A DNA stretch of 64,000 bases from Halarcobacter sp. (GTDB taxonomy: Bacteria; Campylobacterota; Campylobacteria; Campylobacterales; Arcobacteraceae): NCBI GenBank assembly GCA_030145305.1, contig JAQYVX010000007.1, forward strand, positions 62,001 to 126,000, written 5' to 3'. Every line of letters starts with the position of its first letter. The first letter of the stretch is position 1. This document shows positions 1-64,000 of the stretch, piece after piece. Under the pieces are notes generated by a model. It was not told the DNA's origin. It saw only the letters and a program-made list of their open reading frames with translations, and made no database searches. The translations under genes were made by a program, and so were the position numbers.

Positions 1-169
1 AAATTGTTTTAATATCAGCTTTATTTTCTACATTATTATCTATTTTATTAGCTAATAAAGAATCAAAAAGAGATAAACCTTCTTTTTTTATTGAAGTAGG
101 ATTGTTACTAGTAGTAACTTTATTATTACTAGTTTTTGAAAGAGATAAAAAATCAACTTCTTTAGTCAT
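1..169 (-). CDS. N-terminal fragment of an unidentified flagellar-locus protein (possible FliK-type)
   Basis: An open frame starts with ATG at 169, four bases after the flgC stop codon, and runs off the window edge after 56 codons. The visible part is polar, rich in Ser, Thr, Asn and Lys, with a short hydrophobic patch (SLFDSLLANKI) and no signal peptide or membrane segment. Soluble, low-complexity N-termini of this kind occur in hook-length control proteins (FliK), and the flagellar setting fits. This is only a suggestion from composition and position, because the conserved FliK C-terminal domain would lie outside the window. Confidence 0.5.
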   Translation of the reverse strand, partial: MTKEVDFLSLSKTSNNKVTTSNNPTSIKKEGLSLFDSLLANKIDNNVENKADIKTI

Positions 170-172
170 CGT

Positions 173-628
173 TTATGCCTTTAATATATCTAATGTTTTG
201 GCATCGATATTTTTGTGCGTTTTAAATGTTGCAACATTTGCTTCATATGAACGCATTGCTTCAATTAAATCCACCATTTCTATAACTGGATTAATATCAG
301 GATAAGCAACATAACCGTCATCATTTGCATCAGGATGTGATGGTTCAAATCTCATAACAGGTTTGGCATCATTTTCAACTATTGATTTAACTCCAACACC
401 TTTTAATGAAATATCAGCATTTTTATTTACTTCCATCCCATTGTTTTTTTCTTTTTGATTTTCTTGCAAAAGTATTTCTTCAAATACTACATTTTGTTTT
501 TTATAAGGTCCGCCATTTTCAGTATGTGTAGTTTTAGCATTTGCAATATTTGCACTAACAACATTTATTCTTGTTCTTTGTGCACTCATTCCAGAAACTG
601 CTATATTATAACCATCAAAAAATCCCAT
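173..628 (-). CDS. flgC: Flagellar basal-body proximal rod protein FlgC
   Basis: FlgC is one of the proximal rod proteins of the flagellar basal body; the flagellar type III apparatus exports it and it assembles with FlgB, FlgF and FliE in the periplasm. The 151-residue length is normal. The N-terminus has the rod/hook family heptad region (GMSAQRTRINVVSANIAN, residues about 13-30), and the C-terminus has the matching helix with MVDLIEAMRSYEANV. The ATG at 628 is preceded by a good AAGGA ribosome site. It follows fliE by 18 bases in the usual fliE-flgC order. Confidence 0.96.
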   Translation of the reverse strand: MGFFDGYNIAVSGMSAQRTRINVVSANIANAKTTHTENGGPYKKQNVVFEEILLQENQKEKNNGMEVNKNADISLKGVGVKSIVENDAKPVMRFEPSHPDANDDGYVAYPDINPVIEMVDLIEAMRSYEANVATFKTHKNIDAKTLDILKA

Positions 629-646
629 ATTTTAATCCTTTTTGAT

Positions 647-955
647 TTATACTTGCATTCGCATAACTTCTTTGTATGCATTTACAGCTTTGTTTTTAAC
701 TTCAAGAGCAAGTTTTAAAGACAATTCAGCCTCTTCTATTTTTTGTACTGCTTCTTGTAAGTTTTTAACACTTCCTGTAGCTATTCCTTCCATAGCTTTA
801 TAACCATCAACTTGACTTCCATTAACTTCAGATATTGCATCTTTTAGCATGTTATCAAAAGTTTGATTATTAACTTTAGTATCAACTTTATTTAATGGAT
901 TAACTTGTTTATTCGTAATCGACCCAATTGAATCAGCTATTGATGAAAGATTCAT
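647..955 (-). CDS. fliE: Flagellar hook-basal body complex protein FliE
   Basis: FliE joins the MS ring to the rod and is needed for opening of the flagellar export gate. The protein has 102 residues, the usual size. The C-terminal half carries the family pattern of a long helix ending in LALEVKNKAVNAYKEVMRMQ. An AAGGAA ribosome site lies 5-6 bases before the ATG at 955. It is next to flgC, as in many bacteria, and belongs to the long minus-strand block that begins with the flaG-like gene near 7.2 kb. Confidence 0.96.
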   Translation of the reverse strand: MNLSSIADSIGSITNKQVNPLNKVDTKVNNQTFDNMLKDAISEVNGSQVDGYKAMEGIATGSVKNLQEAVQKIEEAELSLKLALEVKNKAVNAYKEVMRMQV

Positions 956-985
956 TTAATTTCCTTTTTTCTCAAAATACTAAAA

Positions 986-1294
986 TCAAAATTTTTGTGC
1001 TTCTTGAACACTAAGTTCAGCTAACATTGCATCTATTTTTTCTTCATTATATTTAAAATCTAATTCTGATCTTTTATTGTCTAGACTAAAAAGTAAAATT
1101 ATTAGTGAGAGCATCATATTTGAAATTCCTTTTAAAATTACTGTCACAGCAATAATTCCAAAAATCATTTCTAATGGGGTATAAAGGTCTGCGTTAATCA
1201 CAAAGAATATTAAAGTAGCAAAAAAGCCAGTGGCAATATATAATCTAAATATACCACTATTAACTACACCTTGTGAAAATTTTTCGACTACCAT
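986..1294 (-). CDS. Small integral membrane protein in the flagellar operon, function unknown
   Basis: I do not recognise this family. The 102-residue protein has a short polar N-terminus, hydrophobic segments at about 15-34 and 40-70 (the second could be one or two membrane passes), and a charged, probably helical C-terminal tail of about 30 residues. The ATG at 1294 follows a GGGA ribosome site. It sits between flhG and fliE, 30 bases from fliE, and reads the same way, so it is probably co-transcribed with flagellar genes. A role in flagellar placement or export is possible but rests only on position. Confidence 0.7.
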   Translation of the reverse strand: MVVEKFSQGVVNSGIFRLYIATGFFATLIFFVINADLYTPLEMIFGIIAVTVILKGISNMMLSLIILLFSLDNKRSELDFKYNEEKIDAMLAELSVQEAQKF

Positions 1295-1350
1295 ATTGTC
1301 CCTATGTTAGATAAAAAAATATTAATTGCCATTATACTCACAAATAAACC

Positions 1351-2166
1351 TTACTTGATATCATTAAGTAATATGTCAATAATCCCTTGCAATTGTTTTG
1401 TAATATCATCATTTGCAAATTCATGTGCAAATAATTTTCTAAGCCTTGAAGTGGTAGAGATATTTGCGGATGTTGAAACATTACCTATATATTTTACCAT
1501 AAAATTTTGGTTTAAACTATTTTTTTTAGCTAAATTTACTAAAGAAGTAGTGATAGCCTCACCTATTTTATAATTTTTAGTATGATTAAAACATAATAAG
1601 AGTTTTTCTTTATCTAAAGAGAGCATTTTCATCAAGGCATAAACATCTGTTAAAGCAGAAGGATCTGTAGTTGTTAAAGCCACGACATTATTAGAGATAG
1701 AGAGAAATTCTTGAACATAAGAATTAAGTCCAGCTCCTGTATCAATTAAAACAATATCATAAATATTTAACTCTTTTAGATCTTCAATAACTCTACTTAG
1801 AACAAGAGAGTTTTTTAAATTTGAATATTGATATCCACTTTTCCCTGCTACTAAAGAAACATTTTTAAAGTTTGTATTGCTGGTCACTTCAGAAATTGTA
1901 TTTCTTCCTTCAATATAATCAAATAAGGTAAGTTTTGGTCTAATGTCAAATAAAACTTGCATATTTGCAAGTCCAATATCAGCATCAACAACTGCAATTT
2001 TATAGCCTCTTTTTGCTAAAAGATATGAAATATTTGCAGTAAAAGTTGATTTTCCAACTCCACCTTTTCCTGAAGTTATAGTTACTACTTTAGTTTTTGT
2101 TTTTTTTGAACTTGCTCTAGTTAAATTAACTAAATTTCTAGCTTGAGAGGAGATTGCATTAAACAA
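1351..2166 (-). CDS. flhG: MinD-like ATPase FlhG (FleN/YlxH), flagellar number regulator
   Basis: FlhG is a ParA/MinD-family ATPase that works with the GTPase FlhF to set flagellar number; in Campylobacterota it also influences division-site placement. The 271-residue sequence has the deviant Walker A motif SGKGGVGKS at residues 32-40, the A' motif VDADIGLAN near 60, and a Walker B-like region (IVLIDTGAGL). No ATG is available near the N-terminus; the start is TTG at 2166, supported by an AGGAG ribosome site seven bases upstream. It begins three bases after the flhF stop, the classic flhF-flhG pair. Confidence 0.95.
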   Translation of the reverse strand: MFNAISSQARNLVNLTRASSKKTKTKVVTITSGKGGVGKSTFTANISYLLAKRGYKIAVVDADIGLANMQVLFDIRPKLTLFDYIEGRNTISEVTSNTNFKNVSLVAGKSGYQYSNLKNSLVLSRVIEDLKELNIYDIVLIDTGAGLNSYVQEFLSISNNVVALTTTDPSALTDVYALMKMLSLDKEKLLLCFNHTKNYKIGEAITTSLVNLAKKNSLNQNFMVKYIGNVSTSANISTTSRLRKLFAHEFANDDITKQLQGIIDILLNDIK

Positions 2167-2169
2167 TAA

Positions 2170-3315
2170 TTATCTCCTAGCACAAGAATTATTCATAAAA
2201 CAATCAATTAAGAAACTCGAATCAGAAACAATTAAATCATCAGGAACATTTTGACCAATTGAGAAATATGTAATTGATTTTTTTGTTTTGTGAGCAAAAG
2301 AGATTAAGTTACCAAAACTCTTTGTTTCATCTAATTTTGTAAATGTTAAATAATCAATATTTAATCTTGAATAGTTAGTATAAATATCTATTAAATCACT
2401 ATGTTTTACATTTGCAGGTAAAACAAGTACTTTTTCAATTGGAAGCTCATCTACTCTTTCTTGATACTCATTTATTAATTCTATTTTATCTACGTCATAT
2501 TGAGAAGAGCCAGCAGTATCTATAAAGATATAATTACAGTCTTTTAATCTAAGTAACGCCTCTACTAAATCTTCTGGTTTTTTAACTACTTCTAAAGGTA
2601 GTCTCATAATATTTGTATAAGCGTTTAATTGTTCAATTGCCCCTACTCTAAAAGAATCTAATGTCACAATTCCAACTTTATAATTTTGCCCTAATTTATA
2701 AGCATATCTTGCAGCTAGTTTTGCAATAGTAGTAGTTTTTCCAACTCCGGTTGGTCCTACCATCATTATTATTTTTCTTTGGTGTTTTCTTAAAGGAACT
2801 TCTTGCTTAATTGGAATAATCCTTCTTAATACAAGTTTAAAAAAGTCATTCACTTTCTTTGGATTAGTTTTAAGTGCAACAGGTAATTGCTTTATGGTTT
2901 TTTTCATAATTGTATAAGTCATCTCTTGATCAAATTCATTTTGCTCAAAAAGAGTATAAATATCAATAAATTCAGGAGGAATAGTTAAATCATAAAGTTG
3001 ACTCTTAGGATCCCACAAGGTTTTTTGAACTTGCATAATAGCATCTTGCATTTTAAGAATCTCTTCTCTAAAATCATAAAACTTCGCTCCATTTGCTGGC
3101 TCTTTTTTAAAAGGAGATGATACTATTTTCTTAACATGACTAATCTCTTTTTCTTCATCTTCTAGTGCCACAATAATTTCATACATATCTTTTGTACCAT
3201 CATGTTCATTAGAAATTTTTTTTGTTGAGATAACAATCGCATCTTCTCCGCACTCTATTTGAGCATTTCTTAGTGCAATAGTAGGTGTTTCACCTAAAAA
3301 AGAGAGCATATTCAT
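2170..3315 (-). CDS. flhF: SRP-type GTPase FlhF, flagellar placement factor
   Basis: FlhF is a signal-recognition-particle family GTPase that marks the site of flagellar assembly. The 381-residue protein has a variable N-terminal B domain, an N domain and a G domain with the P-loop GPTGVGKTT at about 187-195, followed by VTLDSFRVGA, the FIDTAG G3 region and TKLDET (G4). The ATG at 3315 follows GGAAG by six bases and overlaps the previous stop by 4 bases. It is followed by flhG, its usual partner, which stimulates FlhF GTPase activity. Confidence 0.96.
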   Translation of the reverse strand: MNMLSFLGETPTIALRNAQIECGEDAIVISTKKISNEHDGTKDMYEIIVALEDEEKEISHVKKIVSSPFKKEPANGAKFYDFREEILKMQDAIMQVQKTLWDPKSQLYDLTIPPEFIDIYTLFEQNEFDQEMTYTIMKKTIKQLPVALKTNPKKVNDFFKLVLRRIIPIKQEVPLRKHQRKIIMMVGPTGVGKTTTIAKLAARYAYKLGQNYKVGIVTLDSFRVGAIEQLNAYTNIMRLPLEVVKKPEDLVEALLRLKDCNYIFIDTAGSSQYDVDKIELINEYQERVDELPIEKVLVLPANVKHSDLIDIYTNYSRLNIDYLTFTKLDETKSFGNLISFAHKTKKSITYFSIGQNVPDDLIVSDSSFLIDCFMNNSCARR

Positions 3316-3710
3316 TGTAATCTTCCATCTTTATATATTTTATCAATTTGTCCATCAATTCGTCTTATTTTTATATATTCACTATTTTCAAAAATTATTT
3401 TTCCCTGCTTTTCAATTTCAATCACTCCAAAGTTAAATAAAACAGATTTTTTTTCATATATTGATATGTCATTTTTACATAAAACTGTTCCTTTTCTAAG
3501 AAACCTATTGGCAATATATTTATTATCTTTAAGCTCTTTAATTGTAATAGGAATACAAAACTTTTTAACACTTAATACCTTAGCTGGAGATAATTTATTA
3601 ATATTAATCATCTCTTTGTATTTTATTTTAGAATTTGTAATAATAACTTCAATAGCCTGCAAATTAAGAGAGAATATTAATATTAGAAAAAGACTTTTAA
3701 GCCTTAACAT
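3312..3710 (-). CDS. flgA: FlgA-like P-ring assembly chaperone (SAF-type C-terminus)
   Basis: FlgA is a periplasmic chaperone for P-ring assembly around the rod. The product (132 residues from ATG 3710) starts with a signal peptide (LFLILIFSLNLQA), fitting a periplasmic protein. The rest resembles the C-terminal half of FlgA: a SAF-like part with a conserved start of strand (NRFLRKGTVL), then VLFNFGVIEIEKQGKI. An in-frame ATG at 3728 is also possible, but GGAGGAAG lies inside that extension at the right distance for 3710. The protein is shorter than usual FlgA (about 220 residues), so the family call is moderate. It overlaps flhF by 4 bases. Confidence 0.6.
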   Translation of the reverse strand: MLRLKSLFLILIFSLNLQAIEVIITNSKIKYKEMININKLSPAKVLSVKKFCIPITIKELKDNKYIANRFLRKGTVLCKNDISIYEKKSVLFNFGVIEIEKQGKIIFENSEYIKIRRIDGQIDKIYKDGRLQ

Positions 3711-4074
3711 GAAAGAAACTTCCTCCATTTTTTTCTGTTATATCATCAACAATATCTTTATACATTCGTTGAATTGGTTCAACAATTAAACTAAGTTTTT
3801 TATTAAGTTCAAAAAGTGTTCTTAATTCATTTTCTAAATTATCTACTTTCTCTCTATATTTATTTACATCAACACCATTTTGCATTTGCTTTACAATTTC
3901 TTGGTTTAGCTGTTGTTTATAAACAGCAATTTCCTCAATCATAGATTGCTTCTCATCATTTCTATTTAATAACTCTTCATGTTTTGCTTTTTTTATATCT
4001 TCAATATCTTGCTTGATATAATCTTGCATTTTATTAACTATCTTTGTCATATCATTTATAATTTCTTCAATCAT
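3697..4074 (-). CDS. flgN: FlgN-like flagellar export chaperone (coiled coil)
   Basis: FlgN binds hook-associated proteins FlgK and FlgL in the cytoplasm and delivers them to the export apparatus. This 125-residue protein is nearly all helical and charged, with long heptad stretches, no Cys and no membrane segment, which is the FlgN profile. FlgN proteins are poorly conserved, so the call depends on size, helical character and position directly after flgJ. The 3' end overlaps the preferred start of the FlgA-like gene by 14 bases. Another small coiled-coil export protein such as FliJ is the main alternative. Confidence 0.55.
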   Translation of the reverse strand: MIEEIINDMTKIVNKMQDYIKQDIEDIKKAKHEELLNRNDEKQSMIEEIAVYKQQLNQEIVKQMQNGVDVNKYREKVDNLENELRTLFELNKKLSLIVEPIQRMYKDIVDDITEKNGGSFFHVKA

Positions 4075-4087
4075 GGCTTACTCTTTT

Positions 4088-4390
4088 TTATTTATTACGT
4101 TCAGTTAAAAAGTTATAAAGCATATCACTTATTCCCATTGTTCCTGTAGATTCTCTTGAGATAGCTTCTGTATACATACTTTTTATTATATCAGAACCAT
4201 TTCCTTCTCCGGCTATATTTGTTGATTTTAAAGAAATATCAAGTAATTGTTGCGTAAAAAATGATTCAAAGTCATTTGAAACTTTTCTTAATGCAGCATC
4301 CTCTAATTTAGAAGTATTAATTTCTTTATAATCTTTACTAGGATTAGATTTTATACTATTTATATCAACAAAGTTTGTATTTAGTTCCAT
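4088..4390 (-). CDS. flgJ: Rod-binding protein FlgJ, N-terminal domain only
   Basis: This is a 100-residue stand-alone FlgJ rod-capping domain. Family features are FESFFTQQLLDISLKS and the C-terminal pattern GSDIIKSMYTEAISRE followed by GISDMLYNFL. Many bacteria, including other Campylobacterota, have this single-domain form without the muramidase half of enterobacterial FlgJ, so peptidoglycan cutting must come from elsewhere. It lies three bases after motB and 13 before the FlgN-like gene. Confidence 0.88.
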   Translation of the reverse strand: MELNTNFVDINSIKSNPSKDYKEINTSKLEDAALRKVSNDFESFFTQQLLDISLKSTNIAGEGNGSDIIKSMYTEAISRESTGTMGISDMLYNFLTERNK

Positions 4391-4393
4391 AAT

Positions 4394-5173
4394 TTACTCC
4401 AATCTATCAAAGAAGTTTTCTTCACCTAAAACATCTTCTTGATTATTTCCTGAGAAAAATCTCATTTCTACTCTTCTATTATCAATAGCCATTTCACTTT
4501 TTGGATGATATGAAGAGTATGCAGCTACCTTTAATGTTCCTGGGTCAATTCTATTTTTAATAAGTTCTTTAACTACAGAAATAGATCTTAATGCCGAAAT
4601 ATCCCAATTGTCTCTTGGAATATTTTCACTTGTAAAAGTATTTGTTGATGTATGCCCTATTATCTCAATATTAAAAGCATGTGGCATTGTTCTAATAACT
4701 CTCGCTATTTTTGCAATAAATCTTTTTGAATTTGCATTTGATAACTCATACTTACCCTCTTCAAACATAATGGTAGAAGGAATATCTAATGTAAACTCAT
4801 TTTTACCTTTTTCAATTTGAATTTGCTCGGTATCTTCAGTTGTCGAATCATTCATTTGTTGAACAACTTCTGTAACTTCCTCAGCTGTTTCTGCAACTGC
4901 ATCTTCTAATGAAGTTGACTCAATATCATCACTTTGGGAATTACTACTTTCTGTAGAATATTTATCAGATTGCGTTTGAACATCAGTAGAAGAGTCAATA
5001 AATCCCATGGCTTTTTTCATAACATCAAAATACTCTTCTACTTTTTTCTTATCCATAACAGCCATAGATAAAAGAAGGATAAAAAAAGTTAAAAGAAGTG
5101 ACATTAAGTCACCAAATTGGACTAGCCAGCCTGGTAGACACTTAGGACATTCAGGACACTTTTCTTTTGCCAT
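4394..5173 (-). CDS. motB: Flagellar motor stator protein MotB
   Basis: MotB anchors the stator to peptidoglycan and carries the ion-binding aspartate. The 259-residue protein has a short cytoplasmic N-terminus with three Cys in CPECPKC, one membrane helix at about 17-39 with the essential Asp22 (VQFGDLMSLLL), a Ser/Asp/Glu-rich linker, and a C-terminal OmpA-like domain (IEIIGHTST, then NRRVEMRFF). The Cys-containing N-terminus recalls PomB of sodium-driven motors; the coupling ion cannot be settled from sequence alone. It follows motA by eight bases. Confidence 0.96.
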   Translation of the reverse strand: MAKEKCPECPKCLPGWLVQFGDLMSLLLTFFILLLSMAVMDKKKVEEYFDVMKKAMGFIDSSTDVQTQSDKYSTESSNSQSDDIESTSLEDAVAETAEEVTEVVQQMNDSTTEDTEQIQIEKGKNEFTLDIPSTIMFEEGKYELSNANSKRFIAKIARVIRTMPHAFNIEIIGHTSTNTFTSENIPRDNWDISALRSISVVKELIKNRIDPGTLKVAAYSSYHPKSEMAIDNRRVEMRFFSGNNQEDVLGEENFFDRLE

Positions 5174-5181
5174 AAATTATA

Positions 5182-5937
5182 TTACTCTTCAATCTCTACT
5201 AAAATAGAATTAAGTTGCATTTTAATATTACCAATTGATTCTTCTGCTGCAATCATTGAAGTACCTTTAATAATAACTTCACAAAAATCGGCTTCTTTTT
5301 GATGTTTTTGAGCTAATTTACTTTCAATAATACCTGCAAATAAAGTACCAATTAAAGCCCCATACATTGTAGTAAGTAAGGCAACTGCCATAGCTGGACC
5401 AACGGCTGCTGGATCAGAAAGGTTTGCAAGCATGGCAACAAGTCCAACAAGTGTACCAATCATTCCCATAGCTCCTGCTGTACCACCAATATTTCCAAAC
5501 AAAGAAATCATTGTTCCATGCCTTTTATTCATATACTCTAATTTTGTTTCAAGAAGCGGTTCCAAAGTTTCAGCTCTTGTTCCATCAACTAAGAGTTGAA
5601 AAGCTTCTTTAAAAAAAGGATTGCTTTCTTGCAAAACTTTTTGCTCGATATGCATAACGCCATGTTTTTTAATTTCAGTGGCATAAAAAGTAATTTTTTC
5701 AACAAGTTCTGGCAAAGGGTCTACTTTTACTTCATTTAATGCAACTTTTAATGCAGGAGTAAATCTTTTTAAATCTGAACTCTCAAATTGACCTGCTGTT
5801 ACAGAAATAGTTCCACCAATAACAATTAAAACTGAAGGAACATCAAGATATGGACCAAAGCCAACACCACCAAGAATTATAGCTAGAGCAACAAGACTCC
5901 AACCTCCCCCTAAACCACCTGCTGTACTCTTATCCAT
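5182..5937 (-). CDS. motA: Flagellar motor stator protein MotA
   Basis: MotA forms the torque-generating ring of the stator with MotB. The 251-residue protein shows the family layout: two N-terminal membrane helices (about 12-30 and 34-50), a large cytoplasmic loop with charged residues, and two C-terminal helices (GAMGMIGTLVGLVAML and MAVALLTTMYGALIGTLF). Overall it is of the PomA-like type. It sits between fliY (three-base gap) and motB (eight-base gap), so switch and stator genes are in one transcription unit. Confidence 0.96.
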   Translation of the reverse strand: MDKSTAGGLGGGWSLVALAIILGGVGFGPYLDVPSVLIVIGGTISVTAGQFESSDLKRFTPALKVALNEVKVDPLPELVEKITFYATEIKKHGVMHIEQKVLQESNPFFKEAFQLLVDGTRAETLEPLLETKLEYMNKRHGTMISLFGNIGGTAGAMGMIGTLVGLVAMLANLSDPAAVGPAMAVALLTTMYGALIGTLFAGIIESKLAQKHQKEADFCEVIIKGTSMIAAEESIGNIKMQLNSILVEIEE

Positions 5938-5940
5938 TTA

Positions 5941-6828
5941 TTACAATCCTATTTGATTAAGCCTTGAAGAGGCATTTCCAATATTCTTTACTTTTAATCC
6001 AAATTTACCTTCAACTATAACCGCTTCACCTTCTCCGATTTTAACGCCATTTATTAAAATTTCAAGAGGTTCGTTTACCATCTGTTCTAATTCTATAATT
6101 TCACCAATATCCCATCTAAGAATATCTTTTAATAAAAAATTCTTTGTTCCAAGTCTAACACTTAATTTTAATTTAATATCAAATAATAGTTGTAAGTTTT
6201 GTGCTGACTCTTCCGATAATAAAGAACTTATACCAAGATTTTGTTGACTTTGAGTAGCTTGAGGCTGAGGGGTTGAAATAATATTATTTTTATTTTCAAC
6301 CTCAATTTCTTCACCTATAATTTGAGATAAATAAGGAGCTATTTCATCATCGAAACTCATTAATAGAGGTAATTTCTCACCATCTAAAGTTAAATTAAAA
6401 ATGTATTTTTTATTGCTTGAGTCTATCTCTTTGCAATCTTTTATAGAAGAATTTAAAGATTCGTATTTTAAAGATTTTACATCAGGAAAGCCTTGTGCGT
6501 TAACAGAAGTACATAAACTACCACATATATTTGATACAATTTCATTAATAGCATCAGTTATTTCATCATCAATATGCTCTTTTAAATCTCCCATACCACC
6601 TAACATAAAGTATTCAAACTTCGTAGCTGTTACTGTAGGAACATAAAAATTCCAATTTGATGAAACATCTGCAAAATTAAACATTACAGAAACATTAATA
6701 CATTGAGTATCATCTAAACTAGTTATATCAAAATCTACTATTGTGTCTATTGATACATTTTTTGATAATAACTGTTCTAATGTATTCGTCAATTCATCTT
6801 TAAAAAAATTTGATAAATCAGATGCCAA
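5941..6828 (-). CDS. fliY: Flagellar motor switch protein FliY (CheC-like plus SpoA domains)
   Basis: FliY is a switch-complex protein that joins a CheC/FliM-like middle domain to a C-terminal FliN-type SpoA domain. In this 295-residue protein the CheC-like part covers about 30-180 (DEITDAINEIVSNICGSL) and the SpoA domain about 215-290 (LKLSVRLGTKNFLLKDIL). In Campylobacterota FliY co-exists with FliN, as here (fliN at 14.3 kb). No ATG is available near the N-terminus; the start is TTG at 6828 with AAAAGG seven bases upstream. No CheY-binding N-terminal motif of the FliM type is evident. Confidence 0.9.
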   Translation of the reverse strand: MASDLSNFFKDELTNTLEQLLSKNVSIDTIVDFDITSLDDTQCINVSVMFNFADVSSNWNFYVPTVTATKFEYFMLGGMGDLKEHIDDEITDAINEIVSNICGSLCTSVNAQGFPDVKSLKYESLNSSIKDCKEIDSSNKKYIFNLTLDGEKLPLLMSFDDEIAPYLSQIIGEEIEVENKNNIISTPQPQATQSQQNLGISSLLSEESAQNLQLLFDIKLKLSVRLGTKNFLLKDILRWDIGEIIELEQMVNEPLEILINGVKIGEGEAVIVEGKFGLKVKNIGNASSRLNQIGL

Positions 6829-6869
6829 AAACTAGCCTTTTTATTCTATTATTATAAATATTTAATCTT

Positions 6870-7178
6870 TTATTCCATTTTTTCTAAATCACTTAGAATT
6901 TGTGCTTTTACTCTCATCATATCCTCAGTAGGATATTTATATTCAGCATCACCTCTAGTAACTTTTACAAAAAAATCTTTTGAAGTTTTGTTATATCCAA
7001 ATTGTACATTATCTAATATTACTTCGTTAGATTTTATATCTTGGGGATTTCCTAAAACTTTTTTATACTCATCATCCTGAACTACTTTTTGTTTATCGTC
7101 AACTTCATTTATTGATTTAGTTTTTTCAACATGATTTGTTTGAGCATTATCTATATTTGCAACTCTTCCTATTTCCAT
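6870..7178 (-). CDS. FlaG-like flagellar protein
   Basis: The 102-residue protein has a disordered, polar N-terminal half and a C-terminal half resembling the FlaG family: a beta strand (VQFGYNKTSKDFFVKVTRG), then EYKYPTEDMMRVKAQI. FlaG proteins affect filament length in Campylobacter; their biochemical role is unclear. The ATG at 7178 has a strong AAGGAG site. It is the first gene of the block that continues with fliY and motAB, behind a sigma70-type -10 box. The family call is by pattern and is moderate. Confidence 0.6.
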   Translation of the reverse strand: MEIGRVANIDNAQTNHVEKTKSINEVDDKQKVVQDDEYKKVLGNPQDIKSNEVILDNVQFGYNKTSKDFFVKVTRGDAEYKYPTEDMMRVKAQILSDLEKME

Positions 7179-7210
7179 AAGATCTCCTTTATAAGTATAG
7201 ATTTTTATAT

Positions 7211-7216
7211 ATTATA
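7211..7216 (-). promoter_or_regulatory. Sigma70-type -10 box in front of the flaG-like/fliY/motAB operon
   Basis: On the minus strand the sequence reads TATAAT, preceded by a T-rich stretch, 32 bases before the ATG at 7178. Campylobacterota sigma70 promoters often have a strong -10 box and T-rich periodicity instead of a -35 box, which fits. It would drive the block running down to flgC. Confidence 0.55.
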
Positions 7217-7275
7217 TCAAAAAAAGATTAAATTAGAATGTTATTTTTGAAAAAAAGAAAAAAAGAATAATTAGC

Positions 7276-9270
7276 TTATAAAGACTCTAAAAGTTCATCA
7301 AAGTTGACTAATTCAAAATCAATTAAAGAGTCTAAATATTTCTCTTTAAAGTACTGACTTGCACTAGAAAACTTTAATCCTTGAATTAATTGTACACCTG
7401 TTAAAAAATCTGCTCCATCATCATTTAAAATTGCTTTTATCAGCGATATTTGAATTGAAGCTTCGTTATATTTTCCAGCTTCTAATAAAGCAGCAACCAT
7501 TAAATACATAGTATATTTATCTTCAACTTTATATTTTTTTTGCAATTTATTAATTATTTTTATTGCTTTATTAGGCTTATTATCATGTAATTCTTTTAAT
7601 GCCTTAGTTTTTAAATAAGAAGGGCTTTCTTCAGCATTTAATGTTAAGTCAGCTTTATAAAAAAGTCCAATAGCTTTTAACAAATCAATATAATATTGAG
7701 TTATTATAAAAGGACCTTCTAAGAAATTATTATTTATTTCTAAGGGTATGTTATCTTGTAATCTAGCAAAATAAGTATAATCATTTTCATTTTCACCTCT
7801 AATTGCTAATTTCATTAAGTAAACTAAGGGATCTTTATAATGCTCTGTAAACAAAGGATGATTTAAATCAATCTCATCTTCTTCTAATTTTACTAAATAG
7901 TCTAAGGCTTTGTAAAAAATAGTTTTTTGATAACTTAAAGGATCAAAAGATACTTTAAAAGCATTATTTACAAATATTTTATATAACATTTGTCCAAAAT
8001 ACTTATACATACCATCTTTTGATTTGATATTTTGTTCAATATATTCAAGGTCTTTTATTTTTTTTCCAATTTTTTTTGCACTTATAAGTGTCATTACAGA
8101 ATAAAGTTTATTCCCTGGATTTAGTTTATAAGCTTTTGAAAAATATTGATATGCATTATGAAAGTCATTAATTTGTGCATAACAAAGAGCTAAATTGTAA
8201 TATACATAAGAATTAGAATCTTCTTGAATAAAAGATTTAAGTTTATTAACTCTTATTATTGGATCTTCTTGAATGATATCAATAAACTTTGAATTATAAG
8301 CTACCATATCTTCAAGACTTTCTACATTTTGCTTATCTTTAAATATAAAACCTTTTGAAACATCATATAAAATTTCTTTATTATCAGAAAAAATAAAAGG
8401 AGAAAAATAGAACATAAAGTCTTTTTTTCTATCATCATCAAATTTTGTTACAAAATGTAAATATTGTTTTGTAGTATATTTATTTTTATTAAAAAAGATT
8501 TTTAAAGGATAATCTAAATTTGTTCTAAAATTTTCTTTTCTCTTATTAAGTTCTTCTAAATGATCTTTTAATTTTTCTAGTTCATTCGATTTTAAATCCC
8601 TAAAAACCATTAACCAATATATTTGATCAATTTTTTCTTGATTAAAAGTTTCTATTTTTGCTTTTTCTAAAAATTTTTCTGCATTTACATAGTCTTTTAT
8701 TTTTATATATAGAATTGCTTTTTTTAATTCCATAGGATATTCCATTGAATTTAAAATATTTAATGCTTTTTCATAATCTTTAAGTATTATATATGTATCT
8801 GATACCATTCTTTTTGAGTGTTCACTCAGTTTTTTATACTTTTTGGTAATATCAATAATTGTTTCTAAGTACTTTCTATCTTTTTTAATTTGATAAAGAT
8901 AAAAACATGCAGAAATATATTCATAAGTATTAGAAAAAGCTGCTTTTTTATAATCATATATATTATTTAAATATAGTAAAGAATTTTCTATTTGATTTAA
9001 TTTGTAATAAGCAATTCCAATATTTAGGAAAGATGGTATTTTAAGAATTTCAGATGTCTCTTTTAATATTTTTATTGCTTTTAGATATTCCGCTCTCTCT
9101 AAATGTAAAATAGCCTTATTAAACTCTACTTGTAATCTAAAATTTTCTTGATTTTCTTTTAACATATTATACTTAAATAATATCTCAGGTTGAGAATCGA
9201 TAACATCATTTTTTGCAAATAATAATGTAGTATAAAAAGTTAGTGTAAATATTAATAAAGCTTTTTTCAA
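7276..9270 (-). CDS. Periplasmic TPR-repeat protein, possible PflA-like motor-associated protein
   Basis: The 664-residue product starts with a signal peptide (residues 1-19, ending LLFA) and is otherwise nearly all helical. It shows repeated TPR-like helix pairs, for example around 65-100 (IPSFLNIGIAYYKLNQ) and 350-395 (YVYYNLALCYAQINDF). Campylobacter jejuni needs two TPR proteins, PflA (periplasmic) and PflB, for motor disk structures; a secreted TPR protein inside a flagellar cluster fits the PflA role, but this is inference from architecture. The start is TTG at 9270 after TAGG, and the gene follows the coiled-coil gene by seven bases. Confidence 0.6.
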   Translation of the reverse strand: MKKALLIFTLTFYTTLLFAKNDVIDSQPEILFKYNMLKENQENFRLQVEFNKAILHLERAEYLKAIKILKETSEILKIPSFLNIGIAYYKLNQIENSLLYLNNIYDYKKAAFSNTYEYISACFYLYQIKKDRKYLETIIDITKKYKKLSEHSKRMVSDTYIILKDYEKALNILNSMEYPMELKKAILYIKIKDYVNAEKFLEKAKIETFNQEKIDQIYWLMVFRDLKSNELEKLKDHLEELNKRKENFRTNLDYPLKIFFNKNKYTTKQYLHFVTKFDDDRKKDFMFYFSPFIFSDNKEILYDVSKGFIFKDKQNVESLEDMVAYNSKFIDIIQEDPIIRVNKLKSFIQEDSNSYVYYNLALCYAQINDFHNAYQYFSKAYKLNPGNKLYSVMTLISAKKIGKKIKDLEYIEQNIKSKDGMYKYFGQMLYKIFVNNAFKVSFDPLSYQKTIFYKALDYLVKLEEDEIDLNHPLFTEHYKDPLVYLMKLAIRGENENDYTYFARLQDNIPLEINNNFLEGPFIITQYYIDLLKAIGLFYKADLTLNAEESPSYLKTKALKELHDNKPNKAIKIINKLQKKYKVEDKYTMYLMVAALLEAGKYNEASIQISLIKAILNDDGADFLTGVQLIQGLKFSSASQYFKEKYLDSLIDFELVNFDELLESL

Positions 9271-9277
9271 AACTTAC

Positions 9278-9607
9278 CTATACCATTGTATTAACTTGAG
9301 CATAAAGTTCTTCTGTTCTATTCTCTAGATTTTCAACATTATGTTTTAGTTCTGTATTTTCAAGTCTTAGCTTTTGTAAGTCATTTCTTGCAACCTGCAG
9401 AGTTTCTTGATTATTTTTAAGAGTTCCTGTACTTACTTTTACTTGTTTTTCATATTTTTCTATTATTGATTGAAGTTTTTTATTCTCTTCTTCAATAATA
9501 TTTTTTTCTTCATTTACTTTTCTATATAAAGATTTATATACGTTTGTACTTGAAAAAAAATATAAAAGTAAAATTCCAATAATTGTGATTAATAAAAAGT
9601 TATCCAA
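9278..9607 (-). CDS. Membrane-anchored coiled-coil protein of unknown function
   Basis: The 109-residue protein has one N-terminal membrane helix (residues about 3-20) followed by about 85 residues of heptad-rich coiled coil. I cannot name a family. Start TTG 9607 follows a GAGGG site by about five bases. It lies between flgE and the TPR gene and is very likely translated together with the latter, which suggests that the two products act together at the inner membrane/periplasm. Confidence 0.6.
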   Translation of the reverse strand: MDNFLLITIIGILLLYFFSSTNVYKSLYRKVNEEKNIIEEENKKLQSIIEKYEKQVKVSTGTLKNNQETLQVARNDLQKLRLENTELKHNVENLENRTEELYAQVNTMV

Positions 9608-9625
9608 TTTGTCCCTCTAGATTTC

Positions 9626-9660
9626 AAATAAGAGGAGCCTTTTAGCTTCCCCTCTTATTT
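9626..9660 (-). terminator. Hairpin terminator downstream of flgE
   Basis: The arms AAATAAGAGG (9626-9635) and CCTCTTATTT (9651-9660) form a 10-base-pair stem with a 15-base loop that can pair further. It begins five bases beyond the flgE stop. Uridines at the 3' side are part of the stem, so efficiency is uncertain, and reading through to the coiled-coil gene is likely. Confidence 0.6.
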
Positions 9661-9664
9661 CATA

Positions 9665-12043
9665 TTATCGTTTTAAGTTAATAAGTGTATTAAGTAACTC
9701 ATCTGATGTTGTAATAGATTTTGCATTTGCTTCAAATGCTCTTTGGAATACCATTAAATTAACTAAACTTTCTGATAAGTCTGCAGTTGAAAGTTCTAAT
9801 GTTTTACCTTCAATTTTTGCAGTTTTGTCATTGTTTAAGTTATAAATTGGATCACCTGAAGTATTTGTTTTTGCTAAAAGGTTATCTCCACTTGGATCTA
9901 AACCTCTATTACTGTTAAATAAAGCAATTGAAACTTGCCCAATTGCAAAATCAGCGCCATCTTGCTTCATTGTAATCAACCCTGTACTATCAACAGAAAA
10001 TTCTCCAAAAGCTGAATCAGAGATTCCTAAAGTATCTAACTTTAATTGTAATGAAGATTGAGTAGTTGTTTGATCTATTGTATTAACTAACTCAATAAAC
10101 TCAGCTCCCGCACCTTGTCTTCCACTATAATCATTGTTTTTATCTAAAGGAGTAAAAGCTGTCAAAGGAGAGGTACCTGTTCCATCAGGAGCCCGCTTCA
10201 TACTACCACTAAACTCTACATCAAAGTTTTTATCTTTTGTTTCAATTACTAAATTTCCATTGATGTTTTTTGCTGTTACATACTCAGATAATAAGAATGA
10301 ATTTGTTGTTGAAGGTGCTCCAGAAGAAGAATTTGCATATGAATAGGTTGTTGTACCATTAATAGCATTAACTACATCATCAATTGAACTTACTCCATCC
10401 ATAAATATACTAAGAGGAATTGCTGGAGTGGATGAATTATCACCAGGAACAGGGATTACTCTATCTAATTCTTTATCATAAATTGTCATTCCATATAAAA
10501 AGTCAAAAGGTGTAGTACCATCAAATCCTAAATCAGAAGGAGTATAAACATCTTGCTGTTTACCACTAATTGCTTCCGATAAGGCATCTCTTGCACTTTG
10601 TAATGCACCAACCCCTGTACCAACAATTGCAGATGTTGATGTTTGAAAGGAACCAGCTACATTGTTATTTCCTGAGTTCTCTCCAATTTCAGTAATTGTA
10701 AATGTTTCGCCAGGGATTAATGATTCTATTTGAATAATACCTTTTAACATATCTTTAGTTTTTGTTGATAACTTAAAAGTTTCATTCTCTTGTAAAACAT
10801 CATTACCTGATGTTGCTGTTATGTCACTCTCATCAGCCATATAAGCTCTTAAGCCAGGTATTTGTGAAAGTTTATCTGCAAGACCTTTATATGTTGCTAT
10901 TCTACTTGCTGCAATATCAAAATCTTGGATTATTGCTGAGTCATAAGTTCTTTCTTTAGCTGGACTGGTAGAAACACCAGTTACAACAACAGTATTTGTA
11001 GATGCAGTAGCTGCAATACCAGCTGCAACACCAGCTGCTGCTAAACCAGTAGCAACATCTGCACTACTTGCATCAGGAGATTTAGCTGTATATTTAAAAG
11101 TTGTATCATCAACTGTCATTTCATATGTCGTGCCAAGAGTAAAAGTGTCAATCGTATTTGTAGCAGTAAAAGGACCTGCTCCAGTCATTGCAATACTTGC
11201 AGAATTAAGTTCAAAATTATCTTTAAAAGCATCATCAGCTATAACAGACGTATAATTTTGAGAGATTGTATTACCTCCTATATTTACATATACTTGGTCT
11301 CCCCCTTTACTTATTAAAGCTTCATTTCCAGATTTAAAGTTTACTTGTGATATTTGTGCAGTTGAACTAGCACTCCCACCATCAGGAGTATCTTTTAATT
11401 TTTGTAGCCATGTAGAGTAGTTTGATACCAAAGCTTCTACATCTGATTCTTTTGCAGATTTAGTTTTTCCACCTGCGCCTTCAAAGATTGTAGAAGAATC
11501 AGCTTTTGCTGAAGCTGAGTAGTCAGTTGCTTTTGCAGTGATTGTTTCTATATAATTTGAATGACTAACTACCTTTGAAGTTAATAGTTTTGTAAAATCA
11601 TTTGTAAACATTTTAGTATTTGGGTTAGTACTTATTACATCACTCCCAGAATCAATAGCACGCATAGCCCAGCCTTGGACTTCATTTCCTGCGGCATCTT
11701 GCAATGTACCATTATCACCCATCCTAAAGTTACCTGCTCTTGTAAAAAGAGTTTCAGCACTTCCACTAGAACGTGTATTTAATACTGTAAAGAACCCTTC
11801 ACCACTAAGTGCCATATCGTAATTAACACCTGTAAGTTTTAAGTTTCCTTGTACATACAATTTTTCTGCATCAAGTATTTTAGAACCTTTTCCAATTCTA
11901 TCTTGATACATTTGGTCTGCAAATGATATTCTAGAGGCTTTATACCCTATTGTATTTACGTTTGCTATATTATGAGATTCGTTATCTAACGCTGCTTGGT
12001 GAGACGCTAGTCCCGAAATTCCTGTCCATAATGCTCCGATCAT
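9665..12043 (-). CDS. flgE: Flagellar hook protein FlgE (long form)
   Basis: FlgE builds the extracellular hook. This copy is 792 residues, far longer than enterobacterial FlgE (about 400) but in the range known for Campylobacterota hooks. Both export/polymerisation ends are intact: the N-terminus ALWTGISGLASHQAALD with NIANVNTIGYKAS, and the C-terminal helix LVNLMVFQRAFEANAKS. The central 500 or so residues are Ala, Ser, Thr and Gly rich and would be the surface domains. The ATG at 12043 has a good AAGGA site. It is preceded by a second, shorter hook-like gene and a strong hairpin. Confidence 0.93.
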   Translation of the reverse strand: MIGALWTGISGLASHQAALDNESHNIANVNTIGYKASRISFADQMYQDRIGKGSKILDAEKLYVQGNLKLTGVNYDMALSGEGFFTVLNTRSSGSAETLFTRAGNFRMGDNGTLQDAAGNEVQGWAMRAIDSGSDVISTNPNTKMFTNDFTKLLTSKVVSHSNYIETITAKATDYSASAKADSSTIFEGAGGKTKSAKESDVEALVSNYSTWLQKLKDTPDGGSASSTAQISQVNFKSGNEALISKGGDQVYVNIGGNTISQNYTSVIADDAFKDNFELNSASIAMTGAGPFTATNTIDTFTLGTTYEMTVDDTTFKYTAKSPDASSADVATGLAAAGVAAGIAATASTNTVVVTGVSTSPAKERTYDSAIIQDFDIAASRIATYKGLADKLSQIPGLRAYMADESDITATSGNDVLQENETFKLSTKTKDMLKGIIQIESLIPGETFTITEIGENSGNNNVAGSFQTSTSAIVGTGVGALQSARDALSEAISGKQQDVYTPSDLGFDGTTPFDFLYGMTIYDKELDRVIPVPGDNSSTPAIPLSIFMDGVSSIDDVVNAINGTTTYSYANSSSGAPSTTNSFLLSEYVTAKNINGNLVIETKDKNFDVEFSGSMKRAPDGTGTSPLTAFTPLDKNNDYSGRQGAGAEFIELVNTIDQTTTQSSLQLKLDTLGISDSAFGEFSVDSTGLITMKQDGADFAIGQVSIALFNSNRGLDPSGDNLLAKTNTSGDPIYNLNNDKTAKIEGKTLELSTADLSESLVNLMVFQRAFEANAKSITTSDELLNTLINLKR

Positions 12044-12083
12044 GATTTATCCTTTAGATAAATTTTTAAACACTCTCATGTTC

Positions 12084-12115
12084 AAATATTAGCACTTCAA
12101 AAAGTACTAATATTT
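12084..12115 (-). terminator. Strong hairpin between the two hook genes
   Basis: The arms 12084-12097 and 12102-12115 pair over 14 bases with one mismatch (a G-U pair in the minus-strand RNA) around a four-base loop. It lies 18 bases past the stop of the short hook-like gene and 40 before the ATG of flgE. It may act as a partial terminator or as an RNA-stabilising end that sets the ratio of the two products. Confidence 0.65.
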
Positions 12116-12133
12116 AGACACAAAAAGTTACAA

Positions 12134-13582
12134 CTACCTTTTTAACTCTATTGCTGTTTTTAAGAACTCATCTGATGTTGTAATAGATTTAGAGCTAGCT
12201 TCATATGCTCTTTGAAAAACCATTAAATCAACTAAATCATCCCCTAAATTTGTATTACTAAGTTCCACTGAAGCACCTACTAATTTATTAAGTGAAGTGG
12301 CATTCTTAGCTTCGCTTGTTTCTGAACCTATTGAATAAAGATTATTTCCTTGAGGAAGTAAAGAGTCTGGATTAATAAAAGATGCCGTTTCTAGTCTTCC
12401 AATTAAAAATTTATTCTCTCCATCTTTTGCATAAATTGCCCCATCTTCAATTGAAAGTGTCCCAAAATTATTCTCTGAAATATTCAAATTATTAAGTTTC
12501 AACTGTAACTGCCCTACACTTGCTAAAGATGTATTGGAAATTGTATTTGTCATTTCAAGAAGTTTAGCATCTGCATTTTCTAAGGCAGTTTTTAAAGCAT
12601 CTCTTGAACTATTTACCATTGCAATTCCTGAACCTAAAACAGGAGCTACCGTTTCAACCACACCATAACCACCACTATTAATTGCAGGTGAAGTGATATT
12701 TATATTTTTCCCTGGAGTTAAAGTTGTTATTGTAAGTAAACCATTTGAATCAACATTTGCACTTAAACCTTTTAAATTTGATAATTTATCTGCAAATTTG
12801 TTAATAGTAGTTTGTTGATCTATCTCAAAGTTTTGTTTTACTAAATCCCCATTTACATATGTTTCAATAAAACTTTCAGGCCCTTGAAGTTTACTTGTAA
12901 AATCTGAAAAATCTATTTGAGTTACTTGTGAAGAAGAAGAAGTTCCTGGAACTATTGGATTTGCCGAATACAATTTAAGTTTTTCTTTATAATCAGTAAG
13001 CAAAGCATCTATGTCTGCAACTTTTCCACTAGCTGTTTTAAAACCATTTCCTGAAATACCACTATCAACAGCACTTGAAATATAGTTTGTTGATTTTGAA
13101 TTAATTGATTGGTTAAAAGTAGAATTACTTATAATTTCTGAAGCTATTGAGTTTGAGTAATCACTATTAAACTGTGTTGTAGCATCACTTGAAATGATAT
13201 TCGAAATATTCGTTTGGCTTCCTAATACTTTATTACCATCCGCAGATTCTAATGTACCATCAATTCCTATTTTAAAATTACCAGCTCTTGTATAAAAAGT
13301 TTGATCATTTACTATATCTTTTACAATAAAGAAACCGTCACCTTCAATACCTACATCGAGTGGATTATTTGTAAGTTTTATATTTCCTTGCTCAAAATTC
13401 TTCTCTACAGATTGAATATTTACACCTTTTCCATATCTTGATTGATACATCATATCTTCAAAAGAAATCTCATCAGCTTTATGCCCAATTGTATTTGCAT
13501 TAGTTACATTATTTGATTGAGTACTCAATGCTTTTTCGTAAGTATTTAATCCAGTAAGCCCATTCCATAATCCACTAATCAT
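12134..13582 (-). CDS. Second FlgE-like hook protein (short form)
   Basis: A 482-residue protein with the same terminal regions as the long hook protein: N-terminus LWNGLTGLNTYEKALST with NVTNANTIGHKAD, and C-terminus LVDLMVFQRAYEASSKS. The central domain is about 300 residues shorter. The shared ends show paralogy; the middles do not look alike. It directly follows flgD, the hook cap, in the place of the main hook gene in many bacteria. It may be a minor hook component, a hook-base adaptor or an alternative hook. ATG 13582 has an AGGA site. Confidence 0.85.
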   Translation of the reverse strand: MISGLWNGLTGLNTYEKALSTQSNNVTNANTIGHKADEISFEDMMYQSRYGKGVNIQSVEKNFEQGNIKLTNNPLDVGIEGDGFFIVKDIVNDQTFYTRAGNFKIGIDGTLESADGNKVLGSQTNISNIISSDATTQFNSDYSNSIASEIISNSTFNQSINSKSTNYISSAVDSGISGNGFKTASGKVADIDALLTDYKEKLKLYSANPIVPGTSSSSQVTQIDFSDFTSKLQGPESFIETYVNGDLVKQNFEIDQQTTINKFADKLSNLKGLSANVDSNGLLTITTLTPGKNINITSPAINSGGYGVVETVAPVLGSGIAMVNSSRDALKTALENADAKLLEMTNTISNTSLASVGQLQLKLNNLNISENNFGTLSIEDGAIYAKDGENKFLIGRLETASFINPDSLLPQGNNLYSIGSETSEAKNATSLNKLVGASVELSNTNLGDDLVDLMVFQRAYEASSKSITTSDEFLKTAIELKR

Positions 13583-13591
13583 GATTTAATC

Positions 13592-14260
13592 CTAAAATAT
13601 TTTTGTTATACTACCAAAAGGTATGCTAACTAATTGATCTGAATAAACAGGAAGAACAGCACCGTTCATTGTATAGCCAGAATTAGATACTTCTTCAAGA
13701 TTTTCATCCAAAATTACAGGTAAGCCATCTTTTTCTATTACATTACCAACATCTTCTAAAGCAACTTTAAACCCTGTTTTATTACCTTCCGCATCCAATA
13801 TTTCACCATTTAGATCATATATAATATTTTTTCCATCAGCATCTTGAATTTGATCTTCAATATATAAGATTTGTTGTGCTTTAACATTGACTTCTCCATC
13901 AATATTCTCAACAGATCTTACAGTATAGGCTTTGTTAATTCCATCATCACTTATATTTCCATCTTCAATATTTTTTCCAATAACTGCTGCTGCATTTGAA
14001 AGAGCTGATTGAGAGAATGTTTTTGCTAAAGATTCCATTGTTTCAATTGTTTGAAGATTTGTTTCGATAGAAGACATCTGCATTTGAGTATCCAGCATTC
14101 TTTGAGAATCCATAGGTTTGGTAGGATCTTGCATTTTTAATTCTTCTATCATAAGTTTTAAGAAATCTTCATTAGTTAACTTATCATTACTAACTGCTGT
14201 AGTATATGAACTTCCATCTATTCCAGTATTTGCATTTACCGTTACATTATCAACTGCCAT
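13592..14260 (-). CDS. flgD: Flagellar hook assembly (cap) protein FlgD
   Basis: FlgD caps the growing hook and is needed for FlgE polymerisation. The N-terminal signature is clear at about residues 29-60 (LTNEDFLKLMIEELKMQDP followed by PMDSQRMLDTQMQMSSIE). The C-terminal part, normally the Ig-like cap domain, is divergent, as is usual. The 222-residue length is typical. It lies nine bases after fliN and ten before the short hook gene, so cap and hook subunits are expressed together. Confidence 0.93.
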   Translation of the reverse strand: MAVDNVTVNANTGIDGSSYTTAVSNDKLTNEDFLKLMIEELKMQDPTKPMDSQRMLDTQMQMSSIETNLQTIETMESLAKTFSQSALSNAAAVIGKNIEDGNISDDGINKAYTVRSVENIDGEVNVKAQQILYIEDQIQDADGKNIIYDLNGEILDAEGNKTGFKVALEDVGNVIEKDGLPVILDENLEEVSNSGYTMNGAVLPVYSDQLVSIPFGSITKIF

Positions 14261-14269
14261 ATTAAACTC

Positions 14270-14557
14270 CTATCTAATATTTTCTTCAAAGAAATATCTA
14301 ACTACATTATCAGAATCCATTGCCTCTTGCACTCTAACTGCAAGCTTCTCATCTATTACAATAATATCACCGGTTCCTATAATTCTTTTATTAACATAAA
14401 TATCACCACCTGAACCAGCAGGCTTGTCTAAGGACAAAATATCCCCAGTACTTAAATCTAAAAATTCTTTTATAGTAATACTTGCATTTCCCAACATTAC
14501 GTCAACAACAATTTGTGTATCTACTAATAAATCATAATCTCTTTCTGTAATTTCCAT
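14270..14557 (-). CDS. fliN: Flagellar motor switch protein FliN
   Basis: FliN is the small C-ring protein that forms the bottom of the switch. This is a 95-residue single SpoA domain with VVDVMLGNASITIKEFL, LSTGDILSLDKPAG and a C-terminal VRVQEAMD region, the standard FliN pattern. It coexists with FliY, as is normal in Campylobacterota. It is the first gene of the fliN-flgD-hook unit behind an extended -10 promoter. Confidence 0.9.
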   Translation of the reverse strand: MEITERDYDLLVDTQIVVDVMLGNASITIKEFLDLSTGDILSLDKPAGSGGDIYVNKRIIGTGDIIVIDEKLAVRVQEAMDSDNVVRYFFEENIR

Positions 14558-14583
14558 AACAATACTTTTTCGTAAATTTGAAT

Positions 14584-14589
14584 ATTATA
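14584..14589 (-). promoter_or_regulatory. Extended -10 promoter of fliN-flgD
   Basis: The minus strand reads TGGTATAAT, a TGN-extended -10 box, 26 bases before the fliN ATG. It lies in the 103-base gap after fliH. This is a sigma70-type signal; no GG-N10-GC sigma54 element was found in the same gap. Confidence 0.6.
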
Positions 14590-14595
14590 CCATAA

Positions 14596-14651
14596 AAATA
14601 GTTATTCTTTATTTTTTGTAAAAAACTATTTGTTAAAAAAAGAAAGAATAA
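14596..14651 (-). terminator. Overlapping alternative hairpins after fliH
   Basis: Two competing stems share bases: AAATAGTT (14596-14603) pairs with 14624-14631, and TTATTCTTT (14602-14610) pairs with 14643-14651. The second starts ten bases past the fliH stop. They lie just upstream of the fliN promoter. Either could terminate the cheY-fliH transcript. Confidence 0.4.
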
Positions 14652-14660
14652 AAAGTAGTT

Positions 14661-15317
14661 TTAAAGAACAGAATCTAATGATTCTAACATTGAGTTTACT
14701 TTAGCTTCAATATTTCCATCAAAATTTCCTAAATCACTTGCAATAACAACCCCACCTATTGTTACATTAGCATCTTCTACTAATTCAATAAATTTTTCTA
14801 AATTTAAATCATTTTTTAATATCTCATAATCTTTTGGATTTAAATGAATTTTTATCTTTGTAGCACTTTTAATTTTATGAAGTAAGTGAGTAATAGTCTG
14901 TTTTGCAATTGAAGCAGAGTTTTCACCAACTTCAATTGAGATAATTTTTTGAGCTATTGAAATAGAAGTTTTTAAAAGTTTTGTTTCCATTTGAAAAGTT
15001 GCTTGTTCAAAAAAGTTTGCATAATGTTTTAAATCTTTTATAGCTTGAACAACTTGAGCATCTATATCTCTTCCTGAAATTCCGTTGTTTTCAAGGAGTG
15101 TAATTTTTTGATCAATTTGACTTATTTTACCGGTCAAAGCTCTTATTTCATTTAATACTGGATCCATGTTTCCATTAATTTCTTTATTGTTTAAAACTGC
15201 ATGAGAATTTACTGTTTCAGTTTGTGTATTATTAATAAATGAACCCAATTGATAATTCTGAACATCATCATTTTTACTTAAAATCTTTGCGCTTGAGTAA
15301 ACATTATTTTTTTCCAT
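14661..15317 (-). CDS. fliH: Flagellar assembly protein FliH
   Basis: FliH is the cytoplasmic regulator and stalk of the export ATPase FliI. The 218-residue protein has a variable N-terminus, a helical middle (IRALTGKISQIDQKITLLE) and the C-terminal region typical of FliH/V-ATPase E subunits (KIKIHLNPKDYEILK, then NVTIGGVVIASD and GNIEAKVNSMLESL). It overlaps the fliG stop by one base, in the standard fliF-fliG-fliH order. fliI does not follow here and must be elsewhere. Confidence 0.9.
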   Translation of the reverse strand: MEKNNVYSSAKILSKNDDVQNYQLGSFINNTQTETVNSHAVLNNKEINGNMDPVLNEIRALTGKISQIDQKITLLENNGISGRDIDAQVVQAIKDLKHYANFFEQATFQMETKLLKTSISIAQKIISIEVGENSASIAKQTITHLLHKIKSATKIKIHLNPKDYEILKNDLNLEKFIELVEDANVTIGGVVIASDLGNFDGNIEAKVNSMLESLDSVL

Positions 15318-16318
15318 TATTCATCCATATCTCTATCAATTGTACCCTCTTCAATCATTTTTTGGGCAACATCTAACATTTTTCTTTGAGCTGCTTCAAT
15401 ATCTTTAATTTTTACTTTTGTAAGCATTTCAAACTCTTCTTTAAATCTATCACTTGCTCTTTGAGACATTGAACTTGTAATTTTTAACATATCATCGTCT
15501 GTAGCATTTTTCATAGCAACTGCAACATCACCAGTATCTACATTTTGTAAAATTTTCATTACATATTCAGTATCTAATTTTAATAAGTCTTCAAATACAA
15601 ACATATTTTCTTTTATTTTTGTAGCTAATGAAGTATCAACACCATTAATATTCTTTAAAATATCTTGAGATTTAGGTCCAAGTCTATTTAACATATCGGC
15701 AACAACTTTTACTCCACCAACATCAACAATAGAAGATAAAAGAGATTCAAGTTTTTTCTCTAAAATTACAGAAATAGTTCTAACTACATCAGGAGATACA
15801 TCTTTAATTGTAGCCATTTGCATTGTTACTTTCACTTTAATATCTTCTTCAAGTTGCATTAAAACATCTGCTGCCTTTGGAGCTTCCATATGAGATAATA
15901 TTACGGCAATAGTTTGAGGTGATTCATCTTTAATAAAATCACATAATTGTTTAGGATTAATTGCATCAAGATAAGCAAACGATTGTGAAGCTAATTTCAT
16001 TCTAGATAATTTAGATAAAACTTCATCCGCTTCACTTTTTCCAAGTGATTTATACAAAATCTCTTTTGCATAATCATATCCACCTGAACTAATAAAACTT
16101 TTTGATCTAGTAAATAAATGAAACTCCTCTAAAACTGCTAAAGAAGTATCTTTATCAATAGAATTAATCATCGTTATATGAGTTGATATATCCTCAACAA
16201 CGTTTTTAGGTAAATGTTGAAAAATTTTTACTGTTGCCTCTTCTCCAATAAGGACACAAAAATTTGCAACCTTATCAAGCATAGACATTCCTTTTAATAC
16301 TTCACTAACCTCTGCCAT
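15317..16318 (-). CDS. fliG: Flagellar motor switch protein FliG
   Basis: FliG sits on the MS ring and interacts with the MotA stator to give torque. The 333-residue length is normal. Visible features are the N-terminal FliF-binding region (MLDKVANFCVLIGEEATVK), the middle domain with an EHPQ-like motif reading DESPQT, and the C-terminal torque helix with charged residues (ASDRFKEEFEML). It comes ten bases after fliF. Confidence 0.96.
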   Translation of the reverse strand: MAEVSEVLKGMSMLDKVANFCVLIGEEATVKIFQHLPKNVVEDISTHITMINSIDKDTSLAVLEEFHLFTRSKSFISSGGYDYAKEILYKSLGKSEADEVLSKLSRMKLASQSFAYLDAINPKQLCDFIKDESPQTIAVILSHMEAPKAADVLMQLEEDIKVKVTMQMATIKDVSPDVVRTISVILEKKLESLLSSIVDVGGVKVVADMLNRLGPKSQDILKNINGVDTSLATKIKENMFVFEDLLKLDTEYVMKILQNVDTGDVAVAMKNATDDDMLKITSSMSQRASDRFKEEFEMLTKVKIKDIEAAQRKMLDVAQKMIEEGTIDRDMDE

Positions 16319-16327
16319 ATTTTACCT

Positions 16328-18067
16328 CTATTTGAATTTTCCACTACCTTCAGTTAAAAGCAATTCAATCATTCTTGCAATTTCATCAGGTTTGTGACTT
16401 ATCTCTTTATCTATTGTCTCAATTAATACTTCGTATTTAGCTGCATTTTCTTCATCTAAGCCTTCAATATTATTCATTATTTGACTCTTGACTTTTGCCT
16501 TTAATCTCCCTTGTGCACTATTTTTATCAAATTCATTTTCATAATCTGTTAAAAAGTCATCCATCAAGCCATCTTCAATAACATTTCCTTTTGCATCAAC
16601 TTTTTTACCATTTGGACCTTGATTTCCTAATATTACAACTTCATGATTTACTATAAATTTCTTATAAAATATAAAAAGTAAAATCGCCGCAATTAAATAT
16701 TGGAAATATTCGCTAAAATCTCTTAAAATTGATTTAATCATAGCTGGAGTATTTCCTGAAGAATTATCTTCTAAAATAGGACTAGCATTATTGCTATTAG
16801 CATTTGATTCTGACGGGTTTATAGGCTTTAATCCAATAAATTTAAAATCTTTTACAGTAATTTTATCACCTCTTTGCGCATCATAACCGACTGTATCTTG
16901 AACAATCGATTCAATAGAAGATAAAAATTCGTCTTTATTTTCAACATCTTTTAATACAGAAGAATCAAAGGTTACAGCAGCACTTACCTTTTTTACTTGT
17001 GAATAATTATTACTTTTTTCATCAATGATTTTTTTTGATATTTCGTAATTGGTTATATTTTTAGCACTTTCATTACTAGATTGTGCTCCCGCATTTCCAT
17101 TAGCACCATCTGGTTCTTGAATATTATTATCAACACCAGCTGTTCCTCCTGTACCAGAAGGTCCTCCTGCAGAACTAGAAGTATTTTCTGTTGTTTGTTG
17201 ACTTCTTATAGTTCCTTCTGGCTCATAAATTTCTTCCTGAACATGTCTTTTTTTAAATTCTAAACTTAAATTAACTCTTGCAACTACTCTTTGCACACCA
17301 ACAAAAGGTTCTAGTAAAGCAACAATTTTATTTTCATAATCTTCTTCTAATTTTTGTTTATATTTATTTTGAGATAATGATTTTTGATTATCCATATCAT
17401 CTGATGTCATTTGAAGTAAAGCACCATCTTGATCAATTAATTGAATATTTTCATTTTTTAATTCAGAGACAGATGAACCAATAAAATTCTTAATTCCATC
17501 AATTTGCTTTTGGGTTAAAAATACTCCAGGTTTCAAAGAAAGAACAGCTGAAGCTGTTGGTTCAACTTTTCTTTCTGTAAATATAGTCTCTTTTGGAATT
17601 GCAATCTTTACACTCGCTCTTAATACTCCAGATAAAGATTCTAAAGAACGAGAAAGTTCCCCTTCTAAGGCTCTTAAATATTTAACTTTATTTTCAAAAT
17701 TTGTTGTTCCTAAAGATGATTTTTCAAATATTTCCCAACCTACATGATTACTAGTTGAAGCTTCACTTGTAACCAATTTAATTTTTGCAATATTTATGAA
17801 ATCTTTTGAAGTTTTTAAAGTAAGATTGTCTCCATTCCCTATTACTGAAAATTCAATCCCTGAAGCTTCAAGTTCATTAGAAGCTAACATCACTTGATTT
17901 TTAGTTAAATTTGTAGCAATAGTATAATTTAATTTTTTATCTTGAGCTTTTATATTTGAATAAACTAATAATCCAATTAAAAGCACAAATAAAATAGAAA
18001 AACCACCAATTATTACGGCTCGTTGTGCTGCATTTAGATTGTTTATAAACTTTAAAAGTTGATCCAT
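16328..18067 (-). CDS. fliF: Flagellar MS-ring protein FliF
   Basis: FliF forms the MS ring in the inner membrane and is the base on which FliG and the rod assemble. The 579-residue protein has membrane helices near 17-38 and about 450-470 and a large periplasmic region with the secretin-like ring domains (VASAVLSLKPGVFLT-type segment near 175-190). A Gly/Ser/Asn-rich loop lies at about 290-335, and the C-terminus is cytoplasmic and binds FliG. Gene order flgB-fliF-fliG is conserved here. Confidence 0.96.
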   Translation of the reverse strand: MDQLLKFINNLNAAQRAVIIGGFSILFVLLIGLLVYSNIKAQDKKLNYTIATNLTKNQVMLASNELEASGIEFSVIGNGDNLTLKTSKDFINIAKIKLVTSEASTSNHVGWEIFEKSSLGTTNFENKVKYLRALEGELSRSLESLSGVLRASVKIAIPKETIFTERKVEPTASAVLSLKPGVFLTQKQIDGIKNFIGSSVSELKNENIQLIDQDGALLQMTSDDMDNQKSLSQNKYKQKLEEDYENKIVALLEPFVGVQRVVARVNLSLEFKKRHVQEEIYEPEGTIRSQQTTENTSSSAGGPSGTGGTAGVDNNIQEPDGANGNAGAQSSNESAKNITNYEISKKIIDEKSNNYSQVKKVSAAVTFDSSVLKDVENKDEFLSSIESIVQDTVGYDAQRGDKITVKDFKFIGLKPINPSESNANSNNASPILEDNSSGNTPAMIKSILRDFSEYFQYLIAAILLFIFYKKFIVNHEVVILGNQGPNGKKVDAKGNVIEDGLMDDFLTDYENEFDKNSAQGRLKAKVKSQIMNNIEGLDEENAAKYEVLIETIDKEISHKPDEIARMIELLLTEGSGKFK

Positions 18068-18083
18068 ATAATAAATATCCTAG

Positions 18084-18491
18084 TTAATTTTTTTGTGATG
18101 ATTCAATTACAGATCGAAAGAGTCTTGAATCTTTTTTTATAGATGATTGTAATGCATCAAAAATTACTTTATTTTTTGACATCTCACTCATTTGTGTATC
18201 TAAATTTACATTATTTCCATCATTTTGTTCTGATAATCCCTTGACTTGAATAAGATTACTTTGAGCAGTCTTTGGAATATCAAAAGAAGTATTAATATGC
18301 TTTGCATTTGTAGTAAACATTTTTAAATCTTTTCCATCATCAATTTTCTTTAATTCTGATTCAAAGACTAAATCTTTTGTTTTATAATTTGGAGTATTAA
18401 TATTAGCAATATTCCCTGAAATAACTTTTTGTTTATCACTTCTAAAACTTAATTGATTAAATAATAAATCTGTTACGTTACTTGCTTTCAT
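18084..18491 (-). CDS. flgB: Flagellar basal-body rod protein FlgB
   Basis: FlgB is the most proximal rod protein. The 135-residue product has the rod signature near the N-terminus (QKVISGNIANINTPNYKTKD) and a C-terminal helix (NKVIFDALQSSIKKDS). It overlaps the flgF stop by one base. The partner flgC is 18 kb away in the same cluster instead of adjacent, a rearrangement relative to the common flgB-flgC-fliE order. Confidence 0.93.
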   Translation of the reverse strand: MKASNVTDLLFNQLSFRSDKQKVISGNIANINTPNYKTKDLVFESELKKIDDGKDLKMFTTNAKHINTSFDIPKTAQSNLIQVKGLSEQNDGNNVNLDTQMSEMSKNKVIFDALQSSIKKDSRLFRSVIESSQKN

Positions 18492-19210
18492 TAGTTAGTA
18501 TCATTCCCAATTTTTTCTATTAATTTCCCGTTTAATTCATCAATTGTTTTAATAGCTTTTTGAGATTGTTCAAATCTTCTATGAGCGTCAATTAATCCAA
18601 CCATTGCAATTACTGAATTTACATTTGATCTTTCTATTGCACCTTGTAACATTTGTCCATCATTTATTTCAAAAACTTCAATCGTAGCATCTTCTTTTGC
18701 TTTAAAATTATTATCTTTATATTTTTCTAAATCTTTATAATCAATTTTTACTACAGAAATTTGATTTGTAAAATCCTCTTGCGTTACAATTGGTTCATTG
18801 TCATTATTTAAAATAAATTGTCCATTTGAATCTACCAAAAATCCGTCTAAATTTTTAAATGCCCCATCTCTTGTATAGACAACTTCACCACTACTATCTT
18901 GAACCTTAAAAAATGTGTCAGAATCACTTAGTGCAAAATCAAGAGTATTTCCTGTAGGCATAATTGGACCTTGTTCACTATTTATGAATTTTGAATCCAT
19001 TTTAGGAATTGTATTTGTAACTTCATTTATTTTTGTAGGGGTAAAACCTTCTTGTGCTGCTTTTTGTAAATAATAATTAAATGAACCTTCTGTGGTACCT
19101 TCTTGCTTAAAACCATTTGTATTTGAATTAGCTAAATTATTTGAAATCATATCAAGTCTATTGATTTGATTAATCATTGAAGCTGCTAATGGATAAGTAC
19201 CTTGATTCAT
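18491..19210 (-). CDS. flgF: Flagellar basal-body rod protein FlgF (FlgG-like)
   Basis: The 239-residue protein has the rod/hook N-terminus (MINQINRLDMISNNLANSN with TNGFKQE), the middle pattern DTFFKVQDSSGEVVYTRDG, and the C-terminal helix with FEQSQKAIKTIDEL. It is closest to the FlgF/FlgG group; since a full FlgG is encoded at 20.8 kb, FlgF is the reasonable call. It is shorter than typical FlgG (about 260 residues). It overlaps flgB by one base and follows the CheZ-like gene by 21 bases. Confidence 0.85.
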   Translation of the reverse strand: MNQGTYPLAASMINQINRLDMISNNLANSNTNGFKQEGTTEGSFNYYLQKAAQEGFTPTKINEVTNTIPKMDSKFINSEQGPIMPTGNTLDFALSDSDTFFKVQDSSGEVVYTRDGAFKNLDGFLVDSNGQFILNNDNEPIVTQEDFTNQISVVKIDYKDLEKYKDNNFKAKEDATIEVFEINDGQMLQGAIERSNVNSVIAMVGLIDAHRRFEQSQKAIKTIDELNGKLIEKIGNDTN

Positions 19211-19231
19211 TTTATTCCTTTACTTTTAATG

Positions 19232-20236
19232 TTACTTGTTAAATTCAGCAATTAAAGATTCTAAATCTTCATTACCTAATAAGTCGTCTGTGCTATCACC
19301 ATGTATATGATTTGCGACATTAACTTCTTGTCTATTTCCTTCATCTTCAAAAAGATTATTTAAATAACTAGAAAGTTTTCTAATAACTGACATTACTCTT
19401 TCAATTTTTTGTCTATTAATATCATGATACTGCATTAATTCCATTGCTTGAAATATTTCTGTATTACCACTATTTACTTTTTCATTTGCATCTTCTATAT
19501 AATTGCCCATTTCTTGAGCTTGATTTAAATTTTCTTTAAAAATATCAATATTAGGAAATTTTTGGCTTAAAGAATTAAGCATAGCTATTTGTTTTTCATT
19601 AAAGCTTGATAAGGCTTTAACATCACTTTGTATTGCATTATTGTAATCTAATATATTACTTAAAACATCAAAAATTTTAGTTGCTTTTTCTTCTGAATCA
19701 CTTGCAACTTCGCTTAATTGATTCACTACCTTAGTGTCATTTTCTACAGGTAAAGGAAAAAGGCCGTTGTCAATTTTATTATCTATATCTCTTTTATAAT
19801 TATCATTTGTATTTTTATGAACTAAAGATGTATCAACTTTTGGTTCATCAGGAACAACAGAAGTTACTTCATCAGAGGTATTTGTATCTAGTTCCATAAT
19901 ATCTTCTGGTATTTCAATAACATCTTCTACTGTTTCATTTTCTTCTAGTTCTTTTAATATATCATCAATATTTGTTTCATCTGCAGAAGTTTCAATATCT
20001 TCGGTGTCTTTTAAGCTATTTAATAAATCCTCTACAGATTCTTCACTACTTGAAGATTCATTAGTTGATGTAATCTCCTGTGTTTGTGATATTAATGCAT
20101 TAATATCATCCTCAGACATATTTCCCTGAGGAAGGGGTTCTTCGACATTGATTTCTTCGCTTACTTCATTGTCATCATTATCATCAATGTCTAATCCATT
20201 CATAAGAGATTCAATCTCTTCTTGACTCATACTCAT
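19232..20236 (-). CDS. cheZ: CheZ-like CheY-P phosphatase with acidic N-terminal extension
   Basis: CheZ-type phosphatases dephosphorylate CheY-P. The C-terminal third is a helical bundle with MQYHDINRQKIERV at about 268-281: Asp272 and Gln276 have the D-x3-Q spacing of the CheZ catalytic pair. The C-terminal end (DDLLGNEDLESLIAEF) resembles the CheY-binding tail of CheZ. The first 130 residues are very acidic and begin with MSQEEIESLMNG and then MSEDDINALIS, both close to the CheY-binding motif of FliM. It sits 46 bases after cheY. The family call is by motif; overall similarity to enterobacterial CheZ is low, as expected for Campylobacterota. Confidence 0.72.
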   Translation of the reverse strand: MSMSQEEIESLMNGLDIDDNDDNEVSEEINVEEPLPQGNMSEDDINALISQTQEITSTNESSSSEESVEDLLNSLKDTEDIETSADETNIDDILKELEENETVEDVIEIPEDIMELDTNTSDEVTSVVPDEPKVDTSLVHKNTNDNYKRDIDNKIDNGLFPLPVENDTKVVNQLSEVASDSEEKATKIFDVLSNILDYNNAIQSDVKALSSFNEKQIAMLNSLSQKFPNIDIFKENLNQAQEMGNYIEDANEKVNSGNTEIFQAMELMQYHDINRQKIERVMSVIRKLSSYLNNLFEDEGNRQEVNVANHIHGDSTDDLLGNEDLESLIAEFNK

Positions 20237-20282
20237 AATTCACACCTCTACATATTTTAAGATATTATTGAAATAATTGTTA

Positions 20283-20651
20283 TTACTTTAAAACACCATC
20301 AAGTTTCTCTTTTAAGACTTCGGCATTAAAAGGTTTAACGATATAGTTGTTAACCCCTGCTTTCAACGCTGTAATAACTTCGCCTTTTCCACCTTCAGTT
20401 GTAATCATAATAATTGGACTTTTTTGATGACTTCCACCTGCTCTAACTTTCTTAACTAAATCTAAGCCATTCATATTTGGCATGTTCCAGTCCGTCAAAA
20501 TAATATCATATTGTGACTCACCTAATAATTTCCAAGCTTTTACACCATCCTCAGCTTCATCAAAATCCTCTTTCGAGTAACCAAGCTGCATTACAACATT
20601 ACCTATAATTCTTCTCATAGTCGAGCTATCATCAACTATTAATATTCTCAT
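20283..20651 (-). CDS. cheY: Chemotaxis response regulator CheY
   Basis: CheY carries the phosphoryl signal from CheA to the flagellar switch. The single receiver domain (122 residues from ATG 20651) has the acidic pair in LIVDDSS, the phosphoacceptor Asp in ILTDWNMP, the Thr in MITTEGG and the Lys in YIVKPFN. An earlier in-frame TTG at 20657 directly abuts the AAAAGG ribosome site, so ATG 20651, seven bases beyond it, is preferred. It heads a block with the CheZ-like gene and rod and MS-ring genes. Confidence 0.96.
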   Translation of the reverse strand: MRILIVDDSSTMRRIIGNVVMQLGYSKEDFDEAEDGVKAWKLLGESQYDIILTDWNMPNMNGLDLVKKVRAGGSHQKSPIIMITTEGGKGEVITALKAGVNNYIVKPFNAEVLKEKLDGVLK

Positions 20652-20689
20652 ATTCAAACCTTTTTAAAAACTATATTCAAAATCTTATT

Positions 20690-20695
20690 ATTATA
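20690..20695 (-). promoter_or_regulatory. -10 box of the cheY operon
   Basis: TATAAT on the minus strand, 38 bases before the cheY ATG, in the 157-base divergent gap to flgG. No sigma54-type element is visible in the gap. Confidence 0.5.
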
Positions 20696-20773
20696 TATTA
20701 TTTGTTTTAAATTTACACTTAATGGAAAATGCGATTTTCTTATCAGTTTATCTAACTTTAAAAAATCTTTAAA

Positions 20774-20779
20774 TATAAT
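20774..20779 (+). promoter_or_regulatory. -10 box of flgG
   Basis: TATAAT on the plus strand, 29 bases before the preferred flgG ATG at 20809, with an AAAAAAAAGGA ribosome site between them. It faces away from the cheY promoter. Confidence 0.55.
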
Positions 20780-20808
20780 CTATGATAATTATAAAAAAAA
20801 GGATTACT

Positions 20809-21597
20809 ATGATTAGAGGTCTTTATACAGCTGCAACAGGAATGAATTCTATGCAACATCAAATTGATGTAACATCTAATAACATTGCGAATGTTAATAC
20901 AATGGGATTTAAACAAGATAGGGCTGAGTTTCAAGACTTGATGTATGAAACTTTAAACTATACAGCAGGACAGACTTCTGAAACTACAACAAACCCTACA
21001 GGAATTGATGTAGGACTTGGTGTAAGAGTATCTGGAATACAAAAAAACTTTTTACAAGGTGATCTAAAACTAACATCTAATACTCTTGATTTAGCTATTG
21101 AAGGGAATGGATTTTTTCAAGTTACACAACCAAATGGAGAAACTGCATATACTAGAAATGGTGCTTTTAAATTAGATTCAGAAGGAAATATTGTAAATGG
21201 AAATGGATATATGCTAAATCCACAAATTACAGTTCCCGATAATTTAACTGATTTAACTATTGCACATGATGGAATGGTAAGTGCTACTGATCCAGTAACA
21301 AGTACAATCCAAAATTTAGGTCAAATTACTACTGCTGATTTTATAAATCCTGCAGGATTAAGACCTTTAGGAGAATCCTTATTTATGCCAAGTGAAGCAT
21401 CAGGAGACCCAATTGAAGGGAATCCAACAGAAGATCAATTTGGTGGATTAAGACAAGGTATGATTGAATTATCAAATGTGAAACTAGTAAATGAAATGGT
21501 AGATTTAATTACCGCACAAAGAGCTTATGAAGCAAATTCAAAAGCAATTAGAACATCAGATGATATGTTAAATATTGTTAATCAATTAAAAAACTAA
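20809..21597 (+). CDS. flgG: Flagellar distal rod protein FlgG
   Basis: FlgG is the distal rod subunit. The 262-residue product starts MIRGLYTAATGMNSMQ, the conserved FlgG start, then NNIANVNTMGFKQDRAEFQD, and ends with LVNEMVDLITAQRAYEAN and a short helix. An in-frame ATG at 20782 would add nine residues but lacks a ribosome site and falls at the predicted transcript start; the ATG at 20809 has AAGGA. It is transcribed away from the rest of the cluster. Confidence 0.97.
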   Translation: MIRGLYTAATGMNSMQHQIDVTSNNIANVNTMGFKQDRAEFQDLMYETLNYTAGQTSETTTNPTGIDVGLGVRVSGIQKNFLQGDLKLTSNTLDLAIEGNGFFQVTQPNGETAYTRNGAFKLDSEGNIVNGNGYMLNPQITVPDNLTDLTIAHDGMVSATDPVTSTIQNLGQITTADFINPAGLRPLGESLFMPSEASGDPIEGNPTEDQFGGLRQGMIELSNVKLVNEMVDLITAQRAYEANSKAIRTSDDMLNIVNQLKN

Positions 21598-21614
21598 TAA
21601 TATAATATAATAAA

Positions 21615-22043
21615 ATGTCTATGAATCTTGAAGAGTTAAAAAAACTTAGAGAAGAAAACTTTTTAAATCATAAAAAGAAAAAAAAAGAGTATTATTTAAA
21701 AAGTAAAAAAAAAGATGAGAACTCAAAATACAAAGATTACAAAGAAATAGATTATAAAGAAGAATTAAATGCTGAAAATTTTGCAAAAAATATAAAAATA
21801 ATTGCAAAAAAACAAAAAGAACATATGGATGATAGAAAAGAACAAATCTTCCAAAAGATGAGCGAGTATAAAGAAAAAAAACAAAGCTATTATCAAGAAA
21901 ATCGAGAAAAAAGATTAGAATATGATAAAGCCTATAGAGAAGAAAAAAAAGAAAGATTAAAAGAGTACAGACGAGAATATTATAAGAAAAATAAAGAAAA
22001 AATATTACAAAGACAAAAAGAAAATAGAAAAGCAATTAGTTGA
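21615..22043 (+). CDS. Lys/Glu/Tyr-rich repeat protein of unknown function
   Basis: The 142-residue protein is extremely basic and helical: Lys and Glu together make up nearly half of it, with Tyr at regular spacing. The C-terminal half carries a repeating pattern of the type YY-x2-N-x-EK (SYYQENREKRLEY, then EYYKKNKEKILQR). There is no Cys, Trp, signal peptide or membrane helix. I do not recognise a function. It starts 17 bases after flgG with hardly any ribosome site; TATAAT-like sequence in the gap could be its own promoter. The A-rich coding strand makes a long but meaningless open frame on the other strand. Confidence 0.65.
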   Translation: MSMNLEELKKLREENFLNHKKKKKEYYLKSKKKDENSKYKDYKEIDYKEELNAENFAKNIKIIAKKQKEHMDDRKEQIFQKMSEYKEKKQSYYQENREKRLEYDKAYREEKKERLKEYRREYYKKNKEKILQRQKENRKAIS

Positions 22044-22067
22044 AAACAATACAAAAAAGAGTAAATA

Positions 22068-23186
22068 ATGGCAGATAAAAGTGATGAAGAGATTATAAAA
22101 GAAGTCGGCCTAGAGGCTTCAGATGAATTAAATGAACAAGAAACATTAGATCAACTGTCTTTAACTGATGACAAAGATGAAAATCTTTTAAGCCCTATTA
22201 ATGAAAGGGATAAGGATTCAAAAAATAGAAATGACAATGTTATCGAAAATGAAGATAGAGATGGCATAGAAAAAACAAAAAATGATGAAGATAGTACTGA
22301 AGAAAATTCAGAGCCAGTGCAAAAAAAACAACCAAAAATTTACAAAATATTACTAAGCTTAGCTGCATTCTTAATTTTAATATTAATTACAGGTGGTGTT
22401 TTATACTTAACAGGTTTTTTTGATTCTAAACCTATAAAACCTATAGAAAAGAAAACTATTACAAAAAATGTAGTAGAAGAAATTGATTTTGATACAAACG
22501 AAATAAATAAAAAAAGACTAAATAAAAAACTTAGCTCACTTACAAAACGTGAAATAATGAATAAAGAAGAATTAGAATCAGAAGAAAATAAAATAAAAGA
22601 AGAAGAAAGAAAAAAGAAAAAAGCTGAAGAAAAAGAAAGACTAGAGAAAAAGCAAAAAGAAGAAGCTTTAGTTGCAGCTCAATTAGTAAAATTAGAAGAA
22701 GAAAAGAAAGCTCTAGAAAATCAGCAAAAAATCATAAAAGAAGAGCAAGAAAAATTTTTACAATTACAGATACAAGCTAAAGAAGAATTAGCTCAAGCTC
22801 AAGCTAAGTTATTAGAAGAATTAAATAATACAAAAGGCATGTCTAAAAATAAGCAAGAACAACCATATGCAAATGAGACAACAGAAGCTATAGAAGAACT
22901 AAGTAATCAAGAAGAAGATTTAATCAATAATTCGTTCTTGTCTTTTATTAATGTTGCTACAATTAAAGGTGAATTGTATAAATCATATTTAGATAAAGCA
23001 CAAAAACATTATAAGAACATCTCGATATGTAGGGATAATAAAAATCGAATTGAAATATATTTTGGACCTTTTTATTCTTCAAAAGAACGAAAAAAAGTAT
23101 TTGATAATTTACTTGAAGATGGTTTTAAAGAATCTTATTTAATAGATTTTACAAATGAAGAGTATAACAAAAGATGTAAGTATTAA
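22068..23186 (+). CDS. Single-pass membrane protein with long coiled coil and SPOR-like C-terminus
   Basis: In order the 372-residue protein has an acidic cytoplasmic N-terminus (1-85), one membrane helix (about 93-117), a highly charged coiled coil (about 150-256), and a C-terminal periplasmic domain (about 288-372). That domain includes RIEIYFGPFYSSKERKKVF, which resembles the strand-helix core of SPOR domains. Two Cys in the C-terminal domain (SICRDNK and KRCKY) could form a disulfide. SPOR domains bind denuded peptidoglycan, so it may link the envelope to the flagellar motor. Function is not established; the flgG neighbour suggests a motility role. Confidence 0.65.
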   Translation: MADKSDEEIIKEVGLEASDELNEQETLDQLSLTDDKDENLLSPINERDKDSKNRNDNVIENEDRDGIEKTKNDEDSTEENSEPVQKKQPKIYKILLSLAAFLILILITGGVLYLTGFFDSKPIKPIEKKTITKNVVEEIDFDTNEINKKRLNKKLSSLTKREIMNKEELESEENKIKEEERKKKKAEEKERLEKKQKEEALVAAQLVKLEEEKKALENQQKIIKEEQEKFLQLQIQAKEELAQAQAKLLEELNNTKGMSKNKQEQPYANETTEAIEELSNQEEDLINNSFLSFINVATIKGELYKSYLDKAQKHYKNISICRDNKNRIEIYFGPFYSSKERKKVFDNLLEDGFKESYLIDFTNEEYNKRCKY

Positions 23187-23190
23187 AATA

Positions 23191-23213
23191 TAGAAAACTC
23201 TATGAGTTTTCTA
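23191..23213. terminator. Bidirectional hairpin terminator between converging genes
   Basis: TAGAAAACTC (23191-23200) and GAGTTTTCTA (23204-23213) form a perfect 10-base-pair stem with a 3-base loop. It follows the plus-strand gene by four bases and contains the last codons and stop of rimM, serving both directions. Confidence 0.8.
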
Positions 23214-23727
23214 GTATTTCAAAGCAGTTTTTTGTTTCAATAGTTTTATTTTCTATATCAACATTTTTAATATATTTATCCATAACATAAGGCACTAAAA
23301 ATACATTTGGTAAGCCTTCCTTAACTAAAGATTCATCAGTTTGAACTTCAAAATAATCATCAAGTGGATATCTATGTATTTCAATAATTTTTCCTAGAAG
23401 TTTACCCTCTTCAATAATATTACAATTAATAACATCAAACCAAAAATATTGATCTTCTTCAAGTTGACAATTTTGTTTTGTCTCTTCTTGGGATGCGAAA
23501 AGTTGTTGGTTTGTAAGTTTTTTTGCAATATCAACGCTATCATAATTTTCAAACTTTATAAGTTCTCTAGACGTGTTATATTCTTGAACTTTTAGTTCAA
23601 TATTTTTATTTGTAATAAAAATGGCATCTTTTTTAAATTGACCAGGAAAATCAGAATCAATAATAAGTCTTAAGTGACCTTTTAATCCAACTGCTTTCCC
23701 TAGTTTTGCAACATAAATTTTATCCAT
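23200..23727 (-). CDS. rimM: 16S rRNA processing protein RimM
   Basis: RimM binds ribosomal protein S19 and helps 30S head maturation. The 175-residue protein has the N-terminal barrel (YVAKLGKAVGLKGHLRL) and the C-terminal PRC-barrel with DQYFWFDVINCNI and LVPYVMDKYIKNVD. It closes the rpsP-khpA-rimM row. In many bacteria trmD and rplS follow; here a terminator and flagellar genes follow instead. Confidence 0.95.
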   Translation of the reverse strand: MDKIYVAKLGKAVGLKGHLRLIIDSDFPGQFKKDAIFITNKNIELKVQEYNTSRELIKFENYDSVDIAKKLTNQQLFASQEETKQNCQLEEDQYFWFDVINCNIIEEGKLLGKIIEIHRYPLDDYFEVQTDESLVKEGLPNVFLVPYVMDKYIKNVDIENKTIETKNCFEILENS

Positions 23728-23732
23728 ATAAG

Positions 23733-23972
23733 TTAATTTGCAATAACTTGTATTTTGTAGGATACACCATCTTTTGCTTTACAACCATTTGCCATAGTTT
23801 TTAAAGCATTAATCATGTTTCCATTTTTGCCAATTAATTTACCAATATCAGCACTATTAGCTTTTATAGTAATCTCAGTAAAAGTTTCATCAATACTATT
23901 TGTTGAAATACTAACTTCTTCTGGTTTACCTACAATAAGTTTTGCGTAACTTTCTATAAAATTTGTAATCAT
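23733..23972 (-). CDS. khpA: KH-domain RNA-binding protein KhpA
   Basis: A 79-residue single KH domain protein with the characteristic loop IGKNGNMINALKTM (GxxG as GKNG) at about 52-65. KhpA-type proteins bind RNA, often with KhpB/Jag. The place between rpsP and rimM is the conserved one. Confidence 0.93.
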   Translation of the reverse strand: MITNFIESYAKLIVGKPEEVSISTNSIDETFTEITIKANSADIGKLIGKNGNMINALKTMANGCKAKDGVSYKIQVIAN

Positions 23973-23992
23973 GTTATAATTCTATTATAAAA

Positions 23993-24220
23993 TTACTTAG
24001 CTGCTAATTTTTTAACTTTTTCAGATGGTTTAGCACCAACACTTAACCAGTAATTATATCTTTCTTCATCGATTTTAAGTACTTTTGGTTCTGAAACTGG
24101 GTTAAAATATCCAATTGATTCAATCCATCCTGAATCTCTTCTTTTTCTTGAATCTGTTACAACGATTCTATAAAATGGTTTCTTATTTCTACCCATTCTT
24201 GTTAATCTAATTACTGTCAT
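23993..24220 (-). CDS. rpsP: 30S ribosomal protein S16
   Basis: The 75-residue product starts [20 protein letters not shown] and continues with [16 protein letters not shown], the S16 signature. Length is typical for Campylobacterota. It lies 116 bases downstream of ffh, and that gap may contain its own promoter. Confidence 0.97.
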
Positions 24221-24336
24221 ATTTTCTTTCCTTGTTTTATTTTGTTTTTATAGTATTGAATTCTAAACTCCAATCTTAAAAAAGAATAAGTTTACAATTC
24301 AACACTAATAAAGTTGTTTTCTATTTTCTTATAGTT

Positions 24337-25692
24337 TTATCTAGGTAAACCAGCAGGTCCACCTGGTCCTTGCATTTGAGACATCATATTTTGAAGCCCT
24401 TTCATGCCACCTTTACTTGAAAGCTTCTTAGCCATCTTAGATGCGTTTTTAAACTGCTTTAAAATTTTATTGATTTGCATTTCAGATAAACCGCAACCTT
24501 TAGCAATTCTTTTCTTTCTACTTGGATTCATCAAGCTTGGAGTTTCTCTCTCTTTTGGTGTCATAGAACCTATTAAAGCTTTGATTCTTTTAATCTCATC
24601 AGAATTCTCAAAGTCCATATCTTTTATAGGTCCTGCCATTTGTGAAAGTCCAGGAATCATTCCAATAATTGATTTCATAGATCCTAATTTACTCATCATT
24701 GCAAGTTGGTCTAAAAAGTCATTAAAGTTAAATTCACCTTTTTTAATCTTTTTTGAAACTTCTTTTGCTTTTTTCTCATCAATAACAGCAGAAGTTCTTT
24801 CTGCAAGTCCTTCAATATCACCAGCACCCATAAGTCTTGAAACAATTCTATCAGGAATAAATACTTCAAGATCTGGCATTTTTTCACCATTACCAATAAA
24901 TCTTAAAGGAACACCTACTTGATGAGAAAGTGAAATTGCAACTCCACCTTTAGTATCACCATCGTACTTAGATAAAATTACTCCATCGATTCCAATTTTT
25001 TCTTTAAATGTAGTTGCTGTTTTAGTTGCATCATGTCCAGTTAAAGCATCAGCTACATAGAAAACTTCATCAGGGTTAACAGCTTTTTTTATATCATCAA
25101 GTTGAGACATAAGCTCATCATCAATTGCAAGACGCCCTGCTGTATCTATTAAAAGTACATCATAAAGTTCTTTTCTTGCTTTTTCTTGTGCACCACGAGC
25201 AATTTTAACAGGATTGGTTTCATTATCATCATAATAAATATCAACTTCAATTTGTGCTGCTATTTGTTTTAACTGCTCAACTGCTGCTAACCTTTGTAAA
25301 TCCGCAGCTGCAACTAAAACTTTTTTCTTTCTAGTTTTTAAATAGTTTGCTAGTTTTCCAGTAGTTGTTGTTTTACCACTACCTTGTAATCCAGTCATTA
25401 AAATAGTTGTTGGAGGAGTTGAAGCAAAAACAAAACCTTGTTTACCTTCAGTTGTTAATACATTTGTAAGTTCACTTTGTAAAGCTTTTAAAAATGAGTT
25501 TTGACCTATTCCATTATTCTTAGTTTCTAATTCAATTGCACTTATTAACTCTTTTGTAGTTTTATGATGAACATCAGCTTTTAATAATGATTTTTTTAAT
25601 TCTGCTATTGCTTTATTAAGTGAAGCAACATCATCTTTATGTCTAATTTTATTTACTGCATTTTTAATCGAACCGGTTAATGAATCAAACAA
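24337..25692 (-). CDS. ffh: Signal recognition particle protein Ffh
   Basis: Ffh with 4.5S RNA targets membrane proteins to FtsY. The protein (451 residues) has the N domain, the G domain with GLQGSGKTTT, the DTAGRL G3 motif and SKYDGDTKGG, and the C-terminal Met-rich M domain ending with GPGGPAGLPR. An in-frame ATG at 25704 lacks a ribosome site, whereas GGAG six bases before TTG 25692 gives the standard FDSLTGS start; I therefore choose TTG. The row ffh-rpsP-khpA-rimM matches that of Helicobacter. Confidence 0.96.
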   Translation of the reverse strand: MFDSLTGSIKNAVNKIRHKDDVASLNKAIAELKKSLLKADVHHKTTKELISAIELETKNNGIGQNSFLKALQSELTNVLTTEGKQGFVFASTPPTTILMTGLQGSGKTTTTGKLANYLKTRKKKVLVAAADLQRLAAVEQLKQIAAQIEVDIYYDDNETNPVKIARGAQEKARKELYDVLLIDTAGRLAIDDELMSQLDDIKKAVNPDEVFYVADALTGHDATKTATTFKEKIGIDGVILSKYDGDTKGGVAISLSHQVGVPLRFIGNGEKMPDLEVFIPDRIVSRLMGAGDIEGLAERTSAVIDEKKAKEVSKKIKKGEFNFNDFLDQLAMMSKLGSMKSIIGMIPGLSQMAGPIKDMDFENSDEIKRIKALIGSMTPKERETPSLMNPSRKKRIAKGCGLSEMQINKILKQFKNASKMAKKLSSKGGMKGLQNMMSQMQGPGGPAGLPR

Positions 25693-25796
25693 AACTATCT
25701 CCATATTTTATAAATTTTGTGGATTTTACTGTTTTATTTCTTTAAGAGAGTTGAAAGTGCTATACATTTAAGTTTAATTTAAGTTTTATTGTAGAT

Positions 25797-25825
25797 AGAA
25801 GCCCTTTTTATAGGACTTCTTTTTA
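25797..25825. terminator. Hairpin terminator between ffh and the pseudouridine synthase
   Basis: Arms AGAAGCCC (25797-25804) and GGACTTCT followed by TTTTT on the plus strand form a 7-8-base-pair stem with one mismatch. It is 18 bases past the stop of the minus-strand pseudouridine synthase gene, so it probably ends that transcript. Confidence 0.5.
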
Positions 25826-25842
25826 TTTATATTTCTTAATTT

Positions 25843-26592
25843 TTAATTAAATTCATACACTCTGAATTCTCTTGGTTCTTTTGATTCAAAAGTATAATCA
25901 AAAATTTGTGTTTTCTTAGAATGTAATAAAACTCTATTTATATTAGCAGCTGGTTTTCCATAAATTGCATCACCAATTATTGGTAAGCCAACAGAATTTA
26001 GATGAACTCTAATTTGATGTGTTCGTCCTGTATCAATTACTATTTTAATTTTTGATTTATTACCTTCTACTAACATTGGGTAAACTGTAGATTTTGCAGG
26101 TTTACCTTTTCTTGCATCAATTTTTGATTTTGCTACACCTCTATTTTTTGCAGTTAATATTGGTTTATCAATTTCAATTTCTTCAATAACTTTTCCATCA
26201 ACAATTGCTACATATTCTTTGTATACTCTATTTGCTTTAAATTCTGCAATTGCTTTTTTCTGGAACTCTTCATTTTTTGCGAATAACATTACTCCGCTTG
26301 TTTCTTTATCAAGTCTATTTAGCATTAGAAAATCTGGAAATTTTCTAGCAACTTCATCACTTGTTAAAAAAGCAGGTTTATCAACTGCTAAGATATCATC
26401 ATCTTGAAATATCATCTTAATACTTGCAATCTCTTTTACAGAGAAAACTGTATCATCTTCAATTTCACCACGTGCAATCATTACTTTCTTTCCTGCTGCT
26501 CTTACAAGTCCTTTATCAATCAAATCTTTTGCTTTTGAATTTGAAATTCCTTCTTGCTTTGCTAATACTTTATATGCTTTATCGTATGCCAT
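25843..26592 (-). CDS. RluA-family RNA pseudouridine synthase with S4 domain
   Basis: The 249-residue enzyme has an N-terminal S4-like RNA-binding part (1-55) and a catalytic domain with NRLDKETSGVMLF, where the Asp is the catalytic nucleophile; the usual HRLD His is Asn. RTHQIRVHLNSVGLPIIGD follows. It modifies uridines in rRNA or tRNA; the target cannot be told from sequence. It ends one base before the waaA stop region on the same strand, so the two genes are probably co-transcribed. Confidence 0.9.
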   Translation of the reverse strand: MAYDKAYKVLAKQEGISNSKAKDLIDKGLVRAAGKKVMIARGEIEDDTVFSVKEIASIKMIFQDDDILAVDKPAFLTSDEVARKFPDFLMLNRLDKETSGVMLFAKNEEFQKKAIAEFKANRVYKEYVAIVDGKVIEEIEIDKPILTAKNRGVAKSKIDARKGKPAKSTVYPMLVEGNKSKIKIVIDTGRTHQIRVHLNSVGLPIIGDAIYGKPAANINRVLLHSKKTQIFDYTFESKEPREFRVYEFN

Positions 26593-27738
26593 TTATATTT
26601 CCTTTAACTCTTTTACAATAGGAGAGATATCTCCCTTTTGTGTTAGAGTTGATTTTTTTATATTTTTTATATTTTCTAATTTATTTTTTAATTCATCTTT
26701 TTTAACTATTTGATAATTATTCACACATTCAAAAAGAGATTTTTGATTAAATATATTCTCACCACTTATAAGTTTGCAATTGAAAAATGCTGGTTCTATT
26801 GGATTATGTCCACCAATATTTTCAAAAGCTCCACCTAATATTACAACATCAGATATTGCATAGATATTATTTAACTCACCTAATTTATCAACTAAAATTA
26901 TATCACTATCAAAATTTTCTTTTTGTGAAAATCTATGATATGACAAATTATTCTTCTTAGCAAACTCTTTTATTAATAAATCTACCTTTTCAAATCTTTC
27001 AGGATGCCTTGGAACAATCACTAATTTCCCAAACTTCCTTTCATAAGAATTTAAAATCAACTCTTCTTCTTTTTCATGAGTACTTCCAGCAGTTATTAAA
27101 ATATCATCTGCTTTCTCAAATACTCTTGTTATTTTTGGAAGTTGAGCTAATTTTATATTTCCTATTACTTCAACATTTTTTGCACCTAGTTCTATTAATC
27201 TTTTTTTATCAATATCAGTTTGAGCAAATACTTTATCAATATTTGCAAAAACCCTTTTATAAAAAAAAGAGAACTTCTTATAAGACTTATAAGATTTATC
27301 TGAAATTCGTGCATTAATTAAAAATGTTTTTGTATCTTTACTTTTTGCACATAAAAAAAGCATATACCAAAGTTCTGCTTCCATAACGACTAAAGCTTTT
27401 TGTTTTTTTACCCAAAAAGGTAAAAAGATTTCAAAAGGTAGATACCTTACATTTGAAGTTAATTTTTTAGCCTCTTCATAGCCTGTATTTGTAATAACTG
27501 ATATATTTACTTCATCTTCTATTAAATCAATAATCGGCTTTATAGCTTTGGCTTCACCCATAGAACAAGTATGAAACCAGATTTTTTCTTTTTCAAAACT
27601 TTTGTTATTTGATAAAAAAAACTTTGAAGGAATTGCTATTTTATATTTTGGAGTTCTTGCTTTAAATAATAGATAGGGAATTGCTGCTAAATAAATTATG
27701 CAGCTAAATAAATAATAAGTTATACTAAAAAGGCTCAA
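26593..27738 (-). CDS. waaA: 3-deoxy-D-manno-octulosonic acid (Kdo) transferase WaaA
   Basis: WaaA adds Kdo to lipid A precursor at the inner membrane. The 381-residue protein has an N-terminal membrane-anchoring helix, the acceptor domain motifs IWFHTCSMGEAKA and FWVKKQKALVVMEAELWY, and the donor domain with LITAGSTHEKEEELIL, VPRHPERF and GGHNPIEPAFF, all typical for this GT-B enzyme. Start TTG 27738 follows GAGG by seven bases. It follows the zinc-ribbon gene directly. Confidence 0.95.
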   Translation of the reverse strand: MSLFSITYYLFSCIIYLAAIPYLLFKARTPKYKIAIPSKFFLSNNKSFEKEKIWFHTCSMGEAKAIKPIIDLIEDEVNISVITNTGYEEAKKLTSNVRYLPFEIFLPFWVKKQKALVVMEAELWYMLFLCAKSKDTKTFLINARISDKSYKSYKKFSFFYKRVFANIDKVFAQTDIDKKRLIELGAKNVEVIGNIKLAQLPKITRVFEKADDILITAGSTHEKEEELILNSYERKFGKLVIVPRHPERFEKVDLLIKEFAKKNNLSYHRFSQKENFDSDIILVDKLGELNNIYAISDVVILGGAFENIGGHNPIEPAFFNCKLISGENIFNQKSLFECVNNYQIVKKDELKNKLENIKNIKKSTLTQKGDISPIVKELKEI

Positions 27739-27740
27739 TA

Positions 27741-28457
27741 CTAAGCCTCTTCAGTTTCTTCTTTATATAAAATTCTTCCACAATGAGGACAGTTAATAAT
27801 CTCATCTGATTTAATTACTTCCGCATATGTTTTGTCATTTATTTTCATATAACACCCATAACAAGCTTGGTCAATTACTGGAACAACAGCTGAATCTTTT
27901 GCCCATCTTCTAATTTTTTGGTAGAATGTTAAAATTTTATTATCAAATTTCTCTAAAAGTTCACCTCTTGATTGAGAAACTACATTTCTTTCTTTGTTAA
28001 TATCTTCAATTGCATTATCAACTGCAACTTGAATCTCTTTAATTGATTCTTCTTCTTCTGTTAATTTTACTTGTAATTCTTTTAATGCTTCTTCTTTAGC
28101 AACAGTAATTTTATCAAGTCTAATAATCTCTTCATTTGCAAATGAAATTTGCTCTTTTGCAATCTCTTCTTCTAATTGTAAAGCTTTTAATTCTTTCTCA
28201 TTTGAGATTTCATTATTCTTTTTTGAAATATCTTCTAGTTTAGTTTTTAACTCTGCTAAGTGGATATTGTTTTTTGTTCTTTTTGATTTTACATCATCAA
28301 TTTGAGCATATGTTTCATTAATTTGAGTTTTAAAACTCTCAGCTATTTCTACAAATGTAGATAACTTTGCTTTTTCATTCTCTATTTTTGGTTCAAACAT
28401 ACTAATAGAGCTATCAAACTTTGATAACTTAACTAAATCTCGTAAATATTTATTCAA
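27741..28457 (-). CDS. flgZ: Zinc-ribbon coiled-coil protein, HP0958/FlgZ homologue
   Basis: The 238-residue protein has a long antiparallel coiled coil (about 5-185) and a C-terminal zinc ribbon with CYGC and CPHC pairs. It matches HP0958 (FlgZ) of Helicobacter pylori by layout and by its neighbours (Nif3-like gene and glyQ, as in HP0958-HP0960). In H. pylori that protein stabilises RpoN (sigma54) and affects flaA mRNA. Start TTG 28457 has AGGAG six bases upstream and overlaps the previous gene by eight bases. Whether it keeps a flagellar role here is unknown. Confidence 0.85.
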   Translation of the reverse strand: MNKYLRDLVKLSKFDSSISMFEPKIENEKAKLSTFVEIAESFKTQINETYAQIDDVKSKRTKNNIHLAELKTKLEDISKKNNEISNEKELKALQLEEEIAKEQISFANEEIIRLDKITVAKEEALKELQVKLTEEEESIKEIQVAVDNAIEDINKERNVVSQSRGELLEKFDNKILTFYQKIRRWAKDSAVVPVIDQACYGCYMKINDKTYAEVIKSDEIINCPHCGRILYKEETEEA

Positions 28458-29205
28458 CCGTTTCTCCTTGGGTACAAAACTTAAATGGATTTTTTGAAGC
28501 CCTTATTATAGCTTTTAATTTATTTATTTTCAAATAATCCTTGATTAGTCCCTCTAACAAGGGGCTAAAGTGTTTCTCACTTTCATAGTGTCTTATGTCA
28601 ATTAATGAAATACCTCTAGCCTTTGCTTCCATAGCATCATGATATTTTATATCACCTGTTATAAAACAATCTGCTTTTATTTCGCTAATCATTGACATTC
28701 CTGCACCTGTAACTAGTGCTACTTTTTCTACTTTTTCACTGCACTTAACATATTTTAAATATTTAAGTCCAAGTTTTGAAGATATTTTATTTGCAAAAGA
28801 AGAAAAAGTATCATTTACTTTTGCATAACAAATATACTCATCACTGTTAATTACATCTAAATCTAAAATCTCGCTTGCAACATATTTATTTAAATGTGTA
28901 ATATCAATATTAGTATGCATACAAATAAGTGCAATGTTTTTTTGAATTAAGATTCTAAGTAATTTGGTACTGTAAGAATCAAAATTTATTTTTTTTAATG
29001 GTGAAAAGATTAAAGGATGATGAGTTATTATTAATGAATTTTCTTCAATTTCATCTAACATCTGTTCATCTAAATCAATAGAAATATAAACTTGTTCTAG
29101 CTTATCATCTAAAGAACCTACTAATAGTCCTGAATTATCCCATTTTTCTTGTAATTCAAAAGGAGATAATTCATTTAAAAATTCGTAAATATCTTTTAAT
29201 ATCAT
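28450..29205 (-). CDS. Nif3-like dinuclear metal-centre protein (YbgI family)
   Basis: The 251-residue protein carries the family metal-ligand motifs LIITHHPLIFSPLKKI (about residues 59-74) and CMHTNID, and a C-terminal RHYESEKHFSPLL segment. Family members bind two metal ions and resemble GTP cyclohydrolase I type 2; the reaction is not settled. It lies between glyQ and the HP0958-like gene, the order known from Helicobacter. Confidence 0.9.
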   Translation of the reverse strand: MILKDIYEFLNELSPFELQEKWDNSGLLVGSLDDKLEQVYISIDLDEQMLDEIEENSLIITHHPLIFSPLKKINFDSYSTKLLRILIQKNIALICMHTNIDITHLNKYVASEILDLDVINSDEYICYAKVNDTFSSFANKISSKLGLKYLKYVKCSEKVEKVALVTGAGMSMISEIKADCFITGDIKYHDAMEAKARGISLIDIRHYESEKHFSPLLEGLIKDYLKINKLKAIIRASKNPFKFCTQGETVE

Positions 29206-29208
29206 AAA

Positions 29209-30093
29209 TTAAATTCTACCTATTCTTTTTAATCTATCTTGTTCTTGATTTTTGTACAATACAGCACATCCTTGAGCTAATTCACGTACCTTCAAGATAT
29301 AGTTTTGTCTTTCAGTAACTGAGATAGCTTTTCTAGCATCAAGAGTGTTAAAAGCATGTGAGGCTATCATACATTGATCATACGCAGGAAGAGGTAAACC
29401 TTTTTCTAAACATACCTTACACTCTTTAAAAGCATCATCAAAATGTCTAAATAACATATCAACATTTGCTACTTCAAAATTGTATGTTGAAAATTGATAT
29501 TCACTCTCTTTATGAACATCTGCATAAGTTGTAATTCCATGCTCGTTTTTATTCCAAACAATATCAAAAACAGAATCAACTCCTTGTAAATACATTGCAA
29601 GTCTTTCCGTTCCATAAGTAATTTCAACAGCAACAGGATCACAAGGAAGCCCTCCTACTTGTTGAAAATAAGTAAACTGTGTTACTTCCATTCCATCAAG
29701 CCAAACTTCCCAACCAAGTCCCCACGCACCAAGTGTTGGAGATTCCCAGTTATCTTCTACAAATCTAATATCATGTTTTGAAATGTCAAGACCTAAGTAC
29801 TCTAAAGATTGTAAATATAAATCTTGAATATTATCAGGACTTGGTTTTATCAAGGCTTGAAACTGATAATAAGCTCCAAGTCTATTTGGGTTTTCACCAT
29901 ATCTTCCATCAGTTGGTCTTCTACTTGGTGCCACATAAGCTGCACTCCAAGGAGTTGAATCCAAACTTCTTAAAATAGTTGCAGGATGGAAAGTTCCAGC
30001 TCCTGCTGGTATATCATAAGGTTGAACTATATTGCAGCCTTGTTGGGCCCAAAATTGTTGTAACTTTAATAGAATTTCTGAAAAAGTAATCAT
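29209..30093 (-). CDS. glyQ: Glycyl-tRNA synthetase alpha subunit
   Basis: GlyQ holds the aminoacylation site of the heterotetrameric glycyl-tRNA synthetase. The 294-residue sequence has the hallmark N-terminus [19 protein letters not shown], then [16 protein letters not shown] and [17 protein letters not shown]. glyS is not adjacent, which is common when the two genes are separated on the chromosome. Confidence 0.98.
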
Positions 30094-30327
30094 TTATTTA
30101 ATTCCTAATGCTTTATTAATTTTATTTTTTTCAAAACCACAAATCCACTGATTTCCTATTAAAACTACAGGTGCGCCTTTGCATCCATGTTTTTTACAAT
30201 CACTAAAAGCTTTTTTATTTGTGGAAAGATCTATAAGATTATATTTAATCTTTTTTGCTTTGAAATAAGCTTTGGCTTCATTGCACCATTTACAGTTTTC
30301 TAGTGTAAATAGTGCAACGGGTTTCAT
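30094..30327 (-). CDS. Glutaredoxin-like protein
   Basis: A 77-residue thioredoxin-fold protein with redox motif CKWC at residues 12-15, the cis-Pro segment KGAPVVLI and a C-terminal helix. It would reduce disulfides or mixed glutathione disulfides. It abuts glyQ and overlaps purE by one base, so it is probably part of the same transcript. Specific partner unknown. Confidence 0.85.
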   Translation of the reverse strand: MKPVALFTLENCKWCNEAKAYFKAKKIKYNLIDLSTNKKAFSDCKKHGCKGAPVVLIGNQWICGFEKNKINKALGIK

Positions 30328-30821
30328 TATAGAATTACTTCTATGCTAGCTGAATCAGTTTCAACTTTTTTTGCTTGAACTATTCTATCTTCTTTTAATT
30401 TAACAGCTAATTCTTTATCTGAAATTGCTAAAATTTGTATTGCAAAATATGCAGCATTTATAGCCCCACTTCTACCTAATGCAACAGTCCCAACAGGCAT
30501 ACCAGCAGGCATTTGAACAGTTGAAAGCATAGCATCCATACCATCCATTGCTCCACCTTTCATAGGTACTCCAATAACAGGTTTCGTTGTAGCTGCTGCT
30601 AATGCACCTGCAAGGTGTGCAGCCATTCCAGCAGCAGCAATAAATGCAACTGCACCTTTTTCTTCAGCTTCTTTTATGTATTTTTTAGTTCTCTCTGGAC
30701 TTCTATGTGCAGATGAGATAATAATTTCATATTTAACATCAAACTTTTCAAAGGTATCAGCACAGTGCTTCATAATTTCATAATCAGACTTGCTTCCCAT
30801 AATAATCGATACAAAGTTCAT
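30327..30821 (-). CDS. purE: N5-carboxyaminoimidazole ribonucleotide mutase PurE
   Basis: PurE moves the carboxyl group of N5-CAIR to give CAIR in purine synthesis. The 164-residue protein has MGSKSDYEIM, ISSAHRSPERT, AAAGMAAHLAGALAA and VGVP-like MKGGAMDGMDAML. No purK lies nearby. Confidence 0.97.
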   Translation of the reverse strand: MNFVSIIMGSKSDYEIMKHCADTFEKFDVKYEIIISSAHRSPERTKKYIKEAEEKGAVAFIAAAGMAAHLAGALAAATTKPVIGVPMKGGAMDGMDAMLSTVQMPAGMPVGTVALGRSGAINAAYFAIQILAISDKELAVKLKEDRIVQAKKVETDSASIEVIL

Positions 30822-30860
30822 TTTTTTCCCTTTTAATTTTTATAAATGGACAATATTATA

Positions 30861-32168
30861 TCAAAAAGTTTCTAACAGTTTTATAATCTTAGAAGATTTT
30901 AGTTTTGACCAGCCTTTAAATTTATGCATAATAAGTGATTCATTTCTAAAAATGAATTTACTAAAATTTTTTGATTTATCTTTTACATAAATCACTTTTG
31001 ATAAAGGATATTTTGTAAAGTTCTCATTTAACTTCGAATCAGTAAAAATCACAAGCGTTGGAATGAAAAAAGCATCAGCTAAATGATAAGTTGCAGTGTT
31101 AACAGTAAAAATCTTTGACATATTTGAGATAATATAAGAAAAATCTAAAAAGTTTCTGGAATAAGTTGATAAATCAACATATCTGTCATCATCAAATTTA
31201 TTATCTATTCTTATAGCTGAAACTATAGTATAATCAGGCATTTTTATAAGTAAATCATTTAATAAACTAATTGCAATTTCTTTTGGTATAGATTTTGTAA
31301 TATCAGCAGAATAAGGATGAAAAAGTAGAGTTTTTCCTTTTAATTTGATATTTTGCATCTTTTCTACTAACTCTTTTTTTACTTTATAAGAATCAAGATT
31401 TATCGTATTATATTTCTCATTTTGTGATATTTTAGAATAATCTATCCCAAATTTATAAAGCCAAGCATCGATATGCGATAAATTTTTATAATAAGATCTT
31501 TTTGTAACTGAACTTGCATCAATAAAAAAATCATAAGAACAAAACTCTTTCACATCAATTGATAAAGCTGAAACTTTGTTAATAAAACTTTGATTAGCAA
31601 AAATCATTTTATCTCTTGAATAGTATTTGTTTTCAGAAGCATTTAAATAAATATCAATTTTTACACTTTTAAATTTTTTACTTAACTTTTCATATAAAAT
31701 TCTCAAAGCTGTACAAGAACAAATCATTTCAGAGATTGTTAGTCCTGGGTTTCCAATAATTATTAAAGAAATATCTTCTTTTAATATTCCTTCTAATTGA
31801 TTATCTAAATTTTCTTTTTTTTCATTTAAATACAAAGAATCAAAACTATTCTCTTTTTTTTCTATATGCTTAAATTTTTCATATCTTAAATCTAAGTTCT
31901 TTATTATCATATATTCATTGAGATTTAAAACTCCTAGTTCTTTAGGAAAAGAGCTAAGATGTCTTATTTTCATTTCTTTAATTACACTAGCTTTATAGTT
32001 ATCACCAACATTTGTAAAAACTCTTTTTAAGTCTTCAAAATCTTCATAGCTAGATATATAAACTGTTTCATTTAAAAGATTTGATGGATTTTTTAGTTTA
32101 AGATATTTAACTAAAGTTCCATCTGTAGTTTTAATATTGATATTTTCACTTACTCTAAATACAACCAT
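30861..32168 (-). CDS. Glycosyltransferase family 9-like protein, no named substrate
   Basis: The 435-residue protein has a GT-B-like layout: a Rossmann start (LIIIGNPGLTISEMIC, about 132-147) and a C-terminal half with LLFHPYSADITKSIPKE and FTVNTATYHLADAFFIP. The latter recall the heptosyltransferase nucleotide-sugar domain with its conserved 'HxA' segment. The first 130 residues are an extension with no recognised family. It could be an LPS or flagellin sugar transferase, but key residues are only loosely conserved. It follows the U32 gene by three bases. Confidence 0.6.
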   Translation of the reverse strand: MVVFRVSENINIKTTDGTLVKYLKLKNPSNLLNETVYISSYEDFEDLKRVFTNVGDNYKASVIKEMKIRHLSSFPKELGVLNLNEYMIIKNLDLRYEKFKHIEKKENSFDSLYLNEKKENLDNQLEGILKEDISLIIIGNPGLTISEMICSCTALRILYEKLSKKFKSVKIDIYLNASENKYYSRDKMIFANQSFINKVSALSIDVKEFCSYDFFIDASSVTKRSYYKNLSHIDAWLYKFGIDYSKISQNEKYNTINLDSYKVKKELVEKMQNIKLKGKTLLFHPYSADITKSIPKEIAISLLNDLLIKMPDYTIVSAIRIDNKFDDDRYVDLSTYSRNFLDFSYIISNMSKIFTVNTATYHLADAFFIPTLVIFTDSKLNENFTKYPLSKVIYVKDKSKNFSKFIFRNESLIMHKFKGWSKLKSSKIIKLLETF

Positions 32169-32171
32169 TTC

Positions 32172-33479
32172 TTAATTACTACATGTACCTTCTAAATTTG
32201 GAACTTCAGCATTTTTAACTCTTAACATAGTAAGATATGGAAGTTTTCCTGGTAATTTAATTTTATTTGTATTTCCACTATGAACTGATTCAAGTTCTTT
32301 ATTACTTTCAGTTAAAATCTTTTTAAAGTTTATATAATATTTGCCATCTTCTTTTTTATATATTTTTCCAATTTCATTTTCAACTTCTTCAATTTTTGCA
32401 TTTAAAGGAGCAAAAATTTCTGTGTCTTCATTTGCATAGGTTTTATATTTACACATAAAATGTTCTTCATCAGAAGTTACAAGTCCACTAACTTCATATG
32501 AGCCAGTGCTCAATGCATATTCATGATTTTGAGTGTCATTTTTTTCAAAAGGTCTATGAATTAAATAAGCATCAGTAAACCCTCTATTTTTCGTAGTAGC
32601 TAACTCATATTGATATTTTGAAGCATCAAATTTATTATCATAGAAATCATCTATTGCTGATCTGTAAGCAAAAGCAGTAACTGCAGCATAATAAGGTGAC
32701 TTCGTTCGTCCTTCGATTTTAACAGAATCTACAGCCCCACTTTCTAAAATTTCATCAAGATGTGAAGCTAAATTCATATCTTTTGCATTAAAAATATATG
32801 TTCCAACACCAGGTTCTTCTTCTAACCTAAAAAGTGAACTATGATCTTCATTCGCTGCATATAAAGTATATTCAAATCTACAATCATTTGCACAACTTCC
32901 TCTATTTGGGACTCTTCCCATTTGTACCGCTGATACTAAACAACGTCCTGAATAAGCAAAACACATAGAACCATGAACAAAAATTTCTATTTCCATATCT
33001 GGAAGAAGTTTTTTTATCTCTTTTACATCTTTTAAAGAGATTTCACGTGCTGCTATTATTCTTCTAACACCCATATCATAATAAACTTGGGCATCTAAAT
33101 AATTCATAACATTCGCTTGAGTTGATAAATGAATTGGAATTTGCGGTGCTAATTCTCTACATAATCTTACAACTCCTGGAGCTGCAACTATTAAAGCATC
33201 TGGTTTTAGCTCAGCCATTTGAACAATATGTTTTTTAAGTAATTCAATTTGAGAGTTGAAAGGAAAGCCATTTATTGTTGCATAAACTTTTTTACCTCTT
33301 GCATGTGCGTAATCAATACCTTCTTTAAAAGTTTCAAAAGTGAACTCTTTTCCACTTCTAATTCTTAAACTAAAATGACTCACGCCACCATATACAGCAT
33401 CAGCACCATAGTTAAAAGCAATTTTTAATTTTTCTAAATTTCCTGCTGGAGAGAGCAGTTCTGTTTTGTTATTTTTCAT
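32172..33479 (-). CDS. U32 family protein, TrhP-type tRNA uridine hydroxylation enzyme
   Basis: Family features are ELLSPAGNLEKLKIAFNYG at the start, GADAVYGG, VHGSMCFAYSGRC and a second Cys pair in RGSCANDCRF. The four Cys fit an iron-sulfur cluster site. Enzymes of this group (TrhP/YegQ) make 5-hydroxyuridine at tRNA position 34 from prephenate, though they were named peptidases. An earlier in-frame start at 33524 is possible, but the ATG at 33479 has AAGGA and begins at the conserved region, so I use it (435 residues). Confidence 0.88.
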   Translation of the reverse strand: MKNNKTELLSPAGNLEKLKIAFNYGADAVYGGVSHFSLRIRSGKEFTFETFKEGIDYAHARGKKVYATINGFPFNSQIELLKKHIVQMAELKPDALIVAAPGVVRLCRELAPQIPIHLSTQANVMNYLDAQVYYDMGVRRIIAAREISLKDVKEIKKLLPDMEIEIFVHGSMCFAYSGRCLVSAVQMGRVPNRGSCANDCRFEYTLYAANEDHSSLFRLEEEPGVGTYIFNAKDMNLASHLDEILESGAVDSVKIEGRTKSPYYAAVTAFAYRSAIDDFYDNKFDASKYQYELATTKNRGFTDAYLIHRPFEKNDTQNHEYALSTGSYEVSGLVTSDEEHFMCKYKTYANEDTEIFAPLNAKIEEVENEIGKIYKKEDGKYYINFKKILTESNKELESVHSGNTNKIKLPGKLPYLTMLRVKNAEVPNLEGTCSN

Positions 33480-33604
33480 AATTTTCCTTATGTGTTTACA
33501 AGACACAGTTTGATAATTTCGCAATTATATCTAAACTTTTTATAAAAAAGATTTTGTAAAAAGTTAGTTAAACTTTATAAGGAAATTTTTCATTTAGAAA
33601 ATAA

Positions 33605-33637
33605 AAAAAGAGTTAATATTTTAAATTAACTCTTTTT
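33605..33637 (-). terminator. Hairpin terminator overlapping the recN 3' end
   Basis: A 13-base-pair stem (33605-33617 with 33625-33637), A-rich on one side and T-rich on the other. It contains the recN stop and the last few codons. It separates recN from the U32 gene downstream. Confidence 0.75.
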
Positions 33638-35186
33638 TATCTTTTTTCTCACTCTTTTTATTAAGTAAGTTTTTTGCAAAACTATAAGCATCTTTAGTTA
33701 TATCTTCACCACTTATCATTCTAGCTATTTCATTAATTCTTGAATTCTCATCAAGTTTTCTTACACTAGAAACTCCATCTTTTTTATCTACTAAAAAATG
33801 TTGGGAAGCCGTTGAAGTTAGCTGTGGTTGATGTGATATTGCAAATATTTGATATGTTTTTGAAAGTTTATCTAAAACTGTTGCAATTGCTGAGCTCTCT
33901 TTTCCACTTAAATTTGCATCAATCTCATCTAAAAATAATATTCCATTTCCAATAATATCAAAATCACTAATCGAAGTTAATAAAGCTAATCTTAGACGAT
34001 TAAATTCACCTGAAGATATTGTTTCAAGGCTTACTCCATTTAATTCAAAATGTACCTTATCAAAACCTGTTTTATCTAGTTCTTTTTTATCTAAATTTAT
34101 TTTAGCATTTGATAGATATAAATATTTTAAATAGTAATTAATCTTCTCTTCCAAAACGCTAATTGATTCTTTTCTAAAAATAGAGATTTTTTTGGCTTTT
34201 TGTTCTATTTCTTCTGATATCTTAAATAAATTCTTTTCTAAAATAGACTTTTCAAAAGAGATATTTTCATAAGACTCTAACTCTTTTTCTTTTTGTTCTT
34301 TATAAGCTAAAGCCTCTTGAATTGAACCAAATCTTTTTTGTAAATTTGAAAGCTTTTCTATTCTATCAAGTACATTTTCAATATCAAGTTCTTCAAGTTC
34401 ACTTAAAGAGTCATTGAATCTTTCGTATATATTATTTAGTTCATTTATTGACTCATCAAAAAAAGTTGAATCCTCATCTAAGAGCTCTAATGCCGAATTT
34501 ACAGATGAACTATATGAAAAAATATCTTTAGAGTTTTCAATAGCTTCTTGAATTTTTTCTTTTTTTGCTAACTTTTTTTTAATATCATTTAGTTCTTCAT
34601 ACTCTCCAACTTCTGGATTAATAGATTTAATTTTTTCTATTTCAAATTTTGCAAACTCTTTTAAATCTTCTAATTTTGATTCATCATCTTTTATTTTTGC
34701 AAGCTCTTTTGTCATTTCTTGAAATTTTAAAAATTGTTCATCAAAACTACTTTTTAAAGAAGTAAACTCTTTTTGATTTCTACTTGACATTGAATCCAAA
34801 AATGAAATTAATTTAGAAGAATCAAAATCACTTGTATCTTTTAAATGAAGATGTTTTATTAACTTTTTTGAAAAACTATTTAAATTCTTTTTTGAAATAC
34901 TTTGTACATTTAAAAAATATCTAATTTTATCTTTTTTTATTTCTTTTATTACAATATCATCATTTACTTCAATATCATAAGCTTCATTTTTTATATTTAA
35001 GTTTGATAAACTCACCTCTCCTAAAGCTGCTTTTGATTCCCCAATAGCAAACAAAGATAATATCGTTTGCATTAATACTGATTTTCCAGCTCCTGAAGGG
35101 CCTGTAAAAACAACTAAACCATTTTTTAATTCTAAATCAACTTCTTTAAATGATAAAAAATCTTTTAAATATATTCTGTCAATCAT
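33621..35186 (-). CDS. recN: DNA repair protein RecN
   Basis: RecN is an SMC-like ATPase used in double-strand break repair. The 521-residue protein has Walker A GPSGAGKSVL near 29-38, long central coiled coils (about 150-330), the ABC signature as SSGEFNRLRLAL, Walker B ILFLDEIDANLSG and a final helix. It is slightly shorter than the 550-residue average. It follows nadK by five bases, a frequent pairing in bacteria. Confidence 0.96.
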   Translation of the reverse strand: MIDRIYLKDFLSFKEVDLELKNGLVVFTGPSGAGKSVLMQTILSLFAIGESKAALGEVSLSNLNIKNEAYDIEVNDDIVIKEIKKDKIRYFLNVQSISKKNLNSFSKKLIKHLHLKDTSDFDSSKLISFLDSMSSRNQKEFTSLKSSFDEQFLKFQEMTKELAKIKDDESKLEDLKEFAKFEIEKIKSINPEVGEYEELNDIKKKLAKKEKIQEAIENSKDIFSYSSSVNSALELLDEDSTFFDESINELNNIYERFNDSLSELEELDIENVLDRIEKLSNLQKRFGSIQEALAYKEQKEKELESYENISFEKSILEKNLFKISEEIEQKAKKISIFRKESISVLEEKINYYLKYLYLSNAKINLDKKELDKTGFDKVHFELNGVSLETISSGEFNRLRLALLTSISDFDIIGNGILFLDEIDANLSGKESSAIATVLDKLSKTYQIFAISHQPQLTSTASQHFLVDKKDGVSSVRKLDENSRINEIARMISGEDITKDAYSFAKNLLNKKSEKKDKKELI

Positions 35187-35191
35187 TTACT

Positions 35192-36061
35192 TTAATTACC
35201 CCATCCTAATTTGTCATTTAATACTTCAAAAAAGTTTCTTTCAATTCTATGTATTAATTTTGCTTTTTTCTTAGCAATTGTAACTTTAATAATAGTTTTG
35301 TCTTCTAATTCGTAAGTATCTTGTCCGTCAATCAATAAAACAGCACCTTGTGCATCACTTATTTTAAACTCTATTTCAACATCAGCTGGCATTACTAAAG
35401 GTCTTTGTGTTAAAGAGTGAGGAGAAACAGGAGTTATAATAAAAGCTTCTGTTAAAGGATATACTATAGGTCCTCCCACGGAGAGATTATATGCAGTTGA
35501 GCCTGTTGGTGTTGAAATTATTACGCCGTCTCCATTGTATGTATTAAAAAAATTACCATCAATCTTTGCTTTTGTTTTTATCATTGAGGATACTGTTTTT
35601 CGTGAAATTACAATATCATTGAAAGCTACAAATGTTTTGTTATTTACTTTACATTCAACTAGCATTCTATTATCAATTCTATAATTGTCCGAATTAAAAT
35701 CATCCAAAAAGTTTGCTAAATCTTCATAAAGAATATCTGTTAGGAATCCTAATGTTCCCATATGAATTCCAAGAATTGGAAGGTCAAATTCAAAAGAGTT
35801 TCTCACAACTGACAATAAAGTTCCATCGCCTCCAACTGAGATAAGAAAATCGACATCTTGACACAATTGTTTAAGTTCAATTCCGCTAGTTTCGCCTATC
35901 ATACTTGCACTATTTTTTTCTAAACTAATATTTATATTATGCTTTTCAAAACACTTTTTTATTTCTAAATATTCTTTTTTTATTTCAGGAGAATTAGGTT
36001 TTAAAATAATTCCTGCATTACTGATATTTCTCAGTTTTTCTACACTTCTTGTTATTTTCAA
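35192..36061 (-). CDS. nadK: NAD kinase
   Basis: NadK phosphorylates NAD to NADP. The 289-residue protein has the GGDGT motif in ISVGGDGTLLSV and the substrate loop STPTGSTAYNLS. The start is TTG at 36061 with AGGAG six bases upstream, the AGGAG lying inside the last codons of the SPOR-repeat gene. It is in one row with that gene and recN. Confidence 0.96.
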   Translation of the reverse strand: MKITRSVEKLRNISNAGIILKPNSPEIKKEYLEIKKCFEKHNINISLEKNSASMIGETSGIELKQLCQDVDFLISVGGDGTLLSVVRNSFEFDLPILGIHMGTLGFLTDILYEDLANFLDDFNSDNYRIDNRMLVECKVNNKTFVAFNDIVISRKTVSSMIKTKAKIDGNFFNTYNGDGVIISTPTGSTAYNLSVGGPIVYPLTEAFIITPVSPHSLTQRPLVMPADVEIEFKISDAQGAVLLIDGQDTYELEDKTIIKVTIAKKKAKLIHRIERNFFEVLNDKLGWGN

Positions 36062-36064
36062 ATA

Positions 36065-38002
36065 TTACTCCTGTATCATAAATTGAATTTCTTCTACTCT
36101 ATTAATTTCTTTTTCTAACTTTCTATTATTATAACTTTCAAATTTCTTTTGATTTGTTTTAATCTTTGAAACATATGGACTATTTTTTCGTAAAATATAA
36201 GGAAAATTATCAATAGCATTTCTTGCAGCTTTTGAAGTCTTATAATACCCATATATTACCCTATAATAATTATTTACTGTACCTATTGGAAAAGCAAGAG
36301 CATTACTTGTTAAGTTATACATAGAAAAAAAATCTTCTGGGCTTATGTCTTTTTTTAAAAAAGTAAGTAAGGTAACAGTGTATAGTTTAGAATTTTTATT
36401 AAAGAATTCTTCTTTTAAACGTTCGGAATTTTCAACTATTATTATCTTATCATTAGGATTCTGATTAATTGAATTTTCAATAAAATTTCTTTCTACAATA
36501 TCACTTTTTATACTCAAATCATTTGCTTTAAATTCTTTTAAACTTTTAGGGTTTTTAGCTTCTTTATGAAATTCTTTATATAGTTTTTGGTGGTTTTTTA
36601 TATTACTAACTCTTAGTTTTTCTATAGGAACAAAATTTATTTTTTCTATTGCTTTATTAGCTTCATTTTTTGTTTCATAAGCTCCGTATACTATTCTAGC
36701 ATACTCACTATTCTTCCCATATTTATATGCTAAAGCTTCATTTGTCATTCCATTTCTGATAAAATATTCTTCTATTGATATTTCATCTAATTTCAATTCT
36801 CCCAAATCCACTGTGAAAAAAGAACTTTTATCATTTAAAAAAACTTCATTTAAAATATTAAAATTTCCTTCACTCTCAATATAGTACACATCTTTTAGTT
36901 TTGAATGTTTGATAAATCTACTTCTATTTTCATCTTCTTTTATTCTTTTTTTTGGAATTTGTTTTGGAATTTGTTTTTTTATTACTCTCTTTTTTATAAT
37001 TTTTTTAGGCTTTTTTTTAGGCTTTTTTTTCAATATAGGGCTAGGTATTATTTTTGCTGTTAGTTCTTCTTTAAAAACTTTTTTGGGAATATCATTTATT
37101 TTTATAATCTTCATCTCATCACTAAGTTTTGTATTTATTACTTTTTCTTTTTCTTCTTTCTTATTTACTTTTAGTTCAACAATAGCACTCTTTTCCAAAC
37201 TATTTGGAAAACTTTTTAAATAAAAGCTCTGAAATTTATCCATTTTCATAGAAAAAGGAGAATTCATTCTAATTTTTTTGTCAAATCTCTTTATCGCACT
37301 TTCTGCTTCATTTCTATTCTTATATAATCCATAAATTATTCTAACCTTATCCCTATTTTTCCCATAAACATGAGCTAAAGCTTTATCTTCTAAACCATAA
37401 GTAGTAAAAAAGTTTTTTAAAGCTTCTTGGGAGAGAGGAACTGTTCCTAAAGCAATAGAGTAATAGTTTGAATCTTTATTAAAGAATTCTTTTTTTAATT
37501 CTTTTGCTTCTTTAGTATCTTTTATAAAAATTGAATTTTTTTTGTCTATTAAATCTATTTTTTTTAAATCTTTCTTACTTTTATTAATAGTTGTTTTTAT
37601 TATCTCTTTTTTTGTAAGATTAAAATTATTTTGATGTCTAAATAGTTTTGAAGAGTATGGTCTGTTTTCTTGTAATTCTATTGAAAGATTTTTTATATTT
37701 TCTTGGGCTTGAGTTCCATTTTTATAAACTCCTGCAATAATTTTTATATATTCTTTGTTTTTCCCATATTTATAAGCTAAGGCATTTGTGAGCTTAAATT
37801 TTTTAAAAAATTCAATAATATTATATTTATCAGTTTTTATTGTTGCTAAAGTAAGAGTATAATATTTTGTATTGGGATTTAAAAATTCATCTTTTAGATT
37901 AACTTGATTTGAGTTTTTATCTTCAACATATATTATGTCTTTTTGCATTGCATTTAGATTTATAACAATTAAAAAAATTAGTAAACTTTTAATAACAATC
38001 AC
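36065..38002 (-). CDS. Secreted protein with four SPOR-like repeats
   Basis: The 645-residue product has a signal peptide (residues 1-18) and four copies of an about 90-residue unit at roughly 36-124, 168-258, 384-472 and 528-618. Each copy reads 'EFxNxxxxYYT', then 'ALAYKYGKN', then 'YxRIIYGxYK' with 'EAxxAI', ending 'PYxxK...Q'. This agrees with the DamX-type SPOR fold, which binds denuded glycan strands at septa. Between copies 2 and 3 is a Lys/Pro-rich linker (about 325-353). The start is GTG 38002 with GAG six bases upstream. It is followed by nadK after three bases. Confidence 0.75.
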   Translation of the reverse strand: MIVIKSLLIFLIVINLNAMQKDIIYVEDKNSNQVNLKDEFLNPNTKYYTLTLATIKTDKYNIIEFFKKFKLTNALAYKYGKNKEYIKIIAGVYKNGTQAQENIKNLSIELQENRPYSSKLFRHQNNFNLTKKEIIKTTINKSKKDLKKIDLIDKKNSIFIKDTKEAKELKKEFFNKDSNYYSIALGTVPLSQEALKNFFTTYGLEDKALAHVYGKNRDKVRIIYGLYKNRNEAESAIKRFDKKIRMNSPFSMKMDKFQSFYLKSFPNSLEKSAIVELKVNKKEEKEKVINTKLSDEMKIIKINDIPKKVFKEELTAKIIPSPILKKKPKKKPKKIIKKRVIKKQIPKQIPKKRIKEDENRSRFIKHSKLKDVYYIESEGNFNILNEVFLNDKSSFFTVDLGELKLDEISIEEYFIRNGMTNEALAYKYGKNSEYARIVYGAYETKNEANKAIEKINFVPIEKLRVSNIKNHQKLYKEFHKEAKNPKSLKEFKANDLSIKSDIVERNFIENSINQNPNDKIIIVENSERLKEEFFNKNSKLYTVTLLTFLKKDISPEDFFSMYNLTSNALAFPIGTVNNYYRVIYGYYKTSKAARNAIDNFPYILRKNSPYVSKIKTNQKKFESYNNRKLEKEINRVEEIQFMIQE

Positions 38003-38147
38003 CCTTTTCTCTTTGTCTAGAATAAGCTAGATTTTATCTAATAATAATTTAAAGTAGGATTTAGATTAATTTAATTTTAATTTTAATTTAACTTATTGTA
38101 ATATTTATACGTTTGTTAAAATAGTTTACATACAAAAAGGATTGAAA

Positions 38148-38327
38148 TTGAATATACAAGTAAATGGAATAGTTGGTTTTATAATACTATTTTTTGACAT
38201 AATTGCAATTATAAAAATAGCTAAAAGTGGTGCTTCAACAGTAAACAAAGCAATATGGATTTTGATAGTCTTGTTTTTACCTCTAATTGGGCTTATTGCT
38301 TGGTACTTTCTTGGACCAAAAGGCTAG
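38148..38327 (+). CDS. Small PLDc_N-type membrane protein
   Basis: A 59-residue protein with two hydrophobic helices (about 7-25 and 37-55) and the end WYFLGPKG, matching the phospholipase D N-terminal-type (PLDc_N) family of small membrane proteins of unknown role. TTG 38148 is seven bases after AAAAAGG; another TTG at 38142 is too close to that site. It runs opposite to its neighbours and has its own terminator. Confidence 0.75.
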   Translation: MNIQVNGIVGFIILFFDIIAIIKIAKSGASTVNKAIWILIVLFLPLIGLIAWYFLGPKG

Positions 38328-38331
38328 AATA

Positions 38332-38364
38332 AAAAAAAGCCCCGACAAAAGTCGAGGCTTTTTA
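38332..38364. terminator. Bidirectional hairpin terminator
   Basis: Stem of about 12 base pairs with one mismatch: AAAAGCCCCGAC (ending 38346), loop AAAA, GTCGAGGCTTTTT (from 38351). A-tract on the left and T-tract on the right. It sits between the ends of the PLDc_N gene and fusA. Confidence 0.9.
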
Positions 38365-38391
38365 AGAAATTAAAAATTTCTATTTTCGTGA

Positions 38392-40500
38392 TTAACCATT
38401 TCTTTTTTTGATGATTTCTTCAGAAACATTCTTAGGAACATCCATGTAGTTATCAAAAATCATAGAATAAGTTGCTCTACCTTGAGACATAGATCTTAAG
38501 TCTGTAGAGTATCCGAACATTTCAGCTAATGGAATCATTGCTACAACTAGTTTAACACCAGCTCTATCATCCATAGATTGAACTTGTCCTCTTCTTTTGT
38601 TAACGTCACCGATAACATCTCCCATATAATCTTCAGGAGTTTCGATTTCAACTTTCATAATTGGTTCAAGAATTACAGGTTGAGCAGCATCTGATCTACA
38701 ACCTTTTTTGAATCCCATTGAAGCAGCAAGTTTAAACGCCATTTCAGATGAATCCACATCATGGTAAGAACCATCATATAAATCAACTGCAATATTAACT
38801 AATGGATAACCAGCTAGTATTCCACCAGCCATAGCTTCTTGACAACCTTTATCAACAGCAGGAACGTATTCTTTTGGAACAGAACCACCTTTGATAGATG
38901 ATGTAAATGCATAGTTTTCTTCACTATCAGCAGCCATAGGAGTAATAGTTAAATATACATGACCATATTGACCTTTACCACCAGATTGTTTAGCGTATTT
39001 ATATTCAACTTTAGTTTCATTTTTAATAGTTTCTCTATATGCAACTTGAGGAGCACCAACTTCAGCCTCAACTGAGAATTCTCTTTTCATTCTATCAACA
39101 AGAATTTCAAGGTGTAATTCACCCATTCCTGAAATAATAGTTTGACCAGATTCTTCATCAGTAGCTACTCTAAAAGATGGATCTTCTTGAGCTAATTTCC
39201 CTAAAGCAATACCCATTTTTTCTTGGTCAGCTTTAGTTTTAGGCTCAACTGCAACAGAAATAACTGGTTCAGGGAAATCCATTCTTTCCAAGATAACTGG
39301 ATCTTTATCAGATGCTAAAGTATCACCAGTAATTGTTGATTTTAAACCAACAACAGCACCAATTTCTCCAGCATATAATTCAGTAACTTCTTCTCTTTTT
39401 ACTGCGTGCATTTTAAGAAGTCTACCAATTCTTTCTTTTTTCATTTTTGTAGAGTTCATTACATAAGTACCAGACCTAAGAACACCTCTATAAATTCTTG
39501 TAAAAGTCAACTGTCCAACAAATGGATCAGTCATAATTTTAAAAGCAAGAGCGGCAACTTCACCATCATCAGTAGAAGGTACAATTACAGCTTCACCATC
39601 TTGTGTTTCACCTTTAATATCTTCAACTTCTAATGGAGATGGTAAATACATAGCAACAGCGTCAAGTAAAGTTTGAACACCTTTGTTTTTAAATGCAGTA
39701 CCACAAGTCATTGGAGTAATTGTCATATTTAGACAACCTTTTTTAAGACCCATAACAATTTCATCTTCAGTTAATTCAATACCTTCAAGATATTTTTCCA
39801 TTAATTCATCATCAGCTTCAGCAGCAGCTTCAACCATTTTTTCTCTATATTCTTCAGCTTTTTCTTGTAATTCGGCAGGAATATCTTCAACATGGTAATT
39901 TGAACCCATTTCAGCATCAAGATCCCAAACGATTGCTTTCATTTGTACTAAATCAACAACACCTTGGAAGTTTTCTTCAGCACCAATAGGAATTTGAACA
40001 GGAATAGCATTAGATTTAAGTCTAGTATTAACTTGCTCTTCTACATTAAAGAAATCAGCACCAGTTCTATCCATTTTATTAACAAAAATCATTCTTGGAA
40101 CTCTATATTTATTTGCTTGTCTCCAAACAGTTTCAGATTGTGGTTGAACCCCACCTACTGAACAAAATACAGCTACAGCACCATCAAGAACTCTCATAGA
40201 TCTTTCAACTTCAATAGTAAAGTCAACGTGACCTGGAGTGTCAATGATATTAATCATTAAATCATCGCCAGTTTTTGGGTGTTTCCAGTGACAAGTTGTA
40301 GCAGCAGAAGTAATTGTAATACCTCTTTCTTGCTCTTGTTCCATCCAGTCCATTGTTGCAGCACCATCATGTACTTCACCAATTTTATGCTCAACACCTG
40401 TGTAGAATAAAATTCTTTCAGTTGTTGTAGTTTTACCTGCATCAATATGAGCAGCAATTCCGATATTTCTAAGTCTATTAAGTGGTGTGTTTCTTGCCAT
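38392..40500 (-). CDS. fusA: Translation elongation factor G
   Basis: EF-G moves tRNA and mRNA through the ribosome. The 702-residue protein starts with GTPase motifs [26 protein letters not shown] and [10 protein letters not shown], and shows domain IV/V features ([26 protein letters not shown]). It follows rpsG by nine bases in the streptomycin operon order rpsL-rpsG-fusA; tuf does not follow. Confidence 0.98.
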
Positions 40501-40509
40501 TTTAATTTC

Positions 40510-40989
<480 letters not shown>

Positions 40990-40993
40990 CTAC

Positions 40994-41368
40994 TTATTTC
41001 TTTGGTCTTTTAGTACCATATTTAGATCTTGCAACAGTTCTGTTTGCAACACCAGCAGTATCTAAAGCACCTCTAACGATGTGATATTTTACACCAGGTA
41101 AATCTTTTACTCTTCCGCCTCTTACTAATACAATAGAGTGTTCTTGAAGGTTGTGACCTTCTCCACCGATGTATGAGATAACTTCGAATCCAGTTGTTAA
41201 TCTAACTTTTGCAACTTTTCTTAAAGCCGAGTTAGGTTTCTTTGGAGTTGTAGTATATACTCTAGTACATACTCCTCTTCTTTGTGGACATTTTTTAAGA
41301 GCTGGAGATGGTGACGTTTTAATCACTTTTTTTCGCTCTTTTCTTACAAGCTGATTGATTGTAGGCAT
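40994..41368 (-). CDS. rpsL: 30S ribosomal protein S12
   Basis: S12 is at the decoding centre. The 124-residue sequence shows [28 protein letters not shown] (with the Lys known for streptomycin resistance changes) and [12 protein letters not shown]. It is first in its operon behind a 264-base leader/promoter region with a GC-rich structured part. Confidence 0.98.
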
Positions 41369-41445
41369 TCTTTCCCTTTATTTAGTTTTAGAGTAATCTA
41401 TTAATTAATTGTGTGAATCAGTTAAAGATTCTCTATTTATTGGTT

Positions 41446-41500
41446 TGAGCTCTAAAGCGGCTCAGGCTTCTCGTTACACCCTCACGGTGCCATGACATAT
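41446..41500 (-). promoter_or_regulatory. GC-rich structured leader of the rpsL operon
   Basis: Within an otherwise AT-rich gap (41369-41632), this segment is strikingly GC-rich. On the minus strand CACC and GGTG can pair around GTGAG. Farther on, GAAGC with GCTTT and GAGC with GCTC form two stems that exclude each other. It lies about 80-130 bases before the rpsL ATG. TATGATT and TATAAT boxes farther upstream (near 41508 and 41575) are possible promoters. An autoregulatory ribosomal-protein leader is the natural idea; no known leader family was recognised. Confidence 0.45.
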
Positions 41501-41632
41501 GATAAGAATCATAATCAAAACGATACTACCATTCTAGAGAAACGTTGAGTGTTTTCTAAAAAAGTATGCGATTATACTTAAACTAATCTTAAATATTACT
41601 TATTTTAGATTTAAATTTGAGTAAAGATAATT

Positions 41633-42508
41633 TTAAAACCTTTGTTTTGAACAAAACTTATATATACGATTTAAAAATTCGAACTCTAAATAATAAGCAT
41701 GTAACATAAGTCTTTTTTCACCTGTGATTTTTATTCTTTCCTCTAAAGACACTTCTTTTTTCAAAATTTTATCTACAAATACTTCATCTAATCCATAAAT
41801 TGGGTCACCTACAATTCTATGTCCTATAGAATCTAAATGAACTCTTATTTGATGTTGACGTCCTGTATAAGGAGTAGCTTCTACTAAAGTTTGATTTTTT
41901 CTTTTATCATAAAGTATTGGCTTGATTAGAGTTGATGATTCTTTACCCTCATTTGAAGTTTTCATTTTGATACTTATTAAGCCACTTGAATTAGTGATTT
42001 TTTTATTTATTAAAATCTCTTCTTTTATTTCACCCTCAAGCAAAGCTTGATATTTTTTTACAAACTCTTTTTCTTCAAACATAGAACTTAATACAAAATG
42101 TGAATATTGATTTTTGGATACTAATACAAGGCCTGAAGTTTCGGCATCAATTCTATGCACCAATTTAGCATCATTTCCAAATTGGTATCTAATTTCATCT
42201 AAAAGTGTATACTTATTTGATCTTGCATTTGGGTGAACTATAAGACCTGAGGGTTTATCAAAAATAACAAAATGTTCTGTTTGAAAAATAGGTTTTAGAC
42301 CTTTTGTAATTGGCTCATAAATTGATACTTCTATAAAACCAGATTTTAAAACAAAGCCTTTTTGTAAGCGTCGTTTTTTATTATCTACGATTCTACCTTT
42401 TTGCAAGAGTTTCATAGCCAAGGAACTTTCTAGCTTTACAGTTTGAACTAAAAAATCATCTACTTTTATACCAGGGTTTACATCAAAGCGTTTTAAAACA
42501 TAAGGCAA
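41633..42508 (-). CDS. RluA/RluD-family RNA pseudouridine synthase
   Basis: The 291-residue protein has an N-terminal S4 region (LLQKGRIVDNKKRRLQKGF) and the catalytic domain with LVHRIDAETSGLVLV (catalytic Asp) and GRQHQIRVHLDSIGHRIVGD. It is distinct from the enzyme at 25.8 kb. RNA target unknown. The start is TTG 42508 with AAAAGGA five bases upstream. It lies upstream of the rpsL leader on the same strand. Confidence 0.9.
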   Translation of the reverse strand: MPYVLKRFDVNPGIKVDDFLVQTVKLESSLAMKLLQKGRIVDNKKRRLQKGFVLKSGFIEVSIYEPITKGLKPIFQTEHFVIFDKPSGLIVHPNARSNKYTLLDEIRYQFGNDAKLVHRIDAETSGLVLVSKNQYSHFVLSSMFEEKEFVKKYQALLEGEIKEEILINKKITNSSGLISIKMKTSNEGKESSTLIKPILYDKRKNQTLVEATPYTGRQHQIRVHLDSIGHRIVGDPIYGLDEVFVDKILKKEVSLEERIKITGEKRLMLHAYYLEFEFLNRIYKFCSKQRF

Positions 42509-42550
42509 AATTATCCTTTTAAATAAAAAGGGGGAATACTTCCCTCTTTT

Positions 42551-44674
42551 TTATTCTTCTCTAAATTTTTTGTTACTTACATTTTCAATAATATTTTCAG
42601 CAATATTTGAAGTATCAAGTGCTATTTGATTTGTATGATTTGCTACATTTGCATTCTCTTGAGTTCTTGAATCAAGATTTGCTACAGCATCATTAATCTG
42701 CTCAATTCCTTCTTTTTGCTCTTTTGAAGAGTGTTCTATTTGAGAAATCACTTCTGTAGTTTTTCTTATATTTTCATTTAATACTATATATCCATTAATC
42801 ATTTCATCAGCATTCTTTTTACCAATGTTAGTCTTAACAGTAGCATTTTCTACAAGTTCTTTAATCTCTTTTGCAGCTTCTGCACTTCTTGAAGCTAGGT
42901 TTCTAACTTCTTGTGCAACAACAGCAAAGCCTTTTCCAGCTTCACCAGCAGTTGCTGCTTCAACAGCTGCATTTAGTGATAAAATATTTGTTTGAAATGC
43001 TATTTGGTCAATTATAGTAATTGATTCTGCAATAGCTGCTGTTTGTTCATTTATCTCAGTCATTGATTCAACTGTAAGTTTTGCTAACTCTTGTCCATTT
43101 TTTATTGAATCTATTAAGTTATTAGAATAAACTACCATTTCAGATATATTTTGAGTAGTTTCAATAATAGTTGAAGTAATCTCTTCTAAAGATGCTGAAG
43201 TCTCTTCTAAAGATGCAGCTGTTTCAGTTGATGATTTATTTAAAATATCAACATTTTCTAAAAGTTGTTTAGCATTTTTTTCTAAAACAATACCTAAATT
43301 ATAATTCTCTTGTAACATTTTATTAATAATATCACACAGTCCATTTAGACCTTTTGATACTTTACCATTTGCATTTGGAATATTCTCTACAAAGTTAAAT
43401 TTAGAATATTCATCAAGAGAAGATAAAATAGTATTAATATCACTATTTACATTTTCACTTACTGCTTCAATCATATCATTGATAATATCTTTTAACTCAT
43501 TTAATGAAGGATTAGATGATTCTTTATGAACTTTTAAATCTAACTTCCCTTCTTTGATTCTATTAACTACTTTTTTTACATCTTCAATTAGTAGTTTGTC
43601 TTTATCAATATTTTGTTTTACACTTTCTATTTCAGAATCAATCTTTTTTGCCATATTACCAAATTCATCTTCTGTATCTATATTAAGTAGTTCAACACTA
43701 TGCGTTTCACCTTTTAGATAATCAAAAAAGCTATATAAACCATCTTCAAGCTTTTTTAAAGGACTTAAAAGATTTTTCAATAAGAAGAATATTAATGCTA
43801 AAATAGCAACTAATAAAGCTACAAAAAGAAGTATTTCTTTATATATACCTTTTTTTATTTCTTTAAAAATAGTATCTTTTTCTATTTCAACAACTAAATA
43901 CCAAGATGAAAATGGAACTTTACTATATGAAACAAGTTTTGATACACCATTATCTTCTACATCTGAGAACTTATCATTTTCTTCTGATTTAACTTTTTTG
44001 AAAAGTTTACTCTCTTTTTTTAGTAACTTTTTATCTTTATGAATTAAAAATTTACCTTCAGCAGATAAAAGGTAAGCAAGCCCTGTTTCTCCAAGTTTTA
44101 GATTTAATATTTCTTTTACTACTGTATCTAAGAAAATATTTGCTCCAACAACTCCTATTAATTTTCCATCAACATAGTATGGAGCAAAAACAGTAATAAC
44201 TAATCTTTTTGTTGTATTATCAACAAAAGGACTTGTAACTCCTTCTTTATTTGTCGCTTTAGATTTTTTGAACCAAGGTCTAAGTCTTGCATCATAATTC
44301 ATAGTAGCAATACTTTTAAAACTACCATCGAACTTAATCAAATCTCCATTATCTTCTAAACCTAAATACATACTTGCAAAGTTTCCTGATTTTTTACCCA
44401 ACATCAATTGGTCTATTAAAACTTTGTTTTCAATAGTAAGATTTTCATTTTTAATCATTTGAACAACTGAGCTTACAACTTGCATTTTTGATTCTAAATA
44501 ATCATTAATGAATTTTGATGTTTGCTTAGAAAGTGCTAATTGATCTGATTTCACTAAATTGTGTTCAGATTTATACTTACTTGAAGTATTGTAAAATCCT
44601 AAAATTAAAAAAGAGCACGAAATACTTATAAATAGAAGTATTAGAAGTTTTGCTTTTATACTAGACAGTTTCAT
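42551..44674 (-). CDS. Methyl-accepting chemotaxis protein with dCache sensor
   Basis: In order the 707-residue receptor has a membrane helix (about 8-26), a periplasmic dCache domain (about 40-275), a second membrane helix (about 278-300), a HAMP-like and helical linker, and a signalling domain with the conserved tip [20 protein letters not shown]. In the sensor, Y127, R132, W134, F135 and N179 align by spacing to the amino-acid-binding motif of dCache_1 domains (Y, R, W, Y, D), with two substitutions. There is no C-terminal CheR-tether pentapeptide. The gene stands alone with a palindrome in front. Confidence 0.93.
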
Positions 44675-44716
44675 CTTTTTTCCTTAATATAATAATAATG
44701 AATAATAACACATAGT

Positions 44717-44736
44717 TATGTCATTAATATGACATA
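44717..44736. promoter_or_regulatory. Perfect inverted repeat upstream of the chemoreceptor gene
   Basis: Arms TATGTCAT and ATGACATA around TAAT form a 20-base palindrome, 42 bases from the receptor start codon. This is a plausible position for an operator over the promoter. The transcription factor is unknown. Confidence 0.5.
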
Positions 44737-44961
44737 AGTAATTTTTTGTATATTTCTTTTAAACAAAATAGAGAATTGTTTCATAAATTCTTGTATATGT
44801 AAGATTATGCCCAAAATTTATATCTAATGTTTATCTTAAGCAATTAAGATAGAAATGCTTCTTTTAAAGATGATGAATATATAAAAGCATTTGAATATGC
44901 AGAAGATACTGATTGTATTATTTAATATGAAAGAAGTTTCTTTAGACCAGTATTTAGTTAA

Positions 44962-46044
44962 CTATTTTTTTGGTACAAAATACATCACCGTTTCATAAAT
45001 TCCTTCCATATAATGTCTTAAATAAATATCATACTCAGGATTTATATCTAAGACTATTTGAGGTATTTTATACCAATCTTCTGCTTTATGATAAATACAA
45101 ATAGCAAGGATTGGCTTATATTTTTTTATTGTATTTTTAGCTCCTAGAAGAGCGTCTTGTTCTGCACCTTCTATATCTAATTTTAAGAAATCAATTTTTT
45201 CTTTTATTAGATTATCTATAGTATTTATATTTTCTGCATGGTAATCATGTTCACAATTATCTTGTGATTTTTGTATTTTGTTACTATCTAGTTTTTTATT
45301 TCCTAAACCAAAATTTATAAACTCAATATTCTCTTCAGATGAAAAATTCTTTTTAGCAATACTTATATGCAAATCATTTGGTTCTATACAGTATATTTTT
45401 TTAAAGTCAGGAAAGTTTTTTATAATGCTAGGTATCGTATCCCCAATATATGATCCACCATCCACGAAAACTATCTCTTTAATAAAAGGGATTATATCTT
45501 TATCAAAATATTGTTCTTCGTGATTATTTGTAAAGCCTTGCATAAAATTTAAATCAAATGAGATTTTAAAATTTATCACTTTTGTAAAAACTTCTTTTGA
45601 TTTTTCATCACTTAATAAAGCATAAGTCTCTTCATATTTTTTATAATTATTTTCAAAGTCTTCTTCAAAATCACAAATAAATGGAGGTTTGGCTAACTCA
45701 AAATTTAGCTTTTGATTCTTGACGTATTTAAAAAAAGATAGATAATTTATGTTTTCGAAACCTCTATTATCTAATTCATTTTTTACTTCTAATGGGCTTC
45801 CCATTGAAGTTGCTAAAATCAAGGCATCTTTTGGTACATCAGCTATTTTATAGATTGTCTTTTTTTTTGAATTTTGGACTCTAGTAAAATCATCAATTAT
45901 TCCATCAACTTGTATATACTTTTGAATAGATTTTGTAAGACGATTTATTCCTAAAATAAACTTTTTTCTAGAAGGGGAAGAGATAAATTCCTCTACAAGT
46001 TCTTTATCTCTTTTATTTATATAATTTGTATCAATTAGCTTCAT
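44962..46044 (-). CDS. FkbM-family methyltransferase
   Basis: The 360-residue protein has an N-terminal region of about 150 residues of unknown role and a C-terminal SAM-dependent domain with EIVFVDGGSYIGDTIP, IYCIEPNDL, DFLKLDIEGAEQDAL and ILAICIYHK, typical for FkbM-type O-methyltransferases. These often act on sugars or glycolipids. It follows the DUF234 gene by one base, so the two are co-transcribed. Substrate unknown. Confidence 0.88.
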   Translation of the reverse strand: MKLIDTNYINKRDKELVEEFISSPSRKKFILGINRLTKSIQKYIQVDGIIDDFTRVQNSKKKTIYKIADVPKDALILATSMGSPLEVKNELDNRGFENINYLSFFKYVKNQKLNFELAKPPFICDFEEDFENNYKKYEETYALLSDEKSKEVFTKVINFKISFDLNFMQGFTNNHEEQYFDKDIIPFIKEIVFVDGGSYIGDTIPSIIKNFPDFKKIYCIEPNDLHISIAKKNFSSEENIEFINFGLGNKKLDSNKIQKSQDNCEHDYHAENINTIDNLIKEKIDFLKLDIEGAEQDALLGAKNTIKKYKPILAICIYHKAEDWYKIPQIVLDINPEYDIYLRHYMEGIYETVMYFVPKK

Positions 46045-46045
46045 A

Positions 46046-46978
46046 CTAAAGAATTAAAGACTTTAAACTCTTTACAGTATATAGTTTTAGACTTTCGCCT
46101 TTTTCACTTTTAAGCTCATTTGTAAAGCCTTTTTTTGAAAATAATGTCACATAATCAGGAACAATCTCTAATTTATCACAAAGCTCTTTTAATCTACCAA
46201 GTTCATTTTTTTTCATTTTTGAGTTTGTATATTTACAAGAACCTATTATGATTTTTCCTGAAACTGTTTGAGCTAATATCTCTATTTCGTTTCTATTTTC
46301 TTCTTTGTTATCATCCCAGTATCTTCCAATTTCTTCTATTTCATCATCTTTAAAAGAGATTTTAATAAATTCATGTGAAAGTTGTTCAAAAATTAAAGCC
46401 ATAAATTCAGCTTGATAGTTGTTAAATCTTTCAAAACATTCATTGTATTCATTTCTTTTTATTCCTCTATAAAGTGGAGAAACAAAAGCAAACCAAAATC
46501 TTAAAAAAGGAGTAGTAAATAATAGTTTATCAGCAACATCATTTTCTTCAAAATTATTTGTTAGAAAATCTAAAGAAGTTTCACGTGTAATAACTTCAAG
46601 TTCTTCAAGATCATAAACAGCTTCAATTCCTTCATCATAATCAATATCTGCTCTTTTAAATGCGGAATTTGTTCTTCTATCACCTAAAGCAATTCCTGTT
46701 AAAACTTTATGAAAAGGTGCAGAGTTTTTTGTAAGTTTTCCAATATACTCTTGGATTTCATAATATTCATTTAAAATATGTCTAATGATTAATGTTCTTA
46801 AAGGTTTGGTCATATCAATTTTAATATCAAGTCCACCAAAAACGGCAAAGTAATTTAGCGCTGTTTCCATATCTTTTGGGTTATTTTTTTCACAAAATAA
46901 TTGGAACTGTTCTAATAATGTTTTATTATTTAAAATAATGGGAGAGCCTTTTTTTATTTTTTCTAGTTTTAATTTCAT
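46046..46978 (-). CDS. DUF234 protein, C-terminal part of an archaeal-type ATPase family
   Basis: The 310-residue protein resembles the region behind the ATPase in 'DEXX-box/archaeal ATPase' proteins: a winged-helix-like middle and the DUF234 C-terminus with TPFLRFWFAFVSPLYRGI and NEIEILAQTVSGKIIIGSCKY. The E-x-I and S-x-K residues in the last segment are arranged as in PD-(D/E)xK nuclease folds. There is no P-loop ATPase domain, which full-length relatives have. The function is unknown. It is transcribed away from thiC. Confidence 0.65.
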   Translation of the reverse strand: MKLKLEKIKKGSPIILNNKTLLEQFQLFCEKNNPKDMETALNYFAVFGGLDIKIDMTKPLRTLIIRHILNEYYEIQEYIGKLTKNSAPFHKVLTGIALGDRRTNSAFKRADIDYDEGIEAVYDLEELEVITRETSLDFLTNNFEENDVADKLLFTTPFLRFWFAFVSPLYRGIKRNEYNECFERFNNYQAEFMALIFEQLSHEFIKISFKDDEIEEIGRYWDDNKEENRNEIEILAQTVSGKIIIGSCKYTNSKMKKNELGRLKELCDKLEIVPDYVTLFSKKGFTNELKSEKGESLKLYTVKSLKSLIL

Positions 46979-47121
46979 GGATTATAACATAAAGAACTTT
47001 TGGCAGTACTGATTACAATAAAAAAGCATATAACACTCTTTCTCATATCACCAATTATTTTACTTTTATTGGGCTAATTTAAGATTACTTTTATTTTTAT
47101 TAGTCTATATTTATCTTATCA

Positions 47122-47224
47122 ACCTCTCGGGGTGCTTGAAATCATTTTGATGGAAAGCTGAGATGGCAATTATTGCTTGACCCGTTGAACTTGAACTGGA
47201 TAAGACCAGCGTAAGGAAGAGATT
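47122..47224 (+). promoter_or_regulatory. TPP (THI-box) riboswitch upstream of thiC
   Basis: The conserved parts of the thiamine pyrophosphate aptamer are visible in order: CTCTCGGGGTGC, GCTGAGA, GACCCGTTGAACTTGA and CTGGATAAGACCAGCGTAAGGA. The thiC ATG follows 106 bases later. Between lies an AT-rich stretch where the expression platform would be; I could not identify a clear terminator, so translational control or a weak terminator is possible. Confidence 0.96.
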
Positions 47225-47263
47225 CGTACTTAATTTATATTTTAAATATTTAAGAAAAAATAA

Positions 47264-49210
<1,947 letters not shown>

Positions 49211-49240
49211 ACTAATTACTTGATTTAAAACCATACTTAA

Positions 49241-49266
49241 GGCCTTTTTTATTCTTAAAAAAGGCC
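49241..49266 (+). terminator. Hairpin terminator after thiC
   Basis: GGCCTTTTTT (49241-49250) pairs with AAAAAAGGCC (49257-49266) around a six-base loop: a perfect 10-base-pair stem 30 bases after the thiC stop. Confidence 0.7.
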
Positions 49267-49308
49267 AAGTATCTACATTTAGACTTAGGAAAGATGTTAT
49301 AATAATAC

Positions 49309-50331
49309 ATGACTATTAGATTTGCAAGCTTTAACCTCTTTCAATTTGTTAAAACACCCTATTCTTGGTATATAAAAAAAGATAAGTTTTCCATTGAAGA
49401 TTGGGAGAAAAAAACATCTTGGATAAAAGAACAAATCAAGCAAATGAAATGTGATATTATTGGCTTCCAAGAAGTCTTTTCTGCAGATGCTTTAAAAGAA
49501 CTAACAAAAGAGTTAGGCTTTGAATATTTTGTAAGTGTTGATTTAGCAAAAACACATAAAATAAATAAAAATGTTTACATCTCAACAACAGTTGCCTTAG
49601 CTTCAAAATATCCTATTTTAGAAACACAAAAAGTACAAGTTCATGGTAAAAGTATTATAAACCATGATTTCAAAGGACATTTTAAATTTTCTAGAATTCC
49701 TATAAAAGCCTTAATAGAACTTCCAAATAAGCAAAAAATTACAGTTTATGTAAATCACTTTAAATCAAACCGCTTAAATGAATTTGAATATATTTTTAAT
49801 AAAAACAATACCTTAGAACAAAAAAAAGAACAAACAAAAGAGGCTTTAAAAAAGGATTATTCAAAAGCTTTAAAGCAAAGGTTATGTGAGACTTCTTCTT
49901 TATATTATGATTTTAAGAAAACTACTACTCCAATAATTTGTATGTGTGATTTAAATGATAAAGAGTTTTCTTTATCAATTGATGCCTTAACAAATAGAGA
50001 ATATCATGAAAAAGTTAGAGAGAATAAAAAAGGCAAAGCTTATTTACTTTATGATGCATATTATTTATTTGATAAAAAAATCTATAATCCCCATCCTTTA
50101 CAAAAAGAGATAAGAAGAACAGCTACTAGTTATTATCAAGGTTATGGAAATGTTTTAGATTATATATTTGTTTCAAATGAATTTAACATTAAAGATAAAA
50201 ATAAAAATAAAAACACTTTAGGGAAAATTTCTTCTTATGAAGTTTTTGATAAACATTTACAAGATAATCCACACGGTTCACTTTTACAAAGTGACCATGC
50301 CCAAGTTGTTTGTGAAATAGAGTTTGATTAG
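49309..50331 (+). CDS. Endonuclease/exonuclease/phosphatase family protein
   Basis: The 340-residue protein shows EEP-fold motifs in order: IRFASFNLFQF, IIGFQEVFSA (metal-binding Glu), VYVNHFKSN, MCDLNDKEFS, and the C-terminal SDHAQVV (catalytic Asp-His). The substrate may be a nucleic acid or a phospholipid or inositol phosphate head group. There is no signal peptide, so it is cytoplasmic. The 3' end overlaps the converging YaiI gene by four bases. Confidence 0.88.
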   Translation: MTIRFASFNLFQFVKTPYSWYIKKDKFSIEDWEKKTSWIKEQIKQMKCDIIGFQEVFSADALKELTKELGFEYFVSVDLAKTHKINKNVYISTTVALASKYPILETQKVQVHGKSIINHDFKGHFKFSRIPIKALIELPNKQKITVYVNHFKSNRLNEFEYIFNKNNTLEQKKEQTKEALKKDYSKALKQRLCETSSLYYDFKKTTTPIICMCDLNDKEFSLSIDALTNREYHEKVRENKKGKAYLLYDAYYLFDKKIYNPHPLQKEIRRTATSYYQGYGNVLDYIFVSNEFNIKDKNKNKNTLGKISSYEVFDKHLQDNPHGSLLQSDHAQVVCEIEFD

Positions 50332-50774
50332 TAAAATTTTTGCAAAAATTTATTTAATTGATTTGCAAAACTTTGAGCATCTTTTTGTGAAAAAGGAGCT
50401 GGCCCTTTTGTAAGTTCTCCACTATCTCTTATTTCTTGCATTAGGTTTCTAATAGCTAGATATTGCTTGATATTATCTTGGGTATAAAGTTCACCACGAT
50501 GATCAATTGCATGGGCTTTTTTTTCAATAACTCTATTTGCAAGAGGGATATCAGCTGTTATAACTAAATCACCCTCTTCTAATAATTCTACAATCTTGTC
50601 ATCAGCTTCATCAGCCCCTAAATCCACCACAAGATAAGTGATTAAAGCTGATTTCCCTATATTTATTTTTTTGTTTGCAATAACAGTCGTTTTTAAATTT
50701 AAGCGCTGAATTGCTCTAAATAAAATAGGTTTTAAAAGATTTGGAAAAGCATCTCCATCAACATACAAAATCAT
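50328..50774 (-). CDS. YaiI/YqxD family protein (UPF0178)
   Basis: The 148-residue protein matches the small PIN-like family: ILYVDGDAFPNLLKP, GADEADDKI, DLVITADIPLANRVIEK, and HRGELYTQDNI. The conserved acidic residues suggest a metal-binding nuclease-like fold, but activity is not established. It overlaps the YwbE gene by one base. Confidence 0.92.
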   Translation of the reverse strand: MILYVDGDAFPNLLKPILFRAIQRLNLKTTVIANKKINIGKSALITYLVVDLGADEADDKIVELLEEGDLVITADIPLANRVIEKKAHAIDHRGELYTQDNIKQYLAIRNLMQEIRDSGELTKGPAPFSQKDAQSFANQLNKFLQKFY

Positions 50775-50971
50775 TAAATGAACTCTTGTACTCGTCCAAC
50801 TTGTCCATCTTCAAGCATAACTTTTATTCCTCTTGGATGGTATTTAGAACTTGTTAAAAGTTTTTTTACAACTCCTTGTGTCCTTGTTCCTGTTCTTTGA
50901 TCTTTTTTTAAAACAATTTTTACTTTTATTCCTGGATGAATATCATCTCTTTCTCTATGATCTCGTATCAA
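50774..50971 (-). CDS. YwbE family protein
   Basis: A 65-residue protein with IHPGIKVKIVLKKDQRTG and VKKLLTSSKYHPRGIKV, the YwbE/DUF2196 pattern. Function unknown; probably a small beta-barrel. The start is TTG 50971 with AGGA seven bases upstream. Confidence 0.9.
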   Translation of the reverse strand: MIRDHRERDDIHPGIKVKIVLKKDQRTGTRTQGVVKKLLTSSKYHPRGIKVMLEDGQVGRVQEFI

Positions 50972-50980
50972 AGTTTTATC

Positions 50981-51469
50981 CTAATTTGCTTTATAAGCTA
51001 GAACTTTTTTTGCTTCATCTAAATGATAAAAGAATATTATTTTAAATATAAATGTTACTTTTGTTTTTTTCTCTTCTCTTGTATCTAAAATTGAAAAATC
51101 GAAGCTTTCATGTCCTTCTTCTTTTGATTCAATATTTATAGAAACATTTCTTAATGTTCTCATTACATTCATAGTAGTTTTATAATCTTTTGGAGCAAGT
51201 CCACTTAACATATCACCACTTTTTTCTTCTTTTCTTATTGCTTCAAAAAGTGAGTTAAAAGTCTCTTTAAACATAGACTTACTTAAAGTTACTTTTGCTT
51301 TTGATGTATGAAAAGTTCCAGTTTTATTTAATAAAGGATTAGGCTTTACAGCTCTAATATCTTCTATCATTTTTAAGAAAAAGTTTTTCCCTCCCATACA
51401 ATTTGCATAAGCGATAATCTCTTGATGTAACTCTTCTTTTTTACTAGTATCTAATTTATTAAAATCCAT
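50981..51469 (-). CDS. Hypothetical protein
   Basis: I do not recognise this 162-residue protein. It is soluble and mixed, with helical parts at 1-60 and a likely beta-rich C-terminus. The ATG at 51469 has a GGAG-like site upstream. It is in the same direction and nine bases from YwbE and 33 from the methyltransferase, so it forms a small operon with them. Confidence 0.7.
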   Translation of the reverse strand: MDFNKLDTSKKEELHQEIIAYANCMGGKNFFLKMIEDIRAVKPNPLLNKTGTFHTSKAKVTLSKSMFKETFNSLFEAIRKEEKSGDMLSGLAPKDYKTTMNVMRTLRNVSINIESKEEGHESFDFSILDTREEKKTKVTFIFKIIFFYHLDEAKKVLAYKAN

Positions 51470-51502
51470 AATTCTCCAATCTCTATTATTTTTTTGTTTA
51501 TT

Positions 51503-52156
51503 TTATCTTGAGTATTTTATTATTTGACCTTTAAAGGCTTCTTTCAAATACTTTTCACTATTTTTTGCTTTAAACTGTATAAATGAAAAACCTAAAGTTT
51601 CCATTAGCTTAGAAAACTTTGCATGATTTCCTCGCCCTGGGTCTACAATTATAATTTCACAATGTTCTTTAACATGCATATTAATAAAAGCTGCAAGCTC
51701 TTCTATATGCCATCTTTCATATAAAACGTCACTACCTATAACTAAATCAAATGTTCCTAAAGAATCATTTTTATCAGTCCAAGCTGTTCTTTCAAAAGGA
51801 ATTTTTTTACTATTATTTAGTTTAACATTTTCTTTTAAAAAATTCTCTACTTCAGGATGGTAATCTGTTGCTGTGATATTAGCTAATCTTTCATTTAAAA
51901 CTAGACTACTTAATGCCATTCCACAGCCAATTTCTAATATTTTTTTATTCTTTACTTCATATGTATACATATAATTTGCAAGCACTTTTCCTGCATCCCA
52001 AAGTTGACCAAATAAAGGCCAAGTTGCGGAAGATATTCCAAGTTTTTCTGCAATTTTTTCATCATCACTAAACTCTTGAGAGTCTCTTAACGACCTTATA
52101 TGAATATCCATTGAAGAAAATTCTATTGTTTGATATTTTAAACGAACTGAAGACAT
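51503..52156 (-). CDS. Class I SAM-dependent methyltransferase (METTL21-like)
   Basis: The 217-residue protein has motif I ILEIGCGMALSSLVL near 73-87, then ITATDYHPEV, and the motif GSDVLYERWH. This resembles the SDVLYE segment of the protein-lysine methyltransferase group around METTL21. A segment PLFGQLWDAGKVLA before motif I also fits that family. The target is unknown. Confidence 0.82.
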   Translation of the reverse strand: MSSVRLKYQTIEFSSMDIHIRSLRDSQEFSDDEKIAEKLGISSATWPLFGQLWDAGKVLANYMYTYEVKNKKILEIGCGMALSSLVLNERLANITATDYHPEVENFLKENVKLNNSKKIPFERTAWTDKNDSLGTFDLVIGSDVLYERWHIEELAAFINMHVKEHCEIIIVDPGRGNHAKFSKLMETLGFSFIQFKAKNSEKYLKEAFKGQIIKYSR

Positions 52157-52468
52157 ATTATACCTTTTAGTTTTAAAGAACTATGGTTTAATCAGTAATA
52201 TTTAGTGTAATAATTACTACTTTACATTTTTAATTATTGATTAGTTAAAGTAAGCTAAAACCTAAGGAAAGAATTTATATGTCCTAGGAAAAGTTAAATT
52301 GCCTTTTTATAGATAGCTTCATTATAGAATCTTTTTATATATTTGAACTGAATAGTTATATATTACTTTTCTTAGTTCTAAAAATACACAAGTTAAAAAA
52401 AAATTTATGCCCTATTTAACAAATAAAAAATAAACTCAAAAAACAACAAAAAAATAAAAAGGATTTTT
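52157..52468. other. 312-base intergenic region before the metal-chelate transporter
   Basis: There is no open frame of note. It contains the divergent promoters for the methyltransferase (minus) and the transporter operon (plus). I see a small palindrome GTAATAATTAC (52207-52217), an IR of TAATAATT with AATTATT (52208-52238), and an imperfect direct repeat CCTAAGGAAA / CCTAGGAAA near 52261-52295. None matches a known Fur, NikR or riboswitch consensus well. Confidence 0.4.
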
Positions 52469-53539
52469 ATGAGATTAATTTTATTATTAATTTTTTTATA
52501 TTTAAGTTTAAATGCAAATAGCAGTATTTCATATATTGATATGTATAAAAGAGATGTTCAAATTACTAAAAATGAAAAGATAGTTTGTTTAGGTCCTGGT
52601 TGCCTAAGACTTATTACTTATATGAAAATTCAAGATAAATTAATTGGTGTTGAAAACAATATCCTAAGATTTAGTCCAAACTCTATATACACACAAGCCT
52701 TAAATAAAGATTTTATAAAATCTCTTCCAATTGTTGGACAAGGTGGTCCTGGAAAAATGCCAAACCTTGAAACTTTAATTAATATTAGGCCAGATATTAT
52801 TTTTACTTCTTTTTTGTCCATGGAACAAGTAAGACATATTCAGAATAAAACCAAGATTCCTGTTATTGCTTTAAGTTATGGTTCAGGGTATGGTTCAATT
52901 TATTCAAAAGATGATAAAACCCAAGAAAAATTAACATCAATAAAAAATTCAATAAAACTTATTGGAAAGATAATGCAAAAAGAGCAAAGAGCAGAAGAAA
53001 TAATTCTTTTTATGAAGGAAGAAGAAAACAAGCTTTCAAAACTATCAAAATCATTAAAACTATCAAGTATCAAAAAGTCAATCTATATTGGAGGAATTGC
53101 TTATAAAGGGCTTCATGGGATTACTAGTACTGAAAGTGATTATCCTGCTTTAAAGCTATTAAATATTAAAAATAATATTCTAAAAGAACATAAAGGTCAT
53201 GCGTATATAAATGAAGAAACTCTTTTTATTTTTAATCCAGATTTGATATTTTTAGACTCCTTGAGTAATAAAATTGTAAAAGATGAAATTAAAAAAAATA
53301 AAAATATTTTTAATCATATAAAAGCTTTCAAAAATAAAAATATTTACTGGTTATACCCAAGCAATTTTTCAAATACAAATATTGAAAATATTTATGTAAA
53401 TAGTTGGCTAATTAGTTCGTACTTAGGAAATAATATAGATATGAACTTAACTAAAAATAGAGTCTATTCTCTTTTTTTAGGAGAAGATATTGCCAAAAAA
53501 ATAGAGAAACTAAAAATTTTACCAAATATAGAAAAGTAA
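52469..53539 (+). CDS. Periplasmic binding protein of a metal-chelate ABC importer
   Basis: The 356-residue product has a signal peptide (1-18) and the TroA/BtuF-like binding fold: KIVCLGPGCLRLITYM, GVENN, LETLINIRPDIIFTSF, a long linking helix around 145-200, and a second lobe. The substrate would be a chelated metal such as iron-siderophore, cobalamin or another metallophore. It is first in an operon with permease, ATPase and DUF364 genes. No lipobox Cys is seen, so it should be soluble in the periplasm. Confidence 0.88.
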   Translation: MRLILLLIFLYLSLNANSSISYIDMYKRDVQITKNEKIVCLGPGCLRLITYMKIQDKLIGVENNILRFSPNSIYTQALNKDFIKSLPIVGQGGPGKMPNLETLINIRPDIIFTSFLSMEQVRHIQNKTKIPVIALSYGSGYGSIYSKDDKTQEKLTSIKNSIKLIGKIMQKEQRAEEIILFMKEEENKLSKLSKSLKLSSIKKSIYIGGIAYKGLHGITSTESDYPALKLLNIKNNILKEHKGHAYINEETLFIFNPDLIFLDSLSNKIVKDEIKKNKNIFNHIKAFKNKNIYWLYPSNFSNTNIENIYVNSWLISSYLGNNIDMNLTKNRVYSLFLGEDIAKKIEKLKILPNIEK

Positions 53540-53543
53540 TAAA

Positions 53544-54566
53544 ATGTACAATAAATCTTTTTATTCCAAAGAAAAAATCTTAATAACAATTCTTCTTTTT
53601 ACTTTTACTTTATTTTTAATCTGGATTTCACTAATTAGTGGAAATAAAGGAATAGTCATTAGTGACACTTTTAGAATATTTCAAAAAGAGGATATATTTT
53701 CTATAATACTTTTTGAGATAAGACTACCTAGAACTCTTGCTGCTTTTTTTGTAGGAGCATCATTAGGTTTATCAGGGGCATTGATGCAAGCAGTTCTTAA
53801 AAACCCTTTAGCTTCTCCTTTTACACTTGGAATCTCTCAAGCAAGTGCTTTTGGTGCAAGTTTTGCAATTATTGTTCTTCAAGCGTATTCTGTGACATCT
53901 ACTATACAAGCTAGTTTTCTAACGGCAATCTTTGCTTTTATTTCAAGTATGATTTGTACTTTAATAATAGTTTCCTTAGGTAAAAAAGCCAAAATGACAT
54001 CCGAGTCTTTAATTCTTTTTGGAGTTGCTTTGGGTGCTTTTTTCTCTGCTTTTACTATGTTATTACAATATTTTGCAGAAGATACAGATGCTGCTGCTAC
54101 ACTTTTTTGGACTTTTGGAGACCTTTCTAAGGCTAACTCTTTTTCTATAATATTAATAAGTTCATTTTTACTATTTTCTACAGTTATATATTTTAAAGTT
54201 TTTTGGAAATTTGATGCTTTGATGTTAGGTGAAGATAATGCAAAAGCACTTGGAATAAATACTCAAAAGCTACGATTAAATGCCATGATTATCGCCTCAC
54301 TTTTAAGTGCAATTAGTGTATGTTTTTTTGGAATTATTGGTTTTATTGGACTAATAGCACCTCATATTGTAAGATTATTTTTTGGAAATTCCCATAAGTA
54401 TGTTTTAATTTTATCTTTGTTTAGTGGAGGAATTTTATTGCTACTTGCTGATATTATTTCAAGGACTATTATGCTTCCTATTATCATTCCTGTTGGAATT
54501 ATTACTTCTATGCTTGGAGCTCCTTTATTTTTGTATTTTTTGTATAAAAGAAGTCAAAAATGTTAA
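53544..54566 (+). CDS. FecCD-family ABC transporter permease
   Basis: The 340-residue integral membrane protein has about ten hydrophobic helices and the family motifs RLPRTLAAFFVGASLGLSG, NPLASPFTLGIS, and GFIGLIAPHIVRL (cytoplasmic coupling loop region). It is four bases after the binding-protein gene and overlaps the ATPase gene by seven bases. Confidence 0.95.
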   Translation: MYNKSFYSKEKILITILLFTFTLFLIWISLISGNKGIVISDTFRIFQKEDIFSIILFEIRLPRTLAAFFVGASLGLSGALMQAVLKNPLASPFTLGISQASAFGASFAIIVLQAYSVTSTIQASFLTAIFAFISSMICTLIIVSLGKKAKMTSESLILFGVALGAFFSAFTMLLQYFAEDTDAAATLFWTFGDLSKANSFSIILISSFLLFSTVIYFKVFWKFDALMLGEDNAKALGINTQKLRLNAMIIASLLSAISVCFFGIIGFIGLIAPHIVRLFFGNSHKYVLILSLFSGGILLLLADIISRTIMLPIIIPVGIITSMLGAPLFLYFLYKRSQKC

Positions 54567-55363
54567 ATACCTTGCAAATTAAAGATGTTTTTGTAAAAAT
54601 AAATAAAACTATTCTTTTAGAAGACGTAAATCTAAGTCTACAAAAAGGCGATTTAAATATTATAATTGGACCAAATGGAGCAGGGAAAAGTACTCTTTTA
54701 AAAGCAATTGTAAAAATTTTAGATATTCAGAAGGGTGATATTTTATTAAATAATAAAAGTTTTAAAGAACAAAACATAAATGAAGTTTCAAGTCAAATTG
54801 CTTATATGGCACAATCTAATGAAAAATCAAATTTAAATGTAATAGATGTACTTGAATTATCAAGAAGGAAATATAGTGGTTTTATTCTTAGTAAAACAGA
54901 TTACATTTTAATAGAGAATATAATCAAAGAGTTTGGACTTGAAAAATTTTTGAATAAAAATATTGATATGTTAAGTGGAGGAGAGAGACAAAAAGTTTTT
55001 CTTGCTGCAGCTATTATTCAAGAACCAAAAGTTTTGATTTTAGATGAGCCAATTTCACATTTAGACCCAAAAAATCAAATTGAAATGCTAGATATAATTA
55101 AAAGAAAAACAAAAGAAGAAAACTTTATTTGTATTACAGTTTTACATGATTTACAAAATGCCCTACACTATGGAAATAAAATTATTATGTTAAAAAATAA
55201 AAAAATTATAAATTTCCAAAAGTCAGAAGATATAAATTCACAAATGCTAAGTAGCCTTTATGATATACCTTGTAAACTTTTTTGGGAAGATGGACATCCT
55301 TTTTTATTTTTAGGACATCAACATAGCAATACAAAAACTTATCAACACAGTCATAAAAAATAA
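54560..55363 (+). CDS. ABC transporter ATPase with His-rich C-terminus
   Basis: The 267-residue protein has Walker A GPNGAGKS at 37-44, the signature LSGGERQKVFLAAA, Walker B VLILDEP and the switch His in VLHDLQ. Beyond the usual end, the last 25 residues contain five His (246, 253, 255, 263, 265; GHQH, YQHSHKK). That suggests metal binding or sensing at the ATPase. Start ATG 54560 lies inside the permease gene. Confidence 0.95.
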   Translation: MLNTLQIKDVFVKINKTILLEDVNLSLQKGDLNIIIGPNGAGKSTLLKAIVKILDIQKGDILLNNKSFKEQNINEVSSQIAYMAQSNEKSNLNVIDVLELSRRKYSGFILSKTDYILIENIIKEFGLEKFLNKNIDMLSGGERQKVFLAAAIIQEPKVLILDEPISHLDPKNQIEMLDIIKRKTKEENFICITVLHDLQNALHYGNKIIMLKNKKIINFQKSEDINSQMLSSLYDIPCKLFWEDGHPFLFLGHQHSNTKTYQHSHKK

Positions 55364-55377
55364 ATAAGGTAAAAAAT

Positions 55378-56130
55378 ATGATACTTGACAAACTAAAAAA
55401 AGAAGCACTTAAAAGTGCAAAAGAAAATGATTTTAAATTACAAAAAGTATTTGTAGGAGATGTTTTTACTTATGTTTCAATAAGTAATGAAAATCAGAAT
55501 AGTATAGGAGTGACTCTAAGCCCAAAAGAAGAAGACTCTTTAGAAAAAGATTTTAAATCCTTAGAAGAAATTTTAAGTGATAAAAACTATAATAGTTTAT
55601 CAAGAGCAATCACACTAGCTGCAATTAATGCAGTTGGACAATATGAAATAAAAAAGAGAAAAATTCTTTTGCAAGACAACTTACGAGATGCTCTTTATAC
55701 TTTAATCATGAATAATTATAAAGAAAATGACAAAATTGTTTTTATAGGCAATTTAAAGCCAGTAATCAGAAAATTAAAAGAACATAATAAAAATATAGAA
55801 GTTTTTTGTAGAGCAAAAGTAGAATCTAAAAATGGTGTTTATAATGATATTTTTGAATATGAAGCAGTTAGCAAAGCTGATATAGTAATAATTACAGGAG
55901 CAACTTTAATTGGTTCCACAATTGATGCTTTATTAAAATTTACAAGCAAAGCAAAATTAGTAATTTTATCTGGATTTTCAGCAGGAGCAAATACCCTTTG
56001 GCTAAATAACTTAGGAATGACACATGTTGCTAGTATAAGCTTAGAGAATTGTTTGCAAGATGATTTAGAAAAAAATGATTTAGAGCTTATTTTCAAGAAT
56101 AAATGTTATATAAAAGAGTTAAAAAACTAA
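55378..56130 (+). CDS. DUF364/DUF4213 Rossmann-like protein (putative metal chelation)
   Basis: The 250-residue protein has the two-part layout of this family: an N-terminal enolase-like domain (about 1-105, AITLAAINAVGQY) and a C-terminal Rossmann-like domain (IVFIGNLKPVIRKL, ADIVIITGATLIGSTID, VILSGFSAGANT). Families with DUF364 are called heavy-metal chelation domains and often sit next to metal or molybdate import genes, as here. The reaction is unknown. The end overlaps the converging GDSL hydrolase gene by 12 bases. Confidence 0.85.
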   Translation: MILDKLKKEALKSAKENDFKLQKVFVGDVFTYVSISNENQNSIGVTLSPKEEDSLEKDFKSLEEILSDKNYNSLSRAITLAAINAVGQYEIKKRKILLQDNLRDALYTLIMNNYKENDKIVFIGNLKPVIRKLKEHNKNIEVFCRAKVESKNGVYNDIFEYEAVSKADIVIITGATLIGSTIDALLKFTSKAKLVILSGFSAGANTLWLNNLGMTHVASISLENCLQDDLEKNDLELIFKNKCYIKELKN

Positions 56131-56634
56131 CTCTTTCTTTAACTTATATGCCCATGATAAATAGGCTTTTTGCCCAAGATGTAAGCCATCTATTGTTAGT
56201 TCTTTTTTTAAAAGTCCTTCTTCATTTGAGAAAGATTTATTTAGATTTATAAATAAGATTTTCTTACTTAGACAATATTCTTCAAGCATATTATTGAAAG
56301 TTTTGACTTTTTTATTTACAGTTGGCATTTGCGTTAAAAGTGTTGCTTGTACTATAATTTTTGTATTAAAACTCTCCAATTTTTCTAAAATATTTTTATA
56401 GTTTTCAAAAATGTCTTTTAAAGGAATTGAAAGACATAAATCATTTATTCCTGCCATTAAAAAAACTATTTTAGGTTCAATTTCTCCTATTATATTAATT
56501 CTATTTAATATCCCAGTAGTTGTATCGCCATCAAGTCCAAGATTGATTAATTTTTCTTCTTCTAATAATTTTTTCCAATCACCACGACCTGTAATTGAAT
56601 CTCCTAACATTACTATTTTAATATTTTTTTTCAT
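56119..56634 (-). CDS. SGNH/GDSL-family hydrolase
   Basis: The 171-residue esterase-like protein has block I MLGDSITGRGDW (Ser in GDSIT), block III LMAGINDL (N in GxND) and a C-terminal block with the catalytic His in DGLHLGQKAY. No signal peptide. It could deacylate a lipid or sugar. It is just downstream of the racemase gene in the same direction. Confidence 0.9.
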   Translation of the reverse strand: MKKNIKIVMLGDSITGRGDWKKLLEEEKLINLGLDGDTTTGILNRINIIGEIEPKIVFLMAGINDLCLSIPLKDIFENYKNILEKLESFNTKIIVQATLLTQMPTVNKKVKTFNNMLEEYCLSKKILFINLNKSFSNEEGLLKKELTIDGLHLGQKAYLSWAYKLKKELVF

Positions 56635-56659
56635 TTTAAAATCTTTTTATTTTATTTTC

Positions 56660-57358
56660 TTATAGTTCAAGTGCAAAATCAATTGCATCTAAAACATGTA
56701 ACAAAGTTGTATCATAAATAGGAATATCAACATAACCTTGTTTTATAAGCATTGAGATTTCAGTACATCCTAAAATTACCCCTTCACAGTTATGTTCTTC
56801 TTCAAGACGTTTTATTATCTTAATATATTCATCCCGTGAACTACGCTTACATTTTCCAAAACAAAGCTCTTTATAAATCACATCATGAATAATATTTTGC
56901 TCTTTTTCATTTGGAATAACCACTTCAATTCCAAACTTTTCTTGAATTCTATTTTTATAAAACTCTTCTGTCATTGTGAACTTTGTTCCTAATAGTGCTA
57001 CTTTTTTTATCTTATCTCTAACTAAAGCTTTTCCAGTTGAATCTGCAATATGTAAAATAGGAATGGAAATGTTTTTTTCTATTTTAGGAACAACTTTATG
57101 CATAGTATTTGTACAAATTATTAAAAAATCTGCCTTTGCATCTTCTATTGCTTTGGCTTCTTTTGATAAAATCGCCGCTGTTTCATCCCATAAAGCACTA
57201 TGTTGAAATTTTTCTATTTCTTCAAAATCAACACTTGAAAGTATTATCTTAGCACTATGCAAACCGCCAAGTCTTTTTTTAATCTCTTCATTTAGCAATC
57301 TATAATAAGTAGCACTTGATTCCCAAGACATCCCACCTAACATTCCTATTTTTTTCAT
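56660..57358 (-). CDS. Aspartate/glutamate racemase family protein
   Basis: The 232-residue protein starts KKIGMLGGMSWESSATYYR and has both catalytic Cys: C82 in ICTNTMHK and C198 in ILGCTEISML. Relatives racemise Asp or Glu without cofactor, as in YgeA/RacX; the substrate is not given by sequence. A D-amino acid for cell wall or signalling is possible. Confidence 0.92.
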   Translation of the reverse strand: MKKIGMLGGMSWESSATYYRLLNEEIKKRLGGLHSAKIILSSVDFEEIEKFQHSALWDETAAILSKEAKAIEDAKADFLIICTNTMHKVVPKIEKNISIPILHIADSTGKALVRDKIKKVALLGTKFTMTEEFYKNRIQEKFGIEVVIPNEKEQNIIHDVIYKELCFGKCKRSSRDEYIKIIKRLEEEHNCEGVILGCTEISMLIKQGYVDIPIYDTTLLHVLDAIDFALEL

Positions 57359-57457
57359 TGTTACCCTTTATTTAATAACTTTTCTAAAGTAAGTATAGCA
57401 AATATCATTAAATTTATAATAAGGCAAGAATCCACTCTTTTAGATTAGCTTCACAGT

Positions 57458-58027
57458 TTATTTATTTATTTCTACTTTTTTAGAAGTATCATAAACTAGT
57501 TCATAAAAGCTATTATTGTTAAATTCAAACTGCGTAATAACTTCAAGTCCTAATTTTCTAACATGAGCTTCATAAGATCTATTATTTATTTTATTTATAA
57601 AAGTTACTAAAATAGGATATTTTTTGCTCATTTCTTCTCTAGCATATTCAAAAAGATTTTCAAAGATTTTATTTCCTCTATACTCTTTTGCAACACAAAT
57701 TGGACCATATTGATATGAATTATCCAAAGTTAATTGTTTTCCTTTGAAGCTTAAGGTTTCTAAAAAACTTGCCATATGTTCAAACATTGGCCAAGCAAGC
57801 CAATAATGCCATGAAGCACACATAGCATAGGAAATAACTCTATTTTCATCTAAAGCAATAAAAACTCCATCAAGTTTTATTAAATCTTCTATTTGTTTAT
57901 TAGTAAAAGGAGTTGTTACAAAACCATCATTTTTTTCGTCATCTTTTAAATTACTTACTAAATTTTTTGATTGTAGTGCCAATATTCCATTTATATTTTC
58001 ATTTGTAGCTAAAGAGTATTTAATCAT
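57458..58027 (-). CDS. GNAT-family N-acetyltransferase
   Basis: The 189-residue protein has the GNAT fold pattern, with the acetyl-CoA loop around YGPICVAKEYRGNKIFENLF (about 107-126). The acceptor is unknown. The gap of 99 bases downstream to the racemase shows no clear terminator. Confidence 0.85.
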   Translation of the reverse strand: MIKYSLATNENINGILALQSKNLVSNLKDDEKNDGFVTTPFTNKQIEDLIKLDGVFIALDENRVISYAMCASWHYWLAWPMFEHMASFLETLSFKGKQLTLDNSYQYGPICVAKEYRGNKIFENLFEYAREEMSKKYPILVTFINKINNRSYEAHVRKLGLEVITQFEFNNNSFYELVYDTSKKVEINK

Positions 58028-58122
58028 ATTTCATCCTTTTAAGGATTAGATTATAATTGAATATAATTATATTGAAGTTAAATTATCTGCTAGTTTAGAT
58101 TAAGTAGATAACTTTATAAAAT

Positions 58123-58149
58123 AAATCCTTGATATGAAATCAAGGATTT
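58123..58149 (-). terminator. Terminator of the Cache-protein gene
   Basis: AAATCCTTGAT (58123-58133) and ATCAAGGATTT (58139-58149) form an 11-base-pair stem with a five-base loop, eight bases past the stop of the Cache gene on the minus strand. Confidence 0.85.
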
Positions 58150-58156
58150 TTTGAAC

Positions 58157-58603
58157 CTATTGTTTATAATATCCTGCACCAATTAATTGGTTTTCCCCAA
58201 TTCCAATTACATATGATGATTTTGGAGTTTGTTTACCCGTAGTTGGATGTGCCCATACATAATCAACCCAACCTTTTTCTTCAGTTTTTACTTTATCAAT
58301 AAAGTTTTTAAATACTTGATTTCTAGCTTTATCTTTGTATTTATAAAGATTTTTACCCTTTAGTGGTTTTTTAGGATGAGCTGTTATTACGCCTTCAAAA
58401 TCATTTGCCCAAATGTATAAATCCCCTTGGTCAAACATTCCGCCTTTTTTCCCAAACTCTTCCACACAAAGACTTACTCCTTTTTCATCACAAAAAGCTT
58501 TTGCTTTTTCAACATGAGCTTGAACTTCTTCTGCTGTTAAGGCAAAGGCATAAGTCGCACTTCCTATTAATAAAGCCGCACTAAATTTGATTAATCTATT
58601 CAT
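58157..58603 (-). CDS. Periplasmic single-domain Cache protein
   Basis: The 148-residue product has a signal peptide (1-21, ending YAFA) and one sCache-type domain: QGDLYIWANDFEGVITAHP, GWVDYVWAHPTTGKQTPKSSYV and a C-terminal GAGYYKQ. It has no transmitter part, so it acts alone, perhaps as a binding protein for a small ligand presented to a receptor. It stands in its own transcription unit. Confidence 0.82.
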   Translation of the reverse strand: MNRLIKFSAALLIGSATYAFALTAEEVQAHVEKAKAFCDEKGVSLCVEEFGKKGGMFDQGDLYIWANDFEGVITAHPKKPLKGKNLYKYKDKARNQVFKNFIDKVKTEEKGWVDYVWAHPTTGKQTPKSSYVIGIGENQLIGAGYYKQ

Positions 58604-58740
58604 ATCTACTCCTCAAGTTTTTAATTCTTGAACAATTCTACATGAAAATAATAAATTTTATCTTAATAAAATAAGTTATTTTGCTTATTTTTTAGAAAAT
58701 ACTTTATTTTATAAAAATATTTAAAAAATGCTATTCTATC

Positions 58741-58763
58741 GCTACTTTGTCTACTAAAGCAGC
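58741..58763 (-). other. Inverted repeat in the 240-base gap between the Cache and cbiO genes
   Basis: GCTACTTT (58741-58748) and AAAGCAGC (58756-58763) pair over eight positions with one mismatch. An outer ATGCT/AGCAT pair followed on the minus strand by TTTTTT may extend it. It could be a second terminator or a small RNA end. Nothing else was seen in the gap besides the promoter of the Cache gene. Confidence 0.35.
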
Positions 58764-58811
58764 ATGATATTTGCAATTTATTTAAAATTATTTGGATTTA
58801 TTTTTTATACT

Positions 58812-58835
58812 ATTGAAGGGAAATAATCCTTCAAT
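58812..58835 (-). terminator. Hairpin at the end of the nickel/cobalt operon
   Basis: ATTGAAGG (58812-58819) and CCTTCAAT (58828-58835) form an 8-base-pair stem, nine bases after the cbiO stop. There is no clear U-tract on the minus strand. Confidence 0.5.
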
Positions 58836-58843
58836 ATAATTAT

Positions 58844-59497
58844 TTAATTTTGTTTATTTAGTCCATCTTTACTTAGAGTATAAATACTAGGAGCTAAGCT
58901 CTCAATAAAACTTTTATGATGAGAAACTATAATCATTGATTTTTTTATATTATTTAAAATCTTTATTATTCTTTTTTCAGCATCTTCATCTAGTGCATTT
59001 GTAGGTTCATCAAGTAATAAAATTTTTGGTTTAGTAATTAAAATACCAGCTAGTGCTACAATTTTTTGTTCACCGCCACTTAAATCATATATATTTCTAT
59101 TTTCTAAATGTAATATTCCTAATTCTTCCAAAATACTAATTGCTTTTTTATAAGCTTCGTCTTTTAAAATCCCTTTTGCTCTTAAAGCAAACATCACATC
59201 TTCAATAACACTAGGACATAAAAAATGGTCACTTACTTCTTGGGGAAGATAACCTATATCACTTCTATATTTATTAAAATCTTTTAATGATTTCATTTCA
59301 TTATGAAAAAGAAAAAGCTCGCCTTCTTCTTGTTTAATTAGCCCTGCTACAATTTTTAAAAGTGAACTTTTCCCACTTCCATTTGCGCCAACAATTGCAA
59401 CTTTTTCTTCATGGGAAACATCTAAAGTAAGATTTCTAAAAACCTCTTTTGAGGAGTTTTTTAAACTTACTTTTTTTAAATTTATTGAACAACTCAT
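58844..59497 (-). CDS. cbiO: ECF transporter ATPase CbiO/NikO
   Basis: The 217-residue ATPase has Walker A VGANGSGKSS near 36-45, the signature LSGGEQKIVALA, and Walker B ILLLDEPTNAL with IIVSHHK at the His switch. It energises the metal-uptake complex with the CbiQ protein upstream. It is the last gene of the operon. Confidence 0.95.
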   Translation of the reverse strand: MSCSINLKKVSLKNSSKEVFRNLTLDVSHEEKVAIVGANGSGKSSLLKIVAGLIKQEEGELFLFHNEMKSLKDFNKYRSDIGYLPQEVSDHFLCPSVIEDVMFALRAKGILKDEAYKKAISILEELGILHLENRNIYDLSGGEQKIVALAGILITKPKILLLDEPTNALDEDAEKRIIKILNNIKKSMIIVSHHKSFIESLAPSIYTLSKDGLNKQN

Positions 59498-59508
59498 TTA
59501 TTACCTTT

Positions 59509-60156
59509 CTACCAAACAATATATTTAACAAATAACATACAAACTAAAAATATTAGAACTAAATCATAAACTGAAAGTTTAGAATTATTAATCAAATAAA
59601 TTCTTCCATGAAAACCTCTTAATTTAAAAGAATCTTCCATTGCATTGGCTTTTTTAATAGATTTTACAAATATATGCCCAAATAAATTTCCATAGGTTTC
59701 ATAAGCAAAAATACTTGTACTTGCATGAAAACCTCTTATTTTTAATGTCTGTTTTATTTTTTTAAATTCATCGCTTAAAGTCTGAATCATTTTAAGTGTA
59801 AAATACACTGAACTTACAAGTTTTTTTGGGAATCTTAATTCATTTAAAGCTCTTACAATATCATAACCACTTGAATTTGAAAAAAGCAATAGATTAAAAA
59901 GGATTATCATATTTGTTCTTATATAAATATTTAAAGCTTCTTCTAGAGTATCTTGTATTAATAAAACAATAAATATCATTACAATAAAAAAATTTAAAAA
60001 TAGTAACTTTTTTAATATTCTTAAAACATTTTTATATTCACAATAAATCATAAAAACAATAGGAAGAAGGTAAATAAATTCAAAGGTATTAAAACTAATA
60101 AAAATGGAGTATAAAAAAGCAGAAACTAATAAAATTGAAGCATTAAATTTACTCAT
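59509..60156 (-). CDS. cbiQ: ECF transporter transmembrane subunit CbiQ/NikQ
   Basis: The 215-residue protein has about five membrane helices and the coupling motifs KIRGFHA and KLRGFHG (the two A-R-G type motifs of T components) in the long cytoplasmic loop. They bind the ATPase. It overlaps NikL by four bases. Confidence 0.93.
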   Translation of the reverse strand: MSKFNASILLVSAFLYSIFISFNTFEFIYLLPIVFMIYCEYKNVLRILKKLLFLNFFIVMIFIVLLIQDTLEEALNIYIRTNMIILFNLLLFSNSSGYDIVRALNELRFPKKLVSSVYFTLKMIQTLSDEFKKIKQTLKIRGFHASTSIFAYETYGNLFGHIFVKSIKKANAMEDSFKLRGFHGRIYLINNSKLSVYDLVLIFLVCMLFVKYIVW

Positions 60157-60593
60157 TTTATGATTTTCTTATTCTTTTTTAAAAGTAAAAATATTCCCAT
60201 TATTAATAAAATTGCTATAAAAGATTGAATCAAGCTATCTTTAAAACTTTTTATTTTTATCTCTTCATGTTTAGTTTTTACTTTCTTATTTATATTTGCA
60301 TTTGTACTTACTTCAAAACTTGCAAAGGCTGCATGTCCACCTATTGCCTCAACTTTTATATGTAAAGACTCTTTTGGGTTTTTTATTAAATATTCACCTT
60401 TTTTATTTGTTTTTGCTTTTTCTATTAATTCGTCTTTTAAATTATAAATTTCTACTTTACAATTTTTACAATAAGACCCTGATGCAAAGTAGGAACTAAT
60501 AATTACATCTTCATTTTCTTGGATTAAAAATATATTCAATTTATGGGCAAATAATGAGCTTAATAATAGAAATAAAAGAAGTGATATTTTCAT
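60153..60593 (-). CDS. nikL: NikL-like auxiliary protein of the nickel/cobalt importer
   Basis: The 146-residue protein has a signal peptide (1-16), a periplasmic beta-sandwich-like domain with VEIYNLKDELIEKAKT and KEAIGGHAAF-like segments (VEAIGGHAAFASF), and a C-terminal membrane helix (about 122-140). This is the NikL pattern. After cleavage at LFA the mature protein would start with His17. Two Cys (C42, C45; YCKNC) could also bind metal. It overlaps cbiM and cbiQ by four bases each. Confidence 0.8.
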   Translation of the reverse strand: MKISLLLFLLLSSLFAHKLNIFLIQENEDVIISSYFASGSYCKNCKVEIYNLKDELIEKAKTNKKGEYLIKNPKESLHIKVEAIGGHAAFASFEVSTNANINKKVKTKHEEIKIKSFKDSLIQSFIAILLIMGIFLLLKKNKKIIK

Positions 60594-61192
60594 AAACTAA
60601 GCTCTTTCAAAAGTTCAGGTAAGGCTTTTTTTAAATAGTTTATTAAAAAAAGAGTTATAAGACCTTCTATAATCATAGCAGGAATATTTGCAAAAATTAT
60701 TGTATAAGAAGCGTAAAGATACTCTTGTTTTGATAAGGCTAAAATTAAAGCTAGAAAAATTGTTGCTAAAAAAACTGTTAGAAATCCTATTGAAAAATAT
60801 CTTATTTTTATAGGCAAAAAATCTAAAACTTTATTCTTTACTAATAAATATATTAAATATCCAGGAAAAGCCATAATAAAAACATTTGCTCCCAATGAAG
60901 TTAATCCTCCATACCCTAAAAGCGTAGCTTGTAGTAATAAAGCAATCAATATTGCTAAGAAAATAGTAGGGCCTAAAATAATTCCTAATACTCCAATAAG
61001 TACTAAGTGAATTTGTGTTGGACCTAAGGGAATATGAATAAATGAAGCAATAAAAAATATTGCACTCATAGCTGAGACGATTGCAATACTTCTATTTTTT
61101 AGATTTCTTAATGAATATAAAACAAAACCTAAACTAATAATTGAAGTGCTAATTATTACTTCACTTGATAAAATGCCGTCTGAAATATGCAT
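60590..61192 (-). CDS. cbiM: ECF substrate-binding membrane protein CbiM/NikM
   Basis: The 200-residue membrane protein begins MHISDGILSSEV; the N-terminal Met-His is the known metal-binding element of CbiM/NikM proteins. It also has HIPLGPTQIHLVLIG and six to seven helices. With the auxiliary NikK and NikL the system is more like the nickel type (NikKMLQO), but cobalt cannot be excluded. Confidence 0.93.
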   Translation of the reverse strand: MHISDGILSSEVIISTSIISLGFVLYSLRNLKNRSIAIVSAMSAIFFIASFIHIPLGPTQIHLVLIGVLGIILGPTIFLAILIALLLQATLLGYGGLTSLGANVFIMAFPGYLIYLLVKNKVLDFLPIKIRYFSIGFLTVFLATIFLALILALSKQEYLYASYTIIFANIPAMIIEGLITLFLINYLKKALPELLKELSL

Positions 61193-61215
61193 TTATTTAT
61201 TCCCTTTTAAAAGCA

Positions 61216-61950
61216 TTAGTAAGCTTTTAACCAAAGTAAAGCACCATTTTCAATTGGATACTCTTTTCCATCTAATTTTTTTGTTCCTTCTTCAATAAGT
61301 GCGGCAAAGCCCCACCAACCTTTATGATTCATTACAAAAGAAAAGACACCATTTGCATCTGTTTTTACAAGCTGTGTAATATGTGCATTACTTGGAGCTT
61401 TTAGTCCAAAAGTATTAAATAATTCAACTTCTACCTCAACATTTGAGGCCGCTTTTCCATTATGTAAAACTTTTCCTTGAAAAATATTTCCTTTATAAAG
61501 TCCAAAAGGTTTTGTAAGTGGAATAATTTCATATTTTAAACCAAGAGGTTCATCCCAACCATCTTCTCTTCCAAAAGCTGAAACAATTATTTTAGGTACA
61601 TGAGAAATAAATTTTTCTTCACTAGGTTCATAATAAGCTTGTGGCTGCACAAAAAATTTGTAAACTCCTGGTCTTTTTATAGTATAAGAACTACTCCAAG
61701 CCTTGTGTCCAAAAACTTTTGTTTCTTTTAAAGCTAAGCTATTTTTTTTATTTTCAAGGAAAATTCCATGAGGTTTTTCCATAGTCATGCCTGTTTGCTC
61801 AAAAGGATGTATAAACATAGCTTCTAGTTTTATTTCTGCATTTTTTTTATCTTCAACAATATCCGTTTGTGGAATAAATGTTAAAAAGTGTGCACTTCCA
61901 ATTAAGGGTAGGAATAACGATAAAAGAATATAATATTTAAAGTTTTTCAA
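61216..61950 (-). CDS. nikK: NikK-like periplasmic DUF4198 protein
   Basis: The protein (244 residues from TTG 61950) has a signal peptide (about 1-17, ending IGSA). The mature form starts with His (HFLTFIPQ) and has the DUF4198 beta-sandwich pattern (MEKPHGIFLENKK, GFAALIEEG, ALLWLKAY). Longer in-frame starts up to 62058 lack ribosome sites, whereas AGGAG lies six bases before TTG 61950. NikK proteins deliver or capture metal for the ECF importer. It is first in the operon. Confidence 0.82.
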   Translation of the reverse strand: MKNFKYYILLSLFLPLIGSAHFLTFIPQTDIVEDKKNAEIKLEAMFIHPFEQTGMTMEKPHGIFLENKKNSLALKETKVFGHKAWSSSYTIKRPGVYKFFVQPQAYYEPSEEKFISHVPKIIVSAFGREDGWDEPLGLKYEIIPLTKPFGLYKGNIFQGKVLHNGKAASNVEVEVELFNTFGLKAPSNAHITQLVKTDANGVFSFVMNHKGWWGFAALIEEGTKKLDGKEYPIENGALLWLKAY

Positions 61951-62070
61951 ATCTCTCTCCTGTTTTTTGATTTGTAAAATTATAAAATTATAGCTTTTAG
62001 ATATTAATAAATTTTCTATTATCTTATGTAGTTTTTGTACCTCAAAGTAATTATACATTAAGCCTATTTT

Positions 62071-63309
62071 TTAATTTTTAAAAGTTATTTTAAAACAAGC
62101 CCCATCTTTTTTATTGCAGACTTCTATTTTTGCACCTAATTTTTCGACTATTTGCTTTGTCATATAAAGTCCAACACCAGTTCCTTTAGACTCTTTTGTA
62201 GTAAAATTTGATTCAAAAACTCTTTCTAAAATTGAAGGAGGAATTCCTTTTGCATTATCACTTATTCTCAAAATAGTAAGCTTACCTTCTATAGAAGCGG
62301 TTACTGTAATTCTTCTATTTTTAATATTATTGCTAATAAAAGCATCTTTGCTATTGTTTATCAAATTTATAAGAACATGCTTGAATTCATTTAAAACAAC
62401 AGTAACTTTTTCTTCTAATCTTCCCTCTTTTTTTATTTCTATTTGATTTTTAATTAATTCATCTTTCATTAGTATTGTTACTGAATCAAGTAATATTTGT
62501 ATTGAAACTTTCCTTATCTCTGATTTTGGTCTAAAAAAAGATCTAAATTCATCCAAGGTTTCAACTAAATGTTTTACTTGTTTTTCACTTTTATTAACAA
62601 ACTTACTTATTTCTTCTTTATTTAAAGTATCAGAAAGTAAACATTGAATCTGAATTTGTTGATTTATTAAACTAACTACTCCTAGCGGGTTTTTCCATTG
62701 ATGAGCTATGGCATCAATCATTGCTCCCATTGAGGCATCTTTTGCTTGTTTTAATAGAATTTTATCTTTTTCACGAAGTTCATTTACAGATTCTTCTACT
62801 TTAGTTTCTAAATTTTTATTTAAGATTTTTAGTTTTTCTGAGACTTCATTTAATTCAAAATTTTTCTTTTCTAAACTATTCTTTGTTTTTGCTAATTCTC
62901 TTGAAGCTGTAGAAAATTCATTTATCATAGATAAATATTCTCTTGCATCAGTATGGGATAAAGTTGGCTTTTCTTCTGCTACAACAAGTATTTTATCATT
63001 TTCATTAAGGTATAAAACTAAATCATAACTACTTGGAATATCTTCTACACTTCTACATTCCAAACTAAAATTCGTATTTACTTTTTTTATTTTATTTTCA
63101 CAATTTAATTCGTCTATACTTTTAAATAAACTTTTATGATGAGTGTAAGTAGTAAAATCTTTTAAATATTTAAACTTATCTTTGTATTCTTCAAAGTTTT
63201 TATTAAAATCTAATATTTTTGTATCTTTTTCAATTAAGAAAATAAATTTATTTTTATTATCAAATAGTTTTTCAATTATTTCTGTATTTAATATATTTAA
63301 ATCTATCAC
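62071..63309 (-). CDS. Soluble sensor histidine kinase
   Basis: The 412-residue kinase has no signal peptide or membrane helix. Order: N-terminal PAS-like region (about 1-115), coiled coil (about 120-190, with a SRELAKTKNSLEKKN segment), dimerisation box AIAHQWKNPLGVV with phospho-His203, and ATPase part with NLINNSKDAF (N box), DNAKGIPPSI (G1), and KGTGVGLYM (G2). The start is GTG 63309, overlapping the stop of the B12-binding protein by four bases, so both are translated together. No response regulator is next to it. The PAS-like call is weak. Confidence 0.9.
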   Translation of the reverse strand: MIDLNILNTEIIEKLFDNKNKFIFLIEKDTKILDFNKNFEEYKDKFKYLKDFTTYTHHKSLFKSIDELNCENKIKKVNTNFSLECRSVEDIPSSYDLVLYLNENDKILVVAEEKPTLSHTDAREYLSMINEFSTASRELAKTKNSLEKKNFELNEVSEKLKILNKNLETKVEESVNELREKDKILLKQAKDASMGAMIDAIAHQWKNPLGVVSLINQQIQIQCLLSDTLNKEEISKFVNKSEKQVKHLVETLDEFRSFFRPKSEIRKVSIQILLDSVTILMKDELIKNQIEIKKEGRLEEKVTVVLNEFKHVLINLINNSKDAFISNNIKNRRITVTASIEGKLTILRISDNAKGIPPSILERVFESNFTTKESKGTGVGLYMTKQIVEKLGAKIEVCNKKDGACFKITFKN

Positions 63310-63953
63310 TTATTCTCTTTTTCTAATTCTTTTAATAAAGAGTCCATATCTTTTATATAAAAATCAGCTTTTGTTTTTATCTCACTATTAGCTTTGTAAG
63401 CTTGTCCCCCAACATAAAACTTGATTCTCTCTTTTAGTGCTAGTTTCAATTCTGAAATTAGATTTTCTGTTGAATCTAAGTTTGAGATAAGTGTAGTTGA
63501 AATTATTATTTCTTTTATATTTTCTTTCTTGATTAAATTTAAAAGTTCTTCATAAGTACTATTTGAATCAAGGAAATGCACATTGTAACCGTTTAATTCA
63601 AGTAAATCGGCTACAATTCTAGCTCCTAAAACATGTAATTCATTAGGAGAAAGTGTAACAATTATTTTTCTTCTATTAACAGCACTATTACTTAATATTT
63701 TTTCATAATGTTCAACCATAACTCGTTGACATATGGAAGTAGCTGTATGTTCTTCACCAACTGTAATTTCATTATCAGCCCATTTTTTACCTATTTCATG
63801 CATACTTGGAACAATTATTTGCTCCCAGAAAGATTTAATATCTTCGTTATTTTTTATATATTCTTTTGAAATTGATATTGCTTTTGTCATACTAGGTTCT
63901 AATAAAGCATCGATAAAAATATTTATTTCTAAGCTATGATTTTTACCTTGCAT
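63306..63953 (-). CDS. Stand-alone cobalamin-binding sensor, CarH/AerR-like
   Basis: The 215-residue protein has two parts: a helical cap domain (about 1-90) with W58 and E68-H69 in the W-x9-EH arrangement, and a B12-binding Rossmann domain with E105-x-H107-x-x-G110 (NELHVLGAR), STTLIS (152-157) and VGGQAY (181-186). In CarH and related proteins, W-x9-EH surrounds the upper adenosyl ligand and the His of E-x-H binds cobalt from below. There is no DNA-binding or enzyme domain. The ATG at 63953 is preceded by a strong GGGAGAGGGA site. It overlaps the kinase gene, which suggests that it feeds the kinase. Confidence 0.88.
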   Translation of the reverse strand: MQGKNHSLEINIFIDALLEPSMTKAISISKEYIKNNEDIKSFWEQIIVPSMHEIGKKWADNEITVGEEHTATSICQRVMVEHYEKILSNSAVNRRKIIVTLSPNELHVLGARIVADLLELNGYNVHFLDSNSTYEELLNLIKKENIKEIIISTTLISNLDSTENLISELKLALKERIKFYVGGQAYKANSEIKTKADFYIKDMDSLLKELEKENK

Positions 63954-64000
63954 TCCCTCTCCCTAGTATTAATATATAAATATTTTATCTTATTTTTCTT

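Follow-up and report, generated by a model that had tools for sequence, protein, structure and literature searches.

The stretch of 64,000 nucleotides that we analysed, referred to below as the window, comes from a Halarcobacter sp. assembly (GCA_030145305.1, contig JAQYVX010000007.1, positions 62,001 to 126,000 of the forward strand). One gene of a flagellar locus in this window encodes a protein that resembles the chemotaxis phosphatase CheZ in its C-terminal part and begins like the N-terminus of FliM. This raises the question of whether the protein is a genuine CheZ and, if it is, what a FliM-like peptide would do on a phosphatase.

The cheZ gene and its surroundings

The gene encodes 334 amino acids and occupies positions 19232..20236, the coordinates that the initial annotation had assigned to it; the ORF lies on the minus strand and runs from an ATG at 20236 to 19232. 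It is found directly downstream of cheY (20283..20657, minus strand, read from 20657 to 20283), whose product CheYz matches Response_reg with an E value of 3e-28. Within the same flagellar locus flgF-like, flgB/C-like, fliF, fliG and fliH genes follow downstream of cheZ, and flgG lies upstream in the divergent orientation. With the exception of flgF and flgG these names were assigned from the sequences by eye and are presumptive.

The named homologues of cheZ come from Arcobacter, Malaciobacter, Arcobacteraceae and uncultured Campylobacteraceae or Campylobacterales records, and judged by sequence comparison the genome is of the Arcobacteraceae type. We found a CheY ORF upstream of cheZ in 44/44 Arcobacteraceae loci, at least 6 of them duplicates, and cheY adjoining cheZ in 0 of 58 loci outside Arcobacteraceae (the one match there is the source genome again). 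In Arcobacter, CheYz and CheZ have been placed in a flagellar locus, CheYz has been argued to contact FliM, and the cheYZ pair is described by Mo et al. as a remnant of an ancestral F3 system (PMC9321776). The same source lists position 91 as a conserved Lys in CheYz; in our alignment the source-genome CheYz has Gly at 91 and keeps D57, W58, T87, K92, Y106, K109 and K119 of E. coli CheY.

The window also contains flhF (2170..3315; TIGR03499 over cut-off) and a MinD-like flhG (1351..2166). A FliY-like C-ring protein is encoded at 5941..6828 on the minus strand; it has a weak CheX match (E 0.0036) and, by eye, no N-terminal EIDAL-like stretch. Downstream of flgG two plus-strand genes, 21615..22043 and 22068..23186, encode lysine/glutamate-rich proteins, and no Pfam or NCBIfam family was found above cut-off for either of them.

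The product of cheZ matches NF041271 Phos_CheZ over residues 114-332 (E 1e-36; 126.7 of 350 bits) and Pfam CheZ (E 4.9e-5), in both cases under the curated cut-off. When the PDB was searched with a family profile the top match was E. coli CheZ, 1kmi_Z (E 0.0098), in an alignment that covers the catalytic residues as well as the tail; a single-sequence search gave coiled-coil-like chance matches, and the family profile was required to reach 1kmi_Z. In that match the catalytic pair D272-INR-Q276 (19409..19423, minus strand) aligns with DLTGQ of E. coli CheZ, and the columns of D272 and Q276 are invariant in 50/50 aligned sequences. Similarly, a putative C-terminal docking tail, residues 321-332 (GNEDLESLIAEF; 19241..19276, minus strand), aligns with the E. 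coli CheZ tail. The protein ends in ...TDDLLGNEDLESLIAEFNK, and the tail columns D324 and L328 stand at 96% in 50 CheZ.

The AF2 model has a mean pLDDT of 71 and a pTM of 0.41. It contains a long helical hairpin formed by residues 169-226 and 231-297 (19346..19732, minus strand; block pLDDT 89-98 over 181-290), while outside 169-297 the helices are short, among them one in the tail at 322-333 (block pLDDT 70-74). D-x3-Q lies on the second hairpin helix. Foldseek returned 0 matches to this model at E <= 0.001, and the VIA-align matches were generic helical hairpins, the best at Z 11.3, within the tool's warning range for helical bundles; E. coli CheZ was absent among the Foldseek and VIA-align matches listed.

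Since NF041271 and Pfam CheZ both match, 1kmi_Z is the top PDB match and D272 and Q276 are invariant in 50 sequences, we conclude that the gene probably encodes the CheZ phosphatase of CheYz, for which CheY-P phosphatase activity and dimerisation are predicted. The initial annotation had called the protein CheZ-like, with a D-x3-Q pair in its C-terminal part and a CheZ-like tail. The identity is borne out by the two family matches and the family-profile match, the pair by its invariance and its alignment to DLTGQ, and the tail by its alignment in 1kmi_Z and the AF2 helix.

The source genome also encodes a mini-CheZ of 123 residues on contig C6 (L155:6115-6486, minus strand), beside a chemoreceptor gene. 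It has a DLHRQ catalytic motif and a putative docking tail, SNDELEALIQSMGK, and is without the N-terminal FliM-like motif. Short second matches of this kind are found in other Arcobacteraceae genomes as well.

FliM-type motifs in the N-terminal arm

For the N-terminal part we used a FliM-N profile (BLOSUM62) made from ten distinct FliM N-terminal ten-mers of Campylobacterota and E. coli. The background consisted of the 18,528 ten-mers in 67 window ORFs that do not overlap and are at least 80 aa long; its 99.9th percentile is 16.1. FliM N-termini carry [ST]Q[END]EID[AQM]LL in 29/29 FliM loci read, a count that leaves out two weak second matches. We found that three sites in the CheZ arm score 31.6, 23.8 and 22.0, which are ranks 1, 3 and 4 of 18,528. 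By the same profile the C-terminal tail of the protein scores 14.5, below the 99.9th percentile.

The best site, motif 1, is of the FliM-N type and covers residues 3-12 (MSQEEIESLM; 20201..20230, minus strand), where AF2 places a helix at 5-14 (block pLDDT 78 then 61). Residues 1-14 read MSMSQEEIESLMNG; the start peptide that had been pointed out earlier is thus real, although it was begun at the second Met of this stretch. Motif 2, at rank 3, is again of the FliM-N type and is the repeat that had been noticed at residue 40 (residues 40-50, MSEDDINALIS; 20087..20119, minus strand; AF2 helix 42-58, block pLDDT 83 then 63). The further acidic segments that had been listed, SVEDLLNSL (67-75) and NIDDILKEL (89-97), are present and lie in two linker motifs. 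Motif 3, residues 64-75 (SEESVEDLLNSL; 20012..20047, minus strand), is of the CheZ C-terminal-tail type, holds rank 4 and belongs to a pattern that is enriched family-wide; its AF2 helix, 68-80, is of low confidence (block pLDDT 50-60). Motif 4, residues 86-97 (DETNIDDILKEL; 19946..19981, minus strand), has an AF2 helix at 90-99 (block pLDDT 78) and a score of 15.2, weak alone, with the same family-wide enrichment. In the AF2 model, the profile and a motif model alike, [ST]Q[DE]E[IL][DE]xL[LM] behaves as the amphipathic helix of a FliM-type peptide.

Rank 2 in the window falls to the tail, YNEEKIDAMLAELSVQ, of a 102-residue membrane-protein-like ORF between flhG and fliE (986..1294, minus strand), for which no Pfam or NCBIfam family was found. 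This ORF adjoins flhFG, as flgV does in other Campylobacterota; FlgV is reported as not found in Arcobacter (PMC9321776).

None of 5000 shuffles of residues 1-140 matched the score of the best site (p 0.0002), and the second, third and fourth sites gave p 0.0006, 0.0002 and 0.005. Once motif 1 was taken out, the next three sites gave p 0.014, 0.0002 and 0.03; after both motifs 1 and 2 were taken out, the next two sites were weak alone (p 0.03 and 0.08), and the linker copies in this protein therefore rest on the family-wide enrichment.

Pseudomonadota CheZ served as controls (E. coli and four others picked from 75 plasmid records). The FliM profile's best site was the C-terminal tail in 5/5; at the N-terminus it found nothing in the four others (at most 10.8), and 0 of the five best sites of E. 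coli CheZ lay there. The C-terminal tail of E. coli and other Pseudomonadota CheZ is an established CheY-binding peptide. Since the profile picks out this known tail, the motif type marks a CheY ligand; earlier studies of CheY together with peptides of FliM and CheZ are cited in PMC9126983. We also searched the whole 3.03-Mb genome with a motif model built from seven peptides. The three training sites came first and the genome's own FliM, on which the model was untrained, came next (E 0.036), so that FliM and CheZ are the clear carriers of the motif in this genome at that sensitivity. The matches that followed (E 0.64 and 0.94) were treated as chance, being unrelated enzyme ORFs that we take to be a siroheme synthase and a uroporphyrinogen decarboxylase.

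We then counted the motif across Campylobacterota. Without use of a regular expression, an N-terminal site scoring at least 25 was found just after a Met in 103/104 CheZ loci (at least 7 of them duplicates). It is the best site in 61/62 non-redundant CheZ, and 62/62 N-termini and 45/62 tails pass the 99.9th percentile; the source protein's tail is among the 17/62 below. By this profile most Campylobacterota CheZ carry a FliM-type motif at both ends. We fetched a CheZ from 12 families of the phylum, and every one of these families shows the same N-terminal motif. The idea that the protein really begins at motif 2, motif 1 being a mis-start, was rejected, as all 43 Arcobacteraceae loci that we read contain motif 1. 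Of the matches that start at residue 39 we read one, L041, which also contains motif 1; BLAST had placed it against motif 2.

The loci differ in how they were chosen. L001-L030 and L044-L073 are the best-scoring matches, and L078-L107 are a one-per-genus sample of 30 genomes chosen out of the 54 genera that gave a match, with no genus of family f2. In this sample 29/30 genomes have the N-terminal motif, the exception being a protein of 132 aa (L107) from a genome without FliM. As a check for bias we took 22 further genomes, including the weakest matches listed, and found the N-terminal site in 16/22. A regular expression found D-x3-Q in 14 of the 22, and 13/14 of these carry the N-terminal site; the exception, L190, is a 132-residue mini-CheZ from an Arcobacteraceae genome with no N-terminal motif. 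The other five of the 6/22 without the site are L188, L189, L193 and, from genomes with no FliM, L191 and L192. Across these samples the motif is not peculiar to the source gene, being phylum-wide, though absent from 6 of the 22 further genomes; the initial annotation had not noticed this conservation.

Column by column, in an alignment of a hand-picked 50 of the 62 CheZ that includes the source protein (A1), the mean majority is 0.83 in the motif, 0.77 in the active-site region and 0.21 in the next 25 residues, a linker value that gaps (0.58) help to lower. M, Q, E and E of the motif are invariant in A1, partly because A1 and the 62-sequence set were cut with the motif regex, which dropped only L107; L11 and M12 stand at 96%. 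The motif codons vary at most positions in the 62 CheZ, with six Leu codons at one position, while those of Q5 and E6 hardly vary (CAA in 57/62 and GAA in 61/62). Since Leu and other codons vary while the residues stay, selection acts on the protein.

The further copies are a matter of Arcobacteraceae. A FliM-profile site above 16.1 that starts at residue 15-75, a count that pools motif 2 and the linker motifs, was found in 26/29 Arcobacteraceae compared with 2/33 other CheZ. The arm of the source CheZ is about 150 residues long, compared with a median of 56 for the 33 other linkers. Matches to a CheZ-tail-like pattern (hydrophobic-[DEN]-[DEN]-[ILMV]-[LIVM]-x-x-hydrophobic) number 63 in 29 Arcobacteraceae linkers, where 1.6 were expected and 1000 shuffles that preserve composition gave at most 7; the pattern was chosen post hoc from these same sequences, and the 29 proteins are related. 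Each linker has 0 to 4 copies, with none in 4/29. In the 33 other linkers the pattern was found 0 times, which says little since just 0.12 were expected in those shorter linkers. Taken together, profile ranks, conservation and the Pseudomonadota controls uphold the FliM-like N-terminal peptides that the initial annotation had proposed, and its several docking sites stand as sequence anatomy, by the AF2 helices, the linker enrichment and the site counts in Arcobacteraceae.

Possible partners of the arm

Our data suggest that the protein is a genuine CheZ with a disordered arm that would carry several CheY-docking helices besides the tail, one of them mimicking FliM; we consider this reading likely, with binding to CheY deduced from the motif type. 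The helical hairpin would bear the D-x3-Q active site, and the C-terminal helix would serve as the classical docking tail for CheY-P. The arm, which precedes the hairpin, would present a FliM-type helix, conserved in the phylum, at the N-terminus, together with a second FliM-type helix near residue 40 and CheZ-tail-type helices that appear typical of Arcobacteraceae.

On CheY, the CheZ tail peptide and the FliM N-terminus bind to the same face. The latter captures CheY-P in the alpha4-alpha5 groove, which is followed by handover to the FliM middle domain (PMC9126983). Each short amphipathic helix of the arm may bind CheY-P weakly in this groove, and a CheZ dimer could hold several CheY-P at once and pass them to the active site. 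The initial annotation had proposed that several docking sites would raise CheY-P capture or tie the phosphatase to the switch. Such a multi-peptide phosphatase would capture CheY-P more often at low concentration, and its arm would rival FliM for one CheY-P pool with a like peptide and set the sharpness of the motor response. We tentatively extend this to a proposal that Campylobacterota CheZ mimics FliM N-terminally and competes for CheY-P, and that the Arcobacteraceae arm is a multivalent trap in which each chain has about 4-6 docking helices, so that the signal becomes switch-like and buffered or CheZ and CheY-P form a cluster at the motor; we hold this wider form with rather low confidence.

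In H. pylori, deletion of CheZ residues 1-39 left phosphatase function and biofilm phenotype unchanged, deletion of the last 12 residues did not preserve them, and the N-terminal region is called of unknown function (PMC11237671). Since the 1-39 deletion spares phosphatase function there, we expect the arm to adjust either the capture of CheY-P or its competition with FliM, and not catalysis. The five genomes of family f3, presumably Helicobacteraceae, that we fetched have a CheZ that starts MTQEELDALMAG (four) or MTQEELDALMAGR (one), with the catalytic pair at 187/191 compared with 189/193 in H. pylori.

Some relatives have lost the catalytic pair. In a genus of family f2 whose members have FliM (g39), D-x3-Q is lost in all four loci, L186 to L189. 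L186 and L187 still begin NQEELEALMQ and NQEELDALMK, and the N-terminal motif would therefore have a role apart from catalysis; L188 and L189 are degenerate and have lost a large part of the N-terminal motif along with the catalytic pair and the tail. In another genus L185 keeps the motif and has the Gln of the pair changed to Lys. That the motif can outlast catalysis agrees with the deletion results from H. pylori and speaks for docking as a role of its own, whichever the partner. These losses may be few independent events. In g39 CheZ is decaying in a lineage that has FliM.

The N-terminal peptide might instead dock FlhG, the MinD-like flagellar number regulator, and so place CheZ at the pole or the switch without binding CheY. 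Both flhF and flhG lie in the window, and a motif that outlived the catalytic pair in L186 and L187 is compatible with this partner as with any other. However, docking to FlhG leaves unexplained the CheZ-tail-type copies, which match a CheY ligand, and a 2015 study reportedly maps polar localisation of H. pylori CheZ to the central domain, which counts against FlhG as well. The FliM N-terminus does serve FlhG in some bacteria (PMC12826062), whereas in C. jejuni no stable contact of FlhG with a C-ring protein had been detected (PMC6946799). We consider this explanation unlikely.

A lineage-specific adaptor such as CheO or ChePep, seeing an element common to FliM and CheZ, is a decidedly improbable reader of the peptide. 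FliM and CheZ do have the peptide in common, pull-downs with C. jejuni CheO contain CheA, CheZ, FliM and FliY and lack CheY (PMC9665402), and ChePep is important for polar localisation and function of H. pylori CheZ (PMC11237671). Yet in C. jejuni CheO also binds FliY, and the source-genome FliY has no site among the top 18 of the window by the FliM profile. It is highly improbable that the conserved N-terminus serves translation start or protein stability only and that the acidic linker motifs are a low-complexity by-product: an acidic, repetitive linker, motifs 3 and 4 that are weak when the source protein is taken alone, and near-invariant Q5 and E6 codons would fit this, but composition-keeping shuffles fail to reproduce the motifs, most other motif codons vary while the residues do not, and Pseudomonadota CheZ have the motif at the C-terminus and not at the start.

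Relation to known CheZ, FliM and FliY proteins

The gene itself is already known as part of Arcobacter cheYZ; the interest lies in the arm, with its unusual and strongly conserved putative docking architecture. The conservation suggests a concrete role for the N-terminal region, that of a FliM-like docking peptide kept in two relatives without the catalytic pair. A FliM-like CheZ N-terminus was not found described in our searches of the open PMC literature; earlier papers on H. pylori CheZ or ChePep may mention it.

Like E. coli CheZ, the source protein has D-x3-Q, a C-terminal CheY-docking tail (putative here) and a gene adjoining cheY. In contrast, E. coli CheZ is without a FliM-like N-terminus or repeated docking peptides, its tail scoring 30.9 by the FliM profile and its next site 12.0. 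The source protein belongs by profile with the remote CheZ of Campylobacterota (NF041271; H. pylori CheZ) and shares their N-terminal motif, but its arm is longer than theirs, at about 150 residues, and contains motif 2 and the linker copies.

The likeness to the CheY-binding peptide of FliM lies in [ST]Q[DE]E[IL][DE]xL[LM] at the N-terminus, and both proteins are encoded in the source genome. Unlike in FliM, the peptide sits on a phosphatase and not on the rotor, and its last position is Met in 57/62 CheZ and Leu in FliM. If the proposed docking is true, phosphatase and motor would share one ligand motif, tying signal removal to signal reading, and docking multiplicity would be an evolvable control of chemotactic gain. 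Bacillus FliY belongs to the C-ring and has a CheC-type active site and a fold unrelated to CheZ. With it the source CheZ would share the combination of CheY-P hydrolysis and a docking peptide on one protein, which in FliY is EIDAL (PMC12826062).
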